From Methanomassiliicoccaceae archaeon (GTDB lineage: Archaea; Thermoplasmatota; Thermoplasmata; Methanomassiliicoccales; Methanomethylophilaceae): a stretch of DNA of 64,000 nucleotides. Positions 1-64,000 of the stretch are shown one piece after another (positions within the stretch are counted from its first letter, which is position 1; each line of letters begins with the position of its first letter). The position numbers and the translations under genes were made by a program. The notes under the pieces are model-generated. The model worked only from the letters and a program-made list of their open reading frames with translations, made no database searches and was not told the origin of the DNA. The stretch spans positions 1 to 64,000 of the forward strand of contig WRJJ01000003.1 in NCBI GenBank assembly GCA_009778575.1. Direction: 5' to 3'.

Positions 1-1960
1 TCCGGAATTACCGTCAGGTTGGCGTCGTCTCCGTCAGCGTAGGTCACGGTCACCGTTGTTCCAACAGGCACGAGTATGCCTTCGACGAATGTTGATCCGT
101 CGGCTCCTGCCGTCACGGTCAGGTTCCAGTGGTCTCCCGGCGTTGTCGTTGTGAAGAACGACTCCACAGCGTGGTCTGTATCCATGGTTATGATATAGGG
201 CGTGATGGCCAGTTTGTCAGCCGCGTCCAGGGTCCACTTCTGCAAGATGTGTCCCGAGGCGGGCGTCGCAGTCATGTTGGCATCGTCTCCGTCCGCGTAG
301 GTCACGTACGCAGTTGTTCCGGCAGGTACGAGAACTCCGTCGACGAAGGTCGAGCCGTTCATTCCCGCCGTAACGGTAAGGGTCCAATGACCTCCCGCTG
401 TTGTCGTTGTGAAGAACGAAACTGCCGCGTGGTCCGCGTCCATGGTTATGACGTATGGTGTTATGGCTGGTTTGTCAACCGTGTCCAGGGTCCACTTCTG
501 CAAGACATATCCGGAGGTTGTGGTCGCCGTCAGGTTGGCATTGTCTCCGTCCGCGTAGGTCACGGTCGCCGTTGTTCCAACAGGCACGAGTATGCCTTCA
601 ACGAACGTTGAACCGTTGGCTCCGGCTGTTACCGTCAGGTTCCAGTGGTCTCCGGGGTTGGAGGTCGTGAAGAACGATGCAACCGCATAGTCTGTATCCA
701 TGGTTATGACGTACGGAGTGATCGCTGCCTTGTCGGCACCGTCGAGTGTCCACTTATCGAATGCGAATCCCGAGTCCGGAGTTGCCGTCAGGTTGGCGGA
801 TGCTCCGTCAGCGTAGGTCACGTACGCAGTGGTTGTTGCGGGCACGAGTATGCCTTCAACGAATGTTGATCCGTCGGCTCCCGCCGTAACGGTGAGGGTC
901 CTGTGGTCTCCAGACGAGGATAACGTGAAGAACGACTCCACATCGTGGTCGGCGCCCATGGTTATGACGTATGGTGTGATCGCTGCCTTGTCGGCGGAGT
1001 CAAGTGTCCACTTCTGCAGGGCATATCCCGTTGCGGGGGTTGCCGTCATGGTGGCATCGTCTCCGTCCGCGTAGGTTACCGTTGCCGTTGATCCGGCAGG
1101 TACGAGAACTCCGTCGACGAAGGTCGAGCCATTCATTCCCGCCGTAACGGTGAGAATCCAGTGGTCTCCGGGGTTGGAGGTCGTGAAGAACGACACCGCC
1201 GTGTGGTCCGCATCCATGGTTATGACATAGGGCGTTATGGCCGGTTTGTCAACCGTGTCCAAGGTCCACTTATCGAACGCGAATCCCGAGTCCGGAATTA
1301 CCGTCAGGTTGGCGTCGTCTCCGTCAGCGTAGGTCACGGTCACCGTTGTTCCAACAGGCACGAGTATGCCTTCAACGAATGTTGATCCGTCGGCTCCCGC
1401 CGTAACGGTGAGGGTCCTGTGGTCTCCGGACGAGGATAACACGAAGAACGACTCCACATCGTGGTCGGCGCCCATGGTTATGACATATGGTGTGATCGCG
1501 GCTTTGTCAGCCGTGTCCATTACCCACTTCTGCAGTGCATATCCCGTTGCGGGGGTTGCCGTCATGGTGGCATCGTCTCCGTCCGCGTAGGTTACCGTTG
1601 CCGTTGATCCGGCGGGCACGAGAACTCCGTCGACGAAGGTCGAGCCGTTCGCTCCGGCCGTAACGGTGAGGATCCAGTGGTCTCCCGGCGTTGTCGTTGT
1701 GAAGAACGACACCGCCGTGTGGTCCGCGTCCATGGTTATGACATACGGCGTTATTGCCGGTTTGTCAACCGTGTCCAGGGTCCACTTCTGGAGCGCGTAT
1801 CCGCCGCTCGGGGTCACCGTCAGCGTTGCCGACGCTCCGTCCGCGTATGTGAACGATGCCGTCGTTCCCGCAGGCACTAGCACTCCGTCCGCATATGTGG
1901 AACCGTTGGCTCCCGCCGTAACGGTAAGTGTGTAGTAACTGCCGGTGACAAACGTCACGG
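1..1960 (-). repeat. At least 7-8 tandem in-frame 258-bp (86-aa) repeats, continuing off-window
   Basis: Anchor GGCACGAG/GGTACGAG/GGCACTAG occurs at 67, 325, 583, 841, 1099, 1357, 1615, 1873: exact 258-bp spacing every time. Confidence 0.95.
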
Positions 1961-4900
1961 TAACTTCCATGTTGGCGGAGATGGCGGTCGATGTGGGGTT
2001 GATGATGCTCGGGGCCCCGCCGTCTATCTCAAACTGCTCGAAATAGTACTGCGTGGGCGTCGAATCGGGTATCGCTTTGAGCAGGATGGATCCTACGCTC
2101 TTGCGCACGACGACCGCTTCTGTGTCCCCGGTTGTTCCGGATACGGACCCAAGGACCGTCGTTCCGTCGCTTCCGCTTATTACCTGCACCGTTCCGTCCC
2201 CGACGAAGGTGACCTCCACGATGTAGCCGGTTGTCGCGACCAGTTGGTTGCCGCCCTTTGTCTCGATGAAGTAACCGTATCCGCTCGTGATGTACGTGGG
2301 GTTCTTCGACGCTCCTCCCACCGCTCCTCCGCCGCTTCCGTCAATGAGGACGAGGTCTTCGCCCGCATATCCCGTGGGCAGACCGCTTCCATCAAAGCTC
2401 ACGTAGACATTTATGCCTATCGTTGAAGTGCCGGTCACCTTTGCGTAGGTGAAGGGAGTGGTAGCTAAGTCCAGATCGCCGGCGAATTTCAGACGCGTTC
2501 CATCATACCCTCCGGGCGTGAAATTACCGACAATCAAACTGTTAACGACAAACGTGATATCATTTTCTGCGTTGCCGAGAGTCACATTCCCATAGATGCT
2601 GCCGTTGTTCACGAGAGTGGTTGGAACCGTGTCGCTTTCGCCGTATATCCCGAACGCTTCATTGCTACCGGCTGCACCGCCGATGGTGTTGTTGTTGGTA
2701 ACGCTGCCGCCTGCCAGAAGATATATGCCAAAGCTGCTAACAATCATGCCGCTTATGTCACCGTTGTTCACTATCGTGCCGGGTACGCCGAGGTAGACGC
2801 CGCAGCTGCCGCCTTTGACCGATCCGCCGGAATAGTTGGTTATGGTCACAACCGGGGAGACTCTGTCAAAGACATATATTCCAGATGATGTCGGGAATAC
2901 CCCGCTGGTGCCTTCTATCTCACCGTAGTTGTTGACGGTGGTGCTTCTCGTGCCCTCCGTAAGGATACTAAGTCCTCTTTCCGTACCTTTTATGACACCG
3001 CCGGCGGAGTTGTTTATCGTCGCGTTGCCGCTACCTACCGCGTTGGTGGCGTGGATGCTCATGGCCCATGAGCCGGAGGCAACGGCGGTGATCGTACCGG
3101 AGTTGTTAACGACCGAACCGGCGACGGGGACGGAGATTCTCACCGCCTCCTGTTGACCGGTAATGGTGCCGGTGTTGTCCAACGAGCAGGAGATATCTAT
3201 TCCGCGGCTCCCGGTGCCGGTGATCGTGCCGGAGTTGTCTATATAACTGTGGGAATTGAAATTCCCATATACGCCGATCCCTCCAGTGATCGTGCCGGAG
3301 TTGATGAGATCCCCACCATAAACGAAATACACTCCGCAAGCGTTGCTGATCGTGCCGCCTGTGATCGTTCCGGCGTTGTTGAGGGTGGAGCGGAGAGTGG
3401 ACTCGTTGCTTCCACGGAACGCTCTCACACCTTCTAACACACCGCCGGCGTGGTTGTAGATGGTGTTGCCACCTCCGTCCGAAACTGCGGCGTAGAGTCC
3501 TATAGAAGCTATGGTCATTTCTATATCGCCGTAGTTATGGACCACGCTGCCTGTGCTGTCTGAAGAAAGGATTATGCCTGCTGAGACCCCCTTTATTGAT
3601 CCCCTGTATGGTGCAGAGAATACGCTACCGTCGCTTGGATCGAAGTACGGGAAGGCATAGTTGTTGACGGTAATGACCCCTCCGAAGGAGATGGGTACGG
3701 TGTTCACAGCTTCGATAGATCCATAGTTGTTGATAGTTCCTGTACTTCCCGGCGAAAGATATAAGGTGGTATTGCTAGCGGCATTTTTGAGTATACCCGT
3801 TATGCCGTTGACGATCTTTACGCCTGTTCCGACGCCATTGATCACAGCTCTGCTGCTTTCAATACTGGCTGTGTTGATAACCGTACAGTTGTTGCCGGTG
3901 ATGTTGATCCCATTGTTGGCAGCAGCGCCCGTCATAGAGAGCTTACCCATACCGGATCCGCCCGCCGGAGGCTGAGAGTACACCGACAGGTTGCTGCCGG
4001 TAGGCACGGTTATGCCGTTCGTCACGGTCAGCGTCACTCCGTTGGCAATGATTATCTGCACATTGCCGGAGATGGTCAGGCTTGAGATCGTGACGTTTTG
4101 CGTCACGTAGTACCAGCCTGCCGCCAGCGAGGTGATGCCGGAAGATGTGGAATCGATCACTGTGGTCGATCCGCTGTGGGTACTCGTGCTGCCGTTCACT
4201 TCAACGTAGTCTATCCCCAGCGTTGCGATCAACTGGTCGCCGGTCGACCCCACCAATATGGAGAAGGTATAGCCTCCCACGGTGTATGTCGGGTTCTTCG
4301 GCGTGCCTGTAACGGTTTTGCCGACGACCGTGCTCCCGTCGATCAGTATGATGTCCGCTCCGGTGTAAGGTGGAGATGTCGGGGGGGCGCTGAAACTAAC
4401 GTAGACATTTGCGGTGCCTATGTTGGAGTTGCCAGTTATCGTCGCAAAAGTAAGATCCACCGGATCCAGAGTGCCGCTGAAGTCAAGCGTCGTTCCCGGG
4501 TTCGTTCCCGTGCTGAAGTTGCCGTTAATGAGACTGTCAACCGTGAGCGTTATTTCATTCGGAGCGTTGGCGAGGGTCACGTTGCCGTGGATCGCGCCGC
4601 TGTTCGTAAGAATGACCGCGTCTGCGGTGCTGACTGCGGTGCTGCTAGCAAATATGCCTTGGGTAACGCCGCTGATGGTGCTGCTGTTGGACACTTCGCC
4701 TCCTGCGTCCAGATATATTCCGTAACTGGTCGTGTGCTTGCCGCTTATGTCACCGAAGTTGACGACCATGCCTCCATTACCGAGATGAATGGCTTTGTTG
4801 CCCCCTTCCACGGTTCCGCTGGCGTAGTTCAAAATGGTACAATCTGCGCTGGAATATATGGCTCCGGTATTGGATGACGTCCCGCTGCCGGTTATGGCAC

Positions 4901-7900
4901 CATAGTTATTTACGGTACCTCCCGCGCTGAGATAGAGACCATTGAGACCCTGGATCACTCCCCCGGGTTGGTTGTTGACGGTAATGGCAACAACGGAGGA
5001 ATTTATGCCTGACGCATTAGGTGAGGTACTGGTGCTGGATATTGTGCCTGAGTTGCCGATAGTACCGCCGTTTCCGAGACGGATACCGCTGCCGACGTCG
5101 CCTTGGATCACTCCTCCGGCGTGGTTGTTGATGATCACGCCGGTGCTGTTGGAGTATATGCCAAAGCCATTGCCGACCGGTCCGGTACCGACGATCGTGC
5201 CGTGGTTGGAAACAGTACCGTTAGCTATAAGCTGGATACCGTCATTGACCCCTGAGATCGTGCCTCTGTATGGTGCAGAGAATGCGCTGCCGTCGCTTGG
5301 ATCGAATTGCGGGAAGGCATAGTTGTTAATCACCGCTCCGCTGCCGCTGCCTTGAACGTTTATTCCGTTAGCAGTGCCGATGATCAACCCATAGTTATGG
5401 ATAGTTCCACTGTTGGATATGATTATACCGTCTCTGGGTGCGATAAGGGCACTGTGTATCGTACCCGTGACACCGTTGACGGCTTTGGAGTCTATGGTAT
5501 TACCCATGCCCACCATGCCGTCGATGAAAGCAGTGTTGATAAAGGTACGGTTGGAGGGGGTACCTGCGAAGTGTATGCCGTTTTGCTGGATCTCCACCTT
5601 ACCTATGTCAGCCGCAACTGTGTGCGGCTCCGAATAGATAGCGAGGTTGTTTCCAGTCTGAACTTGGAGCCCGCTCCCGCCTGAACCGGCCACCGTAAGC
5701 GTGGCATTGTTGGCGATCACGATGTTGGCATCACCGTTTATGAACAGTACGCCTGACACCGTGACGTCCTCCACGACATAGTACCAGCCTGCCGGAATGG
5801 TCTGGTTACCGCTGCCGAAGTATGCCGAATCGATAACAGTGAACGTTCCGCCATAATTCTGCGTGCTGCCGTCCACTGCAACGTAGTCGATCGAGGTCAT
5901 CGGCCCGAAGGTTGCCTCGGCGGCCATATTGGCGCTTATCGGAAGATTCAGTACCTTGTTGCTGTATCCGGAGTATGTGACCGTGTCCACGACGAACTTC
6001 TCGAAGTAGTTCGTCCCGTTATTGGCGGTGAACGTCACATCGCTGACACTGTTGCTGATATTGATGGTCGTGCCCGAGGTGTAAACGGTCCCGTGGGGTC
6101 CGAAGAGATTATCCTCCACCGACACCGTTCCGTTTCCGACGATATTGACCGTCAGCACATAGAAAGATGCGATGCTCGGTTCGAAGTACGCATCCAAGAG
6201 CAGATCGGTGCTTATGGGCACCGTAGTGGGGTTCATATAGCTGTCGAAGCGGTTCGTGGTCGACGGAGGGTCAACTGTGATGTCGAATCTCTCGAATTTC
6301 TCCGTAATATCAACTGCGGTGATGGTTATGCTCGTGACCGTCTTGAGTACATATACCGTACTTGTGTACGACACGTTCGGACCGCTGACGTCCGGGTTCT
6401 TCACAACGCGGCTGTATGTCACATCGTCTATCGTGAGGGAACCGTCGCCGTATATGGTGACCTCGATCACGTTGTATTTGGAGAGGTCGTCGAAATACGC
6501 AGTCACATACGTGACGTCCATAATATCTTTCACAAACGGGTTGCTGGCATTTGTCCCCGCGGAGGTATCGAAATGGTCAAAGGCCATGCCTGTGGCGGGT
6601 ACCGCGGTCATGAAGAGATTATCCTCCGGCGTCCAGGGGAAATAGGCCTTTGAGGGCGATACATTCACCACACATGTTCTGCCGTAGTTCTCAAGTATCA
6701 CAATACCGTCGCCGACTATGGTCACATCTATGATATATGGAGCTGCCGCAATGCCGAAATGCGCTATTATCGTCAGATCGCTGTTGACGGCCACCTTCGT
6801 GGGGTTCACATACATATAATCCGACGTTTCGGCAACATAGAACGATTCGAAATAGTCAGTGCCTTCGTTTGCGGTGAGGGTTATGCTGGTAATGGTCTTC
6901 GGCACATACACAGTGCCGCCGGGCGCCGTGATGTTATATGTGGTCGATCCGACCAGAACGTCGACGTCGCTGTCGTCGATGCTGTAACAGGCGACGGTAA
7001 TGTTGATAACATAGCCTTCCACCATAGTGTAGTCCACCGAGGACATGTCGGACGATACGGTGCCGAGCGCGTCAGGGAACTGGCTGACCGGGTACGGTAT
7101 GTATCCGCTCTTTGACAGCCCCGTGATCGTTACGTTGGAGCCCGAAGGCACCGTTATCTCGTATTCGCCCGTGGTAGCGTTGGATAAGACGGAATATGTC
7201 GTACTGCCTATCATGTAATAGACGGTAACTCCGCCCAGAGCGACCGGTGTGCCTGTGGTGTTGTCGTATATCGTACCGGATATGTCCACGTTCACGGCCA
7301 GTTTCACCGGCAGCCTCGCGTCGGAAACTCCGCCGTTGTATGCGTTGTAACCATTCATTGCAGTGATCGATCCGATCACCGGGCTGTCGTCGTGAACGCG
7401 CACTATTGTTCCAAGCAAAGTGGAACTGCTGTCGTAGGCCTTGATGTTGTCTAACCTGGCAGGCGCCGCGCCCGTGCTGTACGCGAAGGACATGAAGTCC
7501 GCCGGCAGAGTAAAGGTGTCTATCACGGTTGACGTGCCGTTAGCGTAAACATCCATTGTTGTGTCTGACGATGCGATAGGTGTGTTGAGGGTCGCATTGA
7601 CAAAGTAACCGGTGCCTGTGACGGTTGAAATGTGGATCGCCGGCATATCGACCGCATATGCCCTCACGTCCGCCTCTGCGTTCAACGTCAGCGCTATGCT
7701 GCCGCTTAAAAGACCGTTGGTGCCGCCGCCGAATCCGATTCCCGCGCCGTTTGCGCCATAGCCGCTCATCCCCGAGGATGCGGTGATCGTGCCGTCGTAA
7801 ATATAGATCGTACCGTTTCCGCCGCCCGCGCCGCCGCTGGCGGAACCGCCGCCGATGCCCGCGCCGCCTTTGCTGGTCGCGGTGATCGTGCCGTCGTAAA

Positions 7901-10784
7901 TATAGATCACACCGCTTCCGCCGCCCGCGTTCACGCCTGTGTGGCTGAAGCCGCCGCCGATTCCCGCGCCGTTATTGCTGGTCGCGGTGATCGTGCCGCT
8001 GTTGATGGATATCACTCCGCCGTCTCCGCCGCCGATCGAGCCGCTGGAACTGGCTCCGCCGCCGATACCCGCGCCGTCTTGAGCGGTTGCGGTGATCGTG
8101 CCGCCTTCTATTGTGATGAAACCGCCGTGCTGAGTCGATGCGCCGCCGATGGCCGCACATTCGAGGTCGCTGGTCGTCACCGTCAGCGAATCGTCGCTGC
8201 TGCCGGGGTTGGTGTAGCTGTCTATTGTGATGGTTGCGACACCTGACAGACCGCTGTCGCCGGCGAGTATGCTGCCGTGGACATAGCTGTCGCCCTCAAT
8301 GAGCAATGTAATTTCCGCATCATTTTCGAGGATTATGCTGCCTATTAGGTCTATATCAGATATAATTAAGGTCAGAGATACGCCGCCCTCGATGAAGATC
8401 TCATTGAATATCGATGTCCCGTGCTTAGGTTCGCTGCCGGGACTGGCCAGCAGACCTGTCTGCTTTATGAGATAGGTATTGCCGTCCGCCGCCGATGAGA
8501 ACGTCAGAGTACGGTCGCCGATCACCGAGCCGCCCGGCGATCCGCCGAACTGAACACTGTACGGGCTCATTCCCGCTGATATTGTGTAGTCTGCCGTACT
8601 TGTGATGGTCTCGGACAGATCTATCACGTCTGTATAAGGTGAATCTGTCGTGAATGGCACCACGGGGCTGTAGAATGTGAAAGCTATCGATGATATCGTT
8701 ACTTCCAGGTACGTCTGCACGTAGTACGTTGTGCTCATTGAGAGCCCCGTCAGGTTCTCCGTTATCTGAGACGTGGTCCATGATGACCACGGAAGGTCTG
8801 TCACGGAAGAGTTCAGAGCGCCGTTGCCGTCCACCGAAGATGATGCGGAATAAAGGAATCCGCCGGCGACATAGTTGACCCCCGTCACTACATTCTGCCC
8901 GTTGCTGTTTATGTCAGCGGTGGTGTACAATATGTTGGACGCGCTCGGAGTACCGGGTACCGCGGTCATGAACCTGACCGGGAGGACCCCGTTGCCTGCG
9001 CTGCTGTTGTGAATATTATAATCTGTTAGTATGGACATAGAGTACGGATCGCCGTTATCGGAGTCGCGCACGACTATGCCCGTGTATGTTGTGCCGTTCG
9101 TAGCGTAGATACGGTCTATTGTGGAAGAACCGCCCGTGCTGTATGCGAAGCCTCTGAAGCCGCCGGGAAGATTAAGAATCGTTGGAGGGTTTGACATATT
9201 CTTGCCAATGAACGCTTCGAGCGTCACCGGTCCTCCCGATATCGCTGCGATCAAATTGGCGTTCGTAACGTATCCACCGCCGGAGATGTTGCCGGCAGCG
9301 TGGATAGCAGGAAGGGTTGTCCCCTGCGAATATGCTTTGACATCTGCTGTGCTGGAGATACTCAAAGATGTACCGACAACGAGACCGATCTGTGTTGGAG
9401 AGGAAGAACCAGCGCCTATACCGGCGCCTCCGCCGTTGCTGGTTGCAGTGACCTTTGCGTTTCCGGTCACGGTTAGACTGCCGCCTGCGCCACCCCTAAA
9501 AATTGATCCTCCAGAGACGCCTGCGCCGCCGCCGATACCAGCGCCTCCGCTGTTGCCTGTTGCAATAACAGTTGCGTTGTCTGTTATGATGACAGTGCCG
9601 CCGCTACCACCAAACGCTATGGCTGAAGGTTGACTGCCTGCGCCGCCGCCTATGCCTGCGGATCCACCGCCTGTTGCGGTCACGACTGCGTTACCGCTTA
9701 TAGTGATGTTGCCGCCGTCACCGCCGCCGGTGACCGTGCCATTTGCTGCGCTGCCGCCGCCGATGGCTGCGGCGCTTGTATTGCTGAGAGCATATCCTGA
9801 GCTCATAGTGGTCGCATTTACCACTGCATCGCCGCTGATATTGATCGTGCCGCCGGCACCGCCGGCACCGCTCAAGAGATATGTAAAGCCACCGCCGATA
9901 CCTGCGCCTCCGCGACCGGTCGCATTTACCACCGCATTGCCGCTGATATTGATCGTGCCGCCGTCACCGCCGCGGCCCCCGCTGCTGTATTGACTACCGC
10001 CGCCGCCGATGCCTGTGCCGTTGGAATTGCCGAGCGCATTCACAGTGCCGCCAGTAATAGTAATGTTGCCGCCGCTGCCTGCGGTTGCCGAGCTTGTACT
10101 ATTACCACCGCCGCCGATACCTGCGGCACCATAAAAGTGGGCGTTTGCATTCACGGTGCCGCCTTTGATAGTTATGTTACCTGCATCCATAATCCCAATG
10201 GCATTAGTAGCACCGCCGATGGCTGCGCCTTTGTTTGTAGCTCCTGACATAGAAAGCGTGCCATCGCTGCTGCCGGTGTTGGGGCTGGATGCACTGTCGA
10301 TGATGAGTGATGCGTTGGTCGGCACATAGATTTTTGTAAGTTCGTTGGTGCCGCTCAGAAGAAGAGTGACCGTTGCCCATGGTTCAATATGTATAGGGAA
10401 CTCAATGCCGGGCGATTCTCGGATACTGATGTTGTTCAGTGTCACCGTGGTGTTCACGCTGGCTTGGAATTGAATACTATAATAAAGGTTGTTGCCACCA
10501 GTTAGTTCATAACTATAGGAGTTTGCGTTTGTGTTGAAGACCAATATGTATGGGCTCACACCGGTGCCTGCACCGCTGAGCGTCCACCCGAGACCAGGGT
10601 TACTGGCAGGAGGTGAGGTCAGGTTGATCGTGTGGTCGGCCGCCGACGAGTCGTCGGAACCTCCCGGGACAAGCTGTACGACGGCGACAGACGCCATCAT
10701 TACTACTAGCGCAAGCACCGCATACATGAACAGGGCTTGCTTGCCGGATTTGTTCTTGACTATTCTTTTTATTTGTGTTTTCAT
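1..10784 (-). CDS. Giant secreted adhesin-like protein, C-terminus beyond window start: signal peptide, Gly-rich GAGIGGG beta-helix-like repeats, duplicated NNxGxI-type modules, then InlB-B-like (Flg_new_2-like) 86-aa tandem repeats
   Basis: Minus-strand ATG at 10784 (MKTQIKRIVKNKSGKQALFMYAVLALVVMMASVAVVQLVPGGSDDSSAADHTINLTS...), frame read open to position 3; repeated motifs GGAGIGGG, INNSGTITG, GYALQKWTLDTVDKPAITPYVITMDADH. Not in ORF track because no stop occurs in the window. Confidence 0.93.
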   Translation of the reverse strand, partial: MKTQIKRIVKNKSGKQALFMYAVLALVVMMASVAVVQLVPGGSDDSSAADHTINLTSPPASNPGLGWTLSGAGTGVSPYILVFNTNANSYSYELTGGNNLYYSIQFQASVNTTVTLNNISIRESPGIEFPIHIEPWATVTLLLSGTNELTKIYVPTNASLIIDSASSPNTGSSDGTLSMSGATNKGAAIGGATNAIGIMDAGNITIKGGTVNANAHFYGAAGIGGGGNSTSSATAGSGGNITITGGTVNALGNSNGTGIGGGGSQYSSGGRGGDGGTINISGNAVVNATGRGGAGIGGGFTYLLSGAGGAGGTINISGDAVVNATTMSSGYALSNTSAAAIGGGSAANGTVTGGGDGGNITISGNAVVTATGGGSAGIGGGAGSQPSAIAFGGSGGTVIITDNATVIATGNSGGAGIGGGAGVSGGSIFRGGAGGSLTVTGNAKVTATSNGGGAGIGAGSSSPTQIGLVVGTSLSISSTADVKAYSQGTTLPAIHAAGNISGGGYVTNANLIAAISGGPVTLEAFIGKNMSNPPTILNLPGGFRGFAYSTGGSSTIDRIYATNGTTYTGIVVRDSDNGDPYSMSILTDYNIHNSSAGNGVLPVRFMTAVPGTPSASNILYTTADINSNGQNVVTGVNYVAGGFLYSASSSVDGNGALNSSVTDLPWSSWTTSQITENLTGLSMSTTYYVQTYLEVTISSIAFTFYSPVVPFTTDSPYTDVIDLSETITSTADYTISAGMSPYSVQFGGSPGGSVIGDRTLTFSSAADGNTYLIKQTGLLASPGSEPKHGTSIFNEIFIEGGVSLTLIISDIDLIGSIILENDAEITLLIEGDSYVHGSILAGDSGLSGVATITIDSYTNPGSSDDSLTVTTSDLECAAIGGASTQHGGFITIEGGTITATAQDGAGIGGGASSSGSIGGGDGGVISINSGTITATSNNGAGIGGGFSHTGVNAGGGSGVIYIYDGTITATSKGGAGIGGGSASGGAGGGNGTIYIYDGTITASSGMSGYGANGAGIGFGGGTNGLLSGSIALTLNAEADVRAYAVDMPAIHISTVTGTGYFVNATLNTPIASSDTTMDVYANGTSTVIDTFTLPADFMSFAYSTGAAPARLDNIKAYDSSSTLLGTIVRVHDDSPVIGSITAMNGYNAYNGGVSDARLPVKLAVNVDISGTIYDNTTGTPVALGGVTVYYMIGSTTYSVLSNATTGEYEITVPSGSNVTITGLSKSGYIPYPVSQFPDALGTVSSDMSSVDYTMVEGYVINITVACYSIDDSDVDVLVGSTTYNITAPGGTVYVPKTITSITLTANEGTDYFESFYVAETSDYMYVNPTKVAVNSDLTIIAHFGIAAAPYIIDVTIVGDGIVILENYGRTCVVNVSPSKAYFPWTPEDNLFMTAVPATGMAFDHFDTSAGTNASNPFVKDIMDVTYVTAYFDDLSKYNVIEVTIYGDGSLTIDDVTYSRVVKNPDVSGPNVSYTSTVYVLKTVTSITITAVDITEKFERFDITVDPPSTTNRFDSYMNPTTVPISTDLLLDAYFEPSIASFYVLTVNIVGNGTVSVEDNLFGPHGTVYTSGTTINISNSVSDVTFTANNGTNYFEKFVVDTVTYSGYSNKVLNLPISANMAAEATFGPMTSIDYVAVDGSTQNYGGTFTVIDSAYFGSGNQTIPAGWYYVVEDVTVSGVLFINGDANIVIANNATLTVAGSGGSGLQVQTGNNLAIYSEPHTVAADIGKVEIQQNGIHFAGTPSNRTFINTAFIDGMVGMGNTIDSKAVNGVTGTIHSALIAPRDGIIISNSGTIHNYGLIIGTANGINVQGSGSGAVINNYAFPQFDPSDGSAFSAPYRGTISGVNDGIQLIANGTVSNHGTIVGTGPVGNGFGIYSNSTGVIINNHAGGVIQGDVGSGIRLGNGGTIGNSGTISSTSTSPNASGINSSVVAITVNNQPGGVIQGLNGLYLSAGGTVNNYGAITGSGTSSNTGAIYSSADCTILNYASGTVEGGNKAIHLGNGGMVVNFGDISGKHTTSYGIYLDAGGEVSNSSTISGVTQGIFASSTAVSTADAVILTNSGAIHGNVTLANAPNEITLTVDSLINGNFSTGTNPGTTLDFSGTLDPVDLTFATITGNSNIGTANVYVSFSAPPTSPPYTGADIILIDGSTVVGKTVTGTPKNPTYTVGGYTFSILVGSTGDQLIATLGIDYVEVNGSTSTHSGSTTVIDSTSSGITSLAAGWYYVTQNVTISSLTISGNVQIIIANGVTLTVTNGITVPTGSNLSVYSQPPAGGSGMGKLSMTGAAANNGINITGNNCTVINTASIESSRAVINGVGTGVKIVNGITGILKNAASNTTLYLSPGSTGTINNYGSIEAVNTVPISFGGVITVNNYAFPYFDPSDGSVFSAPYRGSIKGVSAGIILSSDSTGSVVHNYGDIEMTIASIGLYAAVSDGGGNTIYNHAGGVLEGVRAFRGSNESTLRSTLNNAGTITGGTISNACGVYFVYGGDLINSGTITGGIGVYGNFNSHSYIDNSGTITGTGSRGIDISCSLDNTGTITGQQEAVRISVPVAGSVVNNSGTITAVASGSWAMSIHATNAVGSGNATINNSAGGVIKGTERGLSILTEGTRSTTVNNYGEIEGTSGVFPTSSGIYVFDRVSPVVTITNYSGGSVKGGSCGVYLGVPGTIVNNGDISGMIVSSFGIYLLAGGSVTNNNTIGGAAGSNEAFGIYGESDTVPTTLVNNGSIYGNVTLGNAENDITFVVNSLIVGNFTPGGYDGTRLKFAGDLDLATTPFTYAKVTGTSTIGINVYVSFDGSGLPTGYAGEDLVLIDGSGGGAVGGASKNPTYITSGYGYFIETKGGNQLVATTGYIVEVTFVGDGTVQVISGSDGTTVLGSVSGTTGDTEAVVVRKSVGSILLKAIPDSTPTQYYFEQFEIDGGAPSIINPTSTAISANMEVTVTFVTGSYYTLTVTAGANGSTYADGVLVPAGTTASFTYADGASATLTVTPSGGYALQKWTLDTVDKPAITPYVITMDADHTAVSFFTTTTPGDHWILTVTAGANGSTFVDGVLVPAGSTATVTYADGDDATMTATPATGYALQKWVMDTADKAAITPYVITMGADHDVESFFVLSSSGDHRTLTVTAGADGSTFVEGILVPVGTTVTVTYADGDDANLTVIPDSGFAFDKWTLDTVDKPAITPYVITMDADHTAVSFFTTSNPGDHWILTVTAGMNGSTFVDGVLVPAGSTATVTYADGDDATMTATPATGYALQKWTLDSADKAAITPYVITMGADHDVESFFTLSSSGDHRTLTVTAGADGSTFVEGILVPATTTAYVTYADGASANLTATPDSGFAFDKWTLDGADKAAITPYVITMDTDYAVASFFTTSNPGDHWNLTVTAGANGSTFVEGILVPVGTTATVTYADGDNANLTATTTSGYVLQKWTLDTVDKPAITPYVITMDADHAAVSFFTTTTAGGHWTLTVTAGMNGSTFVDGVLVPAGTTAYVTYADGDDANMTATPASGHILQKWTLDAADKLAITPYIITMDTDHAVESFFTTTTPGDHWNLTVTAGADGSTFVEGILVPVGTTVTVTYADGDDANLTVIP
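2420..5930 (-). repeat. Internal tandem duplication of a module of about 1.66-1.68 kb (about 555 aa)
   Basis: Module pairs: IDYVAVDGST..TVIDS..AGWYYV (about 5.9 kb) and IDYVEVNGST..TVIDS..AGWYYV (about 4.2 kb); NYAFPQFDPSDGSAFSAPYRGTISGV (about 5.3 kb) and NYAFPYFDPSDGSVFSAPYRGSIKGV (about 3.6 kb). Confidence 0.85.
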
Positions 10785-11381
10785 TTAATTACACACTCTT
10801 TTTGTTTTTGTTTTGATAAAATCCTGTTTTGAGAAAAACCGCCCCCATACCGCCGGAGGCTCTGCGTAAGCGCGTTTCGTAAACGGTTTGGAAGAGGTTT
10901 TTTTTCAAATACTGCTGGTTAGATCCGCAGCGTTTTCTTTTTACGACGGATGGTCCGCCGTCCTTTACAATAATGTAATTCTCTATACCGGCGGACGTGT
11001 GGTCCGCTCCGTATATGTTCATAAGGAAATGTTCATTCTCTCTGAGGTCTCCGCCCTGAGAGACGTGGTTCGATGCGTACCACCGCTCGGAAACATGATC
11101 GGACGCGCCGATGCATTCTTCCGCATTGGAATGGAGCGCTCTTCTCTGCGAGGATACGGTTCCCGTGACCGATGATGCCGCAACAGAACTGAAAGTAAAA
11201 AGCTCGCTAGTATCGGGCGGCAACCCCCCTTTATCCGTCCTCTCCCCGTCACTCGCTGTTACGCTCTCCATAGGGAAACCTCTTTCTTAGCCCCCCTTCG
11301 AACGTCGCATTGACGGCTCGACACCCTTACAGGCACCGTTCTCCCCCGGCCTGTATTGAGTATAAACTACAACTCGGTAGA

Positions 11382-11393
11382 CCTATATATAGA
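11382..11393 (-). promoter_or_regulatory. Candidate TATA box upstream of the giant adhesin (palindromic, so direction is ambiguous)
   Basis: CCTATATATAGA in a non-coding stretch; the giant CDS starts about 600 bp downstream on the minus strand. Confidence 0.35.
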
Positions 11394-11685
11394 TAACATT
11401 GCCAGATAATTTTTTGTCAGGATATTTGACATGATAAAACTCATCAAAACAGGCAATGTCAGGATATATAAGGCAAACGGGTCATAAGCGAATAGTTGTA
11501 GCACGGCAACCGACGCTTGCGTTTCCGGGCGGCCGCGCCGGCAATTCCCGCATTCTGCGAATGATCAAAGGCTGCTTGCAGATCTAGCTCTCGGATACTC
11601 GGAAAGCTCTTTGCGGACAGGAATAAATGAATAGAGATCGCTCTGAAAAGGAGCATCCCCATTCAACCAATTGTTTACAACAACG

Positions 11686-11692
11686 ATATATA
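11686..11692 (+). promoter_or_regulatory. TATA box of small antitoxin-like gene copy 1
   Basis: CAACGATATATACC about 39 bp upstream of ATG 11725; same block recurs before copy 3 (12857-12863) and in degenerate form before copy 2. Confidence 0.6.
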
Positions 11693-11724
11693 CCAAAGTA
11701 ACAATCAAAAAGACAGAGAGTAAC

Positions 11725-11958
11725 ATGCCCATCGAATCTTTCTACGAGATGTTGGTGATAGACACCCCCGAAAAGGCGGAAGCGTTGGTGAGAGCCTTCG
11801 AGGCCGCAGAGAAGAGGGGACCCTATGTACCTTCGTGCGACATAATGAAAAAACTTGAGGAAGATAAGAGGATCATGGAAGAGTATTTCAAAGAGCGCAA
11901 CGCCGAAAAAGAAAAAGATAATCCGGGCGATCCTTTACCAAACGGTCGCGTCATCTGA
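11725..11958 (+). CDS. Small antitoxin-like protein, copy 1 (77 aa, MPIESFYEMLVIDTPEKAEALVRAFEAAEKRGP...)
   Basis: One of three paralogs; start moved from the track's 11671 because the upstream in-frame stretch contains the TATA-like promoter. Confidence 0.75.
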   Translation: MPIESFYEMLVIDTPEKAEALVRAFEAAEKRGPYVPSCDIMKKLEEDKRIMEEYFKERNAEKEKDNPGDPLPNGRVI

Positions 11959-12055
11959 ACTTTTTGGCAGGTGCAAATCTCCCCATTATGCTAACTGCTA
12001 ATTGTACACAACAACGATTTATACTAATGTAACAATCAAAAACGCAGAGAACAAC

Positions 12056-12262
12056 ATGCCCATCGAATCATTCCATGAGATGCTGGTGATAGACACCCCC
12101 GAAAAGGCGGAAGCGCTGGTGAGAGCCTTCGAGGCCGCAGAGAAGAGAGGACCCATCGAGCGCAAATACAACGTGATGAAAAAACTGGAAGATGACAAGA
12201 AGGCTTTGGAAGAAATATGGGCAAAAAGGAAAGCGGAAAAAGAAAGAGGTAATTCAGAGTGA
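12056..12262 (+). CDS. Small antitoxin-like protein, copy 2 (68 aa), overlapping the GNAT gene
   Basis: Same MPIESFHEMLVIDTPEKAEALVRAFEAAEKRGP block; stop TGA overlaps GTG start of next gene (GTGA). Confidence 0.75.
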   Translation: MPIESFHEMLVIDTPEKAEALVRAFEAAEKRGPIERKYNVMKKLEDDKKALEEIWAKRKAEKERGNSE

Positions 12263-12798
12263 CCCTCTTTCTTTGTCGGCTTTACGAGCTGCTGTCCACA
12301 ACAGATGAGAACGATCTGCAGTCTTTGTTATCGTCCTTTCATTGTTCAGCGGAACCCGCCGCTGAGAACTTCTTAAAGAACACCGCCATCCGACATGAGA
12401 AGAATGGTATCTCCAGAACATACCTCTTTTTGGAGCAGGATCGCGAGGACAAGGACATTGTCGTGGGGTTCTTCACACTAGCCGTCAAATGCCTCTCCGT
12501 AAACAAACAGCACAGTATCCCTGAAGAGATATTCGAGCAAATGAATGTTGACAAAGGGGTCGCGCAGGCATACCTGCTTGGCCAGCTGGCAAAAGCGGAC
12601 GGCACGGAGAAGGGATTCGGGAGGGCGATGATAGAGGTTGCTTTTGAGATCTTCTCAAACGGCAACGATATGTTCGGGTGCAGAGTTGTCCGCCTCGACT
12701 GCCGGGACAAGCTTCTGGGGTATTACGAATCCTGCGGATTCACTTCTGCAGGCAAGAACAGCGGCGGGACCCTCAACCAAATGGTAGCCATTATCTGA
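12259..12798 (+). CDS. GNAT-family acetyltransferase, TacT/AtaT-like toxin candidate
   Basis: LLGQLAKADGTEKGFGRAMIEVAFEIF (acetyl-CoA-binding region) and YYESCGF motif; 4-nt overlap with the preceding small gene. Confidence 0.75.
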   Translation: MTLFLCRLYELLSTTDENDLQSLLSSFHCSAEPAAENFLKNTAIRHEKNGISRTYLFLEQDREDKDIVVGFFTLAVKCLSVNKQHSIPEEIFEQMNVDKGVAQAYLLGQLAKADGTEKGFGRAMIEVAFEIFSNGNDMFGCRVVRLDCRDKLLGYYESCGFTSAGKNSGGTLNQMVAII

Positions 12799-12895
12799 AC
12801 TCCTGACAGGGTGCGAGTCTTTTCAGAATGCTAACTGCTAATTGTATACAACAACGATATATACCAAAGTAACAATCAAAAACATAGAGAACAAC

Positions 12896-13129
12896 ATGCC
12901 CATCGAATCTTTCTACGAAATGTTGGTGATAGACACCCCTGAAAAGGCGGAAGCGTTGGTGAGAGCCTTCGAGGCCGCAGAGAAGAGGGGACCTTATGTG
13001 CCTTCGTGCGACATAATGAAAAAACTCGAGGAAGATAAGAAGATCATGGAAGAGTATTTCAAAGAGCGCAACGCCGAAAAAGAAAAAGATAATCCGGGCG
13101 ATCCTCTACCAAACGGTCGCGTCATCTGA
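12896..13129 (+). CDS. Small antitoxin-like protein, copy 3 (77 aa)
   Basis: Differs from copy 1 by one residue (KRIME/KKIME) over 77 aa. Confidence 0.75.
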   Translation: MPIESFYEMLVIDTPEKAEALVRAFEAAEKRGPYVPSCDIMKKLEEDKKIMEEYFKERNAEKEKDNPGDPLPNGRVI

Positions 13130-13351
13130 GGTCCGGTGCCCCGCTGCACTTCATATCTGAATAAAGGGTCGACACTTATTGAACACATTTCAGACGGGAA
13201 CATACCTGCATTCCGAGACCGCACATACAAAATGGTGCATGATATGCAATGAACGGCATGAGCGACCAGAGGGCCGTTCACAGGCACCCCGATGCCCAAC
13301 GGCCGTTCCGGACCGCAAAAGATATTAAATGCGGTCACCCATTGAAAGGCG

Positions 13352-14209
13352 ATGAGGAACAAGCTCCTGCTGGTGTCATTCGTGGTCTCTCTGTTGGTAC
13401 TGACAGTATCATTTACGTCAGCAGATGCGGAAGACCCCGTCAGCCTTTCCAACTATTACGTCGAAGGTTTTGTGGCCGATACCGGCAGGGTGCCCATGGA
13501 AGGAGTGACCGTTTCCGTCATGGACAGGAACGGTACCGTCTTCCACGGCGAAACGAACGGCAGCGGATTCTTCAGCGTGGGGATCGCTACCAACTCCGGC
13601 CTCATGATCTCTTTCACGACTTTCGGATACTCCATGGTGACGTGCCCCAACACGACCTTCCCTCCGGGTTCCGAATATATGTCCATTAATCTTTCCGGGG
13701 TCAAGTACAACAGCGCGACCCGCACGTACACATTGACGGGAACGATCGAGGATATGCAGTGCGCGATAATGAAAACTTCCGACGGGACCGTAAGGGGGCA
13801 GGTGACCTTCGGAACGACCCCCGTCAAGAATGCCACCGTTACCCTTGTACCGGTCAACGGCGAGGGGACGTATTCGTCGCATACCGGCGACAGCGGACAC
13901 TATGAGATCGTATGCCCCACCGGAACGTATACTTTAACGGCGGGCAGCCAGGGCTTCAACCAAAGCGATGCCTTCCAGGTAAACGTGACCGGAAGCCCGT
14001 CAACGGTCAACGTCACATTGGTGAAGAGCGAGCTGAAGAAACATCTGGGTCTGGATATGGCGCACGTACTGATGCTGGTGGGCGCGATAGTCGGCATATT
14101 GCTTGCGGTCGCCGCATGGTTCATCGGCAGACGCATGAACGGATCCAACAGCCTCGAGATAATCGACGACAGCGTTCCCGAAGAGGACGACGATGTCAGA
14201 CGTCCCTGA
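13352..14209 (+). CDS. Secreted/membrane-anchored protein with carboxypeptidase-regulatory-like (CarboxypepD_reg-type) domains
   Basis: N-terminal signal peptide, GxVxxxxxPVxNATVTLVP and GHYEIVCPTGTYTLTAGSQGF patterns, C-terminal TM helix AHVLMLVGAIVGILLAVAAWFI. Confidence 0.75.
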   Translation: MRNKLLLVSFVVSLLVLTVSFTSADAEDPVSLSNYYVEGFVADTGRVPMEGVTVSVMDRNGTVFHGETNGSGFFSVGIATNSGLMISFTTFGYSMVTCPNTTFPPGSEYMSINLSGVKYNSATRTYTLTGTIEDMQCAIMKTSDGTVRGQVTFGTTPVKNATVTLVPVNGEGTYSSHTGDSGHYEIVCPTGTYTLTAGSQGFNQSDAFQVNVTGSPSTVNVTLVKSELKKHLGLDMAHVLMLVGAIVGILLAVAAWFIGRRMNGSNSLEIIDDSVPEEDDDVRRP

Positions 14210-14762
14210 TGAGCCTTTTTCTTACGTTATCGTAAAGGCTGCCGCCCTCCGAGTCCATTGCCACCGTGAGGGGTCCCATCCTTTCCACCTTTAATATCCA
14301 CATCGCCTCGGCCATGCCCAGGTCCTCCCATTCTGCGCCTTGGACCTCGACCACCGATTCCGCTATGGAGACCGCGGTCCCTCCCACCGCCGCAAGATAA
14401 ACGCAGCCTGCCTCCCGCATGGCATCCCCCACTTTCTCCGACATCCCGCCTTTTCCGATTACCGCCCGTATCCCGAACCTCTTTATCATCTCCGGTCCCA
14501 AGAGATCCATCCTTGAGCTGGTGGTGGGGCCGGCGGCCACCGTTCTCCACCTGCCGCCTTCTTTGACCATGATCGGGCCGCAGTGGAAGAGGATCGAATT
14601 CTCAAGTCCTTCCGGTATCGGCTTTCCCCCGCGGGCGTATTCGACCGCCCTCATGTGCATCTCGTCCCTCCCCGTTACCACTTCGCCCGTAAGGTATACC
14701 GTGTCCCCTGCCCTGAGTTCCCTTACGGCCTTCTCGCTGAGAGGCGTCCTCAATTCCCTCAC
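14196..14762 (-). CDS. Fumarate hydratase, beta subunit (class I, two-subunit type)
   Basis: GDTVYLTGEVVTGRDEMHMR, ILFHCGPIMV, GPTTSSRMD; GTG start overlapping upstream stop (GTGA). Confidence 0.85.
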   Translation of the reverse strand: MRELRTPLSEKAVRELRAGDTVYLTGEVVTGRDEMHMRAVEYARGGKPIPEGLENSILFHCGPIMVKEGGRWRTVAAGPTTSSRMDLLGPEMIKRFGIRAVIGKGGMSEKVGDAMREAGCVYLAAVGGTAVSIAESVVEVQGAEWEDLGMAEAMWILKVERMGPLTVAMDSEGGSLYDNVRKRLIRDV

Positions 14763-15628
14763 AGGTCCGCCCCCTGTTCGTATTCTATACCTGTTTCGGT
14801 TATGCGCGCCACCGCCCTTCTGGTGGCCCAGCATCCTATGCTCACCGCGACCGGAAGGCTTGCCGTGTGGCAGCATGCGGCCTTTATCTTCACTCCGAGG
14901 ACCGTGGTCGATCCCCCCAGCCCCATGGGCCCGAGGCCGCTCCCGTTCAGTTTGACGAACAAGTCTTCTTCCATCTCTTTCAGAACGGGGTCGCCGTTCT
15001 CTCTGTCAAGGGGGGACATCAGCGCCCGCTTCGACATCGCCACGCACTCATCCGCGGTGCCGCCGATGCCGACCCCGATCACGCCCGGCGGACAGGGCCT
15101 TCCTCCGGCATCCAGGACCGAGTCGACAATGAATCTTTTTATCCCCTCTATTCCGTCCGAAGGGTTCAGCATGGCCGATCGCGTCATATTCTCCGAACCC
15201 GCCCCTTTGATAAGAACGGCGATCTCAAGGAAGTTGTCATCGGTCGGGATGTAATGTATTGAGGGCATGCCTTCTCCGAGGTTGTCTCCCAAGTTCTTTC
15301 TTGTAAGCGGGTCGACCGTATTGGGTCTCAGAGGGACCGTTTCGGTGGCGGCCCTTATCCCTTTGATAATATCATTTCTGATGGACGCGTCGAACCTCCC
15401 CTTCACATAGAAAGTGGGTATCCCCGTATCCTGGCACATCGGACGTCCCAAGACCTCCGCTTTCTTCACGTTATCCATTATCGCCCCGAGCTGAGTCCTC
15501 GCCAGGGGATCCGATTCCCAGCCGGCGGCGGCCTCCAGAGCCCAGCCGATGTCCGGCGGGAGCTTTGTGTTGGCCGCTTTCAGAAGATTCGCCACCACGC
15601 GGTCGATGGGCTCAGGCAGTTTTATCAT
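14759..15628 (-). CDS. Fumarate hydratase, alpha subunit
   Basis: PMCQDTGIPTFYVKG, IPTDDNFLEIAVLIKGAGSENMTRSAMLNPSDG, VIGVGIGGTADECV; start at MIKLPEPIDR rather than the track's 15805. Confidence 0.85.
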   Translation of the reverse strand: MIKLPEPIDRVVANLLKAANTKLPPDIGWALEAAAGWESDPLARTQLGAIMDNVKKAEVLGRPMCQDTGIPTFYVKGRFDASIRNDIIKGIRAATETVPLRPNTVDPLTRKNLGDNLGEGMPSIHYIPTDDNFLEIAVLIKGAGSENMTRSAMLNPSDGIEGIKRFIVDSVLDAGGRPCPPGVIGVGIGGTADECVAMSKRALMSPLDRENGDPVLKEMEEDLFVKLNGSGLGPMGLGGSTTVLGVKIKAACCHTASLPVAVSIGCWATRRAVARITETGIEYEQGADL

Positions 15629-15804
15629 AACGCCTCTACGACATTTTGCAAATAAAGGTTCTTCGCAGTTTTGCGCCGTGAGTTGAGAGGGATACGCCTC
15701 GGACGATCGTGCGCCGTTTTGCATCGTTCTCTCATGTTCTCGGATCCAACGGAGCAGTATATGCATCCAGAAAACGCACTGGAAAAATAGTGTAGCCCTC
15801 GTCA

Positions 15805-15873
15805 AAAACTTACCAAATAGGGAAATGAAAACTTACCAAATAGGGAAATGAAAACTTACCAAATAGGGAAATG
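15805..15873 (+). repeat. Three perfect tandem 23-bp iterons AAAACTTACCAAATAGGGAAATG
   Basis: Copies at 15805-15827, 15828-15850, 15851-15873, about 40 bp upstream of the ATPase gene at 15915. Confidence 0.97.
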
Positions 15874-15914
15874 ATATGCCACTTTTCAATAAGTTAAAAT
15901 AACCATATGATGTT

Positions 15915-17186
15915 GTGAATGTAGTGAAAAGAAAATATCTGGACAGAATTGTAGATAGAGAGTTGGACCGAGCTCTTGAGTCTTCCGGCGCGGTATTAAT
16001 CAAGGGCCCCAAATGGTGCGGAAAAACACGTACCGCAGAAGAGCGGGCCGCCAGCAAAATATTGATGCAGGATCCGAATAACACAGAACATTACAAGATG
16101 ATCGCGGACAGCGCGCCCAGCCTTCTTCTGGAGGGTGACGTACCGAGGCTGATCGACGAGTGGCAGATAGCCCCCGTTCTATGGAATGGTGTGCGTTTCG
16201 AAGTGGATCAGCGCGGAGAGAACGGACAATTCATACTCACCGGTTCCGTCACGCCGAAGAATGACCCCACGCTACACACCGGAACAGGGCGCATAACGCG
16301 CCTGTTCATGCGCACAATGACACTGTTCGAATCTCTCGAATCCAGCGGAGAGGTCTCACTGAGAACATTGTTCAACGGAGAGGCCGACATCAAAGGCAGA
16401 TCGCCGCTTACGATCGACGGTCTTGCCTTTGCGTTGGCCAGAGGCGGGTGGCCCCGCTCTGTGGGCGAAAAAGAATCCATAGCTCTGCGTCGTGCGTACG
16501 ATTACGTGGATTCTTTGGCGGAGACCGAGATCTCCAGTTCCGACGGCGTGGAGCGGAACCCCGCCCGCATCCGTAATCTCATGCGGTCTCTGGCAAGGAA
16601 TGTATCTACGGCGGCAAAACTGACAACGATCAGGGAAGATATGGAGGGGGACGACATCATATCTGACAAGACCGTAACATCTTACATAAATGCGCTCAGA
16701 CGCATGTCCGTGGTCGAAGACCTGCCTGCCTGGTGTCCGGCTGTGCGTTCCAAGACCGCTATAAGAACATCCCCCAAACGTCATTTCGTTGACCCATCCA
16801 TTGCAGTCGCGGTCCTCCGTATGTCGCCGGAAGGGTTGCTGAAAGATTTCAAAACGTTCGGTCTGCTGTTTGAATCGCTGTGCGTGCGGGACCTTAGGGT
16901 ATACGCACAGGCAATGGACGGAGAAGTGTTCCACTACCGCGACAGGAGCGGTCTGGAAGCGGATGCGATCGTACACCTTAAGGACGGCCGGTGGGGTGCC
17001 GTTGAAATAAAGACCGGCGCCAAAGAAACGGAAAAGGCCGCCGAGAACCTGATAAAATTAAAGGACAGGATCGACACGGAAAGGATGACCCCGCCGTCTT
17101 TCCTCATGGTGCTGACGGCATCGGAATATGCATACCGCCGCAGGGACGGCGTATATGTAGTGCCTATCGGGTGTTTGAGGGACTGA
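15915..17186 (+). CDS. AAA_14/DUF4143-type ATPase, paralog of 36385-37650
   Basis: AVLIKGPKWCGKTRTAEERA (Walker A), PRLIDEWQ (Walker B), C-terminal RRRDGVYVVPIGCLRD shared with the paralog. Confidence 0.85.
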   Translation: MNVVKRKYLDRIVDRELDRALESSGAVLIKGPKWCGKTRTAEERAASKILMQDPNNTEHYKMIADSAPSLLLEGDVPRLIDEWQIAPVLWNGVRFEVDQRGENGQFILTGSVTPKNDPTLHTGTGRITRLFMRTMTLFESLESSGEVSLRTLFNGEADIKGRSPLTIDGLAFALARGGWPRSVGEKESIALRRAYDYVDSLAETEISSSDGVERNPARIRNLMRSLARNVSTAAKLTTIREDMEGDDIISDKTVTSYINALRRMSVVEDLPAWCPAVRSKTAIRTSPKRHFVDPSIAVAVLRMSPEGLLKDFKTFGLLFESLCVRDLRVYAQAMDGEVFHYRDRSGLEADAIVHLKDGRWGAVEIKTGAKETEKAAENLIKLKDRIDTERMTPPSFLMVLTASEYAYRRRDGVYVVPIGCLRD

Positions 17187-17218
17187 AACCAACGCACCGG
17201 GATGATGCCGAACTGCGC

Positions 17219-18247
17219 TCACGGCACGTAGTAGAGGATGTTGTCTATCTCCGCCACTTTCACGGTGTCGCCTATCTCCGCGCCGTCGGGGACATTCAGG
17301 TCCGCGGTGGAATAGTTCGACGGATCAAGTATTTGGATCTCCCCCTTCCCTTTGCTCACCACCACCGCCTCCCGCAGGTCCTCCGCACGCTCGTGCACCT
17401 TGAAGGAAGGCATATCCGACCTTTTGACCGCTCTTTCTCTGAAGTTCATAAGGTCGATCACTTTAGCTCCGCTGCCTGACACCCTGGTCAGTTTGAAGTA
17501 TCGGCCCTCGAACAGTATCACGTCCCCGGCGTGGAAGTCCGGGAGCCTTACAAGATAGGTTATCCTGTACATCCCCTGGCCGTCGTCCGTCTGCCCCACA
17601 AGTTTGAATGCTTCCTTCGTCTCGGCGCAGTATGCGTCGGCCAGGTCCTTCGCGGCCGCTTTCCCCAGGGAAATGGAGGACAAGTAGACATCTATCCCTC
17701 CCTGCACCTCCTCCGACTTCGTTATGAAGAGCTGCCTGTTGTGAACGGAGTTCGCATCGACCAGATTCTCGACCCTGTTCAGCGCCTCCCGCACCGTCCC
17801 GTGGGGAACGTTCTTGGGATCCGCCCTTATCTGCAGGATCGCTTCGTAATAGTTGCCAAGCTGTCTGGAACATCTTTTGCATACTGTGTTCTTTATCCTT
17901 ACTATCGTGGATGCCGAATCCTCGGCGGCATGACCGCCGATATCAAGCAGAGCGTCCACCGTCACCGCGTACGTATACGGTTCCTGTTCGACCGACGATG
18001 CTTCGGTGCGGACGACCTTTGCCTCTTTGATCGGAACGACGGATCTCTTCGCCGCTTCCTCTATCGCTTCCGGGAGATCCTTCGTCACCCATGACTCTCC
18101 GCGCCCGATATCCCCGCAGTTCGCGCAGACGTTCAGATCGACGTGGTGCGGAAGGGACATCAGCTTCCTTCCGTCAAGGAAACAGGCGGCGCACAGGCCG
18201 CCCATGGTCTGCTCGGCCTCTTCCCCGCACTTTACACAGAAGTTCAC
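17219..18247 (-). CDS. NMD3 family ribosome export/quality-control protein
   Basis: MNFCVKCGEEAEQTMGGLCAACFL and CANCGDIGRGESWV zinc motifs; CKRCSRQLGNYYEAILQIR. Confidence 0.85.
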   Translation of the reverse strand: MNFCVKCGEEAEQTMGGLCAACFLDGRKLMSLPHHVDLNVCANCGDIGRGESWVTKDLPEAIEEAAKRSVVPIKEAKVVRTEASSVEQEPYTYAVTVDALLDIGGHAAEDSASTIVRIKNTVCKRCSRQLGNYYEAILQIRADPKNVPHGTVREALNRVENLVDANSVHNRQLFITKSEEVQGGIDVYLSSISLGKAAAKDLADAYCAETKEAFKLVGQTDDGQGMYRITYLVRLPDFHAGDVILFEGRYFKLTRVSGSGAKVIDLMNFRERAVKRSDMPSFKVHERAEDLREAVVVSKGKGEIQILDPSNYSTADLNVPDGAEIGDTVKVAEIDNILYYVP

Positions 18248-18537
18248 ATTATCACCACTTGGGCGTGCTTCACCTCTCCGATGACCATCACGCTGTTCTC
18301 GGAGACAAGCCCCTCCTTCACCGCCCTGTCCACCACGCGGTTTCCCACCAGGTTCATTATCGTTACCGATCTGGTCCTTTCCACGAATACGTCCTCGGAC
18401 ACCAGTTCCCCTCCGTAAAAGGTCTCCGACACCTTTATCTTTGCACCGTTCCCTCTGAACGTCATCCCCAGGATCTCTTGGTCGCAGGCGGCCAATATCC
18501 TCTCCTTCTCATGAACGTGGATCTTGCAGTGTATCAT
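18244..18537 (-). CDS. DUF424-like conserved archaeal protein
   Basis: 97 aa, ACDQEILGMTFRGNGAKIKVSETFYGGE; coupled to the NMD3 gene. Confidence 0.65.
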   Translation of the reverse strand: MIHCKIHVHEKERILAACDQEILGMTFRGNGAKIKVSETFYGGELVSEDVFVERTRSVTIMNLVGNRVVDRAVKEGLVSENSVMVIGEVKHAQVVIM

Positions 18538-18538
18538 T

Positions 18539-20647
18539 TTATGCCTTCCTGTAAACGCCGTTGCGGGGGCAGAACAATTCGCCGGTCTCGTCCAGACTCT
18601 TAAGCAGTTTCTTGGTCTTGCTTTCCGAGAGCCCGTCGCTCAGAGCATACCCCACTATCTCTTCCTCCGACAATCCTTCTGCGGTTCCGTATCTTTTGAA
18701 AATATCCAATACGATCGTCATTTCGTTGCGGTCCTTCTTTGTGAAATTCGATGACAGGTTGTCTATGTCCCACTGCCCCCCTTCGGGGGCCAGTATCCTG
18801 CTCAGATAATATTCCACAAGCTTCACCGCCCGCTTCGCATCCTCTTCTTCGACGACGCGGCTGAGCCTCATCCTCGCCGATGCTTCCGACAGCCTCACAT
18901 ACGCTTCGAGCTGCCTTGCGGTGATCGGCACGGAATCGTTCTCCCCCGCACCCATGGCCCTTATTGATAGATAGTTATCTTCGATCATCTTCGTGGCCGC
19001 ATCCGTCATCACCGGCACGATGCGCTTCGAGTACGCCACATATTTCCTGAGTATCTCCTGCTCATACACGGGTTTTACGTTCCGCGTATCGTCCCTGATC
19101 TTCTTGATGTCCACACCCACGACCAACGGCGCATCTTCCGCTATTTGTCTGGCCTGACCCCTTCTGTGAACGCTGAGGATATGTTCCGTCAGTTCCCTGT
19201 CCGCCTTCGGGTCCGGCTTGTCCGTCATAACGAATATGAGGTCAAAACGGGACATTAGCGCCGGAGGAAGGTCTATCTGATTGGTTATGGACATGCCTGC
19301 CGTCTCGAACCTCCCGAACTTTGGATTGGCTGCCGCAAGCATGGAACACCTGCACTGAAGGGTTGCGGTTATCCCGGCCTTTGCGACGGATATCCTCTGG
19401 GATTCCATCGCCTCATGCAGCGACGATCGGTCCTGAGGCGTCATTTTGTCCAACTCGTCAATGCACGCAAGACCCTTGTCCGCAAGGACGAGGGCCCCGG
19501 CCTCCAGGGTCCATCTCCCGTCGCCGAACTCGTCCTTCACCGCGGCGGCCGTCAGGCCCGCCGCCGATGCGGATTTGCCGGATGCATATATGCCTCTCGG
19601 GGCAAGCGCGCTCATGTATCTCAGTATCTGGGACTTCGCGACACCGGGATCTCCCACGAGGAGCACGTGCATGTCTCCCCTTATCACGGTGCCGTCGTCC
19701 ATCTCCTTGTTGCACCCGCCGAACAGCTGCAGGGCAATGGCGCTCTTGACCTCCGCCATGCCGTGGATCGTTGGAGAGATGGATGCGGATATGTTATCGT
19801 AGAGCTTCGGGTCCTTTGCCATCTCCAGTATGCGGAACTCGTCCTCCTCCGTTATCTGTATCTCGTCGTACTCGTGCTCCTCGAACTCCACCGACAGAAC
19901 GTCCATGAATATCTCGAAGACGGTTGTTTTATCTCTTTCCTGTTTCTCGGAGGACCTTATTATTCCGTTGATCGTTATTCTGTTGCCGGCGGTTATTATC
20001 CCGGCTATGTCGTCCTCGACGAAACCCGTTATCCTTTCCGGCTGCGCCCCGCCTCTCAGTCCTTCCGGGCTTTCCTGGATCTCGATCTTCTGCGTATCCA
20101 CGAAAACGGATGCCTTTGCGTCAAGATCGAAACGCGTCGCCTGCTTGTTGCAGCTGCCGTCGGGGTTCGAGCACATCTGAGGCTCCCTCATGACCACGCC
20201 CCTCTGGTTCTCCCACATCTCCGCTCCGCATCTGCTGCACCTGAAGAGCGCCCTGGTCATCCTCGGCCTCACGGTGGTCGCCTTCCTTGCGAGACCTTCC
20301 ACCGCAACGAGCTTTCCGAGATGCTTGGCCCTGAGCTGCCTTACCTCCACTTTGGCATCGCGCGGAAGGTTGGTTATCCTCAGATTAACTGCATCGTTCG
20401 CATCCCAAGTCGGCGGGAGCGAGGCCTTTACCACCTCTTTTCCTTTGCTCAGGCATCTGTCGGGGTTGTCCAAGAAGAACATAGCCAGATCGGTATTGTA
20501 TGCGTCTATGTCCTCGTACGGGACATAGACGCTCCGTTTCTCGGGATAGCTTGCCGCTATGTCGGCGAACAGCAGGCGGTATTTGTCCTTGCCGAAGATC
20601 TCCTCCCACCCCGCAATTATCTCGCTGTCCTGAAAACTTACCGCCAT
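18539..20647 (-). CDS. mcm: Replicative helicase MCM
   Basis: VLLVGDPGVAKSQILRY (Walker A), LACIDELDKM (Walker B), SRFDLIFVM arginine finger region. Confidence 0.96.
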   Translation of the reverse strand: MAVSFQDSEIIAGWEEIFGKDKYRLLFADIAASYPEKRSVYVPYEDIDAYNTDLAMFFLDNPDRCLSKGKEVVKASLPPTWDANDAVNLRITNLPRDAKVEVRQLRAKHLGKLVAVEGLARKATTVRPRMTRALFRCSRCGAEMWENQRGVVMREPQMCSNPDGSCNKQATRFDLDAKASVFVDTQKIEIQESPEGLRGGAQPERITGFVEDDIAGIITAGNRITINGIIRSSEKQERDKTTVFEIFMDVLSVEFEEHEYDEIQITEEDEFRILEMAKDPKLYDNISASISPTIHGMAEVKSAIALQLFGGCNKEMDDGTVIRGDMHVLLVGDPGVAKSQILRYMSALAPRGIYASGKSASAAGLTAAAVKDEFGDGRWTLEAGALVLADKGLACIDELDKMTPQDRSSLHEAMESQRISVAKAGITATLQCRCSMLAAANPKFGRFETAGMSITNQIDLPPALMSRFDLIFVMTDKPDPKADRELTEHILSVHRRGQARQIAEDAPLVVGVDIKKIRDDTRNVKPVYEQEILRKYVAYSKRIVPVMTDAATKMIEDNYLSIRAMGAGENDSVPITARQLEAYVRLSEASARMRLSRVVEEEDAKRAVKLVEYYLSRILAPEGGQWDIDNLSSNFTKKDRNEMTIVLDIFKRYGTAEGLSEEEIVGYALSDGLSESKTKKLLKSLDETGELFCPRNGVYRKA

Positions 20648-20651
20648 TTCC

Positions 20652-20894
20652 TCACTCCTCTTCCTGCGACCTGTTGTTCCGGCATTCTTCGTCCGCCCAC
20701 CAGATCCACCCTCCGACCTCCATGTCTATCTCTCCCTTGACCAACCCCGCCTTCCTCAGTTTGGAAAGCGTCTTGGCCAGGTCGTCCGGGCATCTGTAGT
20801 TGAGCATGTGCTCCAGTCTGCGGCTTGCCTCTCCCGTGGTGACCCTGTCGTTCCCGAGGGCCTCCCAAATAAGCTCCGCAACATCATCGGGCAT
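20652..20894 (-). CDS. Small hypothetical protein, possibly winged-helix, adjacent to mcm
   Basis: 80 aa, LSKLRKAGLVKGEIDMEVGGWIWWAD pattern; directly upstream of mcm. Confidence 0.55.
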   Translation of the reverse strand: MPDDVAELIWEALGNDRVTTGEASRRLEHMLNYRCPDDLAKTLSKLRKAGLVKGEIDMEVGGWIWWADEECRNNRSQEEE

Positions 20895-21023
20895 TGCATC
20901 GTTCTATATTATCGGGCAGGATAAAAAGCCTGCACAGTAAACAGGGGGGTATGCCGCCGGCGCAGGGATCCGTGAGGGAGGTCCGACGGCCCTTCCGTCT
21001 CTTGCTCCCCGCCTCGGTCTCTT

Positions 21024-21113
21024 CAATATTTGTTTCAATTTTTACCAACAAACTTAGTTTGTTTCAAAATTCAACAACAAATCATGTTTGTTGTAAATAT
21101 TTGAAACAAATTG
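21024..21113. repeat. 90-bp AT-rich composite inverted repeat
   Basis: Left CAATATTTGTTTCAATTTTTACCAACAAACTTAGTTTGTT; reverse complement of right arm CAATTTGTTTCAAATATTTACAACAAACATGATTTGTTG; inner hairpin ACAACAAATCATGTTTGTTGT. Confidence 0.8.
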
Positions 21114-21215
21114 CGCAGATCGCATCAGATACCCAGCATGGAAATTGTGACCAGTATGCTCCTTCGAAAATAGCTTAATTTACGGAAATAATATCTGCTT
21201 TCTGCCGCTCAGCGG

Positions 21216-21734
21216 TTACTTTCCGCCACGTATACTTTCCAGATATTCATTCTGTATCCGCACAACGCCGGCGCTGTCCTCGGCGTTCGAATAGTCTTCC
21301 AGCATAGCCCCGTTCAGGCGTATGAATTCCGGGGCCCAGTTGAACCTTCCCGTGAATTCCTCCGCCTGTCCTTTCTCGCCCAAGATGATCAGGGATGCCA
21401 TGACGGCTTCGGCGCTGTTCAGCTCCATCGGCCTCCCCCAGTTAACGGGGTTCGATGCCAGCAGATAGGGGAGGGACCTCTCATGAACTCCTTTTAATTT
21501 TGGGAAATCGTCTATGTTGGTCCAGGTGAGGTCCATTACCACCAGCCCCTTTTTCGCATGAACGATATCTGCGGGAGAAAGAGCGATCTCAGAGAAAGGC
21601 GAAAGGACGATCGATCCGCGCGGTATGGCGGACAGGGTCTTCGCCTCTTTGCCCAGCCCGAACTTCAGCATCCTTTTTGCGGTGCATTTCTTCGGGTCGC
21701 ATTGACACTTGTCATGAATTATTACGGGGATCAT
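21216..21734 (-). CDS. Tsr3-like (DUF367) rRNA aminocarboxypropyltransferase
   Basis: DKCQCDPKKCTAKRM, IVLSPFSEIALSPAD, RSLPYLLASNPVNWGRPMELNSAEAVMASLIILG. Confidence 0.85.
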   Translation of the reverse strand: MIPVIIHDKCQCDPKKCTAKRMLKFGLGKEAKTLSAIPRGSIVLSPFSEIALSPADIVHAKKGLVVMDLTWTNIDDFPKLKGVHERSLPYLLASNPVNWGRPMELNSAEAVMASLIILGEKGQAEEFTGRFNWAPEFIRLNGAMLEDYSNAEDSAGVVRIQNEYLESIRGGK

Positions 21735-22207
21735 GCGCTTATCATCGATCTAAGTTTATCCGTTTCTTTCAGATTCTCACTGACCCAGGCGCTCACTTTA
21801 TCGATAAGGTCTGAATAGCATTCCGCCAGCTCCTTATCGTCTGTGGCGGAGAAATCCTCCGCAGACCCCATCTCGAACAGTATCTGCTTTCCCTGCCAGG
21901 GCGTCCTCTTGGCCCACTCCTCGAACACCTTCTCCCTCAGGAATATCACAAAATCATAATCCTCATCATCACGGAGGTGGTCCCTGTCCCTGAAGTCCTT
22001 GGAGACCTGCCGCCTCATGTCCTCTCCCCTCTGATACATGACGGATATCATCTCGCAATCCACCAGGTCGTGCTTCGGGCCCGCGCTGTATGCCTCGTAT
22101 CTGCTGCCGTAGTATTCTCTTGTGAAGTATTCCGCCAGCTGCGAGGTCAGATCGTTCTTCTCGTCGATGAACAGCACGCGCGCCTTCCTTTCCTTCTTTC
22201 CCAACAT
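21731..22207 (-). CDS. LMW protein-tyrosine-phosphatase/ArsC-fold protein lacking canonical catalytic residues
   Basis: RVLFIDEKNDLTSQLAEYF...YEAYSAGP...YDFVIFL; overall fold motifs present but the CX5R loop reads DEKNDLT. Confidence 0.6.
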   Translation of the reverse strand: MLGKKERKARVLFIDEKNDLTSQLAEYFTREYYGSRYEAYSAGPKHDLVDCEMISVMYQRGEDMRRQVSKDFRDRDHLRDDEDYDFVIFLREKVFEEWAKRTPWQGKQILFEMGSAEDFSATDDKELAECYSDLIDKVSAWVSENLKETDKLRSMISA

Positions 22208-22462
22208 GCGACCCCTCTTTGAACATTATCCGTTATCAACTGAAAAGATTTAGCACTTGCCCAGATACTGTGTCAGATAATCACAGGCTGCCGCATTTTT
22301 CATTTGTTAGGCCAACTGATTTCTCGTGACAGCGTTTTCAGGATGGAATAAATGATGGAGTAAGTGATACAACCCCAATAACATTCATGAAGTTCGTATC
22401 ATTTACCGTGCCATTTACCACAATTTCCGAAGTTAGTGTTTATTCCATCATTTATTCCATCA

Positions 22463-22675
22463 TTATGGTGGATTAAAAGAATGATTTAGTACCCAGCTTC
22501 CCATTTTTTTGCTCCCCACCCTTCGAATGAGGCCCTTTTCTTTAAGGTTGGCTATTGATCTTTCGACTGAAGCGGAAGATGTTCCCAAGGAGATTTCCAT
22601 GTCTTTGGCGGTGGTGTATCTGCCATCTGCTATCATTTTGTATATCTCTAATACAGATAAGATTTAAACCACACG
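22463..22675 (-). pseudogene. Winged-helix C-terminal fragment of a regulator (remnant)
   Basis: ILSVLEIYKMIADGRYTTAKDMEISLGTSSASVERSIANLKEKGLIRRVGSKKMGSWVLNHSFNPP*; in-frame TAA immediately upstream, no suitable start. Confidence 0.5.
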
Positions 22676-22691
22676 AGACGGATATGACACC

Positions 22692-23003
22692 ATGGGCCCG
22701 GCAACTCGCAAGCGATATGACGTTGAAGAACTGAGAGCGATAGTAAGACCGGTGGCAGAGAAGTACGGCGTAGATAAGATATACCTTTTCGGTTCGGCGG
22801 CCAGAGGAGATTACGACGAGAACAGCGATTACGATTTCTGCATCGAATCCGGAAAGATAAGAACGCTGTTTGTCCTGTCTGGATTCTTCAGGGAATTGCG
22901 CGATGCGATCGGATGCGAAATAGACATAGTTGACAAAGAAGCGCTTGATGGTGAATTTCTGGAAACAGTGATGAAGGAAGGGGTTGAGTTGTATGCGCAA
23001 TGA
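22692..23003 (+). CDS. MNT-type minimal nucleotidyltransferase (MNT-HEPN antitoxin component)
   Basis: IYLFGSAARGDYDENSDYDFCIE (GSxxRG...SDxDF), EIDIVDKEAL. Confidence 0.85.
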   Translation: MGPATRKRYDVEELRAIVRPVAEKYGVDKIYLFGSAARGDYDENSDYDFCIESGKIRTLFVLSGFFRELRDAIGCEIDIVDKEALDGEFLETVMKEGVELYAQ

Positions 23004-23040
23004 CGCCGTCCTGCTGAAAGGGAAGAGTTCCAGTAACTGA
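22993..23040 (+). pseudogene. Truncated HEPN toxin remnant
   Basis: MRNDAVLLKGKSSSN* starts inside the MNT 3' end; MRNDxVLLKK-type N-terminus is typical of HEPN partners but a stop follows after 15 codons. Confidence 0.45.
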
Positions 23041-23213
23041 AAGACGCTTGCGAGAATTATTGGAAGAGTTCGAACAATGAAAGGACTCGTCAGGCAATGA
23101 GATGAACAACCAAGACGACTGTGTTGATTGCCTGATTTTCTTAAAAACTTTTGAGCCCATATGTTTTCACACTCTTCTTCGGAGTGATATCCTGAATCTG
23201 ACTAAGTGCCACA

Positions 23214-23345
23214 TCAAGGTTCATTTTTGGTATCATTTTTGGTATCATTGAATGGTGGATCGTTGATACAGACTACTCCAACTGTTTGTTTCTGCTTGGT
23301 TTTCTCGTCTTCTGGTGTGTCGATGCGTATTATAAAATATGGCTT
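23214..23345 (-). pseudogene. Decayed regulator fragment, possibly the upstream part of the gene whose wHTH lies at 22463-22675
   Basis: KPYFIIRIDTPEDEKTKQKQTVGVVCINDPPFNDTKNDTKNEP*; NDTKNDTKN linker resembles those preceding wHTH domains in AlbA_2/HATPase_c_4-type proteins. Confidence 0.35.
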
Positions 23346-23556
23346 TCAGACAAACATGACAAGAACATAATGAATTGATCGACACGGTCAACCGAGACAG
23401 ACAATGATTTATTCTCCCCGTACGATTGGGTCATGCCACGATGATGAACATTTTCGAGCTGATATCTGATGATAGACGGGCGAGCTGAGTGGCTTCTTAT
23501 TCCTTTGTGAGTAGCACATATGTGTCAAACATGGTTTTTTTCTAAAGCATATTTGA

Positions 23557-23611
23557 GATAAAATCTAAAATTTATTTTGGTTTTTATCTTAAATTAATTT
23601 TAGATTTTATC
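23557..23611. repeat. Perfect 16-bp inverted repeat GATAAAATCTAAAATT
   Basis: Arms at 23557-23572 and 23596-23611. Confidence 0.85.
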
Positions 23612-23752
23612 CATATTCGCGTTGTTGAAACGGCGTCCTACAGCCGCTTTATCTCCGCATGCGCCAATGCTCTAAGCGGATGCCGCCTTGGCTGCCGCAC
23701 GTTTGCAAGAGCACTCAATAACTGTAAATAACGCTCTGCAGATAACGACGGT

Positions 23753-25045
23753 ATGAAACCGATCCTGCAGGTAGCTCTGGACCTGATGCAGTTGAACCGT
23801 GCGGTTGCAATAGCCCATGAGGCGGTGGAAGGCGGCGCGGACTGGGTGGAGGTCGGCACTCCTCTGATAAAGAGCGACGGCGCCGAAGCGGTAAGGACCA
23901 TCCGCAGGGAGTTCCCCGGCAGGAAGATAATAGCCGATACGAAGACCATGGACGTCGGCGGGCTGGAGGTGGAGATGATGGCCAAGGCCGGAGCGGACAT
24001 AGTCACGGTACTGGGTCTTGCGGACGATTCCACCATTGCAGAAGCCGTTTCCTCCGGAAGGAAATACGGTGCGGAAGTGATGATCGATATGATCAACGTC
24101 CCGGACCGCATTGCAAGAGCGAAGGCGGTTGAAAAGTTGGGAGTATCCTACATCTGCCTCCACATGGGGATCGATTCGCAGATGAGGGGGGAAGGGCAGC
24201 CACTAGACATTCTCAGAACGATCGTTGAGGATACCTCCATCCCGATAGCGGTGGCCGGCGGTATAACGGTCGAGACCGCCCCTCAGTATGTAGATGCGGG
24301 GGCATCCATCATCATCGTCGGCGGCGGCATAATCAAAGCCGCCGACATCAAAGGTTCCGCGGCGGATATCGTCTCTTCCATGTCCGGAAAGAAGATTGAT
24401 TCCGTGTTGTCCAAGAAATATAATGAGGAAGGGTTGTTCGAAGCGTTCTCCAAGGCATCCACCTGCAACATATCCGATGCGTTCCATAAAAGAGGGGTGA
24501 TCATGGGGCTCAGGCCGTTCATTGCCGACGGAGTGAGGATGGTCGGCAGGGCGCTCACCGTGCAGACGGCCAACGGAGATTGGGCCAAGCCGGTCGAGGC
24601 GATAGACCACGCAAAGCCCGGCGATGTGATCGTGATCGATGTCGGGAACGCTCCCGTAGCTGTCTGGGGGGAGCTTGCTTCCCACTCGGCGATGATGATG
24701 GGCGCGGTCGGGGTCGTTATCGACGGCGCGATAAGGGACATCGACGACATAAAGAAGATGGGTTTCCCGGCGTTCGCAAGAACTGTCGTGCCCTGCGCGG
24801 GAGAGCCCAAAGGCTACGGCGGGATCGGCATGGAGGTCACCATCGGAGGGCAGATCGTCCGCACCGGGGACTGGATAGTGGGCGACGAGTGCGGACTCAT
24901 GGTCATACCCAAAGAGGTCGCGGTCGAAGTGGCCAACAGGACGGTGGACGTCAACGAAAGGGAGAACCGCACCAGAGAGGAAATAAAAAGAGGGTCCACG
25001 CTTTCCAAGGTCAACGAGCTTGCAAAGTGGGAACCGGTGAAGTAA
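23753..25045 (+). CDS. Fused 3-hexulose-6-phosphate synthase / RraA-like protein
   Basis: N-terminal LQVALDL..GADWVEVGTPLIKS..IIADTKTMD and C-terminal CNISDAFHKRG..GRALTV..HAKPGDVIVIDVG..GVVIDGAIRDI. Confidence 0.88.
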   Translation: MKPILQVALDLMQLNRAVAIAHEAVEGGADWVEVGTPLIKSDGAEAVRTIRREFPGRKIIADTKTMDVGGLEVEMMAKAGADIVTVLGLADDSTIAEAVSSGRKYGAEVMIDMINVPDRIARAKAVEKLGVSYICLHMGIDSQMRGEGQPLDILRTIVEDTSIPIAVAGGITVETAPQYVDAGASIIIVGGGIIKAADIKGSAADIVSSMSGKKIDSVLSKKYNEEGLFEAFSKASTCNISDAFHKRGVIMGLRPFIADGVRMVGRALTVQTANGDWAKPVEAIDHAKPGDVIVIDVGNAPVAVWGELASHSAMMMGAVGVVIDGAIRDIDDIKKMGFPAFARTVVPCAGEPKGYGGIGMEVTIGGQIVRTGDWIVGDECGLMVIPKEVAVEVANRTVDVNERENRTREEIKRGSTLSKVNELAKWEPVK

Positions 25046-25047
25046 CG

Positions 25048-25965
25048 TTACAGATGCCCTTTCTTCTTTGCGGCCTTGATATACCTCGGCTTCTGGCCGG
25101 TGTCCATCTTTATTGCCAGCTCGTTGAGCCTCGCTATCCTGTCCTCCGTCGGCGGGTGGGTGCTGAACATCCTTTTGAACAGGCTCCTCTTCCTGACGGG
25201 ATCGGATATCCACATATCCGAGTAGCTTGTGTTGGAATATTCGTTGACGGGAGAGCTCACTCCCGTCTCAATGCTTCTCAGGGCCCGCGCGAGAGCGCGG
25301 GGGTTGCCCGTTATCATCGCGCCCGTCTCATCCGCGAGGTATTCGCGGCTTCTCGATACACCCAGCTGCACCAGGATCGCGGCGATGGGCACCGTTATGC
25401 TTAAAACGAGAGCAATGAGGAAAGCGTAGCCGTTCCTGTTGTTGCCGCCCATCAGGATCCCCCATCTCGCGAACATTGCTCCGTAAGAGAGTACCGCGGC
25501 CATCGTCGATGCCACCGACATTACCAGGATGTCCCTGTTCTTGACGTGCGCCATCTCGTGGGCCATCACCCCTTCGAGCTCATCGTCCGGGAGCAGGTTC
25601 AGAAGGCCTCTCGTCGCCACCACCGCCGCATTCTTGGGGTTCCTTCCCGTCGCGAAGGCGTTCGGCATCGGATATTCGGAAATGCCCACCTCCGGCATCG
25701 GCACGCCCGCCTTGTTGGCAACGCTCCTTACAATGCCGTACAGCCTGGGCTCCTCCGCCTCGGTCACGATGCGGGCCTTGTTCGCCCTCAGCGCGCTGCG
25801 TTTTGAGAAGAAGTATGCGTAAAGGATGAATATCACGGCAAGTGCCAGCATGACGATGAGACCTATCATGATGTTGTCGAAGAGCAATCCTATGACCAAC
25901 CCTACCGCCAGCAGTATAAAGGTCATTACAATGAACATCGATGCTGTCCTGATGCGCCATCTCAT
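25048..25965 (-). CDS. htpX: HtpX-like M48 zinc metalloprotease
   Basis: MAHEMAHVKNRDILVM (HEXXH), three N-terminal/central TM segments, SREYLADETGA. Confidence 0.92.
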   Translation of the reverse strand: MRWRIRTASMFIVMTFILLAVGLVIGLLFDNIMIGLIVMLALAVIFILYAYFFSKRSALRANKARIVTEAEEPRLYGIVRSVANKAGVPMPEVGISEYPMPNAFATGRNPKNAAVVATRGLLNLLPDDELEGVMAHEMAHVKNRDILVMSVASTMAAVLSYGAMFARWGILMGGNNRNGYAFLIALVLSITVPIAAILVQLGVSRSREYLADETGAMITGNPRALARALRSIETGVSSPVNEYSNTSYSDMWISDPVRKRSLFKRMFSTHPPTEDRIARLNELAIKMDTGQKPRYIKAAKKKGHL

Positions 25966-26035
25966 GGTATCACTGCGTTAAGATAAAATGCGGTCGTATT
26001 TAGGTATATCCTTCAAACACCGTTTTCCGCGTCCT

Positions 26036-26803
26036 TCAGACATCCATTTGCAGGACGGTACCCACGTAAAAATCGTTGACGCCTCTGAGACCCAGATTCA
26101 CTCGGAGGTACGTCATGCCGCTTACTCCCGTGCAATGATTCAGGTACAGGTTGTCGCAGCCTTTCTCGGAGAATAAAGCGGCGATGCCGTTCGCTTTCTC
26201 CTTTTCCTTTTTTCCTATGTGCACCCCGCCGATGTATGTGCGGGGGTATGATCCGAACTTCTTCTTCACCGCCTCCATGATCTCGCCCACTCCCGCATGA
26301 GAGCATGCGGCGATGACTGCCGGCCCCTTCTTCGTCAAAAGTACGATGAACACTTCGGTCTGATCTTTGCCTATGTCCATCGGATAAGAGATGAACGCCT
26401 CCGCGGAGATCTGCATCCAATCCCTCACCTCATACACATCGGCCTTCTCTTTGAGCTCTTCCGGTATGCGGACGCCCTTGGGGCCGAATGGTTTCCCGAT
26501 GCCGATCGCCGATTCGGGAGCGTATATGTTCAGAGGCCTGTCACGGTTCTTCAGAATATCCTCTATCCCACCGGTATGGCTGGCATGCCCGTGGGATATC
26601 ACGACCTTATCGATATCTTCCGGCTTTATGTCAAGGAACATCATGTTATGCAGAAGATACCTGCCCCTCCTGCCGGTATCGAAGAGTATCGCCCCGTCCC
26701 CCGTTTCGATCAGGACGGCGAACCCCTTCGCTCCGATCAGCTGAGTGCCTACCTGTGAGCCTTCGTCATAAACGCTGGTTATCTTTGCCTGCATATCTTT
26801 CAC
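26036..26803 (-). CDS. MBL-fold hydrolase, dihydropteroate-synthase-related family
   Basis: LFDTGRRG, VVISHGHASHTGGI, AACSHAGVGEIM, GGVHIG. Confidence 0.75.
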   Translation of the reverse strand: MKDMQAKITSVYDEGSQVGTQLIGAKGFAVLIETGDGAILFDTGRRGRYLLHNMMFLDIKPEDIDKVVISHGHASHTGGIEDILKNRDRPLNIYAPESAIGIGKPFGPKGVRIPEELKEKADVYEVRDWMQISAEAFISYPMDIGKDQTEVFIVLLTKKGPAVIAACSHAGVGEIMEAVKKKFGSYPRTYIGGVHIGKKEKEKANGIAALFSEKGCDNLYLNHCTGVSGMTYLRVNLGLRGVNDFYVGTVLQMDV

Positions 26804-26833
26804 ATAGGTATCTCTTTTTGATAGAATAATTTT

Positions 26834-27673
26834 TCAGCGATGATAGAGGCTGTCGGGAATGTCCCTGCATATCCTGTTTATGTCCTCCGGCCCGAGTCTC
26901 CCGGTAGAAAGCAGCATCTTTACCTTGGTTGGCACTGTGGTAACGGGCATCATCATCCCGGGCCGTTCCGGATCGTCGATGTAATCCGTCTCCAGCATCA
27001 GCCTTGTCGACCCTTTGCCGAGTGCCTCGGAGATGTTCTTCTTCGATGCGGGTATCGACGGCATGACCCCGAATGTCTCGCTGTCGGTCACAAAGGGCGG
27101 CGAAGAGTGTTTGACCACCATTCCCGGGTCCAGGCCGGCGCTCCTCGCCATATCTGACAAGGAACGATTGGTCTCCGTGGTCCCGGACTCGCAGTGGATT
27201 ATGACCGGGCAGCCGAGTTCCTTTGCGTGCTCCATCCCCCTGAGCAGTATCCTGTTGGACGCGTCCCATATCTCCTCCGGAACGTCGAAATGCGGCCTGC
27301 CGATCTCTCCTATCGCGCACGCCTTGCCTTCCTCCACCATCCTCGCGGCCGACGCCATGCCTTCGATCATCATCTCTTCGGCCCTCTCCAGCCCATACTT
27401 TTCGGAGAGCGGCAGTATCAGCACCGGATACGGGCCCACTGCAACATTGATCTCCAGGTCCGTCGCTTCTCTGGCCTTATCCGCAAGGGACAGCGTGATC
27501 TCGAAAGACCGCTCAAAATCCTCTCCACGGGTTATCGGGACCTGCCTGTAAGGCAGCGTGACCAGGGTCAGACCCGTCCCTCCGGTCGCCTCGAACTCTC
27601 TGGCGGCGTCCACATTCCTGCCTGAAGGGTCCATGTGAACATGATTGTCATAAACGGGGACTTTTTCTGCCAT
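26834..27673 (-). CDS. TatD-related metal-dependent hydrolase
   Basis: YDNHVHMDPSGRN, AIGEIGRPHFDVPEE, VIIHCESGT, LMLETDYIDD; start at MAEKVPVYDNH. Confidence 0.75.
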   Translation of the reverse strand: MAEKVPVYDNHVHMDPSGRNVDAAREFEATGGTGLTLVTLPYRQVPITRGEDFERSFEITLSLADKAREATDLEINVAVGPYPVLILPLSEKYGLERAEEMMIEGMASAARMVEEGKACAIGEIGRPHFDVPEEIWDASNRILLRGMEHAKELGCPVIIHCESGTTETNRSLSDMARSAGLDPGMVVKHSSPPFVTDSETFGVMPSIPASKKNISEALGKGSTRLMLETDYIDDPERPGMMMPVTTVPTKVKMLLSTGRLGPEDINRICRDIPDSLYHR

Positions 27674-27725
27674 ATTGGTGAAGTGTCGGACAATATAATT
27701 ATACGTTACCCGATTCGAGTACGCC

Positions 27726-28949
27726 ATGGACAGCAATTCCCGTTTCCTGCTGAAGTCCTTCAGGAAATATTACAGAGAGAACCATCCGATAATGCCGGAC
27801 CGTTTCACTAAAAGGGAATTCGGTTTCATGTTCTTTGACCGGCAGATGGTGCAGAGGCACATGAGCTTCCCGACCCCGGAGGAGCTGAACCGTTTCATGA
27901 TAGCCCAGGTGCCCAGCCACAGCTATTACTCGACCGCATATTACCGAAAACCCAGCGCCCCCACGATGGACGAGAAGGAGTGGCTTGGAGCGGATCTGAT
28001 CTTCGACCTGGATGCCGACCACTTAGAGGGGGCGGAAAAGATGTCGTACCCAGAGATGCTGAGCAAGATCAAAGAAGAGATGATCGATCTGACCGACTCA
28101 TTCCTCTTCTCGGACCTGGGATTCGGTGAGGAGAACGTCCATATCACATTCTCCGGCGGAAGGGGGTACCATGCGCACATACCGTCCAAGGATGTGCTTA
28201 CCCTCGGCACCCACGAGAGAAGGGAGCTCGTCGACTACATCACCTGCTCCGGCCTTAACATCGATTGGGTGTTCCCTTTCCAGAGGGTCGCCACGTCTCA
28301 AGTGAGAACGGCGGCCGGCAAGAGGACGAACGTTGCGAAGGACCGCCTCATACCTCCTCCGGAGGCCGGAGGGTGGAGGAGGAGGATGAGGAACGGACTG
28401 ATGGACCTTGTGAACGATGTGTGCGACCTTGATCCGAAGATCCTGAAAAAAGAATATCCTTCCGTCTCGGCCTCCGCCAACAGCACCCTGATCAAGATGC
28501 GGGACGACGTCAGGTCCTCAAGGAAGGTGCTCTTCGAGAAGAATACGATGGCGACCCTCAACCGAAATACCCAGGAGATGCTGGTGAAGATCATGGGAGA
28601 GGATGTGGCGCCCTCTCTCGCGGCGGAGGTGGATAAGCCGGTCACCCCCGACATAAAGAGAATAATACGTCTTCCCGGTTCAGTGCACGGGAAGACAGGG
28701 CTCAGAGTGACGCCTATCACCAGAGATGAATTGACGGGTTTCGACCCGCTTCAGAATGCCGTCCCGTCGTCGTATTCCGACGAGCCGATAAGGATCACCA
28801 TGAAAAAGGACTACGAACTTGATATGATGGGAGAGCATTTTTCATTGTCCGGGGAAACGGAAGCCCCCGAATACGCGGCCGTATTCCTCATCGGCAGGAG
28901 AGTTGCCGACCACGGCCACCTCTCCGAGAAAAAGGAATCGTTATTCTGA
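27726..28949 (+). CDS. priS: DNA primase small subunit PriS
   Basis: REFGFMFF, GADLIFDLDADHL, VHITFSGGRGYHAHI. Confidence 0.93.
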   Translation: MDSNSRFLLKSFRKYYRENHPIMPDRFTKREFGFMFFDRQMVQRHMSFPTPEELNRFMIAQVPSHSYYSTAYYRKPSAPTMDEKEWLGADLIFDLDADHLEGAEKMSYPEMLSKIKEEMIDLTDSFLFSDLGFGEENVHITFSGGRGYHAHIPSKDVLTLGTHERRELVDYITCSGLNIDWVFPFQRVATSQVRTAAGKRTNVAKDRLIPPPEAGGWRRRMRNGLMDLVNDVCDLDPKILKKEYPSVSASANSTLIKMRDDVRSSRKVLFEKNTMATLNRNTQEMLVKIMGEDVAPSLAAEVDKPVTPDIKRIIRLPGSVHGKTGLRVTPITRDELTGFDPLQNAVPSSYSDEPIRITMKKDYELDMMGEHFSLSGETEAPEYAAVFLIGRRVADHGHLSEKKESLF

Positions 28950-28955
28950 TCCGGG

Positions 28956-30347
28956 TCAGAATATTCTCCATTCAATGCCGCCGTCGTACATCTGTTCCAG
29001 CGTGATAAGGGTTGTTCTCTCCGCTTCGGCACGCTCCTGAAGATCTTTGTCGAACCCTGATCTCGAAAAAAGAACATACCGGCAGTTCATAGTGCCTTTT
29101 GCGTACTGAGAACGATATTTGAGCTTCTCCAGGACGCTTCTCTCGACCGCCCATTTAGAATACTTGCATTCGGCGAATACCGTACAATCCATCTTGCCGT
29201 CGGTGGCTATGGCAACTATGTCAATGTCGGTGTCCTCATCCCCGATGCGGCCCCACCACCTTCCTATCTCCACACACGGTATCTTGGATGCCAAGTACTC
29301 CCTGCATACTTTCTCAAACTCATGGCCGAGATGCGAATCGATCATTTGTTCCAGCCTTTCAAATGCGACCTTCGGGTCCGCTCCCCCCGCGAACGCGGGT
29401 CTTTTTCTGATCAGAGAAAAGTAAAAAGAGAGCAGGCTGTCGTGTATGCGGTACACCGGCCTTTTCGGGGAGTTTGCCATGGGGGTGTCCTTCCCGATTA
29501 TGCCGAGAAATTCCATGGAACTCAGATGAATGCTGCACAGCGATTGCGCTATCCCCGTCTTTTCAACGATCTCCTTCTGTACGACCGCTCCCCCCGCGAT
29601 CGCGTCCAGTATCTTCAGGATATCATCTGATCGAGGGAGTTCCCTATAGATGATGCTGAGCGCCTCTTCCGACAGAAACGGAAAACCACTCAGGAACCCG
29701 TCCGTGACCGCCTCCTCGAAGGTCCTGCCCTCAGTCATTCTGTGATACATCGGAACCCCTCCCAACACCATATAGAAAGCCATATTCTCGGTGTCTGAAA
29801 GGCCCGTATGGAATTTTCTGCATTCGGAGAACGGCAGCGGCTTCAGTTCCGTGCGGTTCATGAACCTGCCCATAAGAGGTTTTTCTTTATCGTCGATCTC
29901 CGACCTCATCGCGGATATTGAAGACCCGCATACGATCAGGAAGAGGTTCGTGCTTTTCATCCCGCGGTCGATGAACGCCTGGAGGTCGGATGCCGAACCC
30001 GGAAGGGATCTCGTTAGGTATGGGAACTCGTCTATTACCATCACCGTCTTCCTCTCTCCGATCAGATCCCCGAACTTCCTCAAAGCGCCGGAGAACGTTT
30101 TCGCCCCGCCTACGTCATGGCCGGCGAACAATCCCATCGCCTCAGTAAAGTTCCTTAACGTATCCTCTTCGGTAGATCCCTGAGAAGCCGTGAAGAAAAA
30201 TGCCTCTTTATCTGCACAGAACTGCGTCAGAAGGGCCGTCTTGCCAACCCTTCTTCTGCCATATACCGCACAGGTCTCCGGCCCTCGTTTTGAAAACAGA
30301 CCGTTGAGCCAGTCTAGTTCCTTTTCCCTCCCTATCAACGGTTCCAT
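28956..30347 (-). CDS. ATPase_2/DUF234-type ATPase, paralog of 55283-56701
   Basis: FIGREKEL-like start LIGREKELDWL, VYGRRRVGKTALL Walker A, MVIDEFPYL, C-terminal IGRWWGR...DIDIVA...FAECKYS. Confidence 0.85.
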   Translation of the reverse strand: MEPLIGREKELDWLNGLFSKRGPETCAVYGRRRVGKTALLTQFCADKEAFFFTASQGSTEEDTLRNFTEAMGLFAGHDVGGAKTFSGALRKFGDLIGERKTVMVIDEFPYLTRSLPGSASDLQAFIDRGMKSTNLFLIVCGSSISAMRSEIDDKEKPLMGRFMNRTELKPLPFSECRKFHTGLSDTENMAFYMVLGGVPMYHRMTEGRTFEEAVTDGFLSGFPFLSEEALSIIYRELPRSDDILKILDAIAGGAVVQKEIVEKTGIAQSLCSIHLSSMEFLGIIGKDTPMANSPKRPVYRIHDSLLSFYFSLIRKRPAFAGGADPKVAFERLEQMIDSHLGHEFEKVCREYLASKIPCVEIGRWWGRIGDEDTDIDIVAIATDGKMDCTVFAECKYSKWAVERSVLEKLKYRSQYAKGTMNCRYVLFSRSGFDKDLQERAEAERTTLITLEQMYDGGIEWRIF

Positions 30348-30397
30348 GAGTATACATATATTATGAAACATTAATACTTAATCGAAATATAATTTTA

Positions 30398-30422
30398 ATT
30401 AATATTTATTCAAAATATTAAT
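30398..30422. repeat. Perfect 10-bp inverted repeat ATTAATATTT/AAATATTAAT upstream of the DUF234-type ATPase
   Basis: Arms 30398-30407 and 30413-30422, about 50 bp upstream of the likely start at 30347. Confidence 0.6.
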
Positions 30423-30625
30423 TTTAAAAATATTTGACCCAGTTTTTGCATTAGGTCTTTTTGGAACATCCCTTTACATCACGTGTCTGACACTTACGCC
30501 GGGTTACTAGATAGCGTCCACTGGGATAATGTCCCGAAGAAGCCAGAGGAATTGGACAAGAAGTCAGGCTTCAACGTATTCCCTATTTTGCGGAGTTGAA
30601 GCTCTAACTATAAAATCACGATTTG

Positions 30626-30710
30626 TATGCAGAGAAATATTAAAATTAAAAATTCTCTGCATATAAAAACCATAATATATATGCAGAGAGTTTTATTATT
30701 AGGCAGAGAA
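30626..30710. promoter_or_regulatory. Four-site operator TATGCAGAGAA in front of fic
   Basis: 30626-30636 TATGCAGAGAA; 30653-30663 TTCTCTGCATA (inverted); 30680-30689 TATGCAGAGA; 30700-30710 TAGGCAGAGAA abutting the start codon. Confidence 0.75.
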
Positions 30711-30711
30711 A

Positions 30712-31758
30712 ATGCGGCGTTTTGATTATTCTTTCATAAAAAAAATGGGGATCAGCACCGGCACAGTGACCCTGTTGAATAAGATGGAGATCCTAAGGTC
30801 TAAGGAAAACGAGAGAAAAAAAGACAGCGAAGAAGTGTTCTCCGCATTGAGGTCGCTGGCAAGAGTACAATCGGTCAAAGGATCCAATGCGATTGAAGGA
30901 ATAATAACGACCGACGAGCGCATAAAAAAGATCGTTAACGAAAACAGCGCGCCTCTGAATCATGAAGAGGAAGAAATAACAGGATACCGCGATGTTCTTG
31001 ACACGATCCTTAACAATCCGGACAGATACGATGTCAGCGAGAAAGACATCCTGGACATGCACAGGATAATGCTGTCGCACACACGAAACGGAGGAGGGAC
31101 GTATAAGAACAGAGATAACTGTATCATAAGCGAGAATGCGGAAGGAGAAAGAGAGATAATATTCGCGCCGACACCTTGGAAAGAAACGCCCGAGTCGATG
31201 GAGCAGCTTATTCTCGCATTCATGGACGCAAGCGGCGACAGCGATATCGACCAGGTCTTGCTGATCCCATGTTTCATATTGGATTTTCTCTGCGTTCATC
31301 CCTTTATCGATGGCAACGGACGGGTGTCCCGTCTTCTTTCCTTGCTGATGATGCATAAGTGCGGCATCGATGTCGGAAAGTACATATCATTCGAAGGCCA
31401 GATAAACAAATACAAAGGAAACTACTACATGGCGCTTCGCAGATCGTCTGAGAACTGGCACACCTGCGGCAACGATTACGTTCCCTTCATAGAGAATTTT
31501 ATTTTCATCCTGCATTCGTGCTATAGTGAATTAGATAGGCGTTTTGATGTTCTCGAAGGCAAGAAGATCAACAAGAACAACCGCATCGAGGCAGCGGTCA
31601 TGAATTGTTTCGGATCGATCTCAAAGAGAGAGATAAGCGAGCTTTTGCCCGACATCAGTATAACAACGATAGAGAAAAAGCTTTCAGACATGCTGAAAAA
31701 GGGAGAGATAAAGAAGATCGGTAGCTACACGGATGCCAGATATGCCAGGAACAAGTAA
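30712..31758 (+). CDS. Fic-domain protein (adenylyltransferase family) with N-terminal inhibitory motif
   Basis: HPFIDGNGRVSRLL catalytic motif; SNAIEG matches (S/T)xxxE(G/N) inhibitory helix. Confidence 0.92.
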   Translation: MRRFDYSFIKKMGISTGTVTLLNKMEILRSKENERKKDSEEVFSALRSLARVQSVKGSNAIEGIITTDERIKKIVNENSAPLNHEEEEITGYRDVLDTILNNPDRYDVSEKDILDMHRIMLSHTRNGGGTYKNRDNCIISENAEGEREIIFAPTPWKETPESMEQLILAFMDASGDSDIDQVLLIPCFILDFLCVHPFIDGNGRVSRLLSLLMMHKCGIDVGKYISFEGQINKYKGNYYMALRRSSENWHTCGNDYVPFIENFIFILHSCYSELDRRFDVLEGKKINKNNRIEAAVMNCFGSISKREISELLPDISITTIEKKLSDMLKKGEIKKIGSYTDARYARNK

Positions 31759-31981
31759 TGTTGATGAGGCGGAGGGGTCGCTCGGAGATATACGGGTCGT
31801 TCAAGCCGAATCATTATCTTGCTCAGAGAGCGGCCGAAGTTCAACCAAAAACTCCTCTGTGTCTAAAGAAATCAAATATAGTCACTAACAAGTGTGTTCG
31901 ACAAGGGGGAAACCATATTATATCCTGCAACACAGATACATTAAATATTGGATGATGAATCCACCCCACTTAGGTACGTGA

Positions 31982-32203
31982 GTGATGAAGATGAACAGAT
32001 TCGATGGAGAACGGATGAACGCGGTTTTTTTCAAATATTACTATACGCGACAAATAGACGATCCAGAGGATAAGATCATATTGGACAGGCTCGTCCGGGC
32101 AGGCCATACAGCGTATACGCTCAAAGATGGCAAAGCTTTTGCACAGGCTACCTCAGTAGGCAAAGGATTACATTATCCTCCAGCACCAGCCACCACGGTT
32201 TAA
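31982..32203 (+). CDS. Hypothetical small protein
   Basis: 73-aa ORF; no family recognised. Confidence 0.4.
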   Translation: MMKMNRFDGERMNAVFFKYYYTRQIDDPEDKIILDRLVRAGHTAYTLKDGKAFAQATSVGKGLHYPPAPATTV

Positions 32204-32217
32204 GCCGAGTTGATGTC

Positions 32218-33026
32218 ATGCCACTGGAAGGCTTATGGGGCTGGATCCCTAATATTTCTGGAGACCCGCTTAAAGATGATGAGCATTATATCCAGACCCA
32301 AATCGATGAATACAACAGTGAGACTGACGAAATAAATGAAGTTTCGTTTTTTTATGACATCTCTAAAAAAACATACTGGCTTCGACACCAGAGGGGAAGG
32401 TTGAGATCAGCATTCACGACAAAGGGTGGATATGTTCCATTAAAGTTGAAACAGAGATCGAGGATGAAGTGTATAGGGATGTTTGGTTAAACAACATTTG
32501 GGAAAAGTTCAGAGGGATGTTAGATTCATGTTCAAAAGAAATCTGCAATTGCACCGCGATGAATGTGTTGGTTGAGGCTGATGCGCGAAACGTTGAAAAA
32601 AAGATAGCCCAAGCATTCATAGACGCTCTCGAAAATATAACGGATGCCGTCGTCTATATTGATGGCACTTCACAAGGGCGGCAGGATAAACCTGAACTAT
32701 GGGAGAATCGAATGAAAAATGCCATTATAATGTGCAACGAGGCGAAGACCAACCACATATACGGTACAAGATTCTTGGAAATATATGAACATAAATTCAG
32801 ATTGGAAGAAAGAACCTCTCTGAAGAGGATAATGGATGTCCGGTGCCAAAAGGCAGAGATGGTCTACGAAAGCAAGATACGACTGGCAGAAGTCGATTTT
32901 AAAAGGTGCTCAGAGAGAATCGCACGCAAATCGCTGAGTACTGCCCGCCGTTCGGTGATATATTTTGTAATTGCGGCTATTGCGGCCAGCATCTCAGCGA
33001 TCTTTGCCGCGGCCACCTTATTTTAA
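32218..33026 (+). CDS. Hypothetical protein with C-terminal TM helix, split by a -1 frameshift at an A7 run
   Basis: ORF 32218-32490 and ORF 32469-33026; upstream extension of the second frame (ASTPEGKVEISIHDKGWICSIKVETEIEDEVYRDVW) is protein-like back to CTCTAAAAAAACAT at about 32361-32374. Confidence 0.5.
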
Positions 33027-33259
33027 AGGCGCATTGCGAAATACAGATACGGTGCATAAGGCGAGCATGTGATTCACCATCACGGATCACAAAAGAATGT
33101 CCGACGAATGCGTCTCTTTGAAATGCCTGAAGGCGGGCAAAATGAACGGAACGAAATTAAAGAGTGCCCTGATCTGCTGGAGAGATGATAACGACAAAAT
33201 TGTCAAACACAATTTTTTGTTACCAAAGCTTTATTAATTGAGTATAATTCACGAACATC

Positions 33260-33484
33260 ATGAAAGCATTCCAAGTGGTAGGTTCATTCGCTGACACGAG
33301 GAAGAGGCAGCCCTTCTCCATCGAGGTCTCAGCAGAGAACGAGGAAGCGGTCAGAGAGAAGGTGTTGTCCATTCTCGGCAGCAAGCACAGGCTCAAAAGA
33401 TGGGAGATCGATATCACGCAGGTGACCGAACTCTCCCCCGAGCAGATCACGAATCCTGTTGTGAAATACGAAGTCGGGGCATGA
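33260..33484 (+). CDS. rpl18a: 50S ribosomal protein L18Ae (LX)
   Basis: FQVVGSFADTRKRQPFSIEVSAENEEAVREKVLSILGSKHRLKRWEI. Confidence 0.85.
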   Translation: MKAFQVVGSFADTRKRQPFSIEVSAENEEAVREKVLSILGSKHRLKRWEIDITQVTELSPEQITNPVVKYEVGA

Positions 33485-33912
33485 AAATGGAAGACGACGA
33501 GCTCCGTCAGGCATTGGCGGTCCTTGACGCTTACAACGCCCAGTTGGAGGCTCTGAACAGGCAGGTCAGATTGCTTCAGGTCTCGCTTGAGGATACTACA
33601 AGGGCGCGCGAGGCATTCAAAGCGCTTGCCGCAGCTGAAGAGGGTGACGAGGTATTGATCCCGGTCGGCGCATCGTCTTACGTGCCGGCAAAGATAACCG
33701 GCAAAAAGAAAGCCATCGTCGGCATCGGGAACAGGCTTGCGGCCGAAAAGGACCTTGATGAGGCCGTAGCATTCATGGAAGGGACCGTGAGCGAGATATC
33801 CCTTGCCCTCAGAGAGGCCGTGGGAGCTCTCGACGAGATAGAGAAGATGGCCTCGGAACTCACGATGGCTGTCCAAAACGAATACAAATACAGGCAGCTG
33901 ACGGCCCAGTGA
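33481..33912 (+). CDS. pfdA: Prefoldin alpha subunit
   Basis: Coiled-coil ends and VLIPVGASSYVPAKITGKKKAIVGIGNRLAAEKDLDEAV; ATGA overlap with L18Ae gene. Confidence 0.88.
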   Translation: MKMEDDELRQALAVLDAYNAQLEALNRQVRLLQVSLEDTTRAREAFKALAAAEEGDEVLIPVGASSYVPAKITGKKKAIVGIGNRLAAEKDLDEAVAFMEGTVSEISLALREAVGALDEIEKMASELTMAVQNEYKYRQLTAQ

Positions 33913-33919
33913 TGCGCGT

Positions 33920-35053
33920 ATGTTCGATTCTCTGAAATCCAAGCTCAAGAACGTTCTGAATAAATCGTCCTCCAAGCTGGATTCCGAGAAGATCTACGAC
34001 AGTATTCCCGAAGAGAAAGAGACCGAGAAAGACATACCTGTACCTTTGGACGAGGAGATCCCCGCAACAGCGGAACCTGAAAGCGACCCTGTGCCGGTGG
34101 AGAAAGAAAAGCCTGTCTCCAGAAAAGAGCAGCTGAAACAGAGCAAACAGAAAAAACCGAGCTCCTCCGGAAACGCACAACCTGCGGAAAAAATGGTCGG
34201 GGATTCCGGGAAGAAGATCAAAGAAGACCCCCTGGATGACCTCCTGGATGAGCTGGAGGTCATTCTTTTGGAATCCGACGTTGCCTATCCCGTGGTGCAG
34301 GACATAATACTGGGCGTAAGGGACAACCTTCTGAACAAGAAATACGGCAGACAGTATACGTTGGAAGAGGTGGTCGAGAACGCCGTCAGGGAGTCCGTAA
34401 GGAGTGTCCTGAAGGTCAACGAGTTCGATTTCGACGCATGGATAGACGGGCAGGAGAGGCCCACCGTGATGATGTTCGTCGGCATAAACGGGACGGGGAA
34501 GACCACGGCCATCGCAAAGATAGCGAAAAGACTGAGCGATGAGGGGAAAAGCGTGGTGATCGCCGCCTGCGACACCTTCAGGGCCGGAGCGATAGAGCAG
34601 CTGAGCATTCACGCAGAAAGGCTTGGGGTGAAGATAGTCAAACAGGAACAGGATGCTGACCCGTCCGCGGTGGCGTTCGACGCTATCGAGCACGCCAGGT
34701 CGAAAAAGAAAGATGTGGTACTCTTGGACACGGCTGGCCGTATGCAGACCAACAGCAACCTCATCGACGAAATGAAGAAGATATCCAGGATATCGAAGCC
34801 TGCATTGAAGATATTCGTCGGGGACGCACTGGCCGGCAACGATGCGGTCGAGCAGGCAAAGGTGTTCGATGCGGCGATCGGGATAGATGCCATCATCCTT
34901 ACGAAGATAGACACGGATGCGAAAGGCGGTGCCGCGCTTTCGATCGCGCACACGATCGGCAAACCCATCGCTTTCGTATCGGACGGCCAGGGATACGAGG
35001 ACCTTCAGGTCTTTGACTCAGACTGGATGCTTGAGCGCCTTTTTGAAGAATGA
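33920..35053 (+). CDS. ftsY: SRP receptor FtsY
   Basis: MFVGINGTGKTTAIAKIA, DTFRAGAIEQL, LLDTAGRMQTN, TKIDTDAKGGAAL. Confidence 0.95.
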   Translation: MFDSLKSKLKNVLNKSSSKLDSEKIYDSIPEEKETEKDIPVPLDEEIPATAEPESDPVPVEKEKPVSRKEQLKQSKQKKPSSSGNAQPAEKMVGDSGKKIKEDPLDDLLDELEVILLESDVAYPVVQDIILGVRDNLLNKKYGRQYTLEEVVENAVRESVRSVLKVNEFDFDAWIDGQERPTVMMFVGINGTGKTTAIAKIAKRLSDEGKSVVIAACDTFRAGAIEQLSIHAERLGVKIVKQEQDADPSAVAFDAIEHARSKKKDVVLLDTAGRMQTNSNLIDEMKKISRISKPALKIFVGDALAGNDAVEQAKVFDAAIGIDAIILTKIDTDAKGGAALSIAHTIGKPIAFVSDGQGYEDLQVFDSDWMLERLFEE

Positions 35054-35062
35054 TGCTCTGTT

Positions 35063-36307
35063 TCAGACGCACAATTTATAGAACAATGACGCAAAGACCT
35101 TTGCGTCGGTCACGATGTTGTCTATGACCACATACTCGTTCGGGCCGTGGAGGGTCCCGCCGCCGTATTCCCACACATATGCATCGTATCCTTCTTTCCT
35201 GAAGAAGTTCGCGCATGTCGCACCGCCCACCCCGACCGGTCTCGGCTTTTTTCCTGTGACCGACTCTATGGACTCCATCAGTGAGTTGAAGACCGCCCCC
35301 TCCGTGGACGACACTTTGCCGGAGACGTGCCTTTGTATCTCCCGTATCTCTATCTTCGCTCCGGTCAGGGCCTCATGCTTTTCCGCAATGCGCTTGGCAA
35401 CTGCCAATGCCTCATCCTGATGATATTCCGGCACCATCCTTATGTCCATGGAGAATTCGAAGTTCCCCGGGATCGTGTTCACATTCATCACTGTGCCAGT
35501 GCACTTTGTGGGCTCGAACGTGGACACTTTTGGAACAAACATCTTATTCTCGTTGGGGAACTCCTTCTTGAACTCGGACATCAGGTCCGCAAGGAACTCC
35601 GTGCCTGCCTTGAATGCGTTCACACCTTTCTCCGGCGTCGACGCGTGCGTGGACTTTCCGGTCACGTTGAACTGGAGCCATATCAGATTCTTCTCCGCCA
35701 CGTCGACCAGGTCCCCCTCCGGGGTTCCCCAGTCAGGCACGATGAACACATCGTCTTCGGAGAAGTACCCATTCTTGATCACATGCTCGATGCCCATTTT
35801 GCTCGATGTCTCTTCGTCGGCGACGTAAGCTATGCCTATGGACATCTTCGACAGCATCTCTTTCGGAATGAACTTGGAGGCGAACATGGAGGATATCACC
35901 GCTTGACCGTTGTCTTCCGTGCCGCGCCCGTATATCTTTCCATCCCTGACCACCGGCTCAAAGGGATCGGTGTCCCAATCCTGAAGGTCATCCGCTGGAA
36001 CAGTGTCAATGTGCGCCACGATCCATACTGTTCCTTTCCCTTTGCCGTTCTTCCTGGCGAGTATGTTGGGCCTTATGACGCCCGGGTCATGGTCGTCCTG
36101 CGCATCTACCCTTATGATGCTGTCATAGCCTTCCAGGTAACCTGTGAGCATGTCTGCCCTCCTGCCTTCGCCGACCCCTCCGTTCACCGGAGCAAGGGCG
36201 GGAATGCGTATCATCTCCGACATCACCCTGACCATGTCATCTCTGGACCCTTCTATCTTCTCGAGGATCTGCTCCAGTTCCATGTTCATGAATAGGCGGG
36301 AAGCCAT
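35063..36307 (-). CDS. M20-family metallopeptidase (DapE/ArgE-like)
   Basis: WIVAHIDTVPADD, YGRGTEDNGQAV, DEETSSKMGIEHV. Confidence 0.85.
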   Translation of the reverse strand: MASRLFMNMELEQILEKIEGSRDDMVRVMSEMIRIPALAPVNGGVGEGRRADMLTGYLEGYDSIIRVDAQDDHDPGVIRPNILARKNGKGKGTVWIVAHIDTVPADDLQDWDTDPFEPVVRDGKIYGRGTEDNGQAVISSMFASKFIPKEMLSKMSIGIAYVADEETSSKMGIEHVIKNGYFSEDDVFIVPDWGTPEGDLVDVAEKNLIWLQFNVTGKSTHASTPEKGVNAFKAGTEFLADLMSEFKKEFPNENKMFVPKVSTFEPTKCTGTVMNVNTIPGNFEFSMDIRMVPEYHQDEALAVAKRIAEKHEALTGAKIEIREIQRHVSGKVSSTEGAVFNSLMESIESVTGKKPRPVGVGGATCANFFRKEGYDAYVWEYGGGTLHGPNEYVVIDNIVTDAKVFASLFYKLCV

Positions 36308-36384
36308 AATATTCTTACTGTTGTTGGATGGGGACGGCCCCTAGCAGGCTGTCCCCGCTCTCATCAAAGTAAATGATGTGTGCA

Positions 36385-37650
36385 TCAATCCTTCAAACAG
36401 CCTATCGGCACAACGTATACGCCGTCACTGCGTCTGTATCCGAACTCCGTTGCCGTAAGCACCATAAGGAATGACGGTTCGCCCATCTTTTCCGTGTTCA
36501 CCTTATTTCTGAATTTCTTAAGGCTCTCGGCCGCTTTGTCTATTTCTCCGGCCCCCATCTTTATCTCCGCGGCACCCCACCTTCCATCATATAGATTCAC
36601 GACGGCATCCACTTCAAGGCCGCTTCCGTCATGGTAATGATAAACTTCGCCATCCAGCGCCTGAGCGTATACCCTGAGGTCCCTGACACATAATGATTCG
36701 AATAACAGGCCGAATGTGGTGAAGTCCTTGAACAGACCTTCCGGCGATATATTCAGTACGGCGGCCGCGATCGAAGGATCTACAAAGTGAAGTTTCGGAG
36801 ATGTCCGCTGAGCGGTCTTGGGACGAATGGAGGGGCCCCACGCCGGCTGCTCCTCTATCACAAATATCCGCCGTAGCGCATTCATGTATGCCGCTATCGT
36901 TCTGTCGGATACCGCGCCGTCCGCATCGTCCCCCGCTATATCGTCCACGATCGTCTTCATTTTTGCCATTGATGATGTGTTCCTAGCCAACGAACGCATC
37001 AGCCTTCGTACTCGCTTCGGATTCTTTTCCACACCGTCAACGCGCGATATGTCAGCGTTTATCACCATTTCCACATAGTCGCGCACGTGCCGTAAAGAGG
37101 ATGGGCCGCCGTCTATGACCGATGCCGGCCACCCTCCCCTTACCAATGCGTATGCGAGTTTTTCGACCGATAGCGGTGATATCCCTCTTATGTCGCCGCC
37201 GTTGAAAAGTGATGCCAACGAAATGTCGCCGTTGGACTCCAACGATTCGAACAGCGTCATTGGGCGCAGCAGCATCCTTGAGAATCTTCCTGTGCCGGTG
37301 TGCATTGTCGCATTATCGAGCGATACCGCTGAACCCGTCAGTATGAACTGTCCGGGTATTCCGCGCTGATCTACCTCAAAACGTACGCCGTCCCACAGAA
37401 GAGGTATTGTCTGCCATTCGTCAATGAGGCGCGGTGTGTCCCCCTTGAGCAGAATATCGGGTGCGATCTCCGCGGCTTGGAGGTAATCCTTCCTCTTTCT
37501 GACATCCTGAAGATATATCGTGCTTGCCGCCCGTTCTGCGGCTGTTCTCGTTTTGCCGCACCATTTGGGCCCTTCGATAAGCACCGCACCGGTTGTTCTG
37601 AGAGCGGTCTCCAGTTCCTTGTCCGCTATCCTACTGAGATAATGGCCCAT
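36385..37650 (-). CDS. AAA_14/DUF4143-type ATPase, paralog of 15915-17186
   Basis: AVLIEGPKWCGKTRTAAERAAS, PRLIDEWQTIPLLWDGVRFEVDQRG, YRRSDGVYVVPIGCLKD. Confidence 0.85.
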   Translation of the reverse strand: MGHYLSRIADKELETALRTTGAVLIEGPKWCGKTRTAAERAASTIYLQDVRKRKDYLQAAEIAPDILLKGDTPRLIDEWQTIPLLWDGVRFEVDQRGIPGQFILTGSAVSLDNATMHTGTGRFSRMLLRPMTLFESLESNGDISLASLFNGGDIRGISPLSVEKLAYALVRGGWPASVIDGGPSSLRHVRDYVEMVINADISRVDGVEKNPKRVRRLMRSLARNTSSMAKMKTIVDDIAGDDADGAVSDRTIAAYMNALRRIFVIEEQPAWGPSIRPKTAQRTSPKLHFVDPSIAAAVLNISPEGLFKDFTTFGLLFESLCVRDLRVYAQALDGEVYHYHDGSGLEVDAVVNLYDGRWGAAEIKMGAGEIDKAAESLKKFRNKVNTEKMGEPSFLMVLTATEFGYRRSDGVYVVPIGCLKD

Positions 37651-37702
37651 ATTTCTCAGATGACCTTGAGATATATTAATCTATTCTGGATTATTGTAAA
37701 AT

Positions 37703-37745
37703 TTCGTGTTTTGATTCATTTTCACTTCGGGTTTTGATTCATTTT
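37703..37745 (-). repeat. Two direct repeats, 23-bp period, core TTCGKGTTTTGATTCATTTT (plus-strand reading)
   Basis: Copies at 37703-37722 and 37726-37745, about 55-95 bp upstream of the ATPase start at 37650. Confidence 0.9.
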
Positions 37746-37849
37746 TCCCGGCTCTGAAAATGTGTGTTGAGATCATAAACAACGCACTTTGAGGCAAGAT
37801 GAACAAAAAAATAGGATTAGTTAAAGGGTTTAGATAACAGAGAATACGC

Positions 37850-39031
37850 TTATTCTCTGCGGACTATCATCGTTACGGCGTTCCCTCCGCCCAGGCAGAG
37901 CGTGCAGAGGCCCGTTTCCTTCTGGCGGTCCTGCATCGCATAGACCAGCGTTGTCAGGACGCGTGCGCCGGAGCAGCCGATGGGGTGTCCCAGAGCTATC
38001 GCCCCGCCGTTCACGTTGAATTTGTCGTCGGGTATGTTGAACGCTTTCTTTACGGCGCAGGAAGCGGTCGCAAAGGCCTCATTGTGCTCGAACAGATCGA
38101 TGTCGTCTATCTTCATGCCCGCTTTCTTGAGAACGTGCTCGGTGGTCGGTATAGGTGCTTCCATGATAAGTTCTGGCGCCACTCCCCTCTCTCCGTATGC
38201 CACAATGCTTGCCATCGGCTTAAGACCGCGCTCTTCCGCCCATGACCTTGATGCCACGATCACCGCTGCGGCTCCGTCGCTCAGCTGGGAAGAGTTGCCC
38301 GCGGTCACGACGCCGCCTTCTTTCTTGAACACCGGCCTGAGGCCGGACAGCGATTCCAATGTGGTGTCTGCCCTTACTCCCTCGTCGACCTCAAAGACAG
38401 TGTCCCCTTTCTTCGATTTTATCACAAACGGCACGATCTCATTCTTGAGTTTGCCTGCCGCCTGTGCCGCTGCCGCCTTGACATTGCTGTCCACTGCCAT
38501 CTGGTCGGCGTCCTGCCTTGTGACGCCGAACCTCTCCGCAACTATCTCGCCGGTGGTTCCCATGTGCTGGTTATTGAAGATGTCCCACAGACCGTCATGC
38601 ACCATGGTGTCCGTAAGGACCTTGTCGTTCATGGTGAATCCCCATCTGGCACCGTCAAGGTAGTAGGGGATGTTGCTCATGCTCTCCATCCCGCCCGCGG
38701 CGATCACATTGTATTCGCCTGCCTTGATGGCATCTGCCGCGTTCATCACCGACTTCAGGCCGGATCCGCAGACATCATTCACCGTATACGAGCCTACCTC
38801 GTACGGGATCCCCGCTCCGACCGCAGACTGCCTTGCGGGGTTCTGCCCGAGGCCCGTCGAAATGACGTTGCCCATGATGCACTCCTCGATGTCAGTGGGT
38901 GCAAGGCCTGCCCTTTTGACCGCCCCGCTAATAGCCGTTGCACCGAGTTCGGTCACTTTTATGCCGCTTAACGCTTTTCCGTATTTCCCTATCGCGGTCC
39001 TTGCCGCGCTGAGTATAACAATTTCTTCCAT
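37850..39031 (-). CDS. Acetyl-CoA acetyltransferase / thiolase
   Basis: VNDVCGSGLKSVMNAADAI, NVNGGAIALGHPIGCSGARVLTTL, CLGGGNAVTMIV. Confidence 0.93.
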   Translation of the reverse strand: MEEIVILSAARTAIGKYGKALSGIKVTELGATAISGAVKRAGLAPTDIEECIMGNVISTGLGQNPARQSAVGAGIPYEVGSYTVNDVCGSGLKSVMNAADAIKAGEYNVIAAGGMESMSNIPYYLDGARWGFTMNDKVLTDTMVHDGLWDIFNNQHMGTTGEIVAERFGVTRQDADQMAVDSNVKAAAAQAAGKLKNEIVPFVIKSKKGDTVFEVDEGVRADTTLESLSGLRPVFKKEGGVVTAGNSSQLSDGAAAVIVASRSWAEERGLKPMASIVAYGERGVAPELIMEAPIPTTEHVLKKAGMKIDDIDLFEHNEAFATASCAVKKAFNIPDDKFNVNGGAIALGHPIGCSGARVLTTLVYAMQDRQKETGLCTLCLGGGNAVTMIVRRE

Positions 39032-39092
39032 AGATGTACCTCCCTGAAATATGGGCGTAAGTGTGAACTTGAGTATATATTGGTGTCGGTGT

Positions 39093-40415
39093 TCAAATAC
39101 GTCTATTGACGAACTCTACGGGTTGTTCCGCCCCCATCCTTTTCAGAGGTTTCGACAAATGCCTCCTGGCCGCGGTCGGCGGTTCATACCACCCCTCCCT
39201 TACCCACTGCACCGCTTTCTTTAATTCGGGGCCGTCCGCGGACGTGCGGCATCTCCTGCACCGGTACCCTTTGCCTTTCCCGACGGACTCCATGGTCCTT
39301 CCGCATCCTTGACACAACGGATTCGAGATCTTCTCGTATCTTTCGGCCGCTTTTATCACATGTACCTTCTCCGCGTTGAGGGTCCTCGGTTCCTCTCGAA
39401 GCTCGCCTATCACGCCGATGTCGTCCCCCTCCGACAGGTTGTCAAAAAGAAGACGGAATTCCTTTGACGGTTCATAGGCCCCGACGGTCACTCTTCCGAA
39501 CCTCGTGTCGATGTCTGTAAGAACATGCCCGCCCGTGATGCGGGAGCTTTTGACCACCTTCCCCCGTACGTAATAGGAACGGCCCGGGACCAATTCTTTC
39601 GGATGGCGGATGACGTGGTCATCCGTCCCCTGATTCGTGAGGAACAGCATCCACCTCTCAAGCTGCTCGCACCTGATGATATCCTTCCCCCTCATAAGAT
39701 CCAGACGGTCCTCTCCGCGGAGGCCGTACATGACGGGGCAGGGCGTTGCCGGGACCATCGCCACCTTTTGGGCCCTTTCCTCCCAGCTGTTGAATGTGGA
39801 CGGCAGCGAGACATCCGCTTCCCTTATTGATAGAGGTTCATAAACACGCTCGGTCCCCCATCTTTCCTTCGGCCTGTATGTGATGATCTCCAGCGTGCTG
39901 TCCCTCGGTCTCCAGGCCATGCCGCATGTGGCCCCGATTATGCCGCGGCCGCACCCTTTCTCATATTTGACGGCACCGATCCGTTGTATCTCGTCCTCGG
40001 CGGCACTCTTTTCCAATATGTTCCTGACCCCTCCCCAATACATCGATTGAGAAGGTTTTTTTCTGCTCACCACCAGCCCCGGATCCGAACCGGGCTCACT
40101 GTATCTTTCAATGAGCGGGGCCACCTTTTGTATGATATAATTTTCATCTGGCTCATATTCGGTTGCGTTACTGAAACAGAAGATGTCTCTGCCGGAGATG
40201 TTGCCGATGTGCACCCTCTCTCCCGAGCCTTTCCCGAACCTCATTACCAAAGAACCGTTGCCCCTGGTCTTCCAAGGGACCGCTGGATTCAGCCTTACAA
40301 GACGCGGATATCCTATCATATCCATTTCTTTGCACAGCTCGGATATCATCTCCGTGGCGAGGAATGTTGTGCAATTGCCGCTGACGGAGTCTGTGTCGTC
40401 GACCGCAACATACAT
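39093..40415 (-). CDS. tiaS: tRNA(Ile2) 2-agmatinylcytidine synthetase TiaS
   Basis: MYVAVDDTDSVSGNCTTFLATE, RLVRLNPAVPWKTRGNGS, C-terminal zinc ribbon CQGCGRTMESVGKGKGYRCRRC. Confidence 0.93.
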   Translation of the reverse strand: MYVAVDDTDSVSGNCTTFLATEMISELCKEMDMIGYPRLVRLNPAVPWKTRGNGSLVMRFGKGSGERVHIGNISGRDIFCFSNATEYEPDENYIIQKVAPLIERYSEPGSDPGLVVSRKKPSQSMYWGGVRNILEKSAAEDEIQRIGAVKYEKGCGRGIIGATCGMAWRPRDSTLEIITYRPKERWGTERVYEPLSIREADVSLPSTFNSWEERAQKVAMVPATPCPVMYGLRGEDRLDLMRGKDIIRCEQLERWMLFLTNQGTDDHVIRHPKELVPGRSYYVRGKVVKSSRITGGHVLTDIDTRFGRVTVGAYEPSKEFRLLFDNLSEGDDIGVIGELREEPRTLNAEKVHVIKAAERYEKISNPLCQGCGRTMESVGKGKGYRCRRCRTSADGPELKKAVQWVREGWYEPPTAARRHLSKPLKRMGAEQPVEFVNRRI

Positions 40416-40428
40416 GCTTGGTCATCCA

Positions 40429-40746
40429 TTAATTGTGATATAATTCATTCTGATGCATCAAACGTATCGAATTGATGAAGAACATGCCGCCGTCATCGGA
40501 GAACCCGCCGTTTATGGAGTATATCCCATACTCCACGGGCTCGGTCCGAGTGAAACATCTTATCTTTCCGCCGCCGGTATCCTCAAAGGAGAAACTGTAG
40601 CCGCTCTGTGTGGACCTTATGTCATAAGCTATGCCGATGATGTCCTCATCTTCCGTTCCCGGCTCATCCCCATTGACAAAGACCATCATCAGAATGATGA
40701 CCGACACAGATATGCATAGTAGGGAATAACGATCCGATATCTTCAT
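40429..40746 (-). CDS. Small secreted/anchored hypothetical protein
   Basis: N-terminal hydrophobic segment YSLLCISVSVIILMMVFVNG, 105 aa. Confidence 0.5.
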   Translation of the reverse strand: MKISDRYSLLCISVSVIILMMVFVNGDEPGTEDEDIIGIAYDIRSTQSGYSFSFEDTGGGKIRCFTRTEPVEYGIYSINGGFSDDGGMFFINSIRLMHQNELYHN

Positions 40747-40811
40747 ACCCCGTCGATCTTCTCGTTTGAATTAATAATGCGAAAGCTACAATTATACTAT
40801 CTCTCCGGATA

Positions 40812-40840
40812 CTCCCCCGCCCCCCTATTTCCAGTGGAAC
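40812..40840 (-). promoter_or_regulatory. ORB-like Orc1/Cdc6 binding element (minus orientation)
   Basis: Reverse complement GTTCCACTGGAAATAGGGGGGCGGGGGAG; 24/29 identical to the element at 42395. Confidence 0.7.
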
Positions 40841-40894
40841 CCATCTAAGGTCCATCAAAGAGAAAGACCATTGAAAAATAGGCGTTCGTTTCTT

Positions 40895-40981
40895 TCAGAA
40901 GAATGTTCCTATTGCCCAAATTAGTGCTATGAATGCCACGATACCGAGTATGCAACCGGCGATAACCAACCATCCTTTCAT
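40895..40981 (-). CDS. 28-aa single-TM microprotein
   Basis: MKGWLVIAGCILGIVAFIALIWAIGTFF*, with GGGAGAG upstream of the ATG; below the ORF-track threshold. Confidence 0.5.
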   Translation of the reverse strand: MKGWLVIAGCILGIVAFIALIWAIGTFF

Positions 40982-41137
40982 TGAATCTCTCCCTTGAATT
41001 AAGTGATATTATTCTCCATAATATAATCTATCTTATAAAACAGATGTACATCATTCTGCATCGCTGCGGACGGCGAAAAGAAAACCTTATAACACTCCCT
41101 TGGCTATGTATAGGGATGTCGACGGAGTGTTCTGGAA

Positions 41138-42376
41138 ATGAAAGAATCTATATTTGAGAATTCAAAGAAAAAGCGGAGTTTTCTCATAAAGAACAGAGAT
41201 ATCCTTCAGAGCACATACATACCGGATCAGCTTCCTCACAGAGAGAATGAGATAGATAATATCGTTGACATATTGACGCCTTCTCTTTTCAAGAACAAAC
41301 CCTCAAACATACTTATCACAGGTAAGACGGGAACAGGCAAGACCGCAGTTTTGAGCTACATTGGAAAAGAACTGAAGAAAGCGGATCCCGAGGAAGAGAA
41401 CTGCAGCTTCCTTTATGTGAACTGTGAGATCGTCGATAATCCATACGGGATACTCTTCAACATAGCGACTCAGGTTGTTGGAGAAAACAATAATGACATT
41501 CCTTTCACGGGATGGAGTTTAGACAGAGTTCATGATACAATAATCAATTATATTGATAAGAAGAACAAGGTGTTCATTGTTGTATTGGATGAGATAGACA
41601 GGATACTCCAAAAGAACGGTGATGATACGCTGTATTTCCTCACAACGATGAATGAGATACTCAAACAATCCAAAGTATCGATCATCGGCGTTACCAATAA
41701 CGCTAACTTCACGGATTTCCTTAATCCTAAAACTAAAAGCAGGTTAGGTGAGGAGAAGATAGTATTCCCTCCGTATAACGCAAAGCAGCTTCAAGATATC
41801 TTAAAGAAAAGAGCAACGCTTGCATTTGAAGAAGGTGTGTTGGAAGAAGGGGTCATTCCTTATTGTGCGGCATTATCCGCTCAGGACTCGGGGGACGCAA
41901 GAAGAGCATTGGATCTTTTGAGGGTATCCGCGGAGACAGCCGAAAGATATGAAAGCACATCTATAACCGAAGCTCATGTTAATTCCGCAAGGAATAAAAT
42001 AAATAAGAATGCGGTTGAAGAAGTGATAAAGACCCTTACTCCTCAATCAAAAGTTATTCTTAGGTGTATAATCAAGATACATGAGGAAAAAGAGAAAGAC
42101 GTGATCGTAAAGACAGGGGATGTATATTCTTCTTATAAAGAAGTATCAAACATATTGGGAATAACCCCTATCAAAGAGAAGAGGGTAGCGGATCTCATCT
42201 CTGAAATGGATATGTATGGAATAATACATGCAAGGGTCAAATCCTTTGGAAGGAACGGAAGGACGAGAGAGATCGAACTCAATATCGACAAAGATATAAT
42301 TGAATTCGTCAAAAAAGATGAATTGTTCGAACCTCTTCTCAAACATCGGTCGACAAAACAGACGACGCTGTTATGA
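41138..42376 (+). CDS. cdc6: Orc1/Cdc6 replication initiator
   Basis: PHRENEIDNIVDIL, NILITGKTGTGKTAVL, FIVVLDEIDRIL, SGDARRALDLLRVSAE. Confidence 0.94.
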   Translation: MKESIFENSKKKRSFLIKNRDILQSTYIPDQLPHRENEIDNIVDILTPSLFKNKPSNILITGKTGTGKTAVLSYIGKELKKADPEEENCSFLYVNCEIVDNPYGILFNIATQVVGENNNDIPFTGWSLDRVHDTIINYIDKKNKVFIVVLDEIDRILQKNGDDTLYFLTTMNEILKQSKVSIIGVTNNANFTDFLNPKTKSRLGEEKIVFPPYNAKQLQDILKKRATLAFEEGVLEEGVIPYCAALSAQDSGDARRALDLLRVSAETAERYESTSITEAHVNSARNKINKNAVEEVIKTLTPQSKVILRCIIKIHEEKEKDVIVKTGDVYSSYKEVSNILGITPIKEKRVADLISEMDMYGIIHARVKSFGRNGRTREIELNIDKDIIEFVKKDELFEPLLKHRSTKQTTLL

Positions 42377-42380
42377 GGCC

Positions 42381-43247
42381 TTATTCCTCTTCTTCTTCCA
42401 GTGGAAATGAGGGGGCGGGGGCGTTCATCTCATTGATCAACTCTTTTCTGTATTTCTTGTAGTATCTTTGATCAAAGAGGAAACTTATCCCCACTAGCAG
42501 GAAAACGATCCCTATTATCGCGGCGGCGAGACTCGGTATGGTGTTCGGGACGGCGTCATCCAGAACGCTTCTCTTCCCATTCAAAAGCATCTTGAATGCT
42601 CCCACCCACGGTACCTCTTTCCATGCAACAGAGTTTATCTGCTCATATGCCACCAGCCCGTTCACCCCGGGTGTGTTGGACGGCTGGTCGAACCCGCTGT
42701 TATTATCCCCCATCGTAATAAATCCGCTATGGGGGAATCTGTCCGCAAGCGTGTTAAGATTCAGAGTGGGGTCATATGATCCATCATATCCCATCTCTTT
42801 CATTGTGAGGGTGCCCGAGAGATTATTGTGATCGTCGCCGCCGGTACACGACCACATATCGGACGGATAATTCGCAAGGCTGGGGGCGCTCCATGTATGG
42901 TCGCCGTTATACTCCAGCCACAATATGGCGCGATGTATGACGGGGTTGAGGGTCTCTCCTCTGCTGTAAATGATCACGTCGCCATAGTCTCCGAATTTTT
43001 GGTATCCCGTCGTGTATCCGTCGACATAAGAACAGATGTCGACCTTGTCCTTGTTTTTAAGAAGGATCACGTCGCCGGTGTCGATGATGCCGATCTGTGA
43101 CTCCTTTCCATGCTGCATGCTCCACGACTCCACTACGGTCTGAGGAGGGTTGACGCCGGAAGAGACGTAGACGCCGATGAACCCTACCGCTATCACTGCA
43201 AAGGCCGCGACGATAACGATGATCGCGTGTTTGGTCTCCTTCTTCAC
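42381..43247 (-). CDS. Signal peptidase I-like (archaeal S26) protein
   Basis: Two TM ends, VESWSMQHG catalytic Ser region, GDVILLKNKDKVDICSYVDG, HSGFITMGDNNSGFDQPSN. Confidence 0.8.
   Translation of the reverse strand: MKKETKHAIIVIVAAFAVIAVGFIGVYVSSGVNPPQTVVESWSMQHGKESQIGIIDTGDVILLKNKDKVDICSYVDGYTTGYQKFGDYGDVIIYSRGETLNPVIHRAILWLEYNGDHTWSAPSLANYPSDMWSCTGGDDHNNLSGTLTMKEMGYDGSYDPTLNLNTLADRFPHSGFITMGDNNSGFDQPSNTPGVNGLVAYEQINSVAWKEVPWVGAFKMLLNGKRSVLDDAVPNTIPSLAAAIIGIVFLLVGISFLFDQRYYKKYRKELINEMNAPAPSFPLEEEEE
42395..42421 (+). promoter_or_regulatory. ORB-like Orc1/Cdc6 binding element (plus orientation), inside the 3' end of the signal peptidase CDS
   Basis: CTTCCAGTGGAAATGAGGGGGCGGGGG: TTCCA-N-TGGAA dyad plus G-string. 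Confidence 0.7.
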
Positions 43248-43320
43248 GACCAGGGTTATGCATACTGATTATTTTATTTAATGCCCTAAAACAATTATAT
43301 GGACAATATTATTCAGATGC

Positions 43321-43776
43321 ATGGACAGACCCTCGAATGATGAGTATTTCATGAGCATGGCCGAGCTGGTATCTCAAAGGTCGACGTGTGTCAGGAGGAG
43401 AGTGGGGGCGGTCATCGTGAAGGATAAGCATATACTCTCCACGGGATACAACGGATCGCCGAAAGGCACGCGGCACTGCGAGGAGCTCGGATGTCTCAGG
43501 GAGCAGCTGAATATACCGTCTGGGACAAGGCATGAACTGTGCAGAGGGGTCCATGCGGAACAGAACGCGGTGGCTCAGGCGGCGTATTTCGGAGTAAGCG
43601 TGAAGGATGCCACCATCTACACGACCACATTCCCATGCTCAATGTGCACAAAGATACTGATCAACTCCGGTATAGTCGAAGTGGTCTACACCACTGGGTA
43701 TGCGGATGATCTGTCAAAGGACCTGCTTGCGGAGACAAAGATAAAGGTCCGCTGTTTTCCCGAAGAGACCAAATGA
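43321..43776 (+). CDS. dCMP deaminase family protein
   Basis: [15 protein letters not shown] (HAE) and [17 protein letters not shown] (PCxxC). Confidence 0.93.
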
Positions 43777-43866
43777 TCCCCTATTCAGGGGACCTTTGGC
43801 CCGACAATTACACTTAAGTATGCCCATTCAATACCACTGCTTGACAAAAAGGTCGGGGAGTGTAAA

Positions 43867-44199
43867 TTGAGCCGAACTGACATGCTTTCGGAAATAAAGA
43901 AGGCTGAAGCGGAGGCGGATGCCAAGGTCGAGAAGGCCGAGGCGGACAAAAAAACAGCCATCGCAGATGCCCGCAGAGATTCTGTGAAGAGAATTCAGGA
44001 TGCTGAGGCGGAAACGCGCAGCAACTACGAATCCTCCATTGCAGCAGAGCAGAAGACCCTTGATGAGAAAAGAGAGGAGTTCCTCGCCGAAGGCGAAGAA
44101 GAAGCCAGATCCATCGAGAAATCTTCCGCGAAAAAGATGAAAGAAGTGAATGATTTTCTTATCGAAAAATTCGAGAGGACGATAGATGCCACTTCCTGA
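43867..44199 (+). CDS. atpH: A-type ATP synthase subunit H
   Basis: Charged coiled-coil EIKKAEAEADAKVEKAEADKK; TTG start with GGGGAG RBS; first gene of the atp cluster. Confidence 0.85.
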   Translation: MSRTDMLSEIKKAEAEADAKVEKAEADKKTAIADARRDSVKRIQDAEAETRSNYESSIAAEQKTLDEKREEFLAEGEEEARSIEKSSAKKMKEVNDFLIEKFERTIDATS

Positions 44200-46246
44200 G
44201 TCAATGAGTAGGATCGTGGTCGTGGGCACCAAGACCAGCCTGGAGGAGGCCGTTGAGGCGTTCTACAGCGTCAAGGTGCTGCACGTGATAGATCATACCG
44301 CTGGCGCAGATGATATGTCCCTCGGGACCCCTTTCCACGCGAACTTGAAAGCATCCGAGAGGCTGCTCAAAGTAAGGGCGATGGAAAAAGAGCTTGGGAT
44401 CGGGAAGAACACCGAAACAGCAAGGGTCCCAGTGACGGAGATAAAGAGCCAGATATCATCCGGCAGTGTAGAGGACGTCGAGGCCGAAATTCTAGAGGTG
44501 CTTGATGTCAAGAATGATCTTAATCGGAGAATCACTGAGTTAAACGCTAAAATGAAGAGTTTAGAACTTCTCGCGGCGATCCCTGTGGACCTTGAACTCT
44601 ATTCTGGGTACAAGAGTCTGGCAGTGATCGCGGGTTCGGTAGAGAGCGACCCCTCCGAAGCACTTAAGACGCTTGCGGACTCCGAGTCCTTTGTTTCTTT
44701 CAAAAAGAAAAAAGGCGGAGTCGCTGCGGTGTTCGTAAGGGCGGAGGACAGGGACAAAGCGGCATCGATACTTTCGGAGCACGGGTTCGTAGAGACCATG
44801 GTGCCGGAAGGGAAAGGGCCGGTGTCCGAGGCGCTCGTACTGGCCGGAGAAAGCTTGGCAGACCTCAACGCCAAGCTTGGTTCCGTCGAGAAAGAGGTCG
44901 AAGCACTTCAGTTGAAACATAAAACTTTCCTTTGTGCATCGGACGAGGAACTTTCGATCGAGATCGAGAAGGGAGAGGTCCCTCTCAGGATCGCGGTGGG
45001 AAAACACTCGTACATATTGGATGCCTGGATACCCACCGCCAAGGTGCAGGCCGTCACGGCCGAGCTCGAGTCGAGACTGGGTAACGACGTTCACGTCGAG
45101 TGCGAGGAAACGCGCGGCAGGAACCTGCACGAAGAGGAAGAGGCAGAGGAAAGATTCAAAAAAGTACCTACAAAGCACAACAACGGACTGATAGCAAAGG
45201 AGTTCGAGCACGCCACCAACTTGGTCGCGGTGCCGAAGTACCAGGAGATCGACCCTTCGATCCTGATCATGTTCTTCCTTCCGTTGTTCTTTGGTTTCAT
45301 GATAGGGGACTGCGGCTACGCCATACCGTTCATAATAATCGGGGCGTACGGCCTGAAGGTCACCCGCCATAAGGATTGGCGCGCGATCGCCACCGTGCTG
45401 TTCTTCGGAGGCATATGGTCGTTCATTTTCGGGTTCTTCTTCTTCGGAGAAGCGCTCGGAATGCACTTTATCGGCCATTGGGATGCACCGATGGCCATGA
45501 CATGGGAGGGATTGCTGGGCATACAACTTCCGGATTGGTTCGGCGGAATGATGATAGACGGGCACGGAGTTTCGAAACTCGAGGGCCACGTCGTCATGCT
45601 GCTGAAGCTGACGGTGTACATCGGTATAATCCACATCATGATAGGATACGTGTGCGGCTACCTTAACGTAAGGAGGCAGCACAACAACAAACACGCTTTC
45701 TTAGAAAAGGGCGGATGGATCATCCAGTTCATCGGGATGGTGGTATTCTGCTACGCCATGACACAAGTGCTGTTCAGCAGGGTCGACATGGAGGGTATGG
45801 TCCTATATCTGTTGATAATAGGAATCGTGCTGCTTCTTGCGGGGCTCTCGGTGAATATAAAGTCAGAGGGAGGCAAGGCGGCACTCGAGCTTCCGGGCGT
45901 AATAGGGATGATCTTATCCTACACTCGTTTGGCGGCCATTGGAATGTCCAAGGCCGGCATGGCGATGGCCTTCAATTACATAGTGTTCGGTATGTTCATG
46001 GGAATGATGGACGCAGTAGTATGGCCGGAATGGTACATCATGATACCATGCCTATTGATGCTGGCGTTCCTACACTTTGTAGTATGGACCCTCGGAATAT
46101 TGTCCGCGGGACTGCACGCTCTAAGGCTGCAGTTCGTGGAGCTGATGACGAAGTTCTTCGTCGGCGGCGGGACAAGATACGAGCCACTAAAAATCAAACG
46201 CTTTAAAACGTTCTTAACAAAAACAGAAACAGATAGAGAGGTATAA
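44186..46246 (+). CDS. atpI: A-type ATP synthase subunit I
   Basis: 686 aa, C-terminal multi-TM GFMIGDCGYA...LSYTRLAAIGMSKAGMAMAFN. Confidence 0.94.
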   Translation: MPLPESMSRIVVVGTKTSLEEAVEAFYSVKVLHVIDHTAGADDMSLGTPFHANLKASERLLKVRAMEKELGIGKNTETARVPVTEIKSQISSGSVEDVEAEILEVLDVKNDLNRRITELNAKMKSLELLAAIPVDLELYSGYKSLAVIAGSVESDPSEALKTLADSESFVSFKKKKGGVAAVFVRAEDRDKAASILSEHGFVETMVPEGKGPVSEALVLAGESLADLNAKLGSVEKEVEALQLKHKTFLCASDEELSIEIEKGEVPLRIAVGKHSYILDAWIPTAKVQAVTAELESRLGNDVHVECEETRGRNLHEEEEAEERFKKVPTKHNNGLIAKEFEHATNLVAVPKYQEIDPSILIMFFLPLFFGFMIGDCGYAIPFIIIGAYGLKVTRHKDWRAIATVLFFGGIWSFIFGFFFFGEALGMHFIGHWDAPMAMTWEGLLGIQLPDWFGGMMIDGHGVSKLEGHVVMLLKLTVYIGIIHIMIGYVCGYLNVRRQHNNKHAFLEKGGWIIQFIGMVVFCYAMTQVLFSRVDMEGMVLYLLIIGIVLLLAGLSVNIKSEGGKAALELPGVIGMILSYTRLAAIGMSKAGMAMAFNYIVFGMFMGMMDAVVWPEWYIMIPCLLMLAFLHFVVWTLGILSAGLHALRLQFVELMTKFFVGGGTRYEPLKIKRFKTFLTKTETDREV

Positions 46247-46248
46247 AA

Positions 46249-46482
46249 ATGGCATTGGAAGGAGAAGCAGCAGGACTCGCCGCTATCGGCGCTGGACTCG
46301 CCGTCGGACTGACCGGCATTGGAGCAGGAATGGGAGAGAAAGACGTAGGCGCGGCCGCGGTCGGAGCGATGACAGAGGACAGGAGCATATTCGGTACGGC
46401 AATGATCTTCATGGTCATTCCCGAGACCATCGTCATCTTCGGTCTTGTTGTGGCTATCATAGCACTATTTGCACTAGGTTAA
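46249..46482 (+). CDS. atpK: A-type ATP synthase subunit K (rotor ring)
   Basis: Two-TM hairpin GLAAIGAGLAVGLTGIGAGMG...IPETIVIFGLVVAIIALF. Confidence 0.94.
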   Translation: MALEGEAAGLAAIGAGLAVGLTGIGAGMGEKDVGAAAVGAMTEDRSIFGTAMIFMVIPETIVIFGLVVAIIALFALG

Positions 46483-46499
46483 GCGTCTGAGGCCTTCAT

Positions 46500-47057
46500 A
46501 TGGCACTAGATAACGTCATGAAGGAGATCACGGCATCCGCCGACAGGCAGGCAGGCGAGATCGACTCGCAGGCCGAGGCCGAGGTCAGGGCGATCCTGGC
46601 CGAGGCGGATGCATTGATATCTGACATGAAAGAAAAAGAGGACAAGAAGCTCAAAGAAGCAATTGAGCGTCTCAATCGCCAGGAGCTTTCAAGCGCGGAG
46701 CTGGAAAGCAAGAAGATAGTCCTGTCCAAAAAGAAGGAGATCTTAGCCAAGGCTTTCGAGAAAGTGCTTGCCGACCTTGAGTCTGCTCCGAGAGATGTAA
46801 AATTGGAGCAGTACAAGAAAATGGTAAAGTCGGCAAAGACAGTGATCGATAAGCCCAAGGCGGTGATCTCCCCGAAGGATGACTTCACGGCTAAAGAGCT
46901 TGGCGCAAAATCGGTAGAGACAGATCCGCGGATACGCGCGGGGCTGATCCTTCAAAGCGAGGACGGCACCGTAGAGGTCGATATGCAGTATGAGACCATA
47001 CTCCAAACGATCTGGAACCGCGAGATAAAGGCCTTGTCCGATATCCTGTTCGAGTGA
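46500..47057 (+). CDS. atpE: A-type ATP synthase subunit E
   Basis: Charged coiled-coil; genomic position between K and C. Confidence 0.9.
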   Translation: MALDNVMKEITASADRQAGEIDSQAEAEVRAILAEADALISDMKEKEDKKLKEAIERLNRQELSSAELESKKIVLSKKKEILAKAFEKVLADLESAPRDVKLEQYKKMVKSAKTVIDKPKAVISPKDDFTAKELGAKSVETDPRIRAGLILQSEDGTVEVDMQYETILQTIWNREIKALSDILFE

Positions 47058-48112
47058 GAGACATGTTCAGGCGCAACAGAAGCAAAGGCAACTACGCGTA
47101 CACGGTCGCCAGGGTAAAGGCCAAAAAGTCCCTCCTGTTGAAAGAAGAAGACTACGACAAGATGCTGATGATGACCGTGCCGGAGATATCCCGCTACATA
47201 AGCGAGGCCGGATACAACAAAGAGATGACGGACCTGGCAGGAAGAATGTCGGGCATCAATCTCTTGGAGCACGCGACACATCTGAACATGGCAAAAGTGT
47301 TCAGCAGCATCCTCCTGTCGTCGACCGGGGAACTTTACGAAATGGTCTCCGCATATCTCGATAAGTGGGACGTGTGGAACCTGAAGGTCATACTCCGCGG
47401 AAAGTCATACGGCCTGGACGCAGAGGACATCAGGGAAGACCTTGTCCCCGCAGGCAGACTCAGCGCCGAATCTTTGGACAAGCTGATCGCTCTTGACACG
47501 GATGACGACATCCTTGCGAGCTTTGGGAAGACCACTCACGTGAGTTTCCCCCCGGAGGTCCTGGCCACTTACAAAGCCGGCGGGAACCTGGGAGTGATCG
47601 AGGATTTCCTGGAGAAAGTGCACTACGAAAGACTGATAGGCAGCATCGACCGCTCGTCGAGGCCCTCTCACCTCTTCTATGATTATATCAGAGAAGAAGT
47701 GGACATGAAGAACTTCGAGACCATCCTGAAGCTGAAAGCGGAAGGGGTATACGGAGAGCAGGTGATGAAATATATCATCAGCGGAGGGAGAAAGATCGAC
47801 GACAGGATGCTGGCGACCATGGCGAACGCCGAGGACATCGGTTCCATGATGTCCGAGGTCGCCCAGCTGGAATTCGGTGAGGCGGTAAAGGAAGCGCTCG
47901 AGTCCAACAATCTCAGGGAGGCTGTGCTGTCCATCAGGAAATACGGTAGACAGAAAGCGAGGAAGTTCTCGCGTCTGTATCCGCTGTCCGTGATCCCGGT
48001 GATCGATTACATGATCAACAAGGAATACGAGGTCAGGAACATCAGGGCCGTGGCAAGGGGAACGGAAAGCGGGCTGGATAGGGAGACTATCAAAGGACTG
48101 TTGGTGATCTGA
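47054..48112 (+). CDS. atpC: A-type ATP synthase subunit C
   Basis: 352 aa; YAYTVARVKAKKSLLL, VRNIRAVARG. Confidence 0.92.
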   Translation: MRDMFRRNRSKGNYAYTVARVKAKKSLLLKEEDYDKMLMMTVPEISRYISEAGYNKEMTDLAGRMSGINLLEHATHLNMAKVFSSILLSSTGELYEMVSAYLDKWDVWNLKVILRGKSYGLDAEDIREDLVPAGRLSAESLDKLIALDTDDDILASFGKTTHVSFPPEVLATYKAGGNLGVIEDFLEKVHYERLIGSIDRSSRPSHLFYDYIREEVDMKNFETILKLKAEGVYGEQVMKYIISGGRKIDDRMLATMANAEDIGSMMSEVAQLEFGEAVKEALESNNLREAVLSIRKYGRQKARKFSRLYPLSVIPVIDYMINKEYEVRNIRAVARGTESGLDRETIKGLLVI

Positions 48113-48417
48113 TGGAAATCGCAGTTGTGGGAAGCGAGGAGTTCGTGCTCGGGTTCAGATTGGCTGGACTGAAGCGCGTATTCGTAGCCGACGAAAGTAA
48201 CTACCAGAGCATGATCGTAAAGGCCATGTCCGATGCCAATATCGGTATCTTGGCCGTTGATGCGGGAGACCTGAATTACCTTCCGCACAATTTCAGATCG
48301 AAGATATTGGACTCCATCCAGCCTGTGGTCGTACCGGTGGGCGGAGACGAAAGCGACCTTCGCGAGAAGGTCAAAAGAGCAATTGGCGTTGATTTATACA
48401 AAACAGAGGATGAATAA
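48112..48417 (+). CDS. atpF: A-type ATP synthase subunit F
   Basis: MEIAVVGSEEFVLGFRLAGLKRVF. Confidence 0.92.
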   Translation: MEIAVVGSEEFVLGFRLAGLKRVFVADESNYQSMIVKAMSDANIGILAVDAGDLNYLPHNFRSKILDSIQPVVVPVGGDESDLREKVKRAIGVDLYKTEDE

Positions 48418-50148
48418 ATGAGCACTAAAGGTGTAATCTACAGGGTCGCAGGTCCTGTGGTGACAGCTATCGGGATCGCCCCCAGGATGTACGATGTCGT
48501 ACAGGTGGGGAACGAAGGTCTCATGGGCGAGGTCATCAAGATCGTAGGCGACTACTCTATCATCCAGGTTTATGAGGATACTTCGGGTGTCAAGCCCGGA
48601 GAGCCGGTCTCAAATACCGGGCTCCCTCTTGTCGCGGAACTCGGTCCGGGACTTCTGACCTCCGTTTACGACGGAATCCAGAGGCCTCTTCCCGTGCTCA
48701 GGGACAAAATGGGAGATTACATCTTCCGCGGTGTTTCCGCACCTGGACTTGACAGAGACAAGAAGTGGGAATTCAAGCCCACGGTCAAGAACGGCGAAGA
48801 GGTCGAGGCGGGACAGATCATAGGTACCGTCATGGAAGGTCCGATGATCCATAAGATCATGGTCCCTCCGTCATTCAAGAAAGGAAAGATAAGCGAAGTA
48901 TCCGCAGGCCTGCATACGGTCGATGACGTCATCGCGAAAGTGGACGGACAGGAAGTATGCATGATGCAGAAATGGCCCGTCCGTGTGTCGAGGCCCGTCA
49001 TGGAGAAGTACCAGCCCGATATCCCCCTGGTCACAGGGCAGAGGGTCCTGGATACGATGTTCCCCCTTGCGAAAGGAGGAGCGGCGGCCATCCCCGGTGC
49101 CTTCGGTACCGGAAAGACGGTCACGCAGCAGTCCCTGGCCAAATACTCCAACGCGGAGATCGTGGTCTACATAGGGTGCGGCGAACGCGGCAACGAGATG
49201 ACAGAGGTCCTGACCGAATTCCCGGAGCTGGTGGACCCGACGACGGGCGAGTCGCTGATGAACAGGACCGTCCTGATCGCGAACACGTCCAACATGCCGG
49301 TGGCGGCAAGGGAAGCATCCGTTTACACGGGTATCACCATAGCCGAATACTTCAGGGACATGGGATACGACGTTTCGCTGATGGCGGACTCAACGTCAAG
49401 ATGGGCGGAAGCGATGCGTGAGATATCGTCAAGATTGGAAGAGATGCCCGGAGAGGAAGGATACCCCGCGTACCTTGCGGGCCGTCTCTCGGAGTTCTAC
49501 GAGCGTGCGTGCCGCGCAAAGGCGCTCAGCGGCGAGACGGGTTCGATCTCCGTCATCGGTGCGGTCTCTCCTCCCGGAGGAGACCTGTCCGAGCCGGTCA
49601 CGCAGAACACGCTGCGTATCGTACGTGTGTTCTGGGCGCTCGACACCAAGCTCAGGGAGAGGAGGCACTTCCCGGCGATCAACTGGCTCACATCGTACTC
49701 AATGTACGACAAACAGCTCAGCAACTGGTACAAGCAGAACGTGTCCGAGAACTTCCCCGAGCTCAAGGCTTGGGCGATGCAGATCCTTCAGAAGGAATCG
49801 GAGCTGCAGGAGATCGTGCAGATGGTCGGATCGGACTCCCTGCCGGACGAGCAGAAGATGACGCTCGAAGTGGCCAGGATGATCCGTGAGATATACCTGC
49901 AGCAGAACGCCTACCACCCGATCGACGCATACTGCCCCATAGGCAGACAGTACGTGATGCTGACCCTGATTAAGAAGTATTCCGACCTGGCGGCCAACGC
50001 CCTTGCGGCAGGCATACAGGTCGAGAAGATGTCGCACCTTCCGGTGAGGCAGAGGTTCAACCAGGCCAAATACGAAGAGACCATCGACGCTGAACTCGAG
50101 GCCGTGTCCAAGGACATGGAGGATCAGTTCGCAGAACTGAGGGCGTGA
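48418..50148 (+). CDS. atpA: A-type ATP synthase subunit A
   Basis: [41 protein letters not shown]. Confidence 0.97.
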
Positions 50149-51536
50149 GAACAATGACAAAAGCAAAAGTATCCAAGGAGTACAAGACGGTCTCCCAGAT
50201 AGCGGGCCCCCTCGTCTTCGTCAAGAAGACCGAGCCGGTAGGCTATCAGGAGATGGTCAGCGTAAGGCTTTCCGACGGATCGATGAAAAGAGGACAGGTC
50301 CTTGACACATCCGATGAGATCGTGGTGGTCCAGATATTCGAAGGCACCTCCGGTATAGACAGACAGGCGTCCGTGCGCTTCCTCGGCGACACGATGAAGA
50401 TGCCCGTTTCAAGAGATATGCTCGGAAGGGTCCTCTCGGGTGCTGGAGAGCCTCTCGACGGGGGAGCGAGGATCGTTCCGGACAAAGAATTGGACATTGT
50501 CGGAGCGGCCATCAACCCCTGGGCAAGGGACAGTCCGGCGGATTTCATACAGACCGGGATATCCACCATAGATGGGATGAACACCCTCGTCAGAGGGCAG
50601 AAACTTCCTATCTTCTCCGGAGCGGGTCTCCCTCACAACGAGATAGCTCTGCAGATCGCGAGACAGGCAAAGGTCCGCGGCGAGAACGAGGAGTTCGCAG
50701 TGGTGTTCATTGCGCTGGGTATAACGAACGAAGAGAAGCAGATGTTCATGAAAGAGTTCGAGAGGACAGGCGCACTGAAGAGCGCGGTGGTCTTCCTGAA
50801 CCTTGCGGACGACCCTGCCGTCGAGCGTATCGTCACACCCCGTCTCGGCCTGACCACGGCGGAATACATGGCCTTCGAGCTCGGTATGCAGGTCCTTGTC
50901 ATAATGACCGATATCACCAACTACTGCGAGGCTCTGCGTCAGGTCGGCGCTGCAAGAGAAGAGGTTCCCGGAAGACGCGGATACCCCGGATACATGTACA
51001 CCGACCTTGCACAGCTGTATGAGCGTGCCGGAAGGATAAAGGACAAGAAAGGTTCGATCACCCAGATCCCCATTCTCTCAATGCCGGGCGATGATATCAC
51101 CCACCCGATCCCCGACCTTTCGGGATACATCACCGAAGGTCAGATCGTGCTTTCGAGAGAACTGCACCGTAACGGTATCTACCCGCCGGTGAACGTTTCG
51201 TCCTCTCTCAGCCGTCTGATGAACTCAGGTGTCGGAAAGGGCAAGACCCGTGAGGACCACAAAGCGGTCTCCGACCAGCTGTATGCTTCGTATGCGGAAG
51301 GAAAGGACCTCCGCGGCCTGGTGGCCATCGTGGGTAAGGACTCGCTCTCCGCTAAGGACAGGAAGTTCCTCGACTTTGCGGACCTCTTCGAGGACCGCGT
51401 CGTCCGCCAGGGCATCGACGAGGACCGTTCGATCGAGAGGACACTCGAGATCGCGTGGGATATCATGCAGGAACTCGACATCGACCAGCTGAACAGGATC
51501 GACCGTAAGTACATCGAGCAGTATTTGAAGAAGTGA
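50145..51536 (+). CDS. atpB: A-type ATP synthase subunit B
   Basis: [38 protein letters not shown]. Confidence 0.97.
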
Positions 51537-52177
51537 GCCTCATGGGAACCCAAGACATCACCCCGACACGCTCGGTCCTTCTGGACCTCAAGAAGAAGAT
51601 CAAACTGTCCCAAAGCGGATACAAGATCATGAAGATGAAGAGGGACGGCCTCATCATCGAGTTCTTCGAGGTTCTGGAAAAGGCCAAGAAGATGCGTAAG
51701 GGCGTCTCCTCCGACTATGAAGCGGCGATGGAGAAGATAACCATCGCCCGGGCGGTCGAAGGAGAGATAGCCGTTAAGAGCGCGGCATACGCGCTCAAAA
51801 CGGAACCAGAGGTGAAGCTTGGCAGTAAGAACATAATGGGAATGATGGTCCCTAAGGTGGAAGCCACATCCATACACACCAAAATGACCGACAAGGGCTA
51901 CGGTGTGATAGATACGTCGGCATATATCGAGGAGGCCGCAATGGCCTTTGAGAAACTTCTCGACACCTTGGTCCGCGCGGCCGAGGTCGAGACCACCATG
52001 AAGAAGCTGCTGGATGAGATAGAAAAGACAAAGAGGAGGGTCAACGCCCTTGAGTTCAAGATCATACCTGAGCTCAAAGAGGCCGAAAGTTTCGTCAGGT
52101 TCCGTCTTGAAGAGATGGAAAGGGAGAACACGACCCGCCTCAAGCACCTTAAGAAGAAAGGAGAGGCCGCAGAGTGA
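51533..52177 (+). CDS. atpD: A-type ATP synthase subunit D
   Basis: [32 protein letters not shown]. Confidence 0.95.
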
Positions 52178-52317
52178 GGTCTATCAGAGAACGCGTGGAC
52201 GAAACGATGGATGACCCGAAGAAGCTGAAAAGGCTCTTCACATTCATCTGGGCCACGGCGTACTCTATGCTCATCATCGGCTTCATCCTGATCCTCTGGG
52301 TCTTCCTTTACGCCTAA
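52174..52317 (+). CDS. 47-aa single-TM microprotein translationally coupled to atpD
   Basis: GTG start overlapping atpD stop (GTGA): [47 protein letters not shown]; too short for ORF track. Confidence 0.75.
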   Translation: MRSIRERVDETMDDPKKLKRLFTFIWATAYSMLIIGFILILWVFLYA

Positions 52318-52327
52318 ACCACTTAAA

Positions 52328-52345
52328 ACAAATTTCTTTTTTTAG
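52328..52345 (+). terminator. Oligo-T terminator after the atp operon
   Basis: AATTTCTTTTTTTAGG shortly after the microprotein stop. Confidence 0.5.
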
Positions 52346-52507
52346 GATCAGCGATCCACCTTCATTTTGTGAGTATCGGGATATTTCCGCAGAAGACGCA
52401 GGGGTGAGGGGCTATGGAGCCGCAGTCCCCCTACTAAGCGGCCTCGGGGCCACTTGCAAGTAGACACTATTCTGACGCTTATTTAATGCTTCTTGACGTA
52501 GGCGATG

Positions 52508-53965
52508 TCATTTGGTAAAATCCATCATCTTCGCGACGCCCGTGCCTAGGTGAACGACAGGCATTATCGCGGGGTTCGGATTGAAATTATGCGCCCGCTG
52601 ATATTCCGTCTGGTCCTGCCACGCGGATGCGTTTATTATCTTGATACCGCGGTGGTCCATCTTTCCGGCGCCGTGGACGTGGCCAGAAACGAAAATGTCC
52701 GGGACCCTGTCGATGACAAGATAGTCCTTTTTCTCAGGCGCCATGGCGGTCCTCCCGCCGTACATAGGGGAGAGGTGGCGTCTGGTCAGCATCTCCCTCA
52801 TCACGCTGATGGGATCGTCATAGTTCAGTTTCTGAACGCTTGCCACCCAATCGTCGATGCTCTTGCCGTGGTATGAAAGTATTGTCCGCCCCTCGATCTC
52901 AAGATTTATGGGGTTCCCCGCCATGATGACGTTCGAATCGAACCCCTTTACGAATACCTCGTTCAATGCCGGCTGCGGCTCGGCAAGCCTCACCGCATCA
53001 TGGTTGCCGGGCTGCATGACTATCTTGATATGGTCTGGGATATCCTTTATGTATTCTCCCAGTTTTTCGTACTGTTCATAGATATCAGCGATCATGAGTT
53101 CCTCTTCCTGCCCAGGGAATATACCTATTCCGTCGACAACATCTCCCGGGAGTATGAGATAATCCAGATCCATATCGTACGAGTTGGTCTTCAGCCAAGC
53201 GATCATCTTTTCCCACTCTTTCTCTAAGAACGTAGAGCTTCCGACATGGATGTCCGAAAGGAACGCGACGGAAGCGACTGAGTCCGACGGCACCCAAGTA
53301 CGTCCCGCGGGGACGTCCGGTCTGAATATCTTGTCCGCGATGAACAGGTTCCCTGTGGAAGACGGCCTGCCGGAGACGCCTATCACTTCGTCATTCACGA
53401 ACATATCTCCGTAACAGGGGGAATCTTTCGATATCAGAACAGTGCAGGTCCCGCACTCGTCCTCTAACGATAGGGTGGTGTGGCCGTTCTTCGTTTCTTT
53501 CTTCTCGTAGATCATCCCTATTATCTGCGTTTCCCTTCCGAGGGTCATCGCCCTGGATATCGGAACGGAGGCCCCGAAGTCCCGTCTTTTCTCTATCATC
53601 TTTTTCAGGGCAAAGAATCTGCTCTTGAAGTATGTGGCAAAGTCGGCGATCTTGCCCTCGCAGGTAGAGTCCCCCGTGACATCCGTACCGGGAACGATCG
53701 AGATATCGGAGTGTTTTTTGTTCTTGGGGGCAATGGGGGTCCTTTCCGGCGCAACCGCGGCATCTCCGGCAATGAAGCTCATGATGTCCTTCTTCTCGAT
53801 GAACATGGAGCTTTCCGAAAGTGTGGTCAAAAGGGTGTTCGCAAAGGCCATCGGATCGGAGTTGGAAAGTATCATCTCAAGTGCATCAGGGGAGAAGAAA
53901 AGGTTCCTTCTCGCTGCCGCATTAAGTACCTCCGACCGCATGCAATCCCTAACACCATACTTCAC
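52508..53965 (-). CDS. polB: DNA polymerase D small (exonuclease) subunit DP1
   Basis: VAFLSDIHVGSSTF, LILPGDVVDGIG, MQPGNHDAVR, SGHVHGAG phosphoesterase motifs. Confidence 0.93.
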   Translation of the reverse strand: MKYGVRDCMRSEVLNAAARRNLFFSPDALEMILSNSDPMAFANTLLTTLSESSMFIEKKDIMSFIAGDAAVAPERTPIAPKNKKHSDISIVPGTDVTGDSTCEGKIADFATYFKSRFFALKKMIEKRRDFGASVPISRAMTLGRETQIIGMIYEKKETKNGHTTLSLEDECGTCTVLISKDSPCYGDMFVNDEVIGVSGRPSSTGNLFIADKIFRPDVPAGRTWVPSDSVASVAFLSDIHVGSSTFLEKEWEKMIAWLKTNSYDMDLDYLILPGDVVDGIGIFPGQEEELMIADIYEQYEKLGEYIKDIPDHIKIVMQPGNHDAVRLAEPQPALNEVFVKGFDSNVIMAGNPINLEIEGRTILSYHGKSIDDWVASVQKLNYDDPISVMREMLTRRHLSPMYGGRTAMAPEKKDYLVIDRVPDIFVSGHVHGAGKMDHRGIKIINASAWQDQTEYQRAHNFNPNPAIMPVVHLGTGVAKMMDFTK

Positions 53966-54024
53966 TAAATAACCTTCCCGCCCCCGTAAAGGGAGTTAAA
54001 TATGCACAACTCCTGCACGGCATC

Positions 54025-54411
54025 ATGTTCACGGCTCTGATATCATGTCCGGTATGTCCCAGCGAGGATCAGGAGAAGGTAAGGGATGCTATCCTCAACA
54101 TTTTCCCAGACGCTTCTCTGGAAAGGACGGACCTTGGGTTCGAGGGCGAGGCGGGCACGGACAGGTTTTACGAACTTATCCGCAAACAGAAGATCCTTGA
54201 CAGCACAAGATCCACGATGTTCAAAGGGATAAGAGGGAACAGGATAGTGCTGCATCTGAACAAGCAGGTTGCTACCGTGGGGAAGGTATCGTTCACGGAA
54301 CCGAAGACCATCTTGGGGACCCTAAGGGTGACCATAGAGAACGATGATACAGAGGGAGTGATCGACAGAATGGCGCCGAAGACGGTGGACGGCGAAGAGG
54401 TGAGGGCATGA
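54025..54411 (+). CDS. UPF0201/DUF54-like RNA-binding-type archaeal protein
   Basis: SCPVCPSEDQEKVRDAILNIFP...FYELIRKQKILDSTRSTMFKGI...LHLNKQVATVGKVSF. Confidence 0.75.
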   Translation: MFTALISCPVCPSEDQEKVRDAILNIFPDASLERTDLGFEGEAGTDRFYELIRKQKILDSTRSTMFKGIRGNRIVLHLNKQVATVGKVSFTEPKTILGTLRVTIENDDTEGVIDRMAPKTVDGEEVRA

Positions 54412-55178
54412 TCGGGATGTCCTGCACACAGTTTGGGATACACGACCCGGAAAAGATGATGGACACCGTGTCAAAAGATTTCGAATTGTGGGAGATATTC
54501 TCTGAGGCCGAGAACGACATAGTAAAATTCTCCTCCCGTTTCAATGAGATAAAGGGATCCTACAACATGGCGTACTCCATTCACGCACCGATAGGCGACA
54601 TAAACATCGCCTCATTCAATGAAAGGGTCCGGGAAACATCCGTGAAGGAGATGTTCAGGGCGATGGAGCACGCCAACCGCATGGGGATCGAAACGATCAC
54701 GATCCACCCGGGGCTGTACTCAATGGTCATACGGGAAGCGAAAGATCGTTCTGTCAAATACTCTAAGGAATCGCTGAAAAAGATAGACAGAGGGGCCGCT
54801 GAGTACGGAGTTGTCGTAGCGGTGGAGAATATGCCCTCTTTCGCCGTAATGATGGGGCAGACCCCAGAGGAACTTCTTGAACTGATCGACGGCACGGATC
54901 TGATGATATGCTTTGATATCGGCCACGCGAACACGAGGGGAATGATCGATGAGTGCATCGGCGCCTTCAGCGGAAGGATCGCGAACATCCACATTCATGA
55001 TAACATCGGAGATAAAGACGAACACATGACCATCGGCGACGGGAATATCGATTTCGACCGTGTGCTGTCGAAGCTGAAAGGATACAAGGGCAATTACATA
55101 ATCGAATCCAGGACCATGGAGTCCGCCGTCACGTCAAAAAAGCGTTTGGAAGAGATCATGCGCAGGGGCGGCCTGTAA
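54408..55178 (+). CDS. Sugar phosphate isomerase/AP-endonuclease-like TIM-barrel protein
   Basis: TIHPGLYS, VVAVENMP, ICFDIGHANT, IANIHIHDN. Confidence 0.8.
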   Translation: MIGMSCTQFGIHDPEKMMDTVSKDFELWEIFSEAENDIVKFSSRFNEIKGSYNMAYSIHAPIGDINIASFNERVRETSVKEMFRAMEHANRMGIETITIHPGLYSMVIREAKDRSVKYSKESLKKIDRGAAEYGVVVAVENMPSFAVMMGQTPEELLELIDGTDLMICFDIGHANTRGMIDECIGAFSGRIANIHIHDNIGDKDEHMTIGDGNIDFDRVLSKLKGYKGNYIIESRTMESAVTSKKRLEEIMRRGGL

Positions 55179-55247
55179 GGGGACTCCGGAATCACCGTCA
55201 GCACGAATGCGCTGTTTCTTCAAAGGAAAGTAGCAATGTTAAAATAC

Positions 55248-55277
55248 TAATTCGTAAATTAGTAATTCGTAAATTAG
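55248..55277. repeat. Perfect 15-bp tandem repeat TAATTCGTAAATTAG x2, forming an ACTAATT-CGTA-AATTAGT dyad
   Basis: Copies at 55248-55262 and 55263-55277, immediately upstream of the DUF234-type ATPase gene. Confidence 0.95.
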
Positions 55278-55282
55278 TAAAT

Positions 55283-56701
55283 TTGAATTCATCAAAGGTG
55301 AGGAAGATGTTCATAGGGCGCGAAAAAGAACTCGGTGAATTGGACAGACTGTATCATTCGGGCACATTCCAGTTCCCAGTGATATACGGCAGGCGCCGTG
55401 TCGGCAAAACAGCGCTGATCAATGAATTCATCAAAGACAAAGAAGCAATATCCTTTACCGGTCTGGAAACAAAGAGCAAGCAGAATCTGGAGAATTTCAG
55501 CAAGGCGGTGTTCGAATACACCAACGGCCCCGGTCCGACCCCGATATTCAAAAATTTCCAGGAGGCGCTGGAACATGTATTCGCTTTGTCAAAAGAAAAA
55601 CGCTTGATCCTGGTCATCGATGAATATCCTTATCTGGCAAAGTCCGAAAAAGGATTTGCATCGGTCCTGCAGATGCTGATCGATAAGCACAAAGGGTCAT
55701 CTAACCTGTTCCTGATCTTGTGCGGCTCATCCATGTCCTTCATGGAAAAGCAGGTGCTCGGATACAAAAGTCCCTTGTATGGAAGACGTACCGCCCAGTT
55801 CAAGATCCTGCCGTTTGATTTCTTTGAGAGCAGGAGATGGTTCGAAAAATTCACCGACACAGAGATGGCCGTGATCTATGGGGTCGTCGGGGGCACGCCT
55901 CAATATCTGCTGCAGATGGACGACGCGCTTTCGGTCGAAGAGAACATCAAGAATGCCTTTCTGAACACATCGTCCTATTTGTTCGAAGAACCCGGCAATA
56001 TGCTGAAGCAGGAGGTTCGCGAACCTGCAGCATACAATGCGATCATTTCTGCGATAGCAGGCGGCCGCACAAAGCTCTCGGAGATATCGGACAGTGCCGG
56101 CGAAGAGACCAGCGCCGCTTCGGTCCATCTTAAGAACCTGATATCTCTGGGTATAGTGGAAAAAGAGAAGCCAGTCGCCGCGAAGACGAAAAAAAAGACC
56201 ATTTATACGATATCGGACAACATGTTCCGATTCTGGTATCACTTCGTCCCGCCAAACTATTCGATCATCCAGAACGGGATGGCGGACGCCGCATACAAAA
56301 ACATATCCGAGCAGCTGCCGTCTTTCATGGGAGCTGTTTTTGAAGACATCTGCAGACAATATCTTTGGCGGCTCAACCGCAGAGGGGATATGCCATTCAT
56401 ATTCACAGAGATAGGCAGATGGTGGGGAGGCGACCCAGAAACTAAAAGCGAAGCGGAAATAGATATTTTGGCCACCGACAATAAGGATTCGGCCGCATTC
56501 TGCGAATGCAAATGGACGAATGAGGATGTTGACGTCCACGCGCTAGACAAACTCGTCAGGCGCAGCGGGCTTTTCCGCTTCAAAAAGAAATACTTTTATC
56601 TTTTCGCAAAGAACGGGTTTACCCCCGAATGCGTAAGACGGGCCGATGAATTGGGAAATGTGAAGCTCATTTCGTATGAGGACATGTTGCGTTCAATGTA
56701 A
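55283..56701 (+). CDS. ATPase_2/DUF234-type ATPase, paralog of 28956-30347 (likely start 55307, MFIGREKEL)
   Basis: IGREKELGELDRLY, VIYGRRRVGKTALINEF, LVIDEYPYLAK, IGRWWGG...IDILATD...FCECKW. Confidence 0.87.
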   Translation: MNSSKVRKMFIGREKELGELDRLYHSGTFQFPVIYGRRRVGKTALINEFIKDKEAISFTGLETKSKQNLENFSKAVFEYTNGPGPTPIFKNFQEALEHVFALSKEKRLILVIDEYPYLAKSEKGFASVLQMLIDKHKGSSNLFLILCGSSMSFMEKQVLGYKSPLYGRRTAQFKILPFDFFESRRWFEKFTDTEMAVIYGVVGGTPQYLLQMDDALSVEENIKNAFLNTSSYLFEEPGNMLKQEVREPAAYNAIISAIAGGRTKLSEISDSAGEETSAASVHLKNLISLGIVEKEKPVAAKTKKKTIYTISDNMFRFWYHFVPPNYSIIQNGMADAAYKNISEQLPSFMGAVFEDICRQYLWRLNRRGDMPFIFTEIGRWWGGDPETKSEAEIDILATDNKDSAAFCECKWTNEDVDVHALDKLVRRSGLFRFKKKYFYLFAKNGFTPECVRRADELGNVKLISYEDMLRSM

Positions 56702-56735
56702 ACGTGCGGGGCGCCCGGCGGCGGAAAGGCAACGA

Positions 56736-57797
56736 TCACTTTTTGATATAATCGTTGTGGAGAATGGGGATCGTATCGTTCCCCCTATATCCCCATAATC
56801 TTTTTAGGATGTAGAATAAAGCTATGAATCCCAGCCCCAGGAGCAGCATGGTCACGAATATCTCGAGGCCGCCGACGCCCATCCAATCAAAGGACGAGAG
56901 GTAATTGGTCATGAAGTGAAGGAGGATCGATGCGTACAGTCCGAAACGGACGAACACGTATCCGAGGAACATGCCCATTATTCCCGCCGTGAGGACCTTC
57001 CAAGCCTGATCGTCCCAGCCGGAATAGTGTGCCAGGCCGAAGATGACCCCGGATATTATTATCAACACGGCCGCGGTCATGCTCATTCCAAAGCCTCCGA
57101 GAAGGCATCTAAGGGCCCCTTTCTTTCCGGCCAAAAGGGAGATGAACATCATCGGTACGCCAATATACAGCGTGCGTGCAACGACCTCCTCCCAGACCGC
57201 GGCATCCGCCACAAGGAACATGGTCTCGATCTTATCTCCGAAATCGGGAACGGTAATATCGCTTCCTGACGCAAGCACTATGAAAGTGACAACGAAATTG
57301 ACGGCCATTATTGCGGCCAATGAGACGGAGACCCAGAAAACCGCCGTGTTCTCGACGGCATCCGGGTCTTCGAAACCATGGGAAGATTTTATTGTCTCAA
57401 TGAACTTCCATATCGCAGCCGCCGCGCACGAAACGATGATAAGGACCACCAGTACCCAATATTCCTGCAATACGGTCTCCTGCAGATGGAACACCACGTA
57501 CGGGGTGGGTATGATTATGAAGAAACCCAGGGTTTTGTTCGACAGGAAGCCGAAGATCTCTCCGCTGTGCACCAAAAGGGTGAGCACTTCGAAAAAAGCG
57601 ATGAAGATGATCAGTATGGAGGCTGCCATGAGGATCTGTCCCGCCAGACCGCTCTGCGTCTTATTGGGCACGGTATTTTGATTCCTTTGCGCAAAGGGAT
57701 GGTCGGATTCAAAACCACTCAGAGAACGTCCGCATGCGCCGCAGAACGGTTTTCCGTCCGCCGCATACCATCTGCACTTGGGGCACTCATCGCTCAT
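56736..57797 (-). CDS. CPBP-family intramembrane protease-like protein with N-terminal zinc ribbon
   Basis: CPKC..CGACG zinc ribbon; WEEVVARTLYIG (EExxxR), FGLAHYSGW, LLHFMTNYLSS. Confidence 0.82.
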   Translation of the reverse strand: MSDECPKCRWYAADGKPFCGACGRSLSGFESDHPFAQRNQNTVPNKTQSGLAGQILMAASILIIFIAFFEVLTLLVHSGEIFGFLSNKTLGFFIIIPTPYVVFHLQETVLQEYWVLVVLIIVSCAAAAIWKFIETIKSSHGFEDPDAVENTAVFWVSVSLAAIMAVNFVVTFIVLASGSDITVPDFGDKIETMFLVADAAVWEEVVARTLYIGVPMMFISLLAGKKGALRCLLGGFGMSMTAAVLIIISGVIFGLAHYSGWDDQAWKVLTAGIMGMFLGYVFVRFGLYASILLHFMTNYLSSFDWMGVGGLEIFVTMLLLGLGFIALFYILKRLWGYRGNDTIPILHNDYIKK

Positions 57798-58411
57798 TGT
57801 TTATCTCCTTTGATATACCCAATGATGTTATTTATCCTTTCCACTTCCACCACAGCCAGCAAAGAAAGCCTGTATCTGGCTATATCCGCTATCTGAGATG
57901 CGATGTACTCTTCTCTTTTCCGGCTTACCTTCTCATACCCTTTGACCTTGTTAAGATAATCGTCCCAGGATATCGCAAATGATTCGGCGGATGTCATGTC
58001 AAAGCGGCGCTTCATCCCCTTCTTTGCAAGCCTGTGTTCCTTTACGAACTCCAGGGCCTTCACCGTGGTGATGTACATCTCGGTGAACTCCCCGTTATTC
58101 ATATCGAGCGGGATGACGTCCATGGAGTCATTTGAGCATAGGTCTATCAATTCGCAATATGCGGGGGTGGGTGATTCTATCTCTCCGAAGTTGGACAGAT
58201 GGTGGACGTAGACCATGTCGATCTCGCTCAGCTCCTGTATCTCTTCGATCTCTTCCCGGCGTTTCAAAGCGACGATCTCCTCTATGCCCAATGCAACGGC
58301 ATATGCTTCGTATCCTCCGTAGGCTCCCCTGACCTTTTCAGCTTCCGAAACGAGTCCTTTGACTATAGGAAGGATATCCACTCTGCACCTCCCTATGTTG
58401 AGGCCGATCAT
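57794..58411 (-). CDS. Conserved hypothetical protein
   Basis: 205 aa, overlaps both neighbours by 4 bp, operon-like. Confidence 0.6.
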   Translation of the reverse strand: MIGLNIGRCRVDILPIVKGLVSEAEKVRGAYGGYEAYAVALGIEEIVALKRREEIEEIQELSEIDMVYVHHLSNFGEIESPTPAYCELIDLCSNDSMDVIPLDMNNGEFTEMYITTVKALEFVKEHRLAKKGMKRRFDMTSAESFAISWDDYLNKVKGYEKVSRKREEYIASQIADIARYRLSLLAVVEVERINNIIGYIKGDKQ

Positions 58412-59355
58412 TTCTTGGTGCTCCTTGAAAGGACCAGGTCGGTAAGGGCATCCTGGTCGTCTATCTTTTTGAGCTCATCGCTCGTCACCACGGCGGTGGA
58501 ATCGATGTTCTCCGCCGAACGTTCCCTTTCAACGATTATCAGGGAATGCTTGCCGGCGATCTTCGAGATCTCCGAAGCTATCATCGCTTTCTGGATGAGC
58601 TTCTCCTCATCGACGCCCAGCCCGGTAAGGAAGATGGTCTGTCTGCTTCTTGATATGGCCTCAAATGGGCTTTTTGTAACGGGGGTGATAGCAAATCCGA
58701 TATCGAGAAGGCGGTTCAACGCGTTCGATTCGGTCCTCCCTCCCCCTCTTACCTCATATTCCTCGGGTTTCTTCTTACTTTTATAATCAAAAGGGTCGAT
58801 AGGCTCTATTATCGGCGTCTGCAGGAACTCTTCGAGCCTTATTGCGGCATCGATCATGGCCCCCATCCCGGATTCGTACATCTGGATCGTACGTCTGGAG
58901 ACCCCCGTGGTCTCTGCCAGCGTGCCGAGGCTTATTCCACTGTCCTCTCTGATCTTTCTCAGCAGTTCGCCGTCGATCTTGACGTACAGGCCGCCGGGCG
59001 CGGCGAAGATGAAGGGAGGGACCTCCTCCAGAAGATGCTCGCCGAGGGTCTCGTTAGATATTATCGGGATCTTGAACCTGGAATACACAATGCCGGCTTC
59101 GAGGGTCCCGGAACTGGACGTTTCGCCTATGAGCAGCGGTGTCGCTTTGAGAACATCGGCAAGGACCTTCATGTCCTCAGCGTTCTCTCTTGAGAACGCA
59201 TCTACGTTGCTTAGGACCTTGACAATGAGCAGTGTGTCATCCTTCCTTCCGACAATGTCAAAGCATACGCTGCGAAGATTAAGGGATGAGGATATGTCGA
59301 ACCCCGCCTTTGCCAGTATGGCTCTGGTTGTGTTGATAAGGTCCTCTCTGCTCAT
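58408..59355 (-). CDS. Archaeal Cro/CI-type HTH regulator
   Basis: LLRKIREDSGISLGTLAETTGVSRRTIQMYESG HTH motif within 315 aa. Confidence 0.85.
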   Translation of the reverse strand: MSREDLINTTRAILAKAGFDISSSLNLRSVCFDIVGRKDDTLLIVKVLSNVDAFSRENAEDMKVLADVLKATPLLIGETSSSGTLEAGIVYSRFKIPIISNETLGEHLLEEVPPFIFAAPGGLYVKIDGELLRKIREDSGISLGTLAETTGVSRRTIQMYESGMGAMIDAAIRLEEFLQTPIIEPIDPFDYKSKKKPEEYEVRGGGRTESNALNRLLDIGFAITPVTKSPFEAISRSRQTIFLTGLGVDEEKLIQKAMIASEISKIAGKHSLIIVERERSAENIDSTAVVTSDELKKIDDQDALTDLVLSRSTKK

Positions 59356-59508
59356 TAATCTAGAAAGAGGTTGTTCTTCTATATAAAAAGATACTTTAAC
59401 AATAATATGTGAAAAGCTTTGCGCTCAGGTCTTAGTGAAAGCAGTGTGCGCAGGATCACCCGCAAAGACAAAAAATTTTGGCAAAGCGTTTATGCCGCCC
59501 ATGTGGGC

Positions 59509-59988
59509 TCACTGGACGCCGATCCATTTCTTGGATAGGGGAGTGTCTGCCGGAGTGAGCAGCACTTCCAGGATCCCGTTGTTGTATTCGGCCTTCGCGG
59601 AATCGGGATCCACGTCGCACGGAAGAGCCAGCACCCTGGAGAACTTCCTGCTGCCGCTGTCGGTGCTTATGGAAAGGGTGCTCTTTGTTCCTCCTATCTC
59701 AATATCCTCCATGGAAACGCCCGGGATCTCGACCGTGACCCTTACCGCGCCGTGTTCCAGGCTGACATCGATCAGCGGCTCTTCGGCAACGTCCTCTGGC
59801 CGATCCAAGAGGTTCCCGTACTCCTTCACATACCTGTTGCCGGCGGAGTCCCGATACATGACGTAGCCGTAGGCCTTGATATCCGTTCCCCGGAGGCTCT
59901 CCATATCGGAGAACATCTTCTCCAGCCGCTTTGCCAGTGATTCGAGGTCTTCTCCGAAGAGGCCGCCCCACACGTCATCTGTATCCAT
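59509..59988 (-). CDS. Hsp20/alpha-crystallin family small heat-shock protein
   Basis: [28 protein letters not shown]...[29 protein letters not shown]; start at MDTDDVWGG rather than 60060. Confidence 0.85.
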
Positions 59989-62161
59989 CCATGTTCCCTC
60001 CCGTAGCCTGATATCCGTACTCTTTGAGTTTTTGGGCCACCTGCGGCCCGAACTTGTCAACTGCCGAGACGAAATCCTTCATTTCCACTTTGCAGTTCTT
60101 TATCTCTTCGTCTTCGGGGACCTTCCCGGGCTTGACGAGGCGCCTTACGGCCGTCATCACCGCTTCGTTGCAAATGGCAGCTATGTCCGCGCCCGTGCAT
60201 CCTTCGGTCTTGTCCGCCAGTCCGTCAATGCTCACATCGTCCGCGAGAGGTTTTTCTTTGGTGTGTATGCCGAAGATGGAGATCCTTGACTCCCGGTCAG
60301 GCGGCCCGATGAAAATGCTCTTGTCAAATCTTCCCGGCCTGAGCAGCGCCTGATCCATTATATCGGGGCGGTTGGTGGTGGCGATCACCACCACATCGTT
60401 CAGGGACTCCAGCCCGTCGAGTTCTGTCAGCATCTGGGATATGACCCTTTCCGTGACGTTGCTGTCCCCGCCGAATCCTCTTTCCGGCACAATGGAGTCT
60501 ATCTCGTCCATGAAGATGACGCAGGGCGACGCCTGCCTGGCCTTTCTGAATGTCTCCCTCACGGCCTTCTCGGATTCTCCGACCCACTTGCTCAGGAACT
60601 CTGGTCCTTTTACCGCGATGAAGTTCGCTTCGGATTCGGTGGCCACGGCCTTTGCGAGCATGGTCTTTCCGGTGCCGGGAGGGCCGTACAGCAGTATGCC
60701 TTTCGGAGGCTTGGCGTTCATATGCTCGAACACCTTGCCGAATTTCAGCGGCCATTCCACCGCTTCCTTCAACTCCTGCTTTGCAGACTCCAGCGCACCG
60801 ATGTCCTCCCACTTCACGTCGGGTTTCTCGATCAGCACCTCTCTCAGGGCCGAGGGCTGAAGGTCCTTCAGCGCCTCTTTGAAATCGTCCTTCGTCACGG
60901 AGATCTTTTCCAGTATATCGACCGGTATCTCATCCGTTTCAAGGTCCACCTGCGGGAGCACGCGCCTCAAGGCGGCCATGGCCGCTTCTTTGCAAAGGGC
61001 GGAGATATCGGCTCCGGCGTAGCCGTGGGTACGGTCTGCAAGTTTGTTCAGGTTGACATCGTCCGAAAGGGGCATGCCTCTTGTGTGTATCTGTAATATC
61101 TCCAATCTCCCGTCCCTGTCGGGTATCCCGATCTCTATCTCCCTGTCGAACCTTCCGGGCCTCCTGAGGGCCTCATCGATCGAATTGGGCCGGTTGGTGG
61201 CACCTATCACCACCACTTTCCCTCTGGTGTTCATGCCGTCCATCAACGAGAGCAGCTGTGCGACAATGCGCCTCTCCGCCTCGCCCGTGACCTCATTCCT
61301 CTTAGGAGCTATTGAGTCTATCTCATCAATGAAGATGATGCTGGGAGCGTTCTCTTCCGCCTCTTTGAATATCTCTCTGAGCTTGCCCTCTGACTCTCCG
61401 TAGAACTTGCTCATTATCTCCGGGCCGCCGAGGGATATGAAATTGCTGCTGGTCTCTCCGGCGACCGCTTTGGCGAGCATTGTCTTGCCGGTCCCGGGCG
61501 GGCCGTGCAGAAGGACCCCCTTCGGGGCCTCTACGCCCAGCCTTTTGAACAACTCGGGGTGCCTGAGGGGCAGCTCGATCATCTCTCTGATCTTCGCTAC
61601 TTCATTACTCAGCCCGCCAAGGTCGTCGTATGAGACCTTGGGGATCTCCATGTCGGTCATCGAGACGGGTTTCTCCGTGATCTTCACGTTCGTCTCGGCC
61701 GTCATCATGACGGCCTCGCCGGAGGGAGAGAATGAGGTCACGACAAGGTCTATCTTGTTCCCCATGACATTGAGCGTTAGAACGTCCCCCCTCGCGAACA
61801 CCCTTCCCTCCGTTACCTTGGCGAGGTACTCCTCTCCGTTCTGAAGCCTCAGTTCCTCCGTCGGCGAGAAGGTGATCTTCTCTGCGTTCTTTGCTATTAT
61901 CTTCTTTATCCCGACGCGTTCGTCTATCGAAGTGCCAGCGTTACGTCTTGTGGAACCGTCTATCCTTATTATTCCGCGGTTCGCATCTTCCGGGATCCCC
62001 CGCAGGAGCTTTACGACCGTCTTCTTCGTACCGTTAATCTGTATGATGTCGCCTGTTTTGAATCCAAATATGTCCATCAGGGCAGGGTCAAGTCTTGCTA
62101 TGCCTTTCCCCGTTTCTCCGGGCTTCAACTCCGCGACCTTTATCGCTTTATCTTCACTCAT
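59975..62161 (-). CDS. CDC48/VCP-family AAA+ ATPase
   Basis: Two AAA modules: [19 protein letters not shown] and [47 protein letters not shown]. Confidence 0.97.
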
Positions 62162-62780
62162 CTTCCGTCACCTCCGTTCCTTTGTACTCGTCCTCAATAT
62201 CTTTCAGTATCTTTCTCATGATGTCCTCTCTTACACCCAGATCGCGGGAGACCTCCCCCACATCGTGGCCCGGCGAATTCAGCATCTCATAGAGCATGCA
62301 CCTCTCAAGATAGTCCAACCCGCTGGCGGCAGGGCAGTTCATGAAAGAGCGGATCATCAGGTTGCGCTCTTTGATGAGTTCCTCTCTCATCTTGTCAAAT
62401 TCGCGTATGTGTCTGTCTATCTCGGACAGGCTCTCCCTTACCGCTTCGAACCCTGATCCCATGCTCTCTGCGGCCGCCTCTGCGCTCTCCGGCTCAGAAA
62501 GGGTTGCCATGAACATGCCGTCGCGCAGATCGATGGTCAGCGTGAACTCTGAGGTGAGCCGGTAAACAATTTTGAAAGGCCCCCTGTCGCTGCTTTCCCT
62601 CCAACTCTCCACCAGCCCGCTTTTCTCAAGAATATCCAGATTCTTCATTATCGCCTGCGGGCTCACTCCAAGTTCCTTTGAGAGCTGCAAAGGATAGTGC
62701 GGCTCTCTTACGAGAGCCGTCAGTATCCTTCGCCTTGTGGGGTTCTCGATGACGGACAGGATGGTATCAATGTCACTCAT
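62154..62780 (-). CDS. ArsR-type winged-helix transcriptional regulator
   Basis: [47 protein letters not shown]. Confidence 0.85.
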
Positions 62781-62803
62781 ATTATCACATGGTTGTTAAC
62801 TTA

Positions 62804-62816
62804 TAGTTACTAACTA
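62804..62816. promoter_or_regulatory. Candidate operator TAGTTA-C-TAACTA
   Basis: Perfect 6-bp dyad 24 bp upstream of the wHTH gene start. Confidence 0.4.
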
Positions 62817-62944
62817 ATGGTTATTGCATTAGTTGTATTTAAACAATCCATCCGGACGCACAAAACAAACCGTTTGCCGGGAGACGGTCGGCACTATTTA
62901 TGAATAACATAACACCTCTACGGACGGTTCGAGAGGAATGAGCA

Positions 62945-64000
62945 ATGCATGGTTATCACGTGAAAGATGCATATGATATGAAGGGCAGGGAAGCGGCGCT
63001 GGAGGTGTACAAAGCTGTTTTGGCGGAAAACCCCGGATTAGGCGAAGAGCTGGCCTTTTTAGCCGCTGACTTTGCACACCCGGAAGCCCTTATCCTGCTC
63101 TTTGAGGCAGGCGTATCGCCGACCGCAACGGGCGATAAAGGTTTCACGCTGCTCCACTATCTTGCGAAGAAGAAGGAAAGTTACAGTAAGATCAAGCCCG
63201 AGGGCGCGATCAAGGCAACGACGGAGCTGTTGCTGGATAATAAGGTCAGCGCCCTTCGCAAGGATGAGTGGTTGAACATCACCTGCTACCTCTATGCCGC
63301 CCAGAACGGCATGTGGGAGATGATAGAGGTGATGGCCGCCCGCGGCACGAAATTGAACATGACCGACAGGAAAGGCAACACCGGCATACACATTGCATGC
63401 GAGCACGTCCGAAACAGGCTGAACAGCCTCGAATACAGAAAAAGGGACTTGGACCGGGCCATGAAAGAATACGAGGAGATCAGAGACAGACTCAAAGATC
63501 AGAACAAGACCGAAGAGCAGATAGTCCAGTATGCAGAGAGAAATATGTTCATTACCGTGAGTTACGCCCAACAGGAGTACGATAAGGCGGTCGCAGAGAT
63601 AGAGGGGTATTTCCTCACCGTAAAGGCCTTTGCAGAAGGAGGGGTGGACATAAACGAAAAGAACACAGAAGGGAAGTCTGCCCTGGATATTGCAATACAT
63701 AGCAACGCAAAGAAGATCGCCGCCTATCTCTCCGGCTCGCTTACCGATGATGCGGACGAATCCGTCCTGACCATAGGCGGGATGACCCTCCATCAGGCGG
63801 CGGAAAAAGGCGATGTGGAGGCCATCAAAGCGATCGTGGCAACAGGCGCAGACCTGAACGGCCTGAAAGACGGCGATAAGAGCAAGTTCGGCGGCTGCAC
63901 CGCCCTCGCAATTGCCTATGCGCACATGAAAGCGGATTCCGCAGAGGCCCTGCTGAGCTGCGGGGCGGACCCGTCGTACAAAGACGGGAACGGCAGGGCG
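62945..64000 (+). CDS. Ankyrin-repeat protein, truncated by window end
   Basis: Open frame of 352 codons from ATG 62945: ...DRKGNTGIHIACEHVRN..., GGMTLHQAAEKGDVEAIKAIVATGADLNG..., GCTALAIAYAHMKADSAEALLSCGADPSYKDGNGRA. Missing from ORF track because no stop occurs. Confidence 0.85.
   Translation, partial: MHGYHVKDAYDMKGREAALEVYKAVLAENPGLGEELAFLAADFAHPEALILLFEAGVSPTATGDKGFTLLHYLAKKKESYSKIKPEGAIKATTELLLDNKVSALRKDEWLNITCYLYAAQNGMWEMIEVMAARGTKLNMTDRKGNTGIHIACEHVRNRLNSLEYRKRDLDRAMKEYEEIRDRLKDQNKTEEQIVQYAERNMFITVSYAQQEYDKAVAEIEGYFLTVKAFAEGGVDINEKNTEGKSALDIAIHSNAKKIAAYLSGSLTDDADESVLTIGGMTLHQAAEKGDVEAIKAIVATGADLNGLKDGDKSKFGGCTALAIAYAHMKADSAEALLSCGADPSYKDGNGRA

What the first reader, a model, noticed from the sequence alone, without database searches (positions are those of the whole stretch)
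11660..13135. Candidate archaeal GNAT toxin-antitoxin locus with three copies of the putative antitoxin
Seen: three paralogous small genes (77, 68, 77 aa) share MPIESFxEMLVIDTPEKAEALVRAFEAAEKRGP; only the middle copy is coupled (GTGA overlap) to a GNAT acetyltransferase. The outer copies differ from each other by one residue but diverge from the middle copy after the shared block. Established: TacT/AtaT-type GNAT toxins are encoded with a small upstream antitoxin, usually an RHH protein, and acetylate aminoacyl-tRNA. Inference: the small protein is an antitoxin of a different family, and the flanking solitary copies could be decoy/anti-addiction antitoxins or remnants of tandem duplication.
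Basis: partly seen in the sequence, partly recalled or inferred. Interest (0 to 1): 0.82.

Follow-up and report, generated by a model that had tools for sequence, protein, structure and literature searches.

The report
Archaeal GNAT toxin-antitoxin locus, RHH-less antitoxin
A gut archaeon carries a look-alike of tRNA-acetylating toxins paired with a tiny antitoxin-like protein that no protein database names, plus two extra antitoxin copies left over from a pair whose toxin gene was deleted; the same pair occurs on bacterial plasmids and phages, so it looks like a widespread, untested cousin of the TacT/AtaT systems.

Summary
Confirmed: three paralogous small genes (77, 68, 77 aa); only the middle one overlaps a GNAT gene (GTGA). 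The GNAT is a TacT/AtaT/KacT relative: its 15 best PDB profile matches and 36 best Foldseek matches are all solved GNAT toxins, and the catalytic Tyr aligns with Y156. In 148 genomes of the order, 79 of 83 assessable full-length GNATs have the small gene directly upstream; about 40 small genes stand alone, intact GNATs almost never do.

The small protein has no detectable RHH (no family hit, two-helix model). It belongs to a cross-domain 'MATxSF' family encoded directly before related GNATs on Acinetobacter plasmids and Streptococcus, Staphylococcus and other phages (profile match E 2e-7 to 2e-11). In a tree these GNATs separate from DUF1778-coupled ones at 100/100.

The outer copies descend from a small-GNAT pair that lost its GNAT: their last 10 codons are a frameshifted GNAT 3' end. 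They remain under purifying selection (6 synonymous : 1 nonsynonymous).

Best reading: a toxin-antitoxin-like module of a sister family to TacAT, with an antitoxin lacking a DNA-binding domain and with retained toxin-free antitoxin copies. Toxicity, tRNA acetylation and neutralisation are untested.

The parts
11669..11724 (+). promoter/leader of copy 1; TATA-like GATATATAC at 11685-11693
   Evidence: 5' part of the 290-nt repeat; TATA-like box conserved in ten upstream regions of the clade
11725..11958 (+). small gene copy 1 (77 aa), solitary antitoxin-like
11929..11958 (+). frameshifted remnant of a GNAT 3' end inside copy 1 (codes DPLPNGRVI and stop)
   Evidence: aligns with 12768-12798 with a one-base gap; 18 of 5000 shuffles as good for the coding tail; 0 of 2000 when the downstream spacer is included; 0 of 2000 against the GNAT end of relative L122
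11959..11999 (+). spacer homologous to the one after the GNAT gene
   Evidence: 30 of 42 columns identical
12000..12055 (+). promoter/leader of the small gene-GNAT operon; TATA-like GATTTATAC at 12016-12024
12056..12262 (+). small gene copy 2 (68 aa), coupled antitoxin-like
   Evidence: AlphaFold: two helices 15-31 and 40-65
12259..12798 (+). GNAT toxin-like acetyltransferase (179 aa); Y156 aligned with AtaT Y144
12799..12839 (+). spacer after the GNAT gene, homologous to 11959-11999
12840..12895 (+). promoter/leader of copy 3; TATA-like GATATATAC at 12856-12864
12896..13129 (+). small gene copy 3 (77 aa), solitary antitoxin-like
13100..13129 (+). the same GNAT-derived tail in copy 3
   Evidence: inside the 290-nt repeat with copy 1, 96% identical

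Best explanation
A toxin-antitoxin-like module of a sister family to TacAT/AtaRT. The GNAT enzyme moves acetyl from acetyl-CoA to the alpha-amine of charged tRNA and so blocks translation (inferred from fold and catalytic Tyr). The small protein, translated first from the same operon, binds the GNAT and keeps it inactive (inferred). Unlike TacA/AtaR it has no RHH and no other recognisable DNA-binding domain: it looks like a bare toxin-binding polypeptide of two helices with a conserved N-terminal end M-(A/P)-x-x-S-F. Shown here: the pairing, the fold relationship, the separate clade, the lack of a detectable RHH, and that the two outer copies come from a complete pair whose GNAT was deleted. 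Duplication of that toxin-less unit with its promoter then placed copies on both sides of an intact pair (order of events inferred). The outer copies are still under purifying selection, so they probably still make antitoxin that raises the dose or buffers the toxin (inferred).
For: GNAT: the 15 best PDB profile matches are AtaT, KacT, GmvT, TacT, TacT2, TacT3 and AtaT2 entries, E 1e-10 to 3e-5; model pLDDT 94.7, the 36 best Foldseek matches are GNAT toxins; Y155/Y156 invariant in 32 relatives. Pairing 79 of 83 assessable full-length GNATs, short or overlapping gaps. About 40 solitary small genes against one ordinary intact solitary GNAT plus two remote ones and one interrupted; at least six solitary small genes sit beside GNAT remnants. 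Outer copies: GNAT-derived tail and 6 synonymous to 1 nonsynonymous difference, p = 0.0013. Same partner family in bacteria and phages, E = 1.8e-7 and 2.5e-11, and one clade of GNATs opposite the DUF1778-coupled ones at 100/100. Pair at different genomic sites in three close relatives.
Against: No experiment shows toxicity, tRNA acetylation or neutralisation. The small protein has no recognisable toxin-binding motif and no detectable relation to the TacA neutralisation domain. The AlphaFold model of the small protein alone is not a compact fold (pTM 0.37) and no complex could be modelled. One full-length GNAT (G043:C36) has no small gene within 295 nt upstream. Selection on the outer copies rests on seven differences; one of the tandem copy pairs in G071 does not show it.
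Confidence: 0.72

Rival explanations
1. The GNAT is an ordinary acetyltransferase (of protein N-termini or small molecules) and the small protein is its regulatory subunit, activator or substrate; it is not a toxin.
For: No toxicity data; the small protein's conserved extreme N-terminus could be an acetylation substrate. PMC9177977 itself allows that such GNATs have other functions.
Against: Closest solved structures are all aminoacyl-tRNA-acetylating toxins. An activator or subunit should be lost with its enzyme, yet the small gene survives GNAT deletion in several lineages and stays under selection. Patchy distribution (59 of 148 genomes), varying sites, and presence on plasmids, phages and satellites fit a TA module better.
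Confidence: 0.17
2. The module is a defence or superinfection-exclusion device: infection inactivates the small protein and frees the GNAT to stop translation. The solitary copies would be counter-defence or autoimmunity buffers.
For: Occurs in phages and phage satellites, in several records next to the lysin or integrase gene.
Against: No PADLOC family matches; no defence island seen around the window copy; no relatives in IMG/VR with the archaeal profile. This would be a use of the TA module, not a different machine.
Confidence: 0.2
3. The outer copies are dead leftovers of toxin loss, with no present function.
For: They carry a frameshifted GNAT tail and no GNAT.
Against: Intact ORFs and promoters, 6 synonymous to 1 nonsynonymous difference between them; tandem copies in G050 and G067 show dN well below dS. 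Only seven differences, so not excluded.
Confidence: 0.15

Closest known systems
TacAT / AtaRT / KacAT / GmvAT (GNAT toxin with DUF1778 RHH antitoxin, type II TA)
   Same: GNAT fold and catalytic Tyr, antitoxin-like gene first, overlapping operon, mobile and multicopy
   Different: Partner has no RHH or DUF1778 and no detectable TacA-type neutralisation domain; GNAT lies on the other side of a 100/100 branch
GNATs outside the 'true TA clade' with short upstream ORFs lacking DNA-binding domains (noted, untested, in PMC9177977)
   Same: Short divergent ORF directly before a TacT-like GNAT, no DNA-binding domain, separate clade
   Different: The paper's sequences were not compared here, so identity with this group is likely, not shown. 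Here the short ORFs are united into one family, with evidence of toxin loss and antitoxin retention
Phage families phrog_1758 (acetyltransferase) with phrog_6339 / phrog_3291 (unknown function)
   Same: Window GNAT matches phrog_1758 at 1.2e-32; phage partners are MATxSF proteins homologous to the archaeal ones
   Different: The archaeal small protein itself does not match those two small families directly; chromosomal, duplicated, with solitary copies
GNAT-DUF4065 (VcaAT) and GNAT-Xre pairs
   Same: TacT-like or other GNAT with a non-DUF1778 partner (PMC9177977, PMC2701414)
   Different: The partner here has neither domain

Membership tests
TacAT/AtaRT (GNAT-DUF1778 type II TA) | GNAT toxin fold and catalytic Tyr of TacT/AtaT/KacT | tested here: met
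TacAT/AtaRT (GNAT-DUF1778 type II TA) | antitoxin gene directly upstream, overlapping or close | tested here: met
   4-nt overlap in the window; 79 of 83 assessable in the order
TacAT/AtaRT (GNAT-DUF1778 type II TA) | antitoxin with RHH / DUF1778 DNA-binding domain | tested here: not met
   no Pfam or NCBIfam hit in 27 members; model without ribbon strand; no Foldseek hit
TacAT/AtaRT (GNAT-DUF1778 type II TA) | antitoxin neutralisation domain homologous to TacA C-terminus | tested here: not met
   hhalign probability 0.6%, score within shuffled range
TacAT/AtaRT (GNAT-DUF1778 type II TA) | GNAT inside the DUF1778-coupled clade | tested here: not met
   100/100 branch separates seven GNATs of DUF1778-type operons (six annotated DUF1778, one hypothetical partner) from 24 others
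TacAT/AtaRT (GNAT-DUF1778 type II TA) | acetylation of aminoacyl-tRNA, growth arrest, neutralisation | not testable with these tools
   needs bench work
Type II toxin-antitoxin systems in general | conserved two-gene module, antitoxin tolerated alone, toxin rarely alone | tested here: met
Type II toxin-antitoxin systems in general | autoregulation through an operator | tested here: inconclusive
   conserved element beside the TATA-like box but no consistent palindrome and no DNA-binding domain
MATxSF-GNAT family (phage and plasmid pairs) | small partner homologous to the phage/plasmid MATxSF proteins | tested here: met
   hhalign E 1.8e-7 against bacterial/phage members alone, 2.5e-11 with outer archaeal members
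MATxSF-GNAT family (phage and plasmid pairs) | GNAT of the same clade and of phrog_1758 | tested here: met
   phrog_1758 at 1.2e-32; tree
GNAT-Xre or GNAT-DUF4065 pairs | HTH or DUF4065 partner | tested here: not met
   no such domain in the partner

The most novel reading that the evidence does not exclude
The MATxSF proteins are a separate, cross-domain class of GNAT antitoxin without any DNA-binding part. Their N-terminal end (M-A/P-x-x-S-F at residue 1 in all aligned members, although my ORF picking favoured this) enters the acetyl-acceptor site as a mimic of the aminoacyl end of tRNA, so the toxin is plugged or acetylates its own antitoxin. Toxin-free copies then act as heritable immunity genes that outlive the toxin.
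Probability: 0.12. Interest if true: 0.82.

Novelty: new variant of a known kind. Interest (0 to 1): 0.63.

Why it matters
PMC9177977 left open whether GNATs outside the DUF1778 clade, preceded by short ORFs without DNA-binding domains, are toxin-antitoxin pairs. This locus ties such short ORFs into one family from methanogens to phages and adds genome evidence (repeated toxin loss with the antitoxin kept and selected) that they behave like antitoxins. That makes the question directly testable, would bring tRNA-acetylating toxins into archaea, and raises how an antitoxin without a DNA-binding domain controls its operon.

Tried and rejected
1) RHH antitoxin: no support from families, PDB profiles, model or Foldseek. 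2) My own idea that the small protein is the bare C-terminal neutralisation domain of TacA: hhalign gave nothing. 3) In-frame fusion of the outer copies to the GNAT C-terminus: the tail is GNAT-derived DNA but one base out of frame. 4) A different toxin beside solitary small genes: the downstream genes are unrelated or on the other strand, no recurrent partner. 5) DUF1778 search in 61 relatives: none, but no control genome rang either, so absence is not shown. 6) IMG/VR scans: no relatives. 7) Operator palindrome: TTGTATACAA is perfect only in copy 3 and not conserved as a palindrome. 8) tblastn of a small protein against plasmids: no hit, too short; the bacterial partners were found upstream of GNAT hits instead. 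9) Plasmid and phage hits in C. difficile were left unread as not needed.

Full report
OBSERVATION. The three small ORFs and the GNAT ORF are present as described. Copies 1 and 3 of the small gene are 96% identical over 290 nt and copy 2 is 73% identical; the repeat includes about 55 nt of promoter and leader. The 41-nt spacers after copy 1 and after the GNAT gene are homologous too. These are the only three small genes found in the window's genome; one further GNAT homologue lies at a contig end, 42% identical and interrupted by TAA. The organisms named place the window near Candidatus Methanoplasma (Methanomassiliicoccales).

THE GNAT. Single-sequence Pfam support is weak. A 30-member profile finds 18 PDB sequences at E <= 0.01; the best 15 are GNAT toxin entries (GmvT, AtaT, AtaT2, TacT, TacT2, TacT3, KacT), 1e-10 to 3e-5 (names). 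The AlphaFold model (pLDDT 94.7, pTM 0.89) has GNAT toxins as its 36 best Foldseek matches. In the alignment with AtaT the second Tyr of YYESCGF, Y156, falls on Y144, the residue changed in the 'AtaT Y144F' entries. Y155 and Y156 are invariant in 32 relatives.

THE SMALL PROTEIN. Consensus MATxSFYEMLVIDTPEAAxxLxxAFExAExRGP with a variable second half. No Pfam, NCBIfam or PADLOC family and no credible PDB relative. The model has helices 15-31 and 40-65, no strand, an uncertain first ten residues and pTM 0.37; Foldseek finds nothing. An RHH domain is therefore not supported. Comparison with the TacA-type neutralisation domain failed as well.

PAIRING. Profiles of both proteins were run on 148 genomes of the order: 61 have the small gene, 59 the GNAT. 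Of 87 full-length GNATs, 78 have a small gene within 450 nt upstream on the same strand. The nine others: four lie at contig edges; G052:C28 has a divergent small gene by eye; G086:C13 is interrupted by a stop; G086:C36 and G113:C10 are remote GNATs; G043:C36 is a real exception. So 79 of 83 assessable cases are paired. Conversely 49 small genes have no GNAT directly downstream, about 40 after removing contig ends. They include tandem runs (G071 four copies, G050, G061, G067) and copies beside GNAT remnants: G070 (30 C-terminal residues, 77% identical), G064 (18, 72%), G051 (24, 71%), G103 (35, 40%), and G080 twice (N-terminal remnants, 37 residues at 95% and 25 at 48%). The rest have no remnant and no recurrent other partner. 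Close relatives G057 and G063 carry the pair at other genomic sites.

ORIGIN OF THE OUTER COPIES. The last 30 nt of copy 1 (11929-11958) align with the last 31 nt of the GNAT gene with a one-base gap, so the DNA is read in another frame. The match continues through the stop codon into the spacer: local score 42 against a maximum of 26 in 2000 dinucleotide shuffles; coding tail alone 18 of 5000; against the GNAT end of relative L122, 0 of 2000. Simplest history (inference): a pair lost its GNAT by an internal deletion that also removed the small gene's stop codon, and the toxin-less unit was then copied to the other side of the intact pair. Between copies 1 and 3 there are 6 synonymous and 1 nonsynonymous differences (dN 0.005, dS 0.145; binomial p 0.0013). 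Tandem copies in G050 and G067 also show dN well below dS, one pair in G071 does not. Seven differences are good but not overwhelming evidence that the outer copies still work.

BEYOND ARCHAEA. Related GNATs occur on plasmids and phages. In twelve inspected records (three Acinetobacter plasmids; Streptococcus, Staphylococcus, Latilactobacillus and Solobacterium phages or satellites; a rodent-gut phage) a 54-58-residue protein beginning MATxSF or MATKTF lies directly upstream, in some overlapping the GNAT gene. A Helicobacter plasmid has a different upstream ORF. Archaeal and bacterial/phage small proteins are homologous by profile comparison, E = 1.8e-7, and 2.5e-11 when outer archaeal members bridge. 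A 31-sequence tree separates GNATs of DUF1778-type operons from the rest at 100/100; archaeal and bacterial members are not resolved from each other with good support. The window GNAT matches phage family phrog_1758 at 1e-32; phage partners match phrog_6339 and phrog_3291, of unknown function.

LITERATURE. PMC9177977 describes GNATs outside the 'true TA clade' preceded by short ORFs that lack predictable DNA-binding domains, and leaves their nature open. PMC2701414 predicted RHH- and Xre-coupled GNATs. The open-access papers searched gave no description of this pair in Methanomassiliicoccales or phages; most subscription papers are not in that library.

REGULATION. Ten upstream regions of the clade share a TATA-like GATAWATAC and an adjacent CTAACTGTATACA-like element. 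As the small protein has no recognisable DNA-binding domain, what reads this element is unknown; no consistent palindrome was found.

VERDICT. Shown: fold, pairing, clade, no detectable RHH, deletion origin of the outer copies. Supported: selection on the outer copies. Inferred: toxicity, tRNA acetylation, direct neutralisation and the role of the solitary copies.

Noticed in passing
window 3-10784 (-): Giant ORF of at least 3594 aa, open at the window start, with degenerate repeats of about 110-135 nt spacing at 9.4-10.2 kb; possibly an adhesin-like surface protein.
   Followed up: no
window 15805-15874: Three perfect tandem copies of AAAACTTACCAAATAGGGAAATGA (23-nt spacing) between an enzyme gene pair read on the minus strand (14196-15805, looks like fumarate hydratase) and a DUF4143 ATPase gene (15915-17186, +); possible regulatory repeats.
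   Followed up: no
L078 (G101:C4) 2041-2364: Two antitoxin units fused in one ORF; the second unit lacks the MATxSF end but keeps the EDMVIDTPEAAANL block.
   Followed up: partly
L070 (G071:C60) 2659-3943: Four tandem small genes at a contig end; the contig G071:C8 begins with the end of a small gene followed by a GNAT and may be its continuation.
   Followed up: partly
L073 (G090:C47) 1895-4467: Three consecutive small gene-GNAT pairs in tandem.
   Followed up: no
L118 (G086:C36) upstream of the GNAT: A remote GNAT whose open frame starts with a stretch like the small protein (LENDIVVDDPASLSELMSLV), possibly a natural fusion.
   Followed up: no
L203 (Helicobacter heilmannii plasmid) 930-1208: A GNAT on the same side of the tree has a different, longer upstream partner, which may mean partner exchange.
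   Followed up: no
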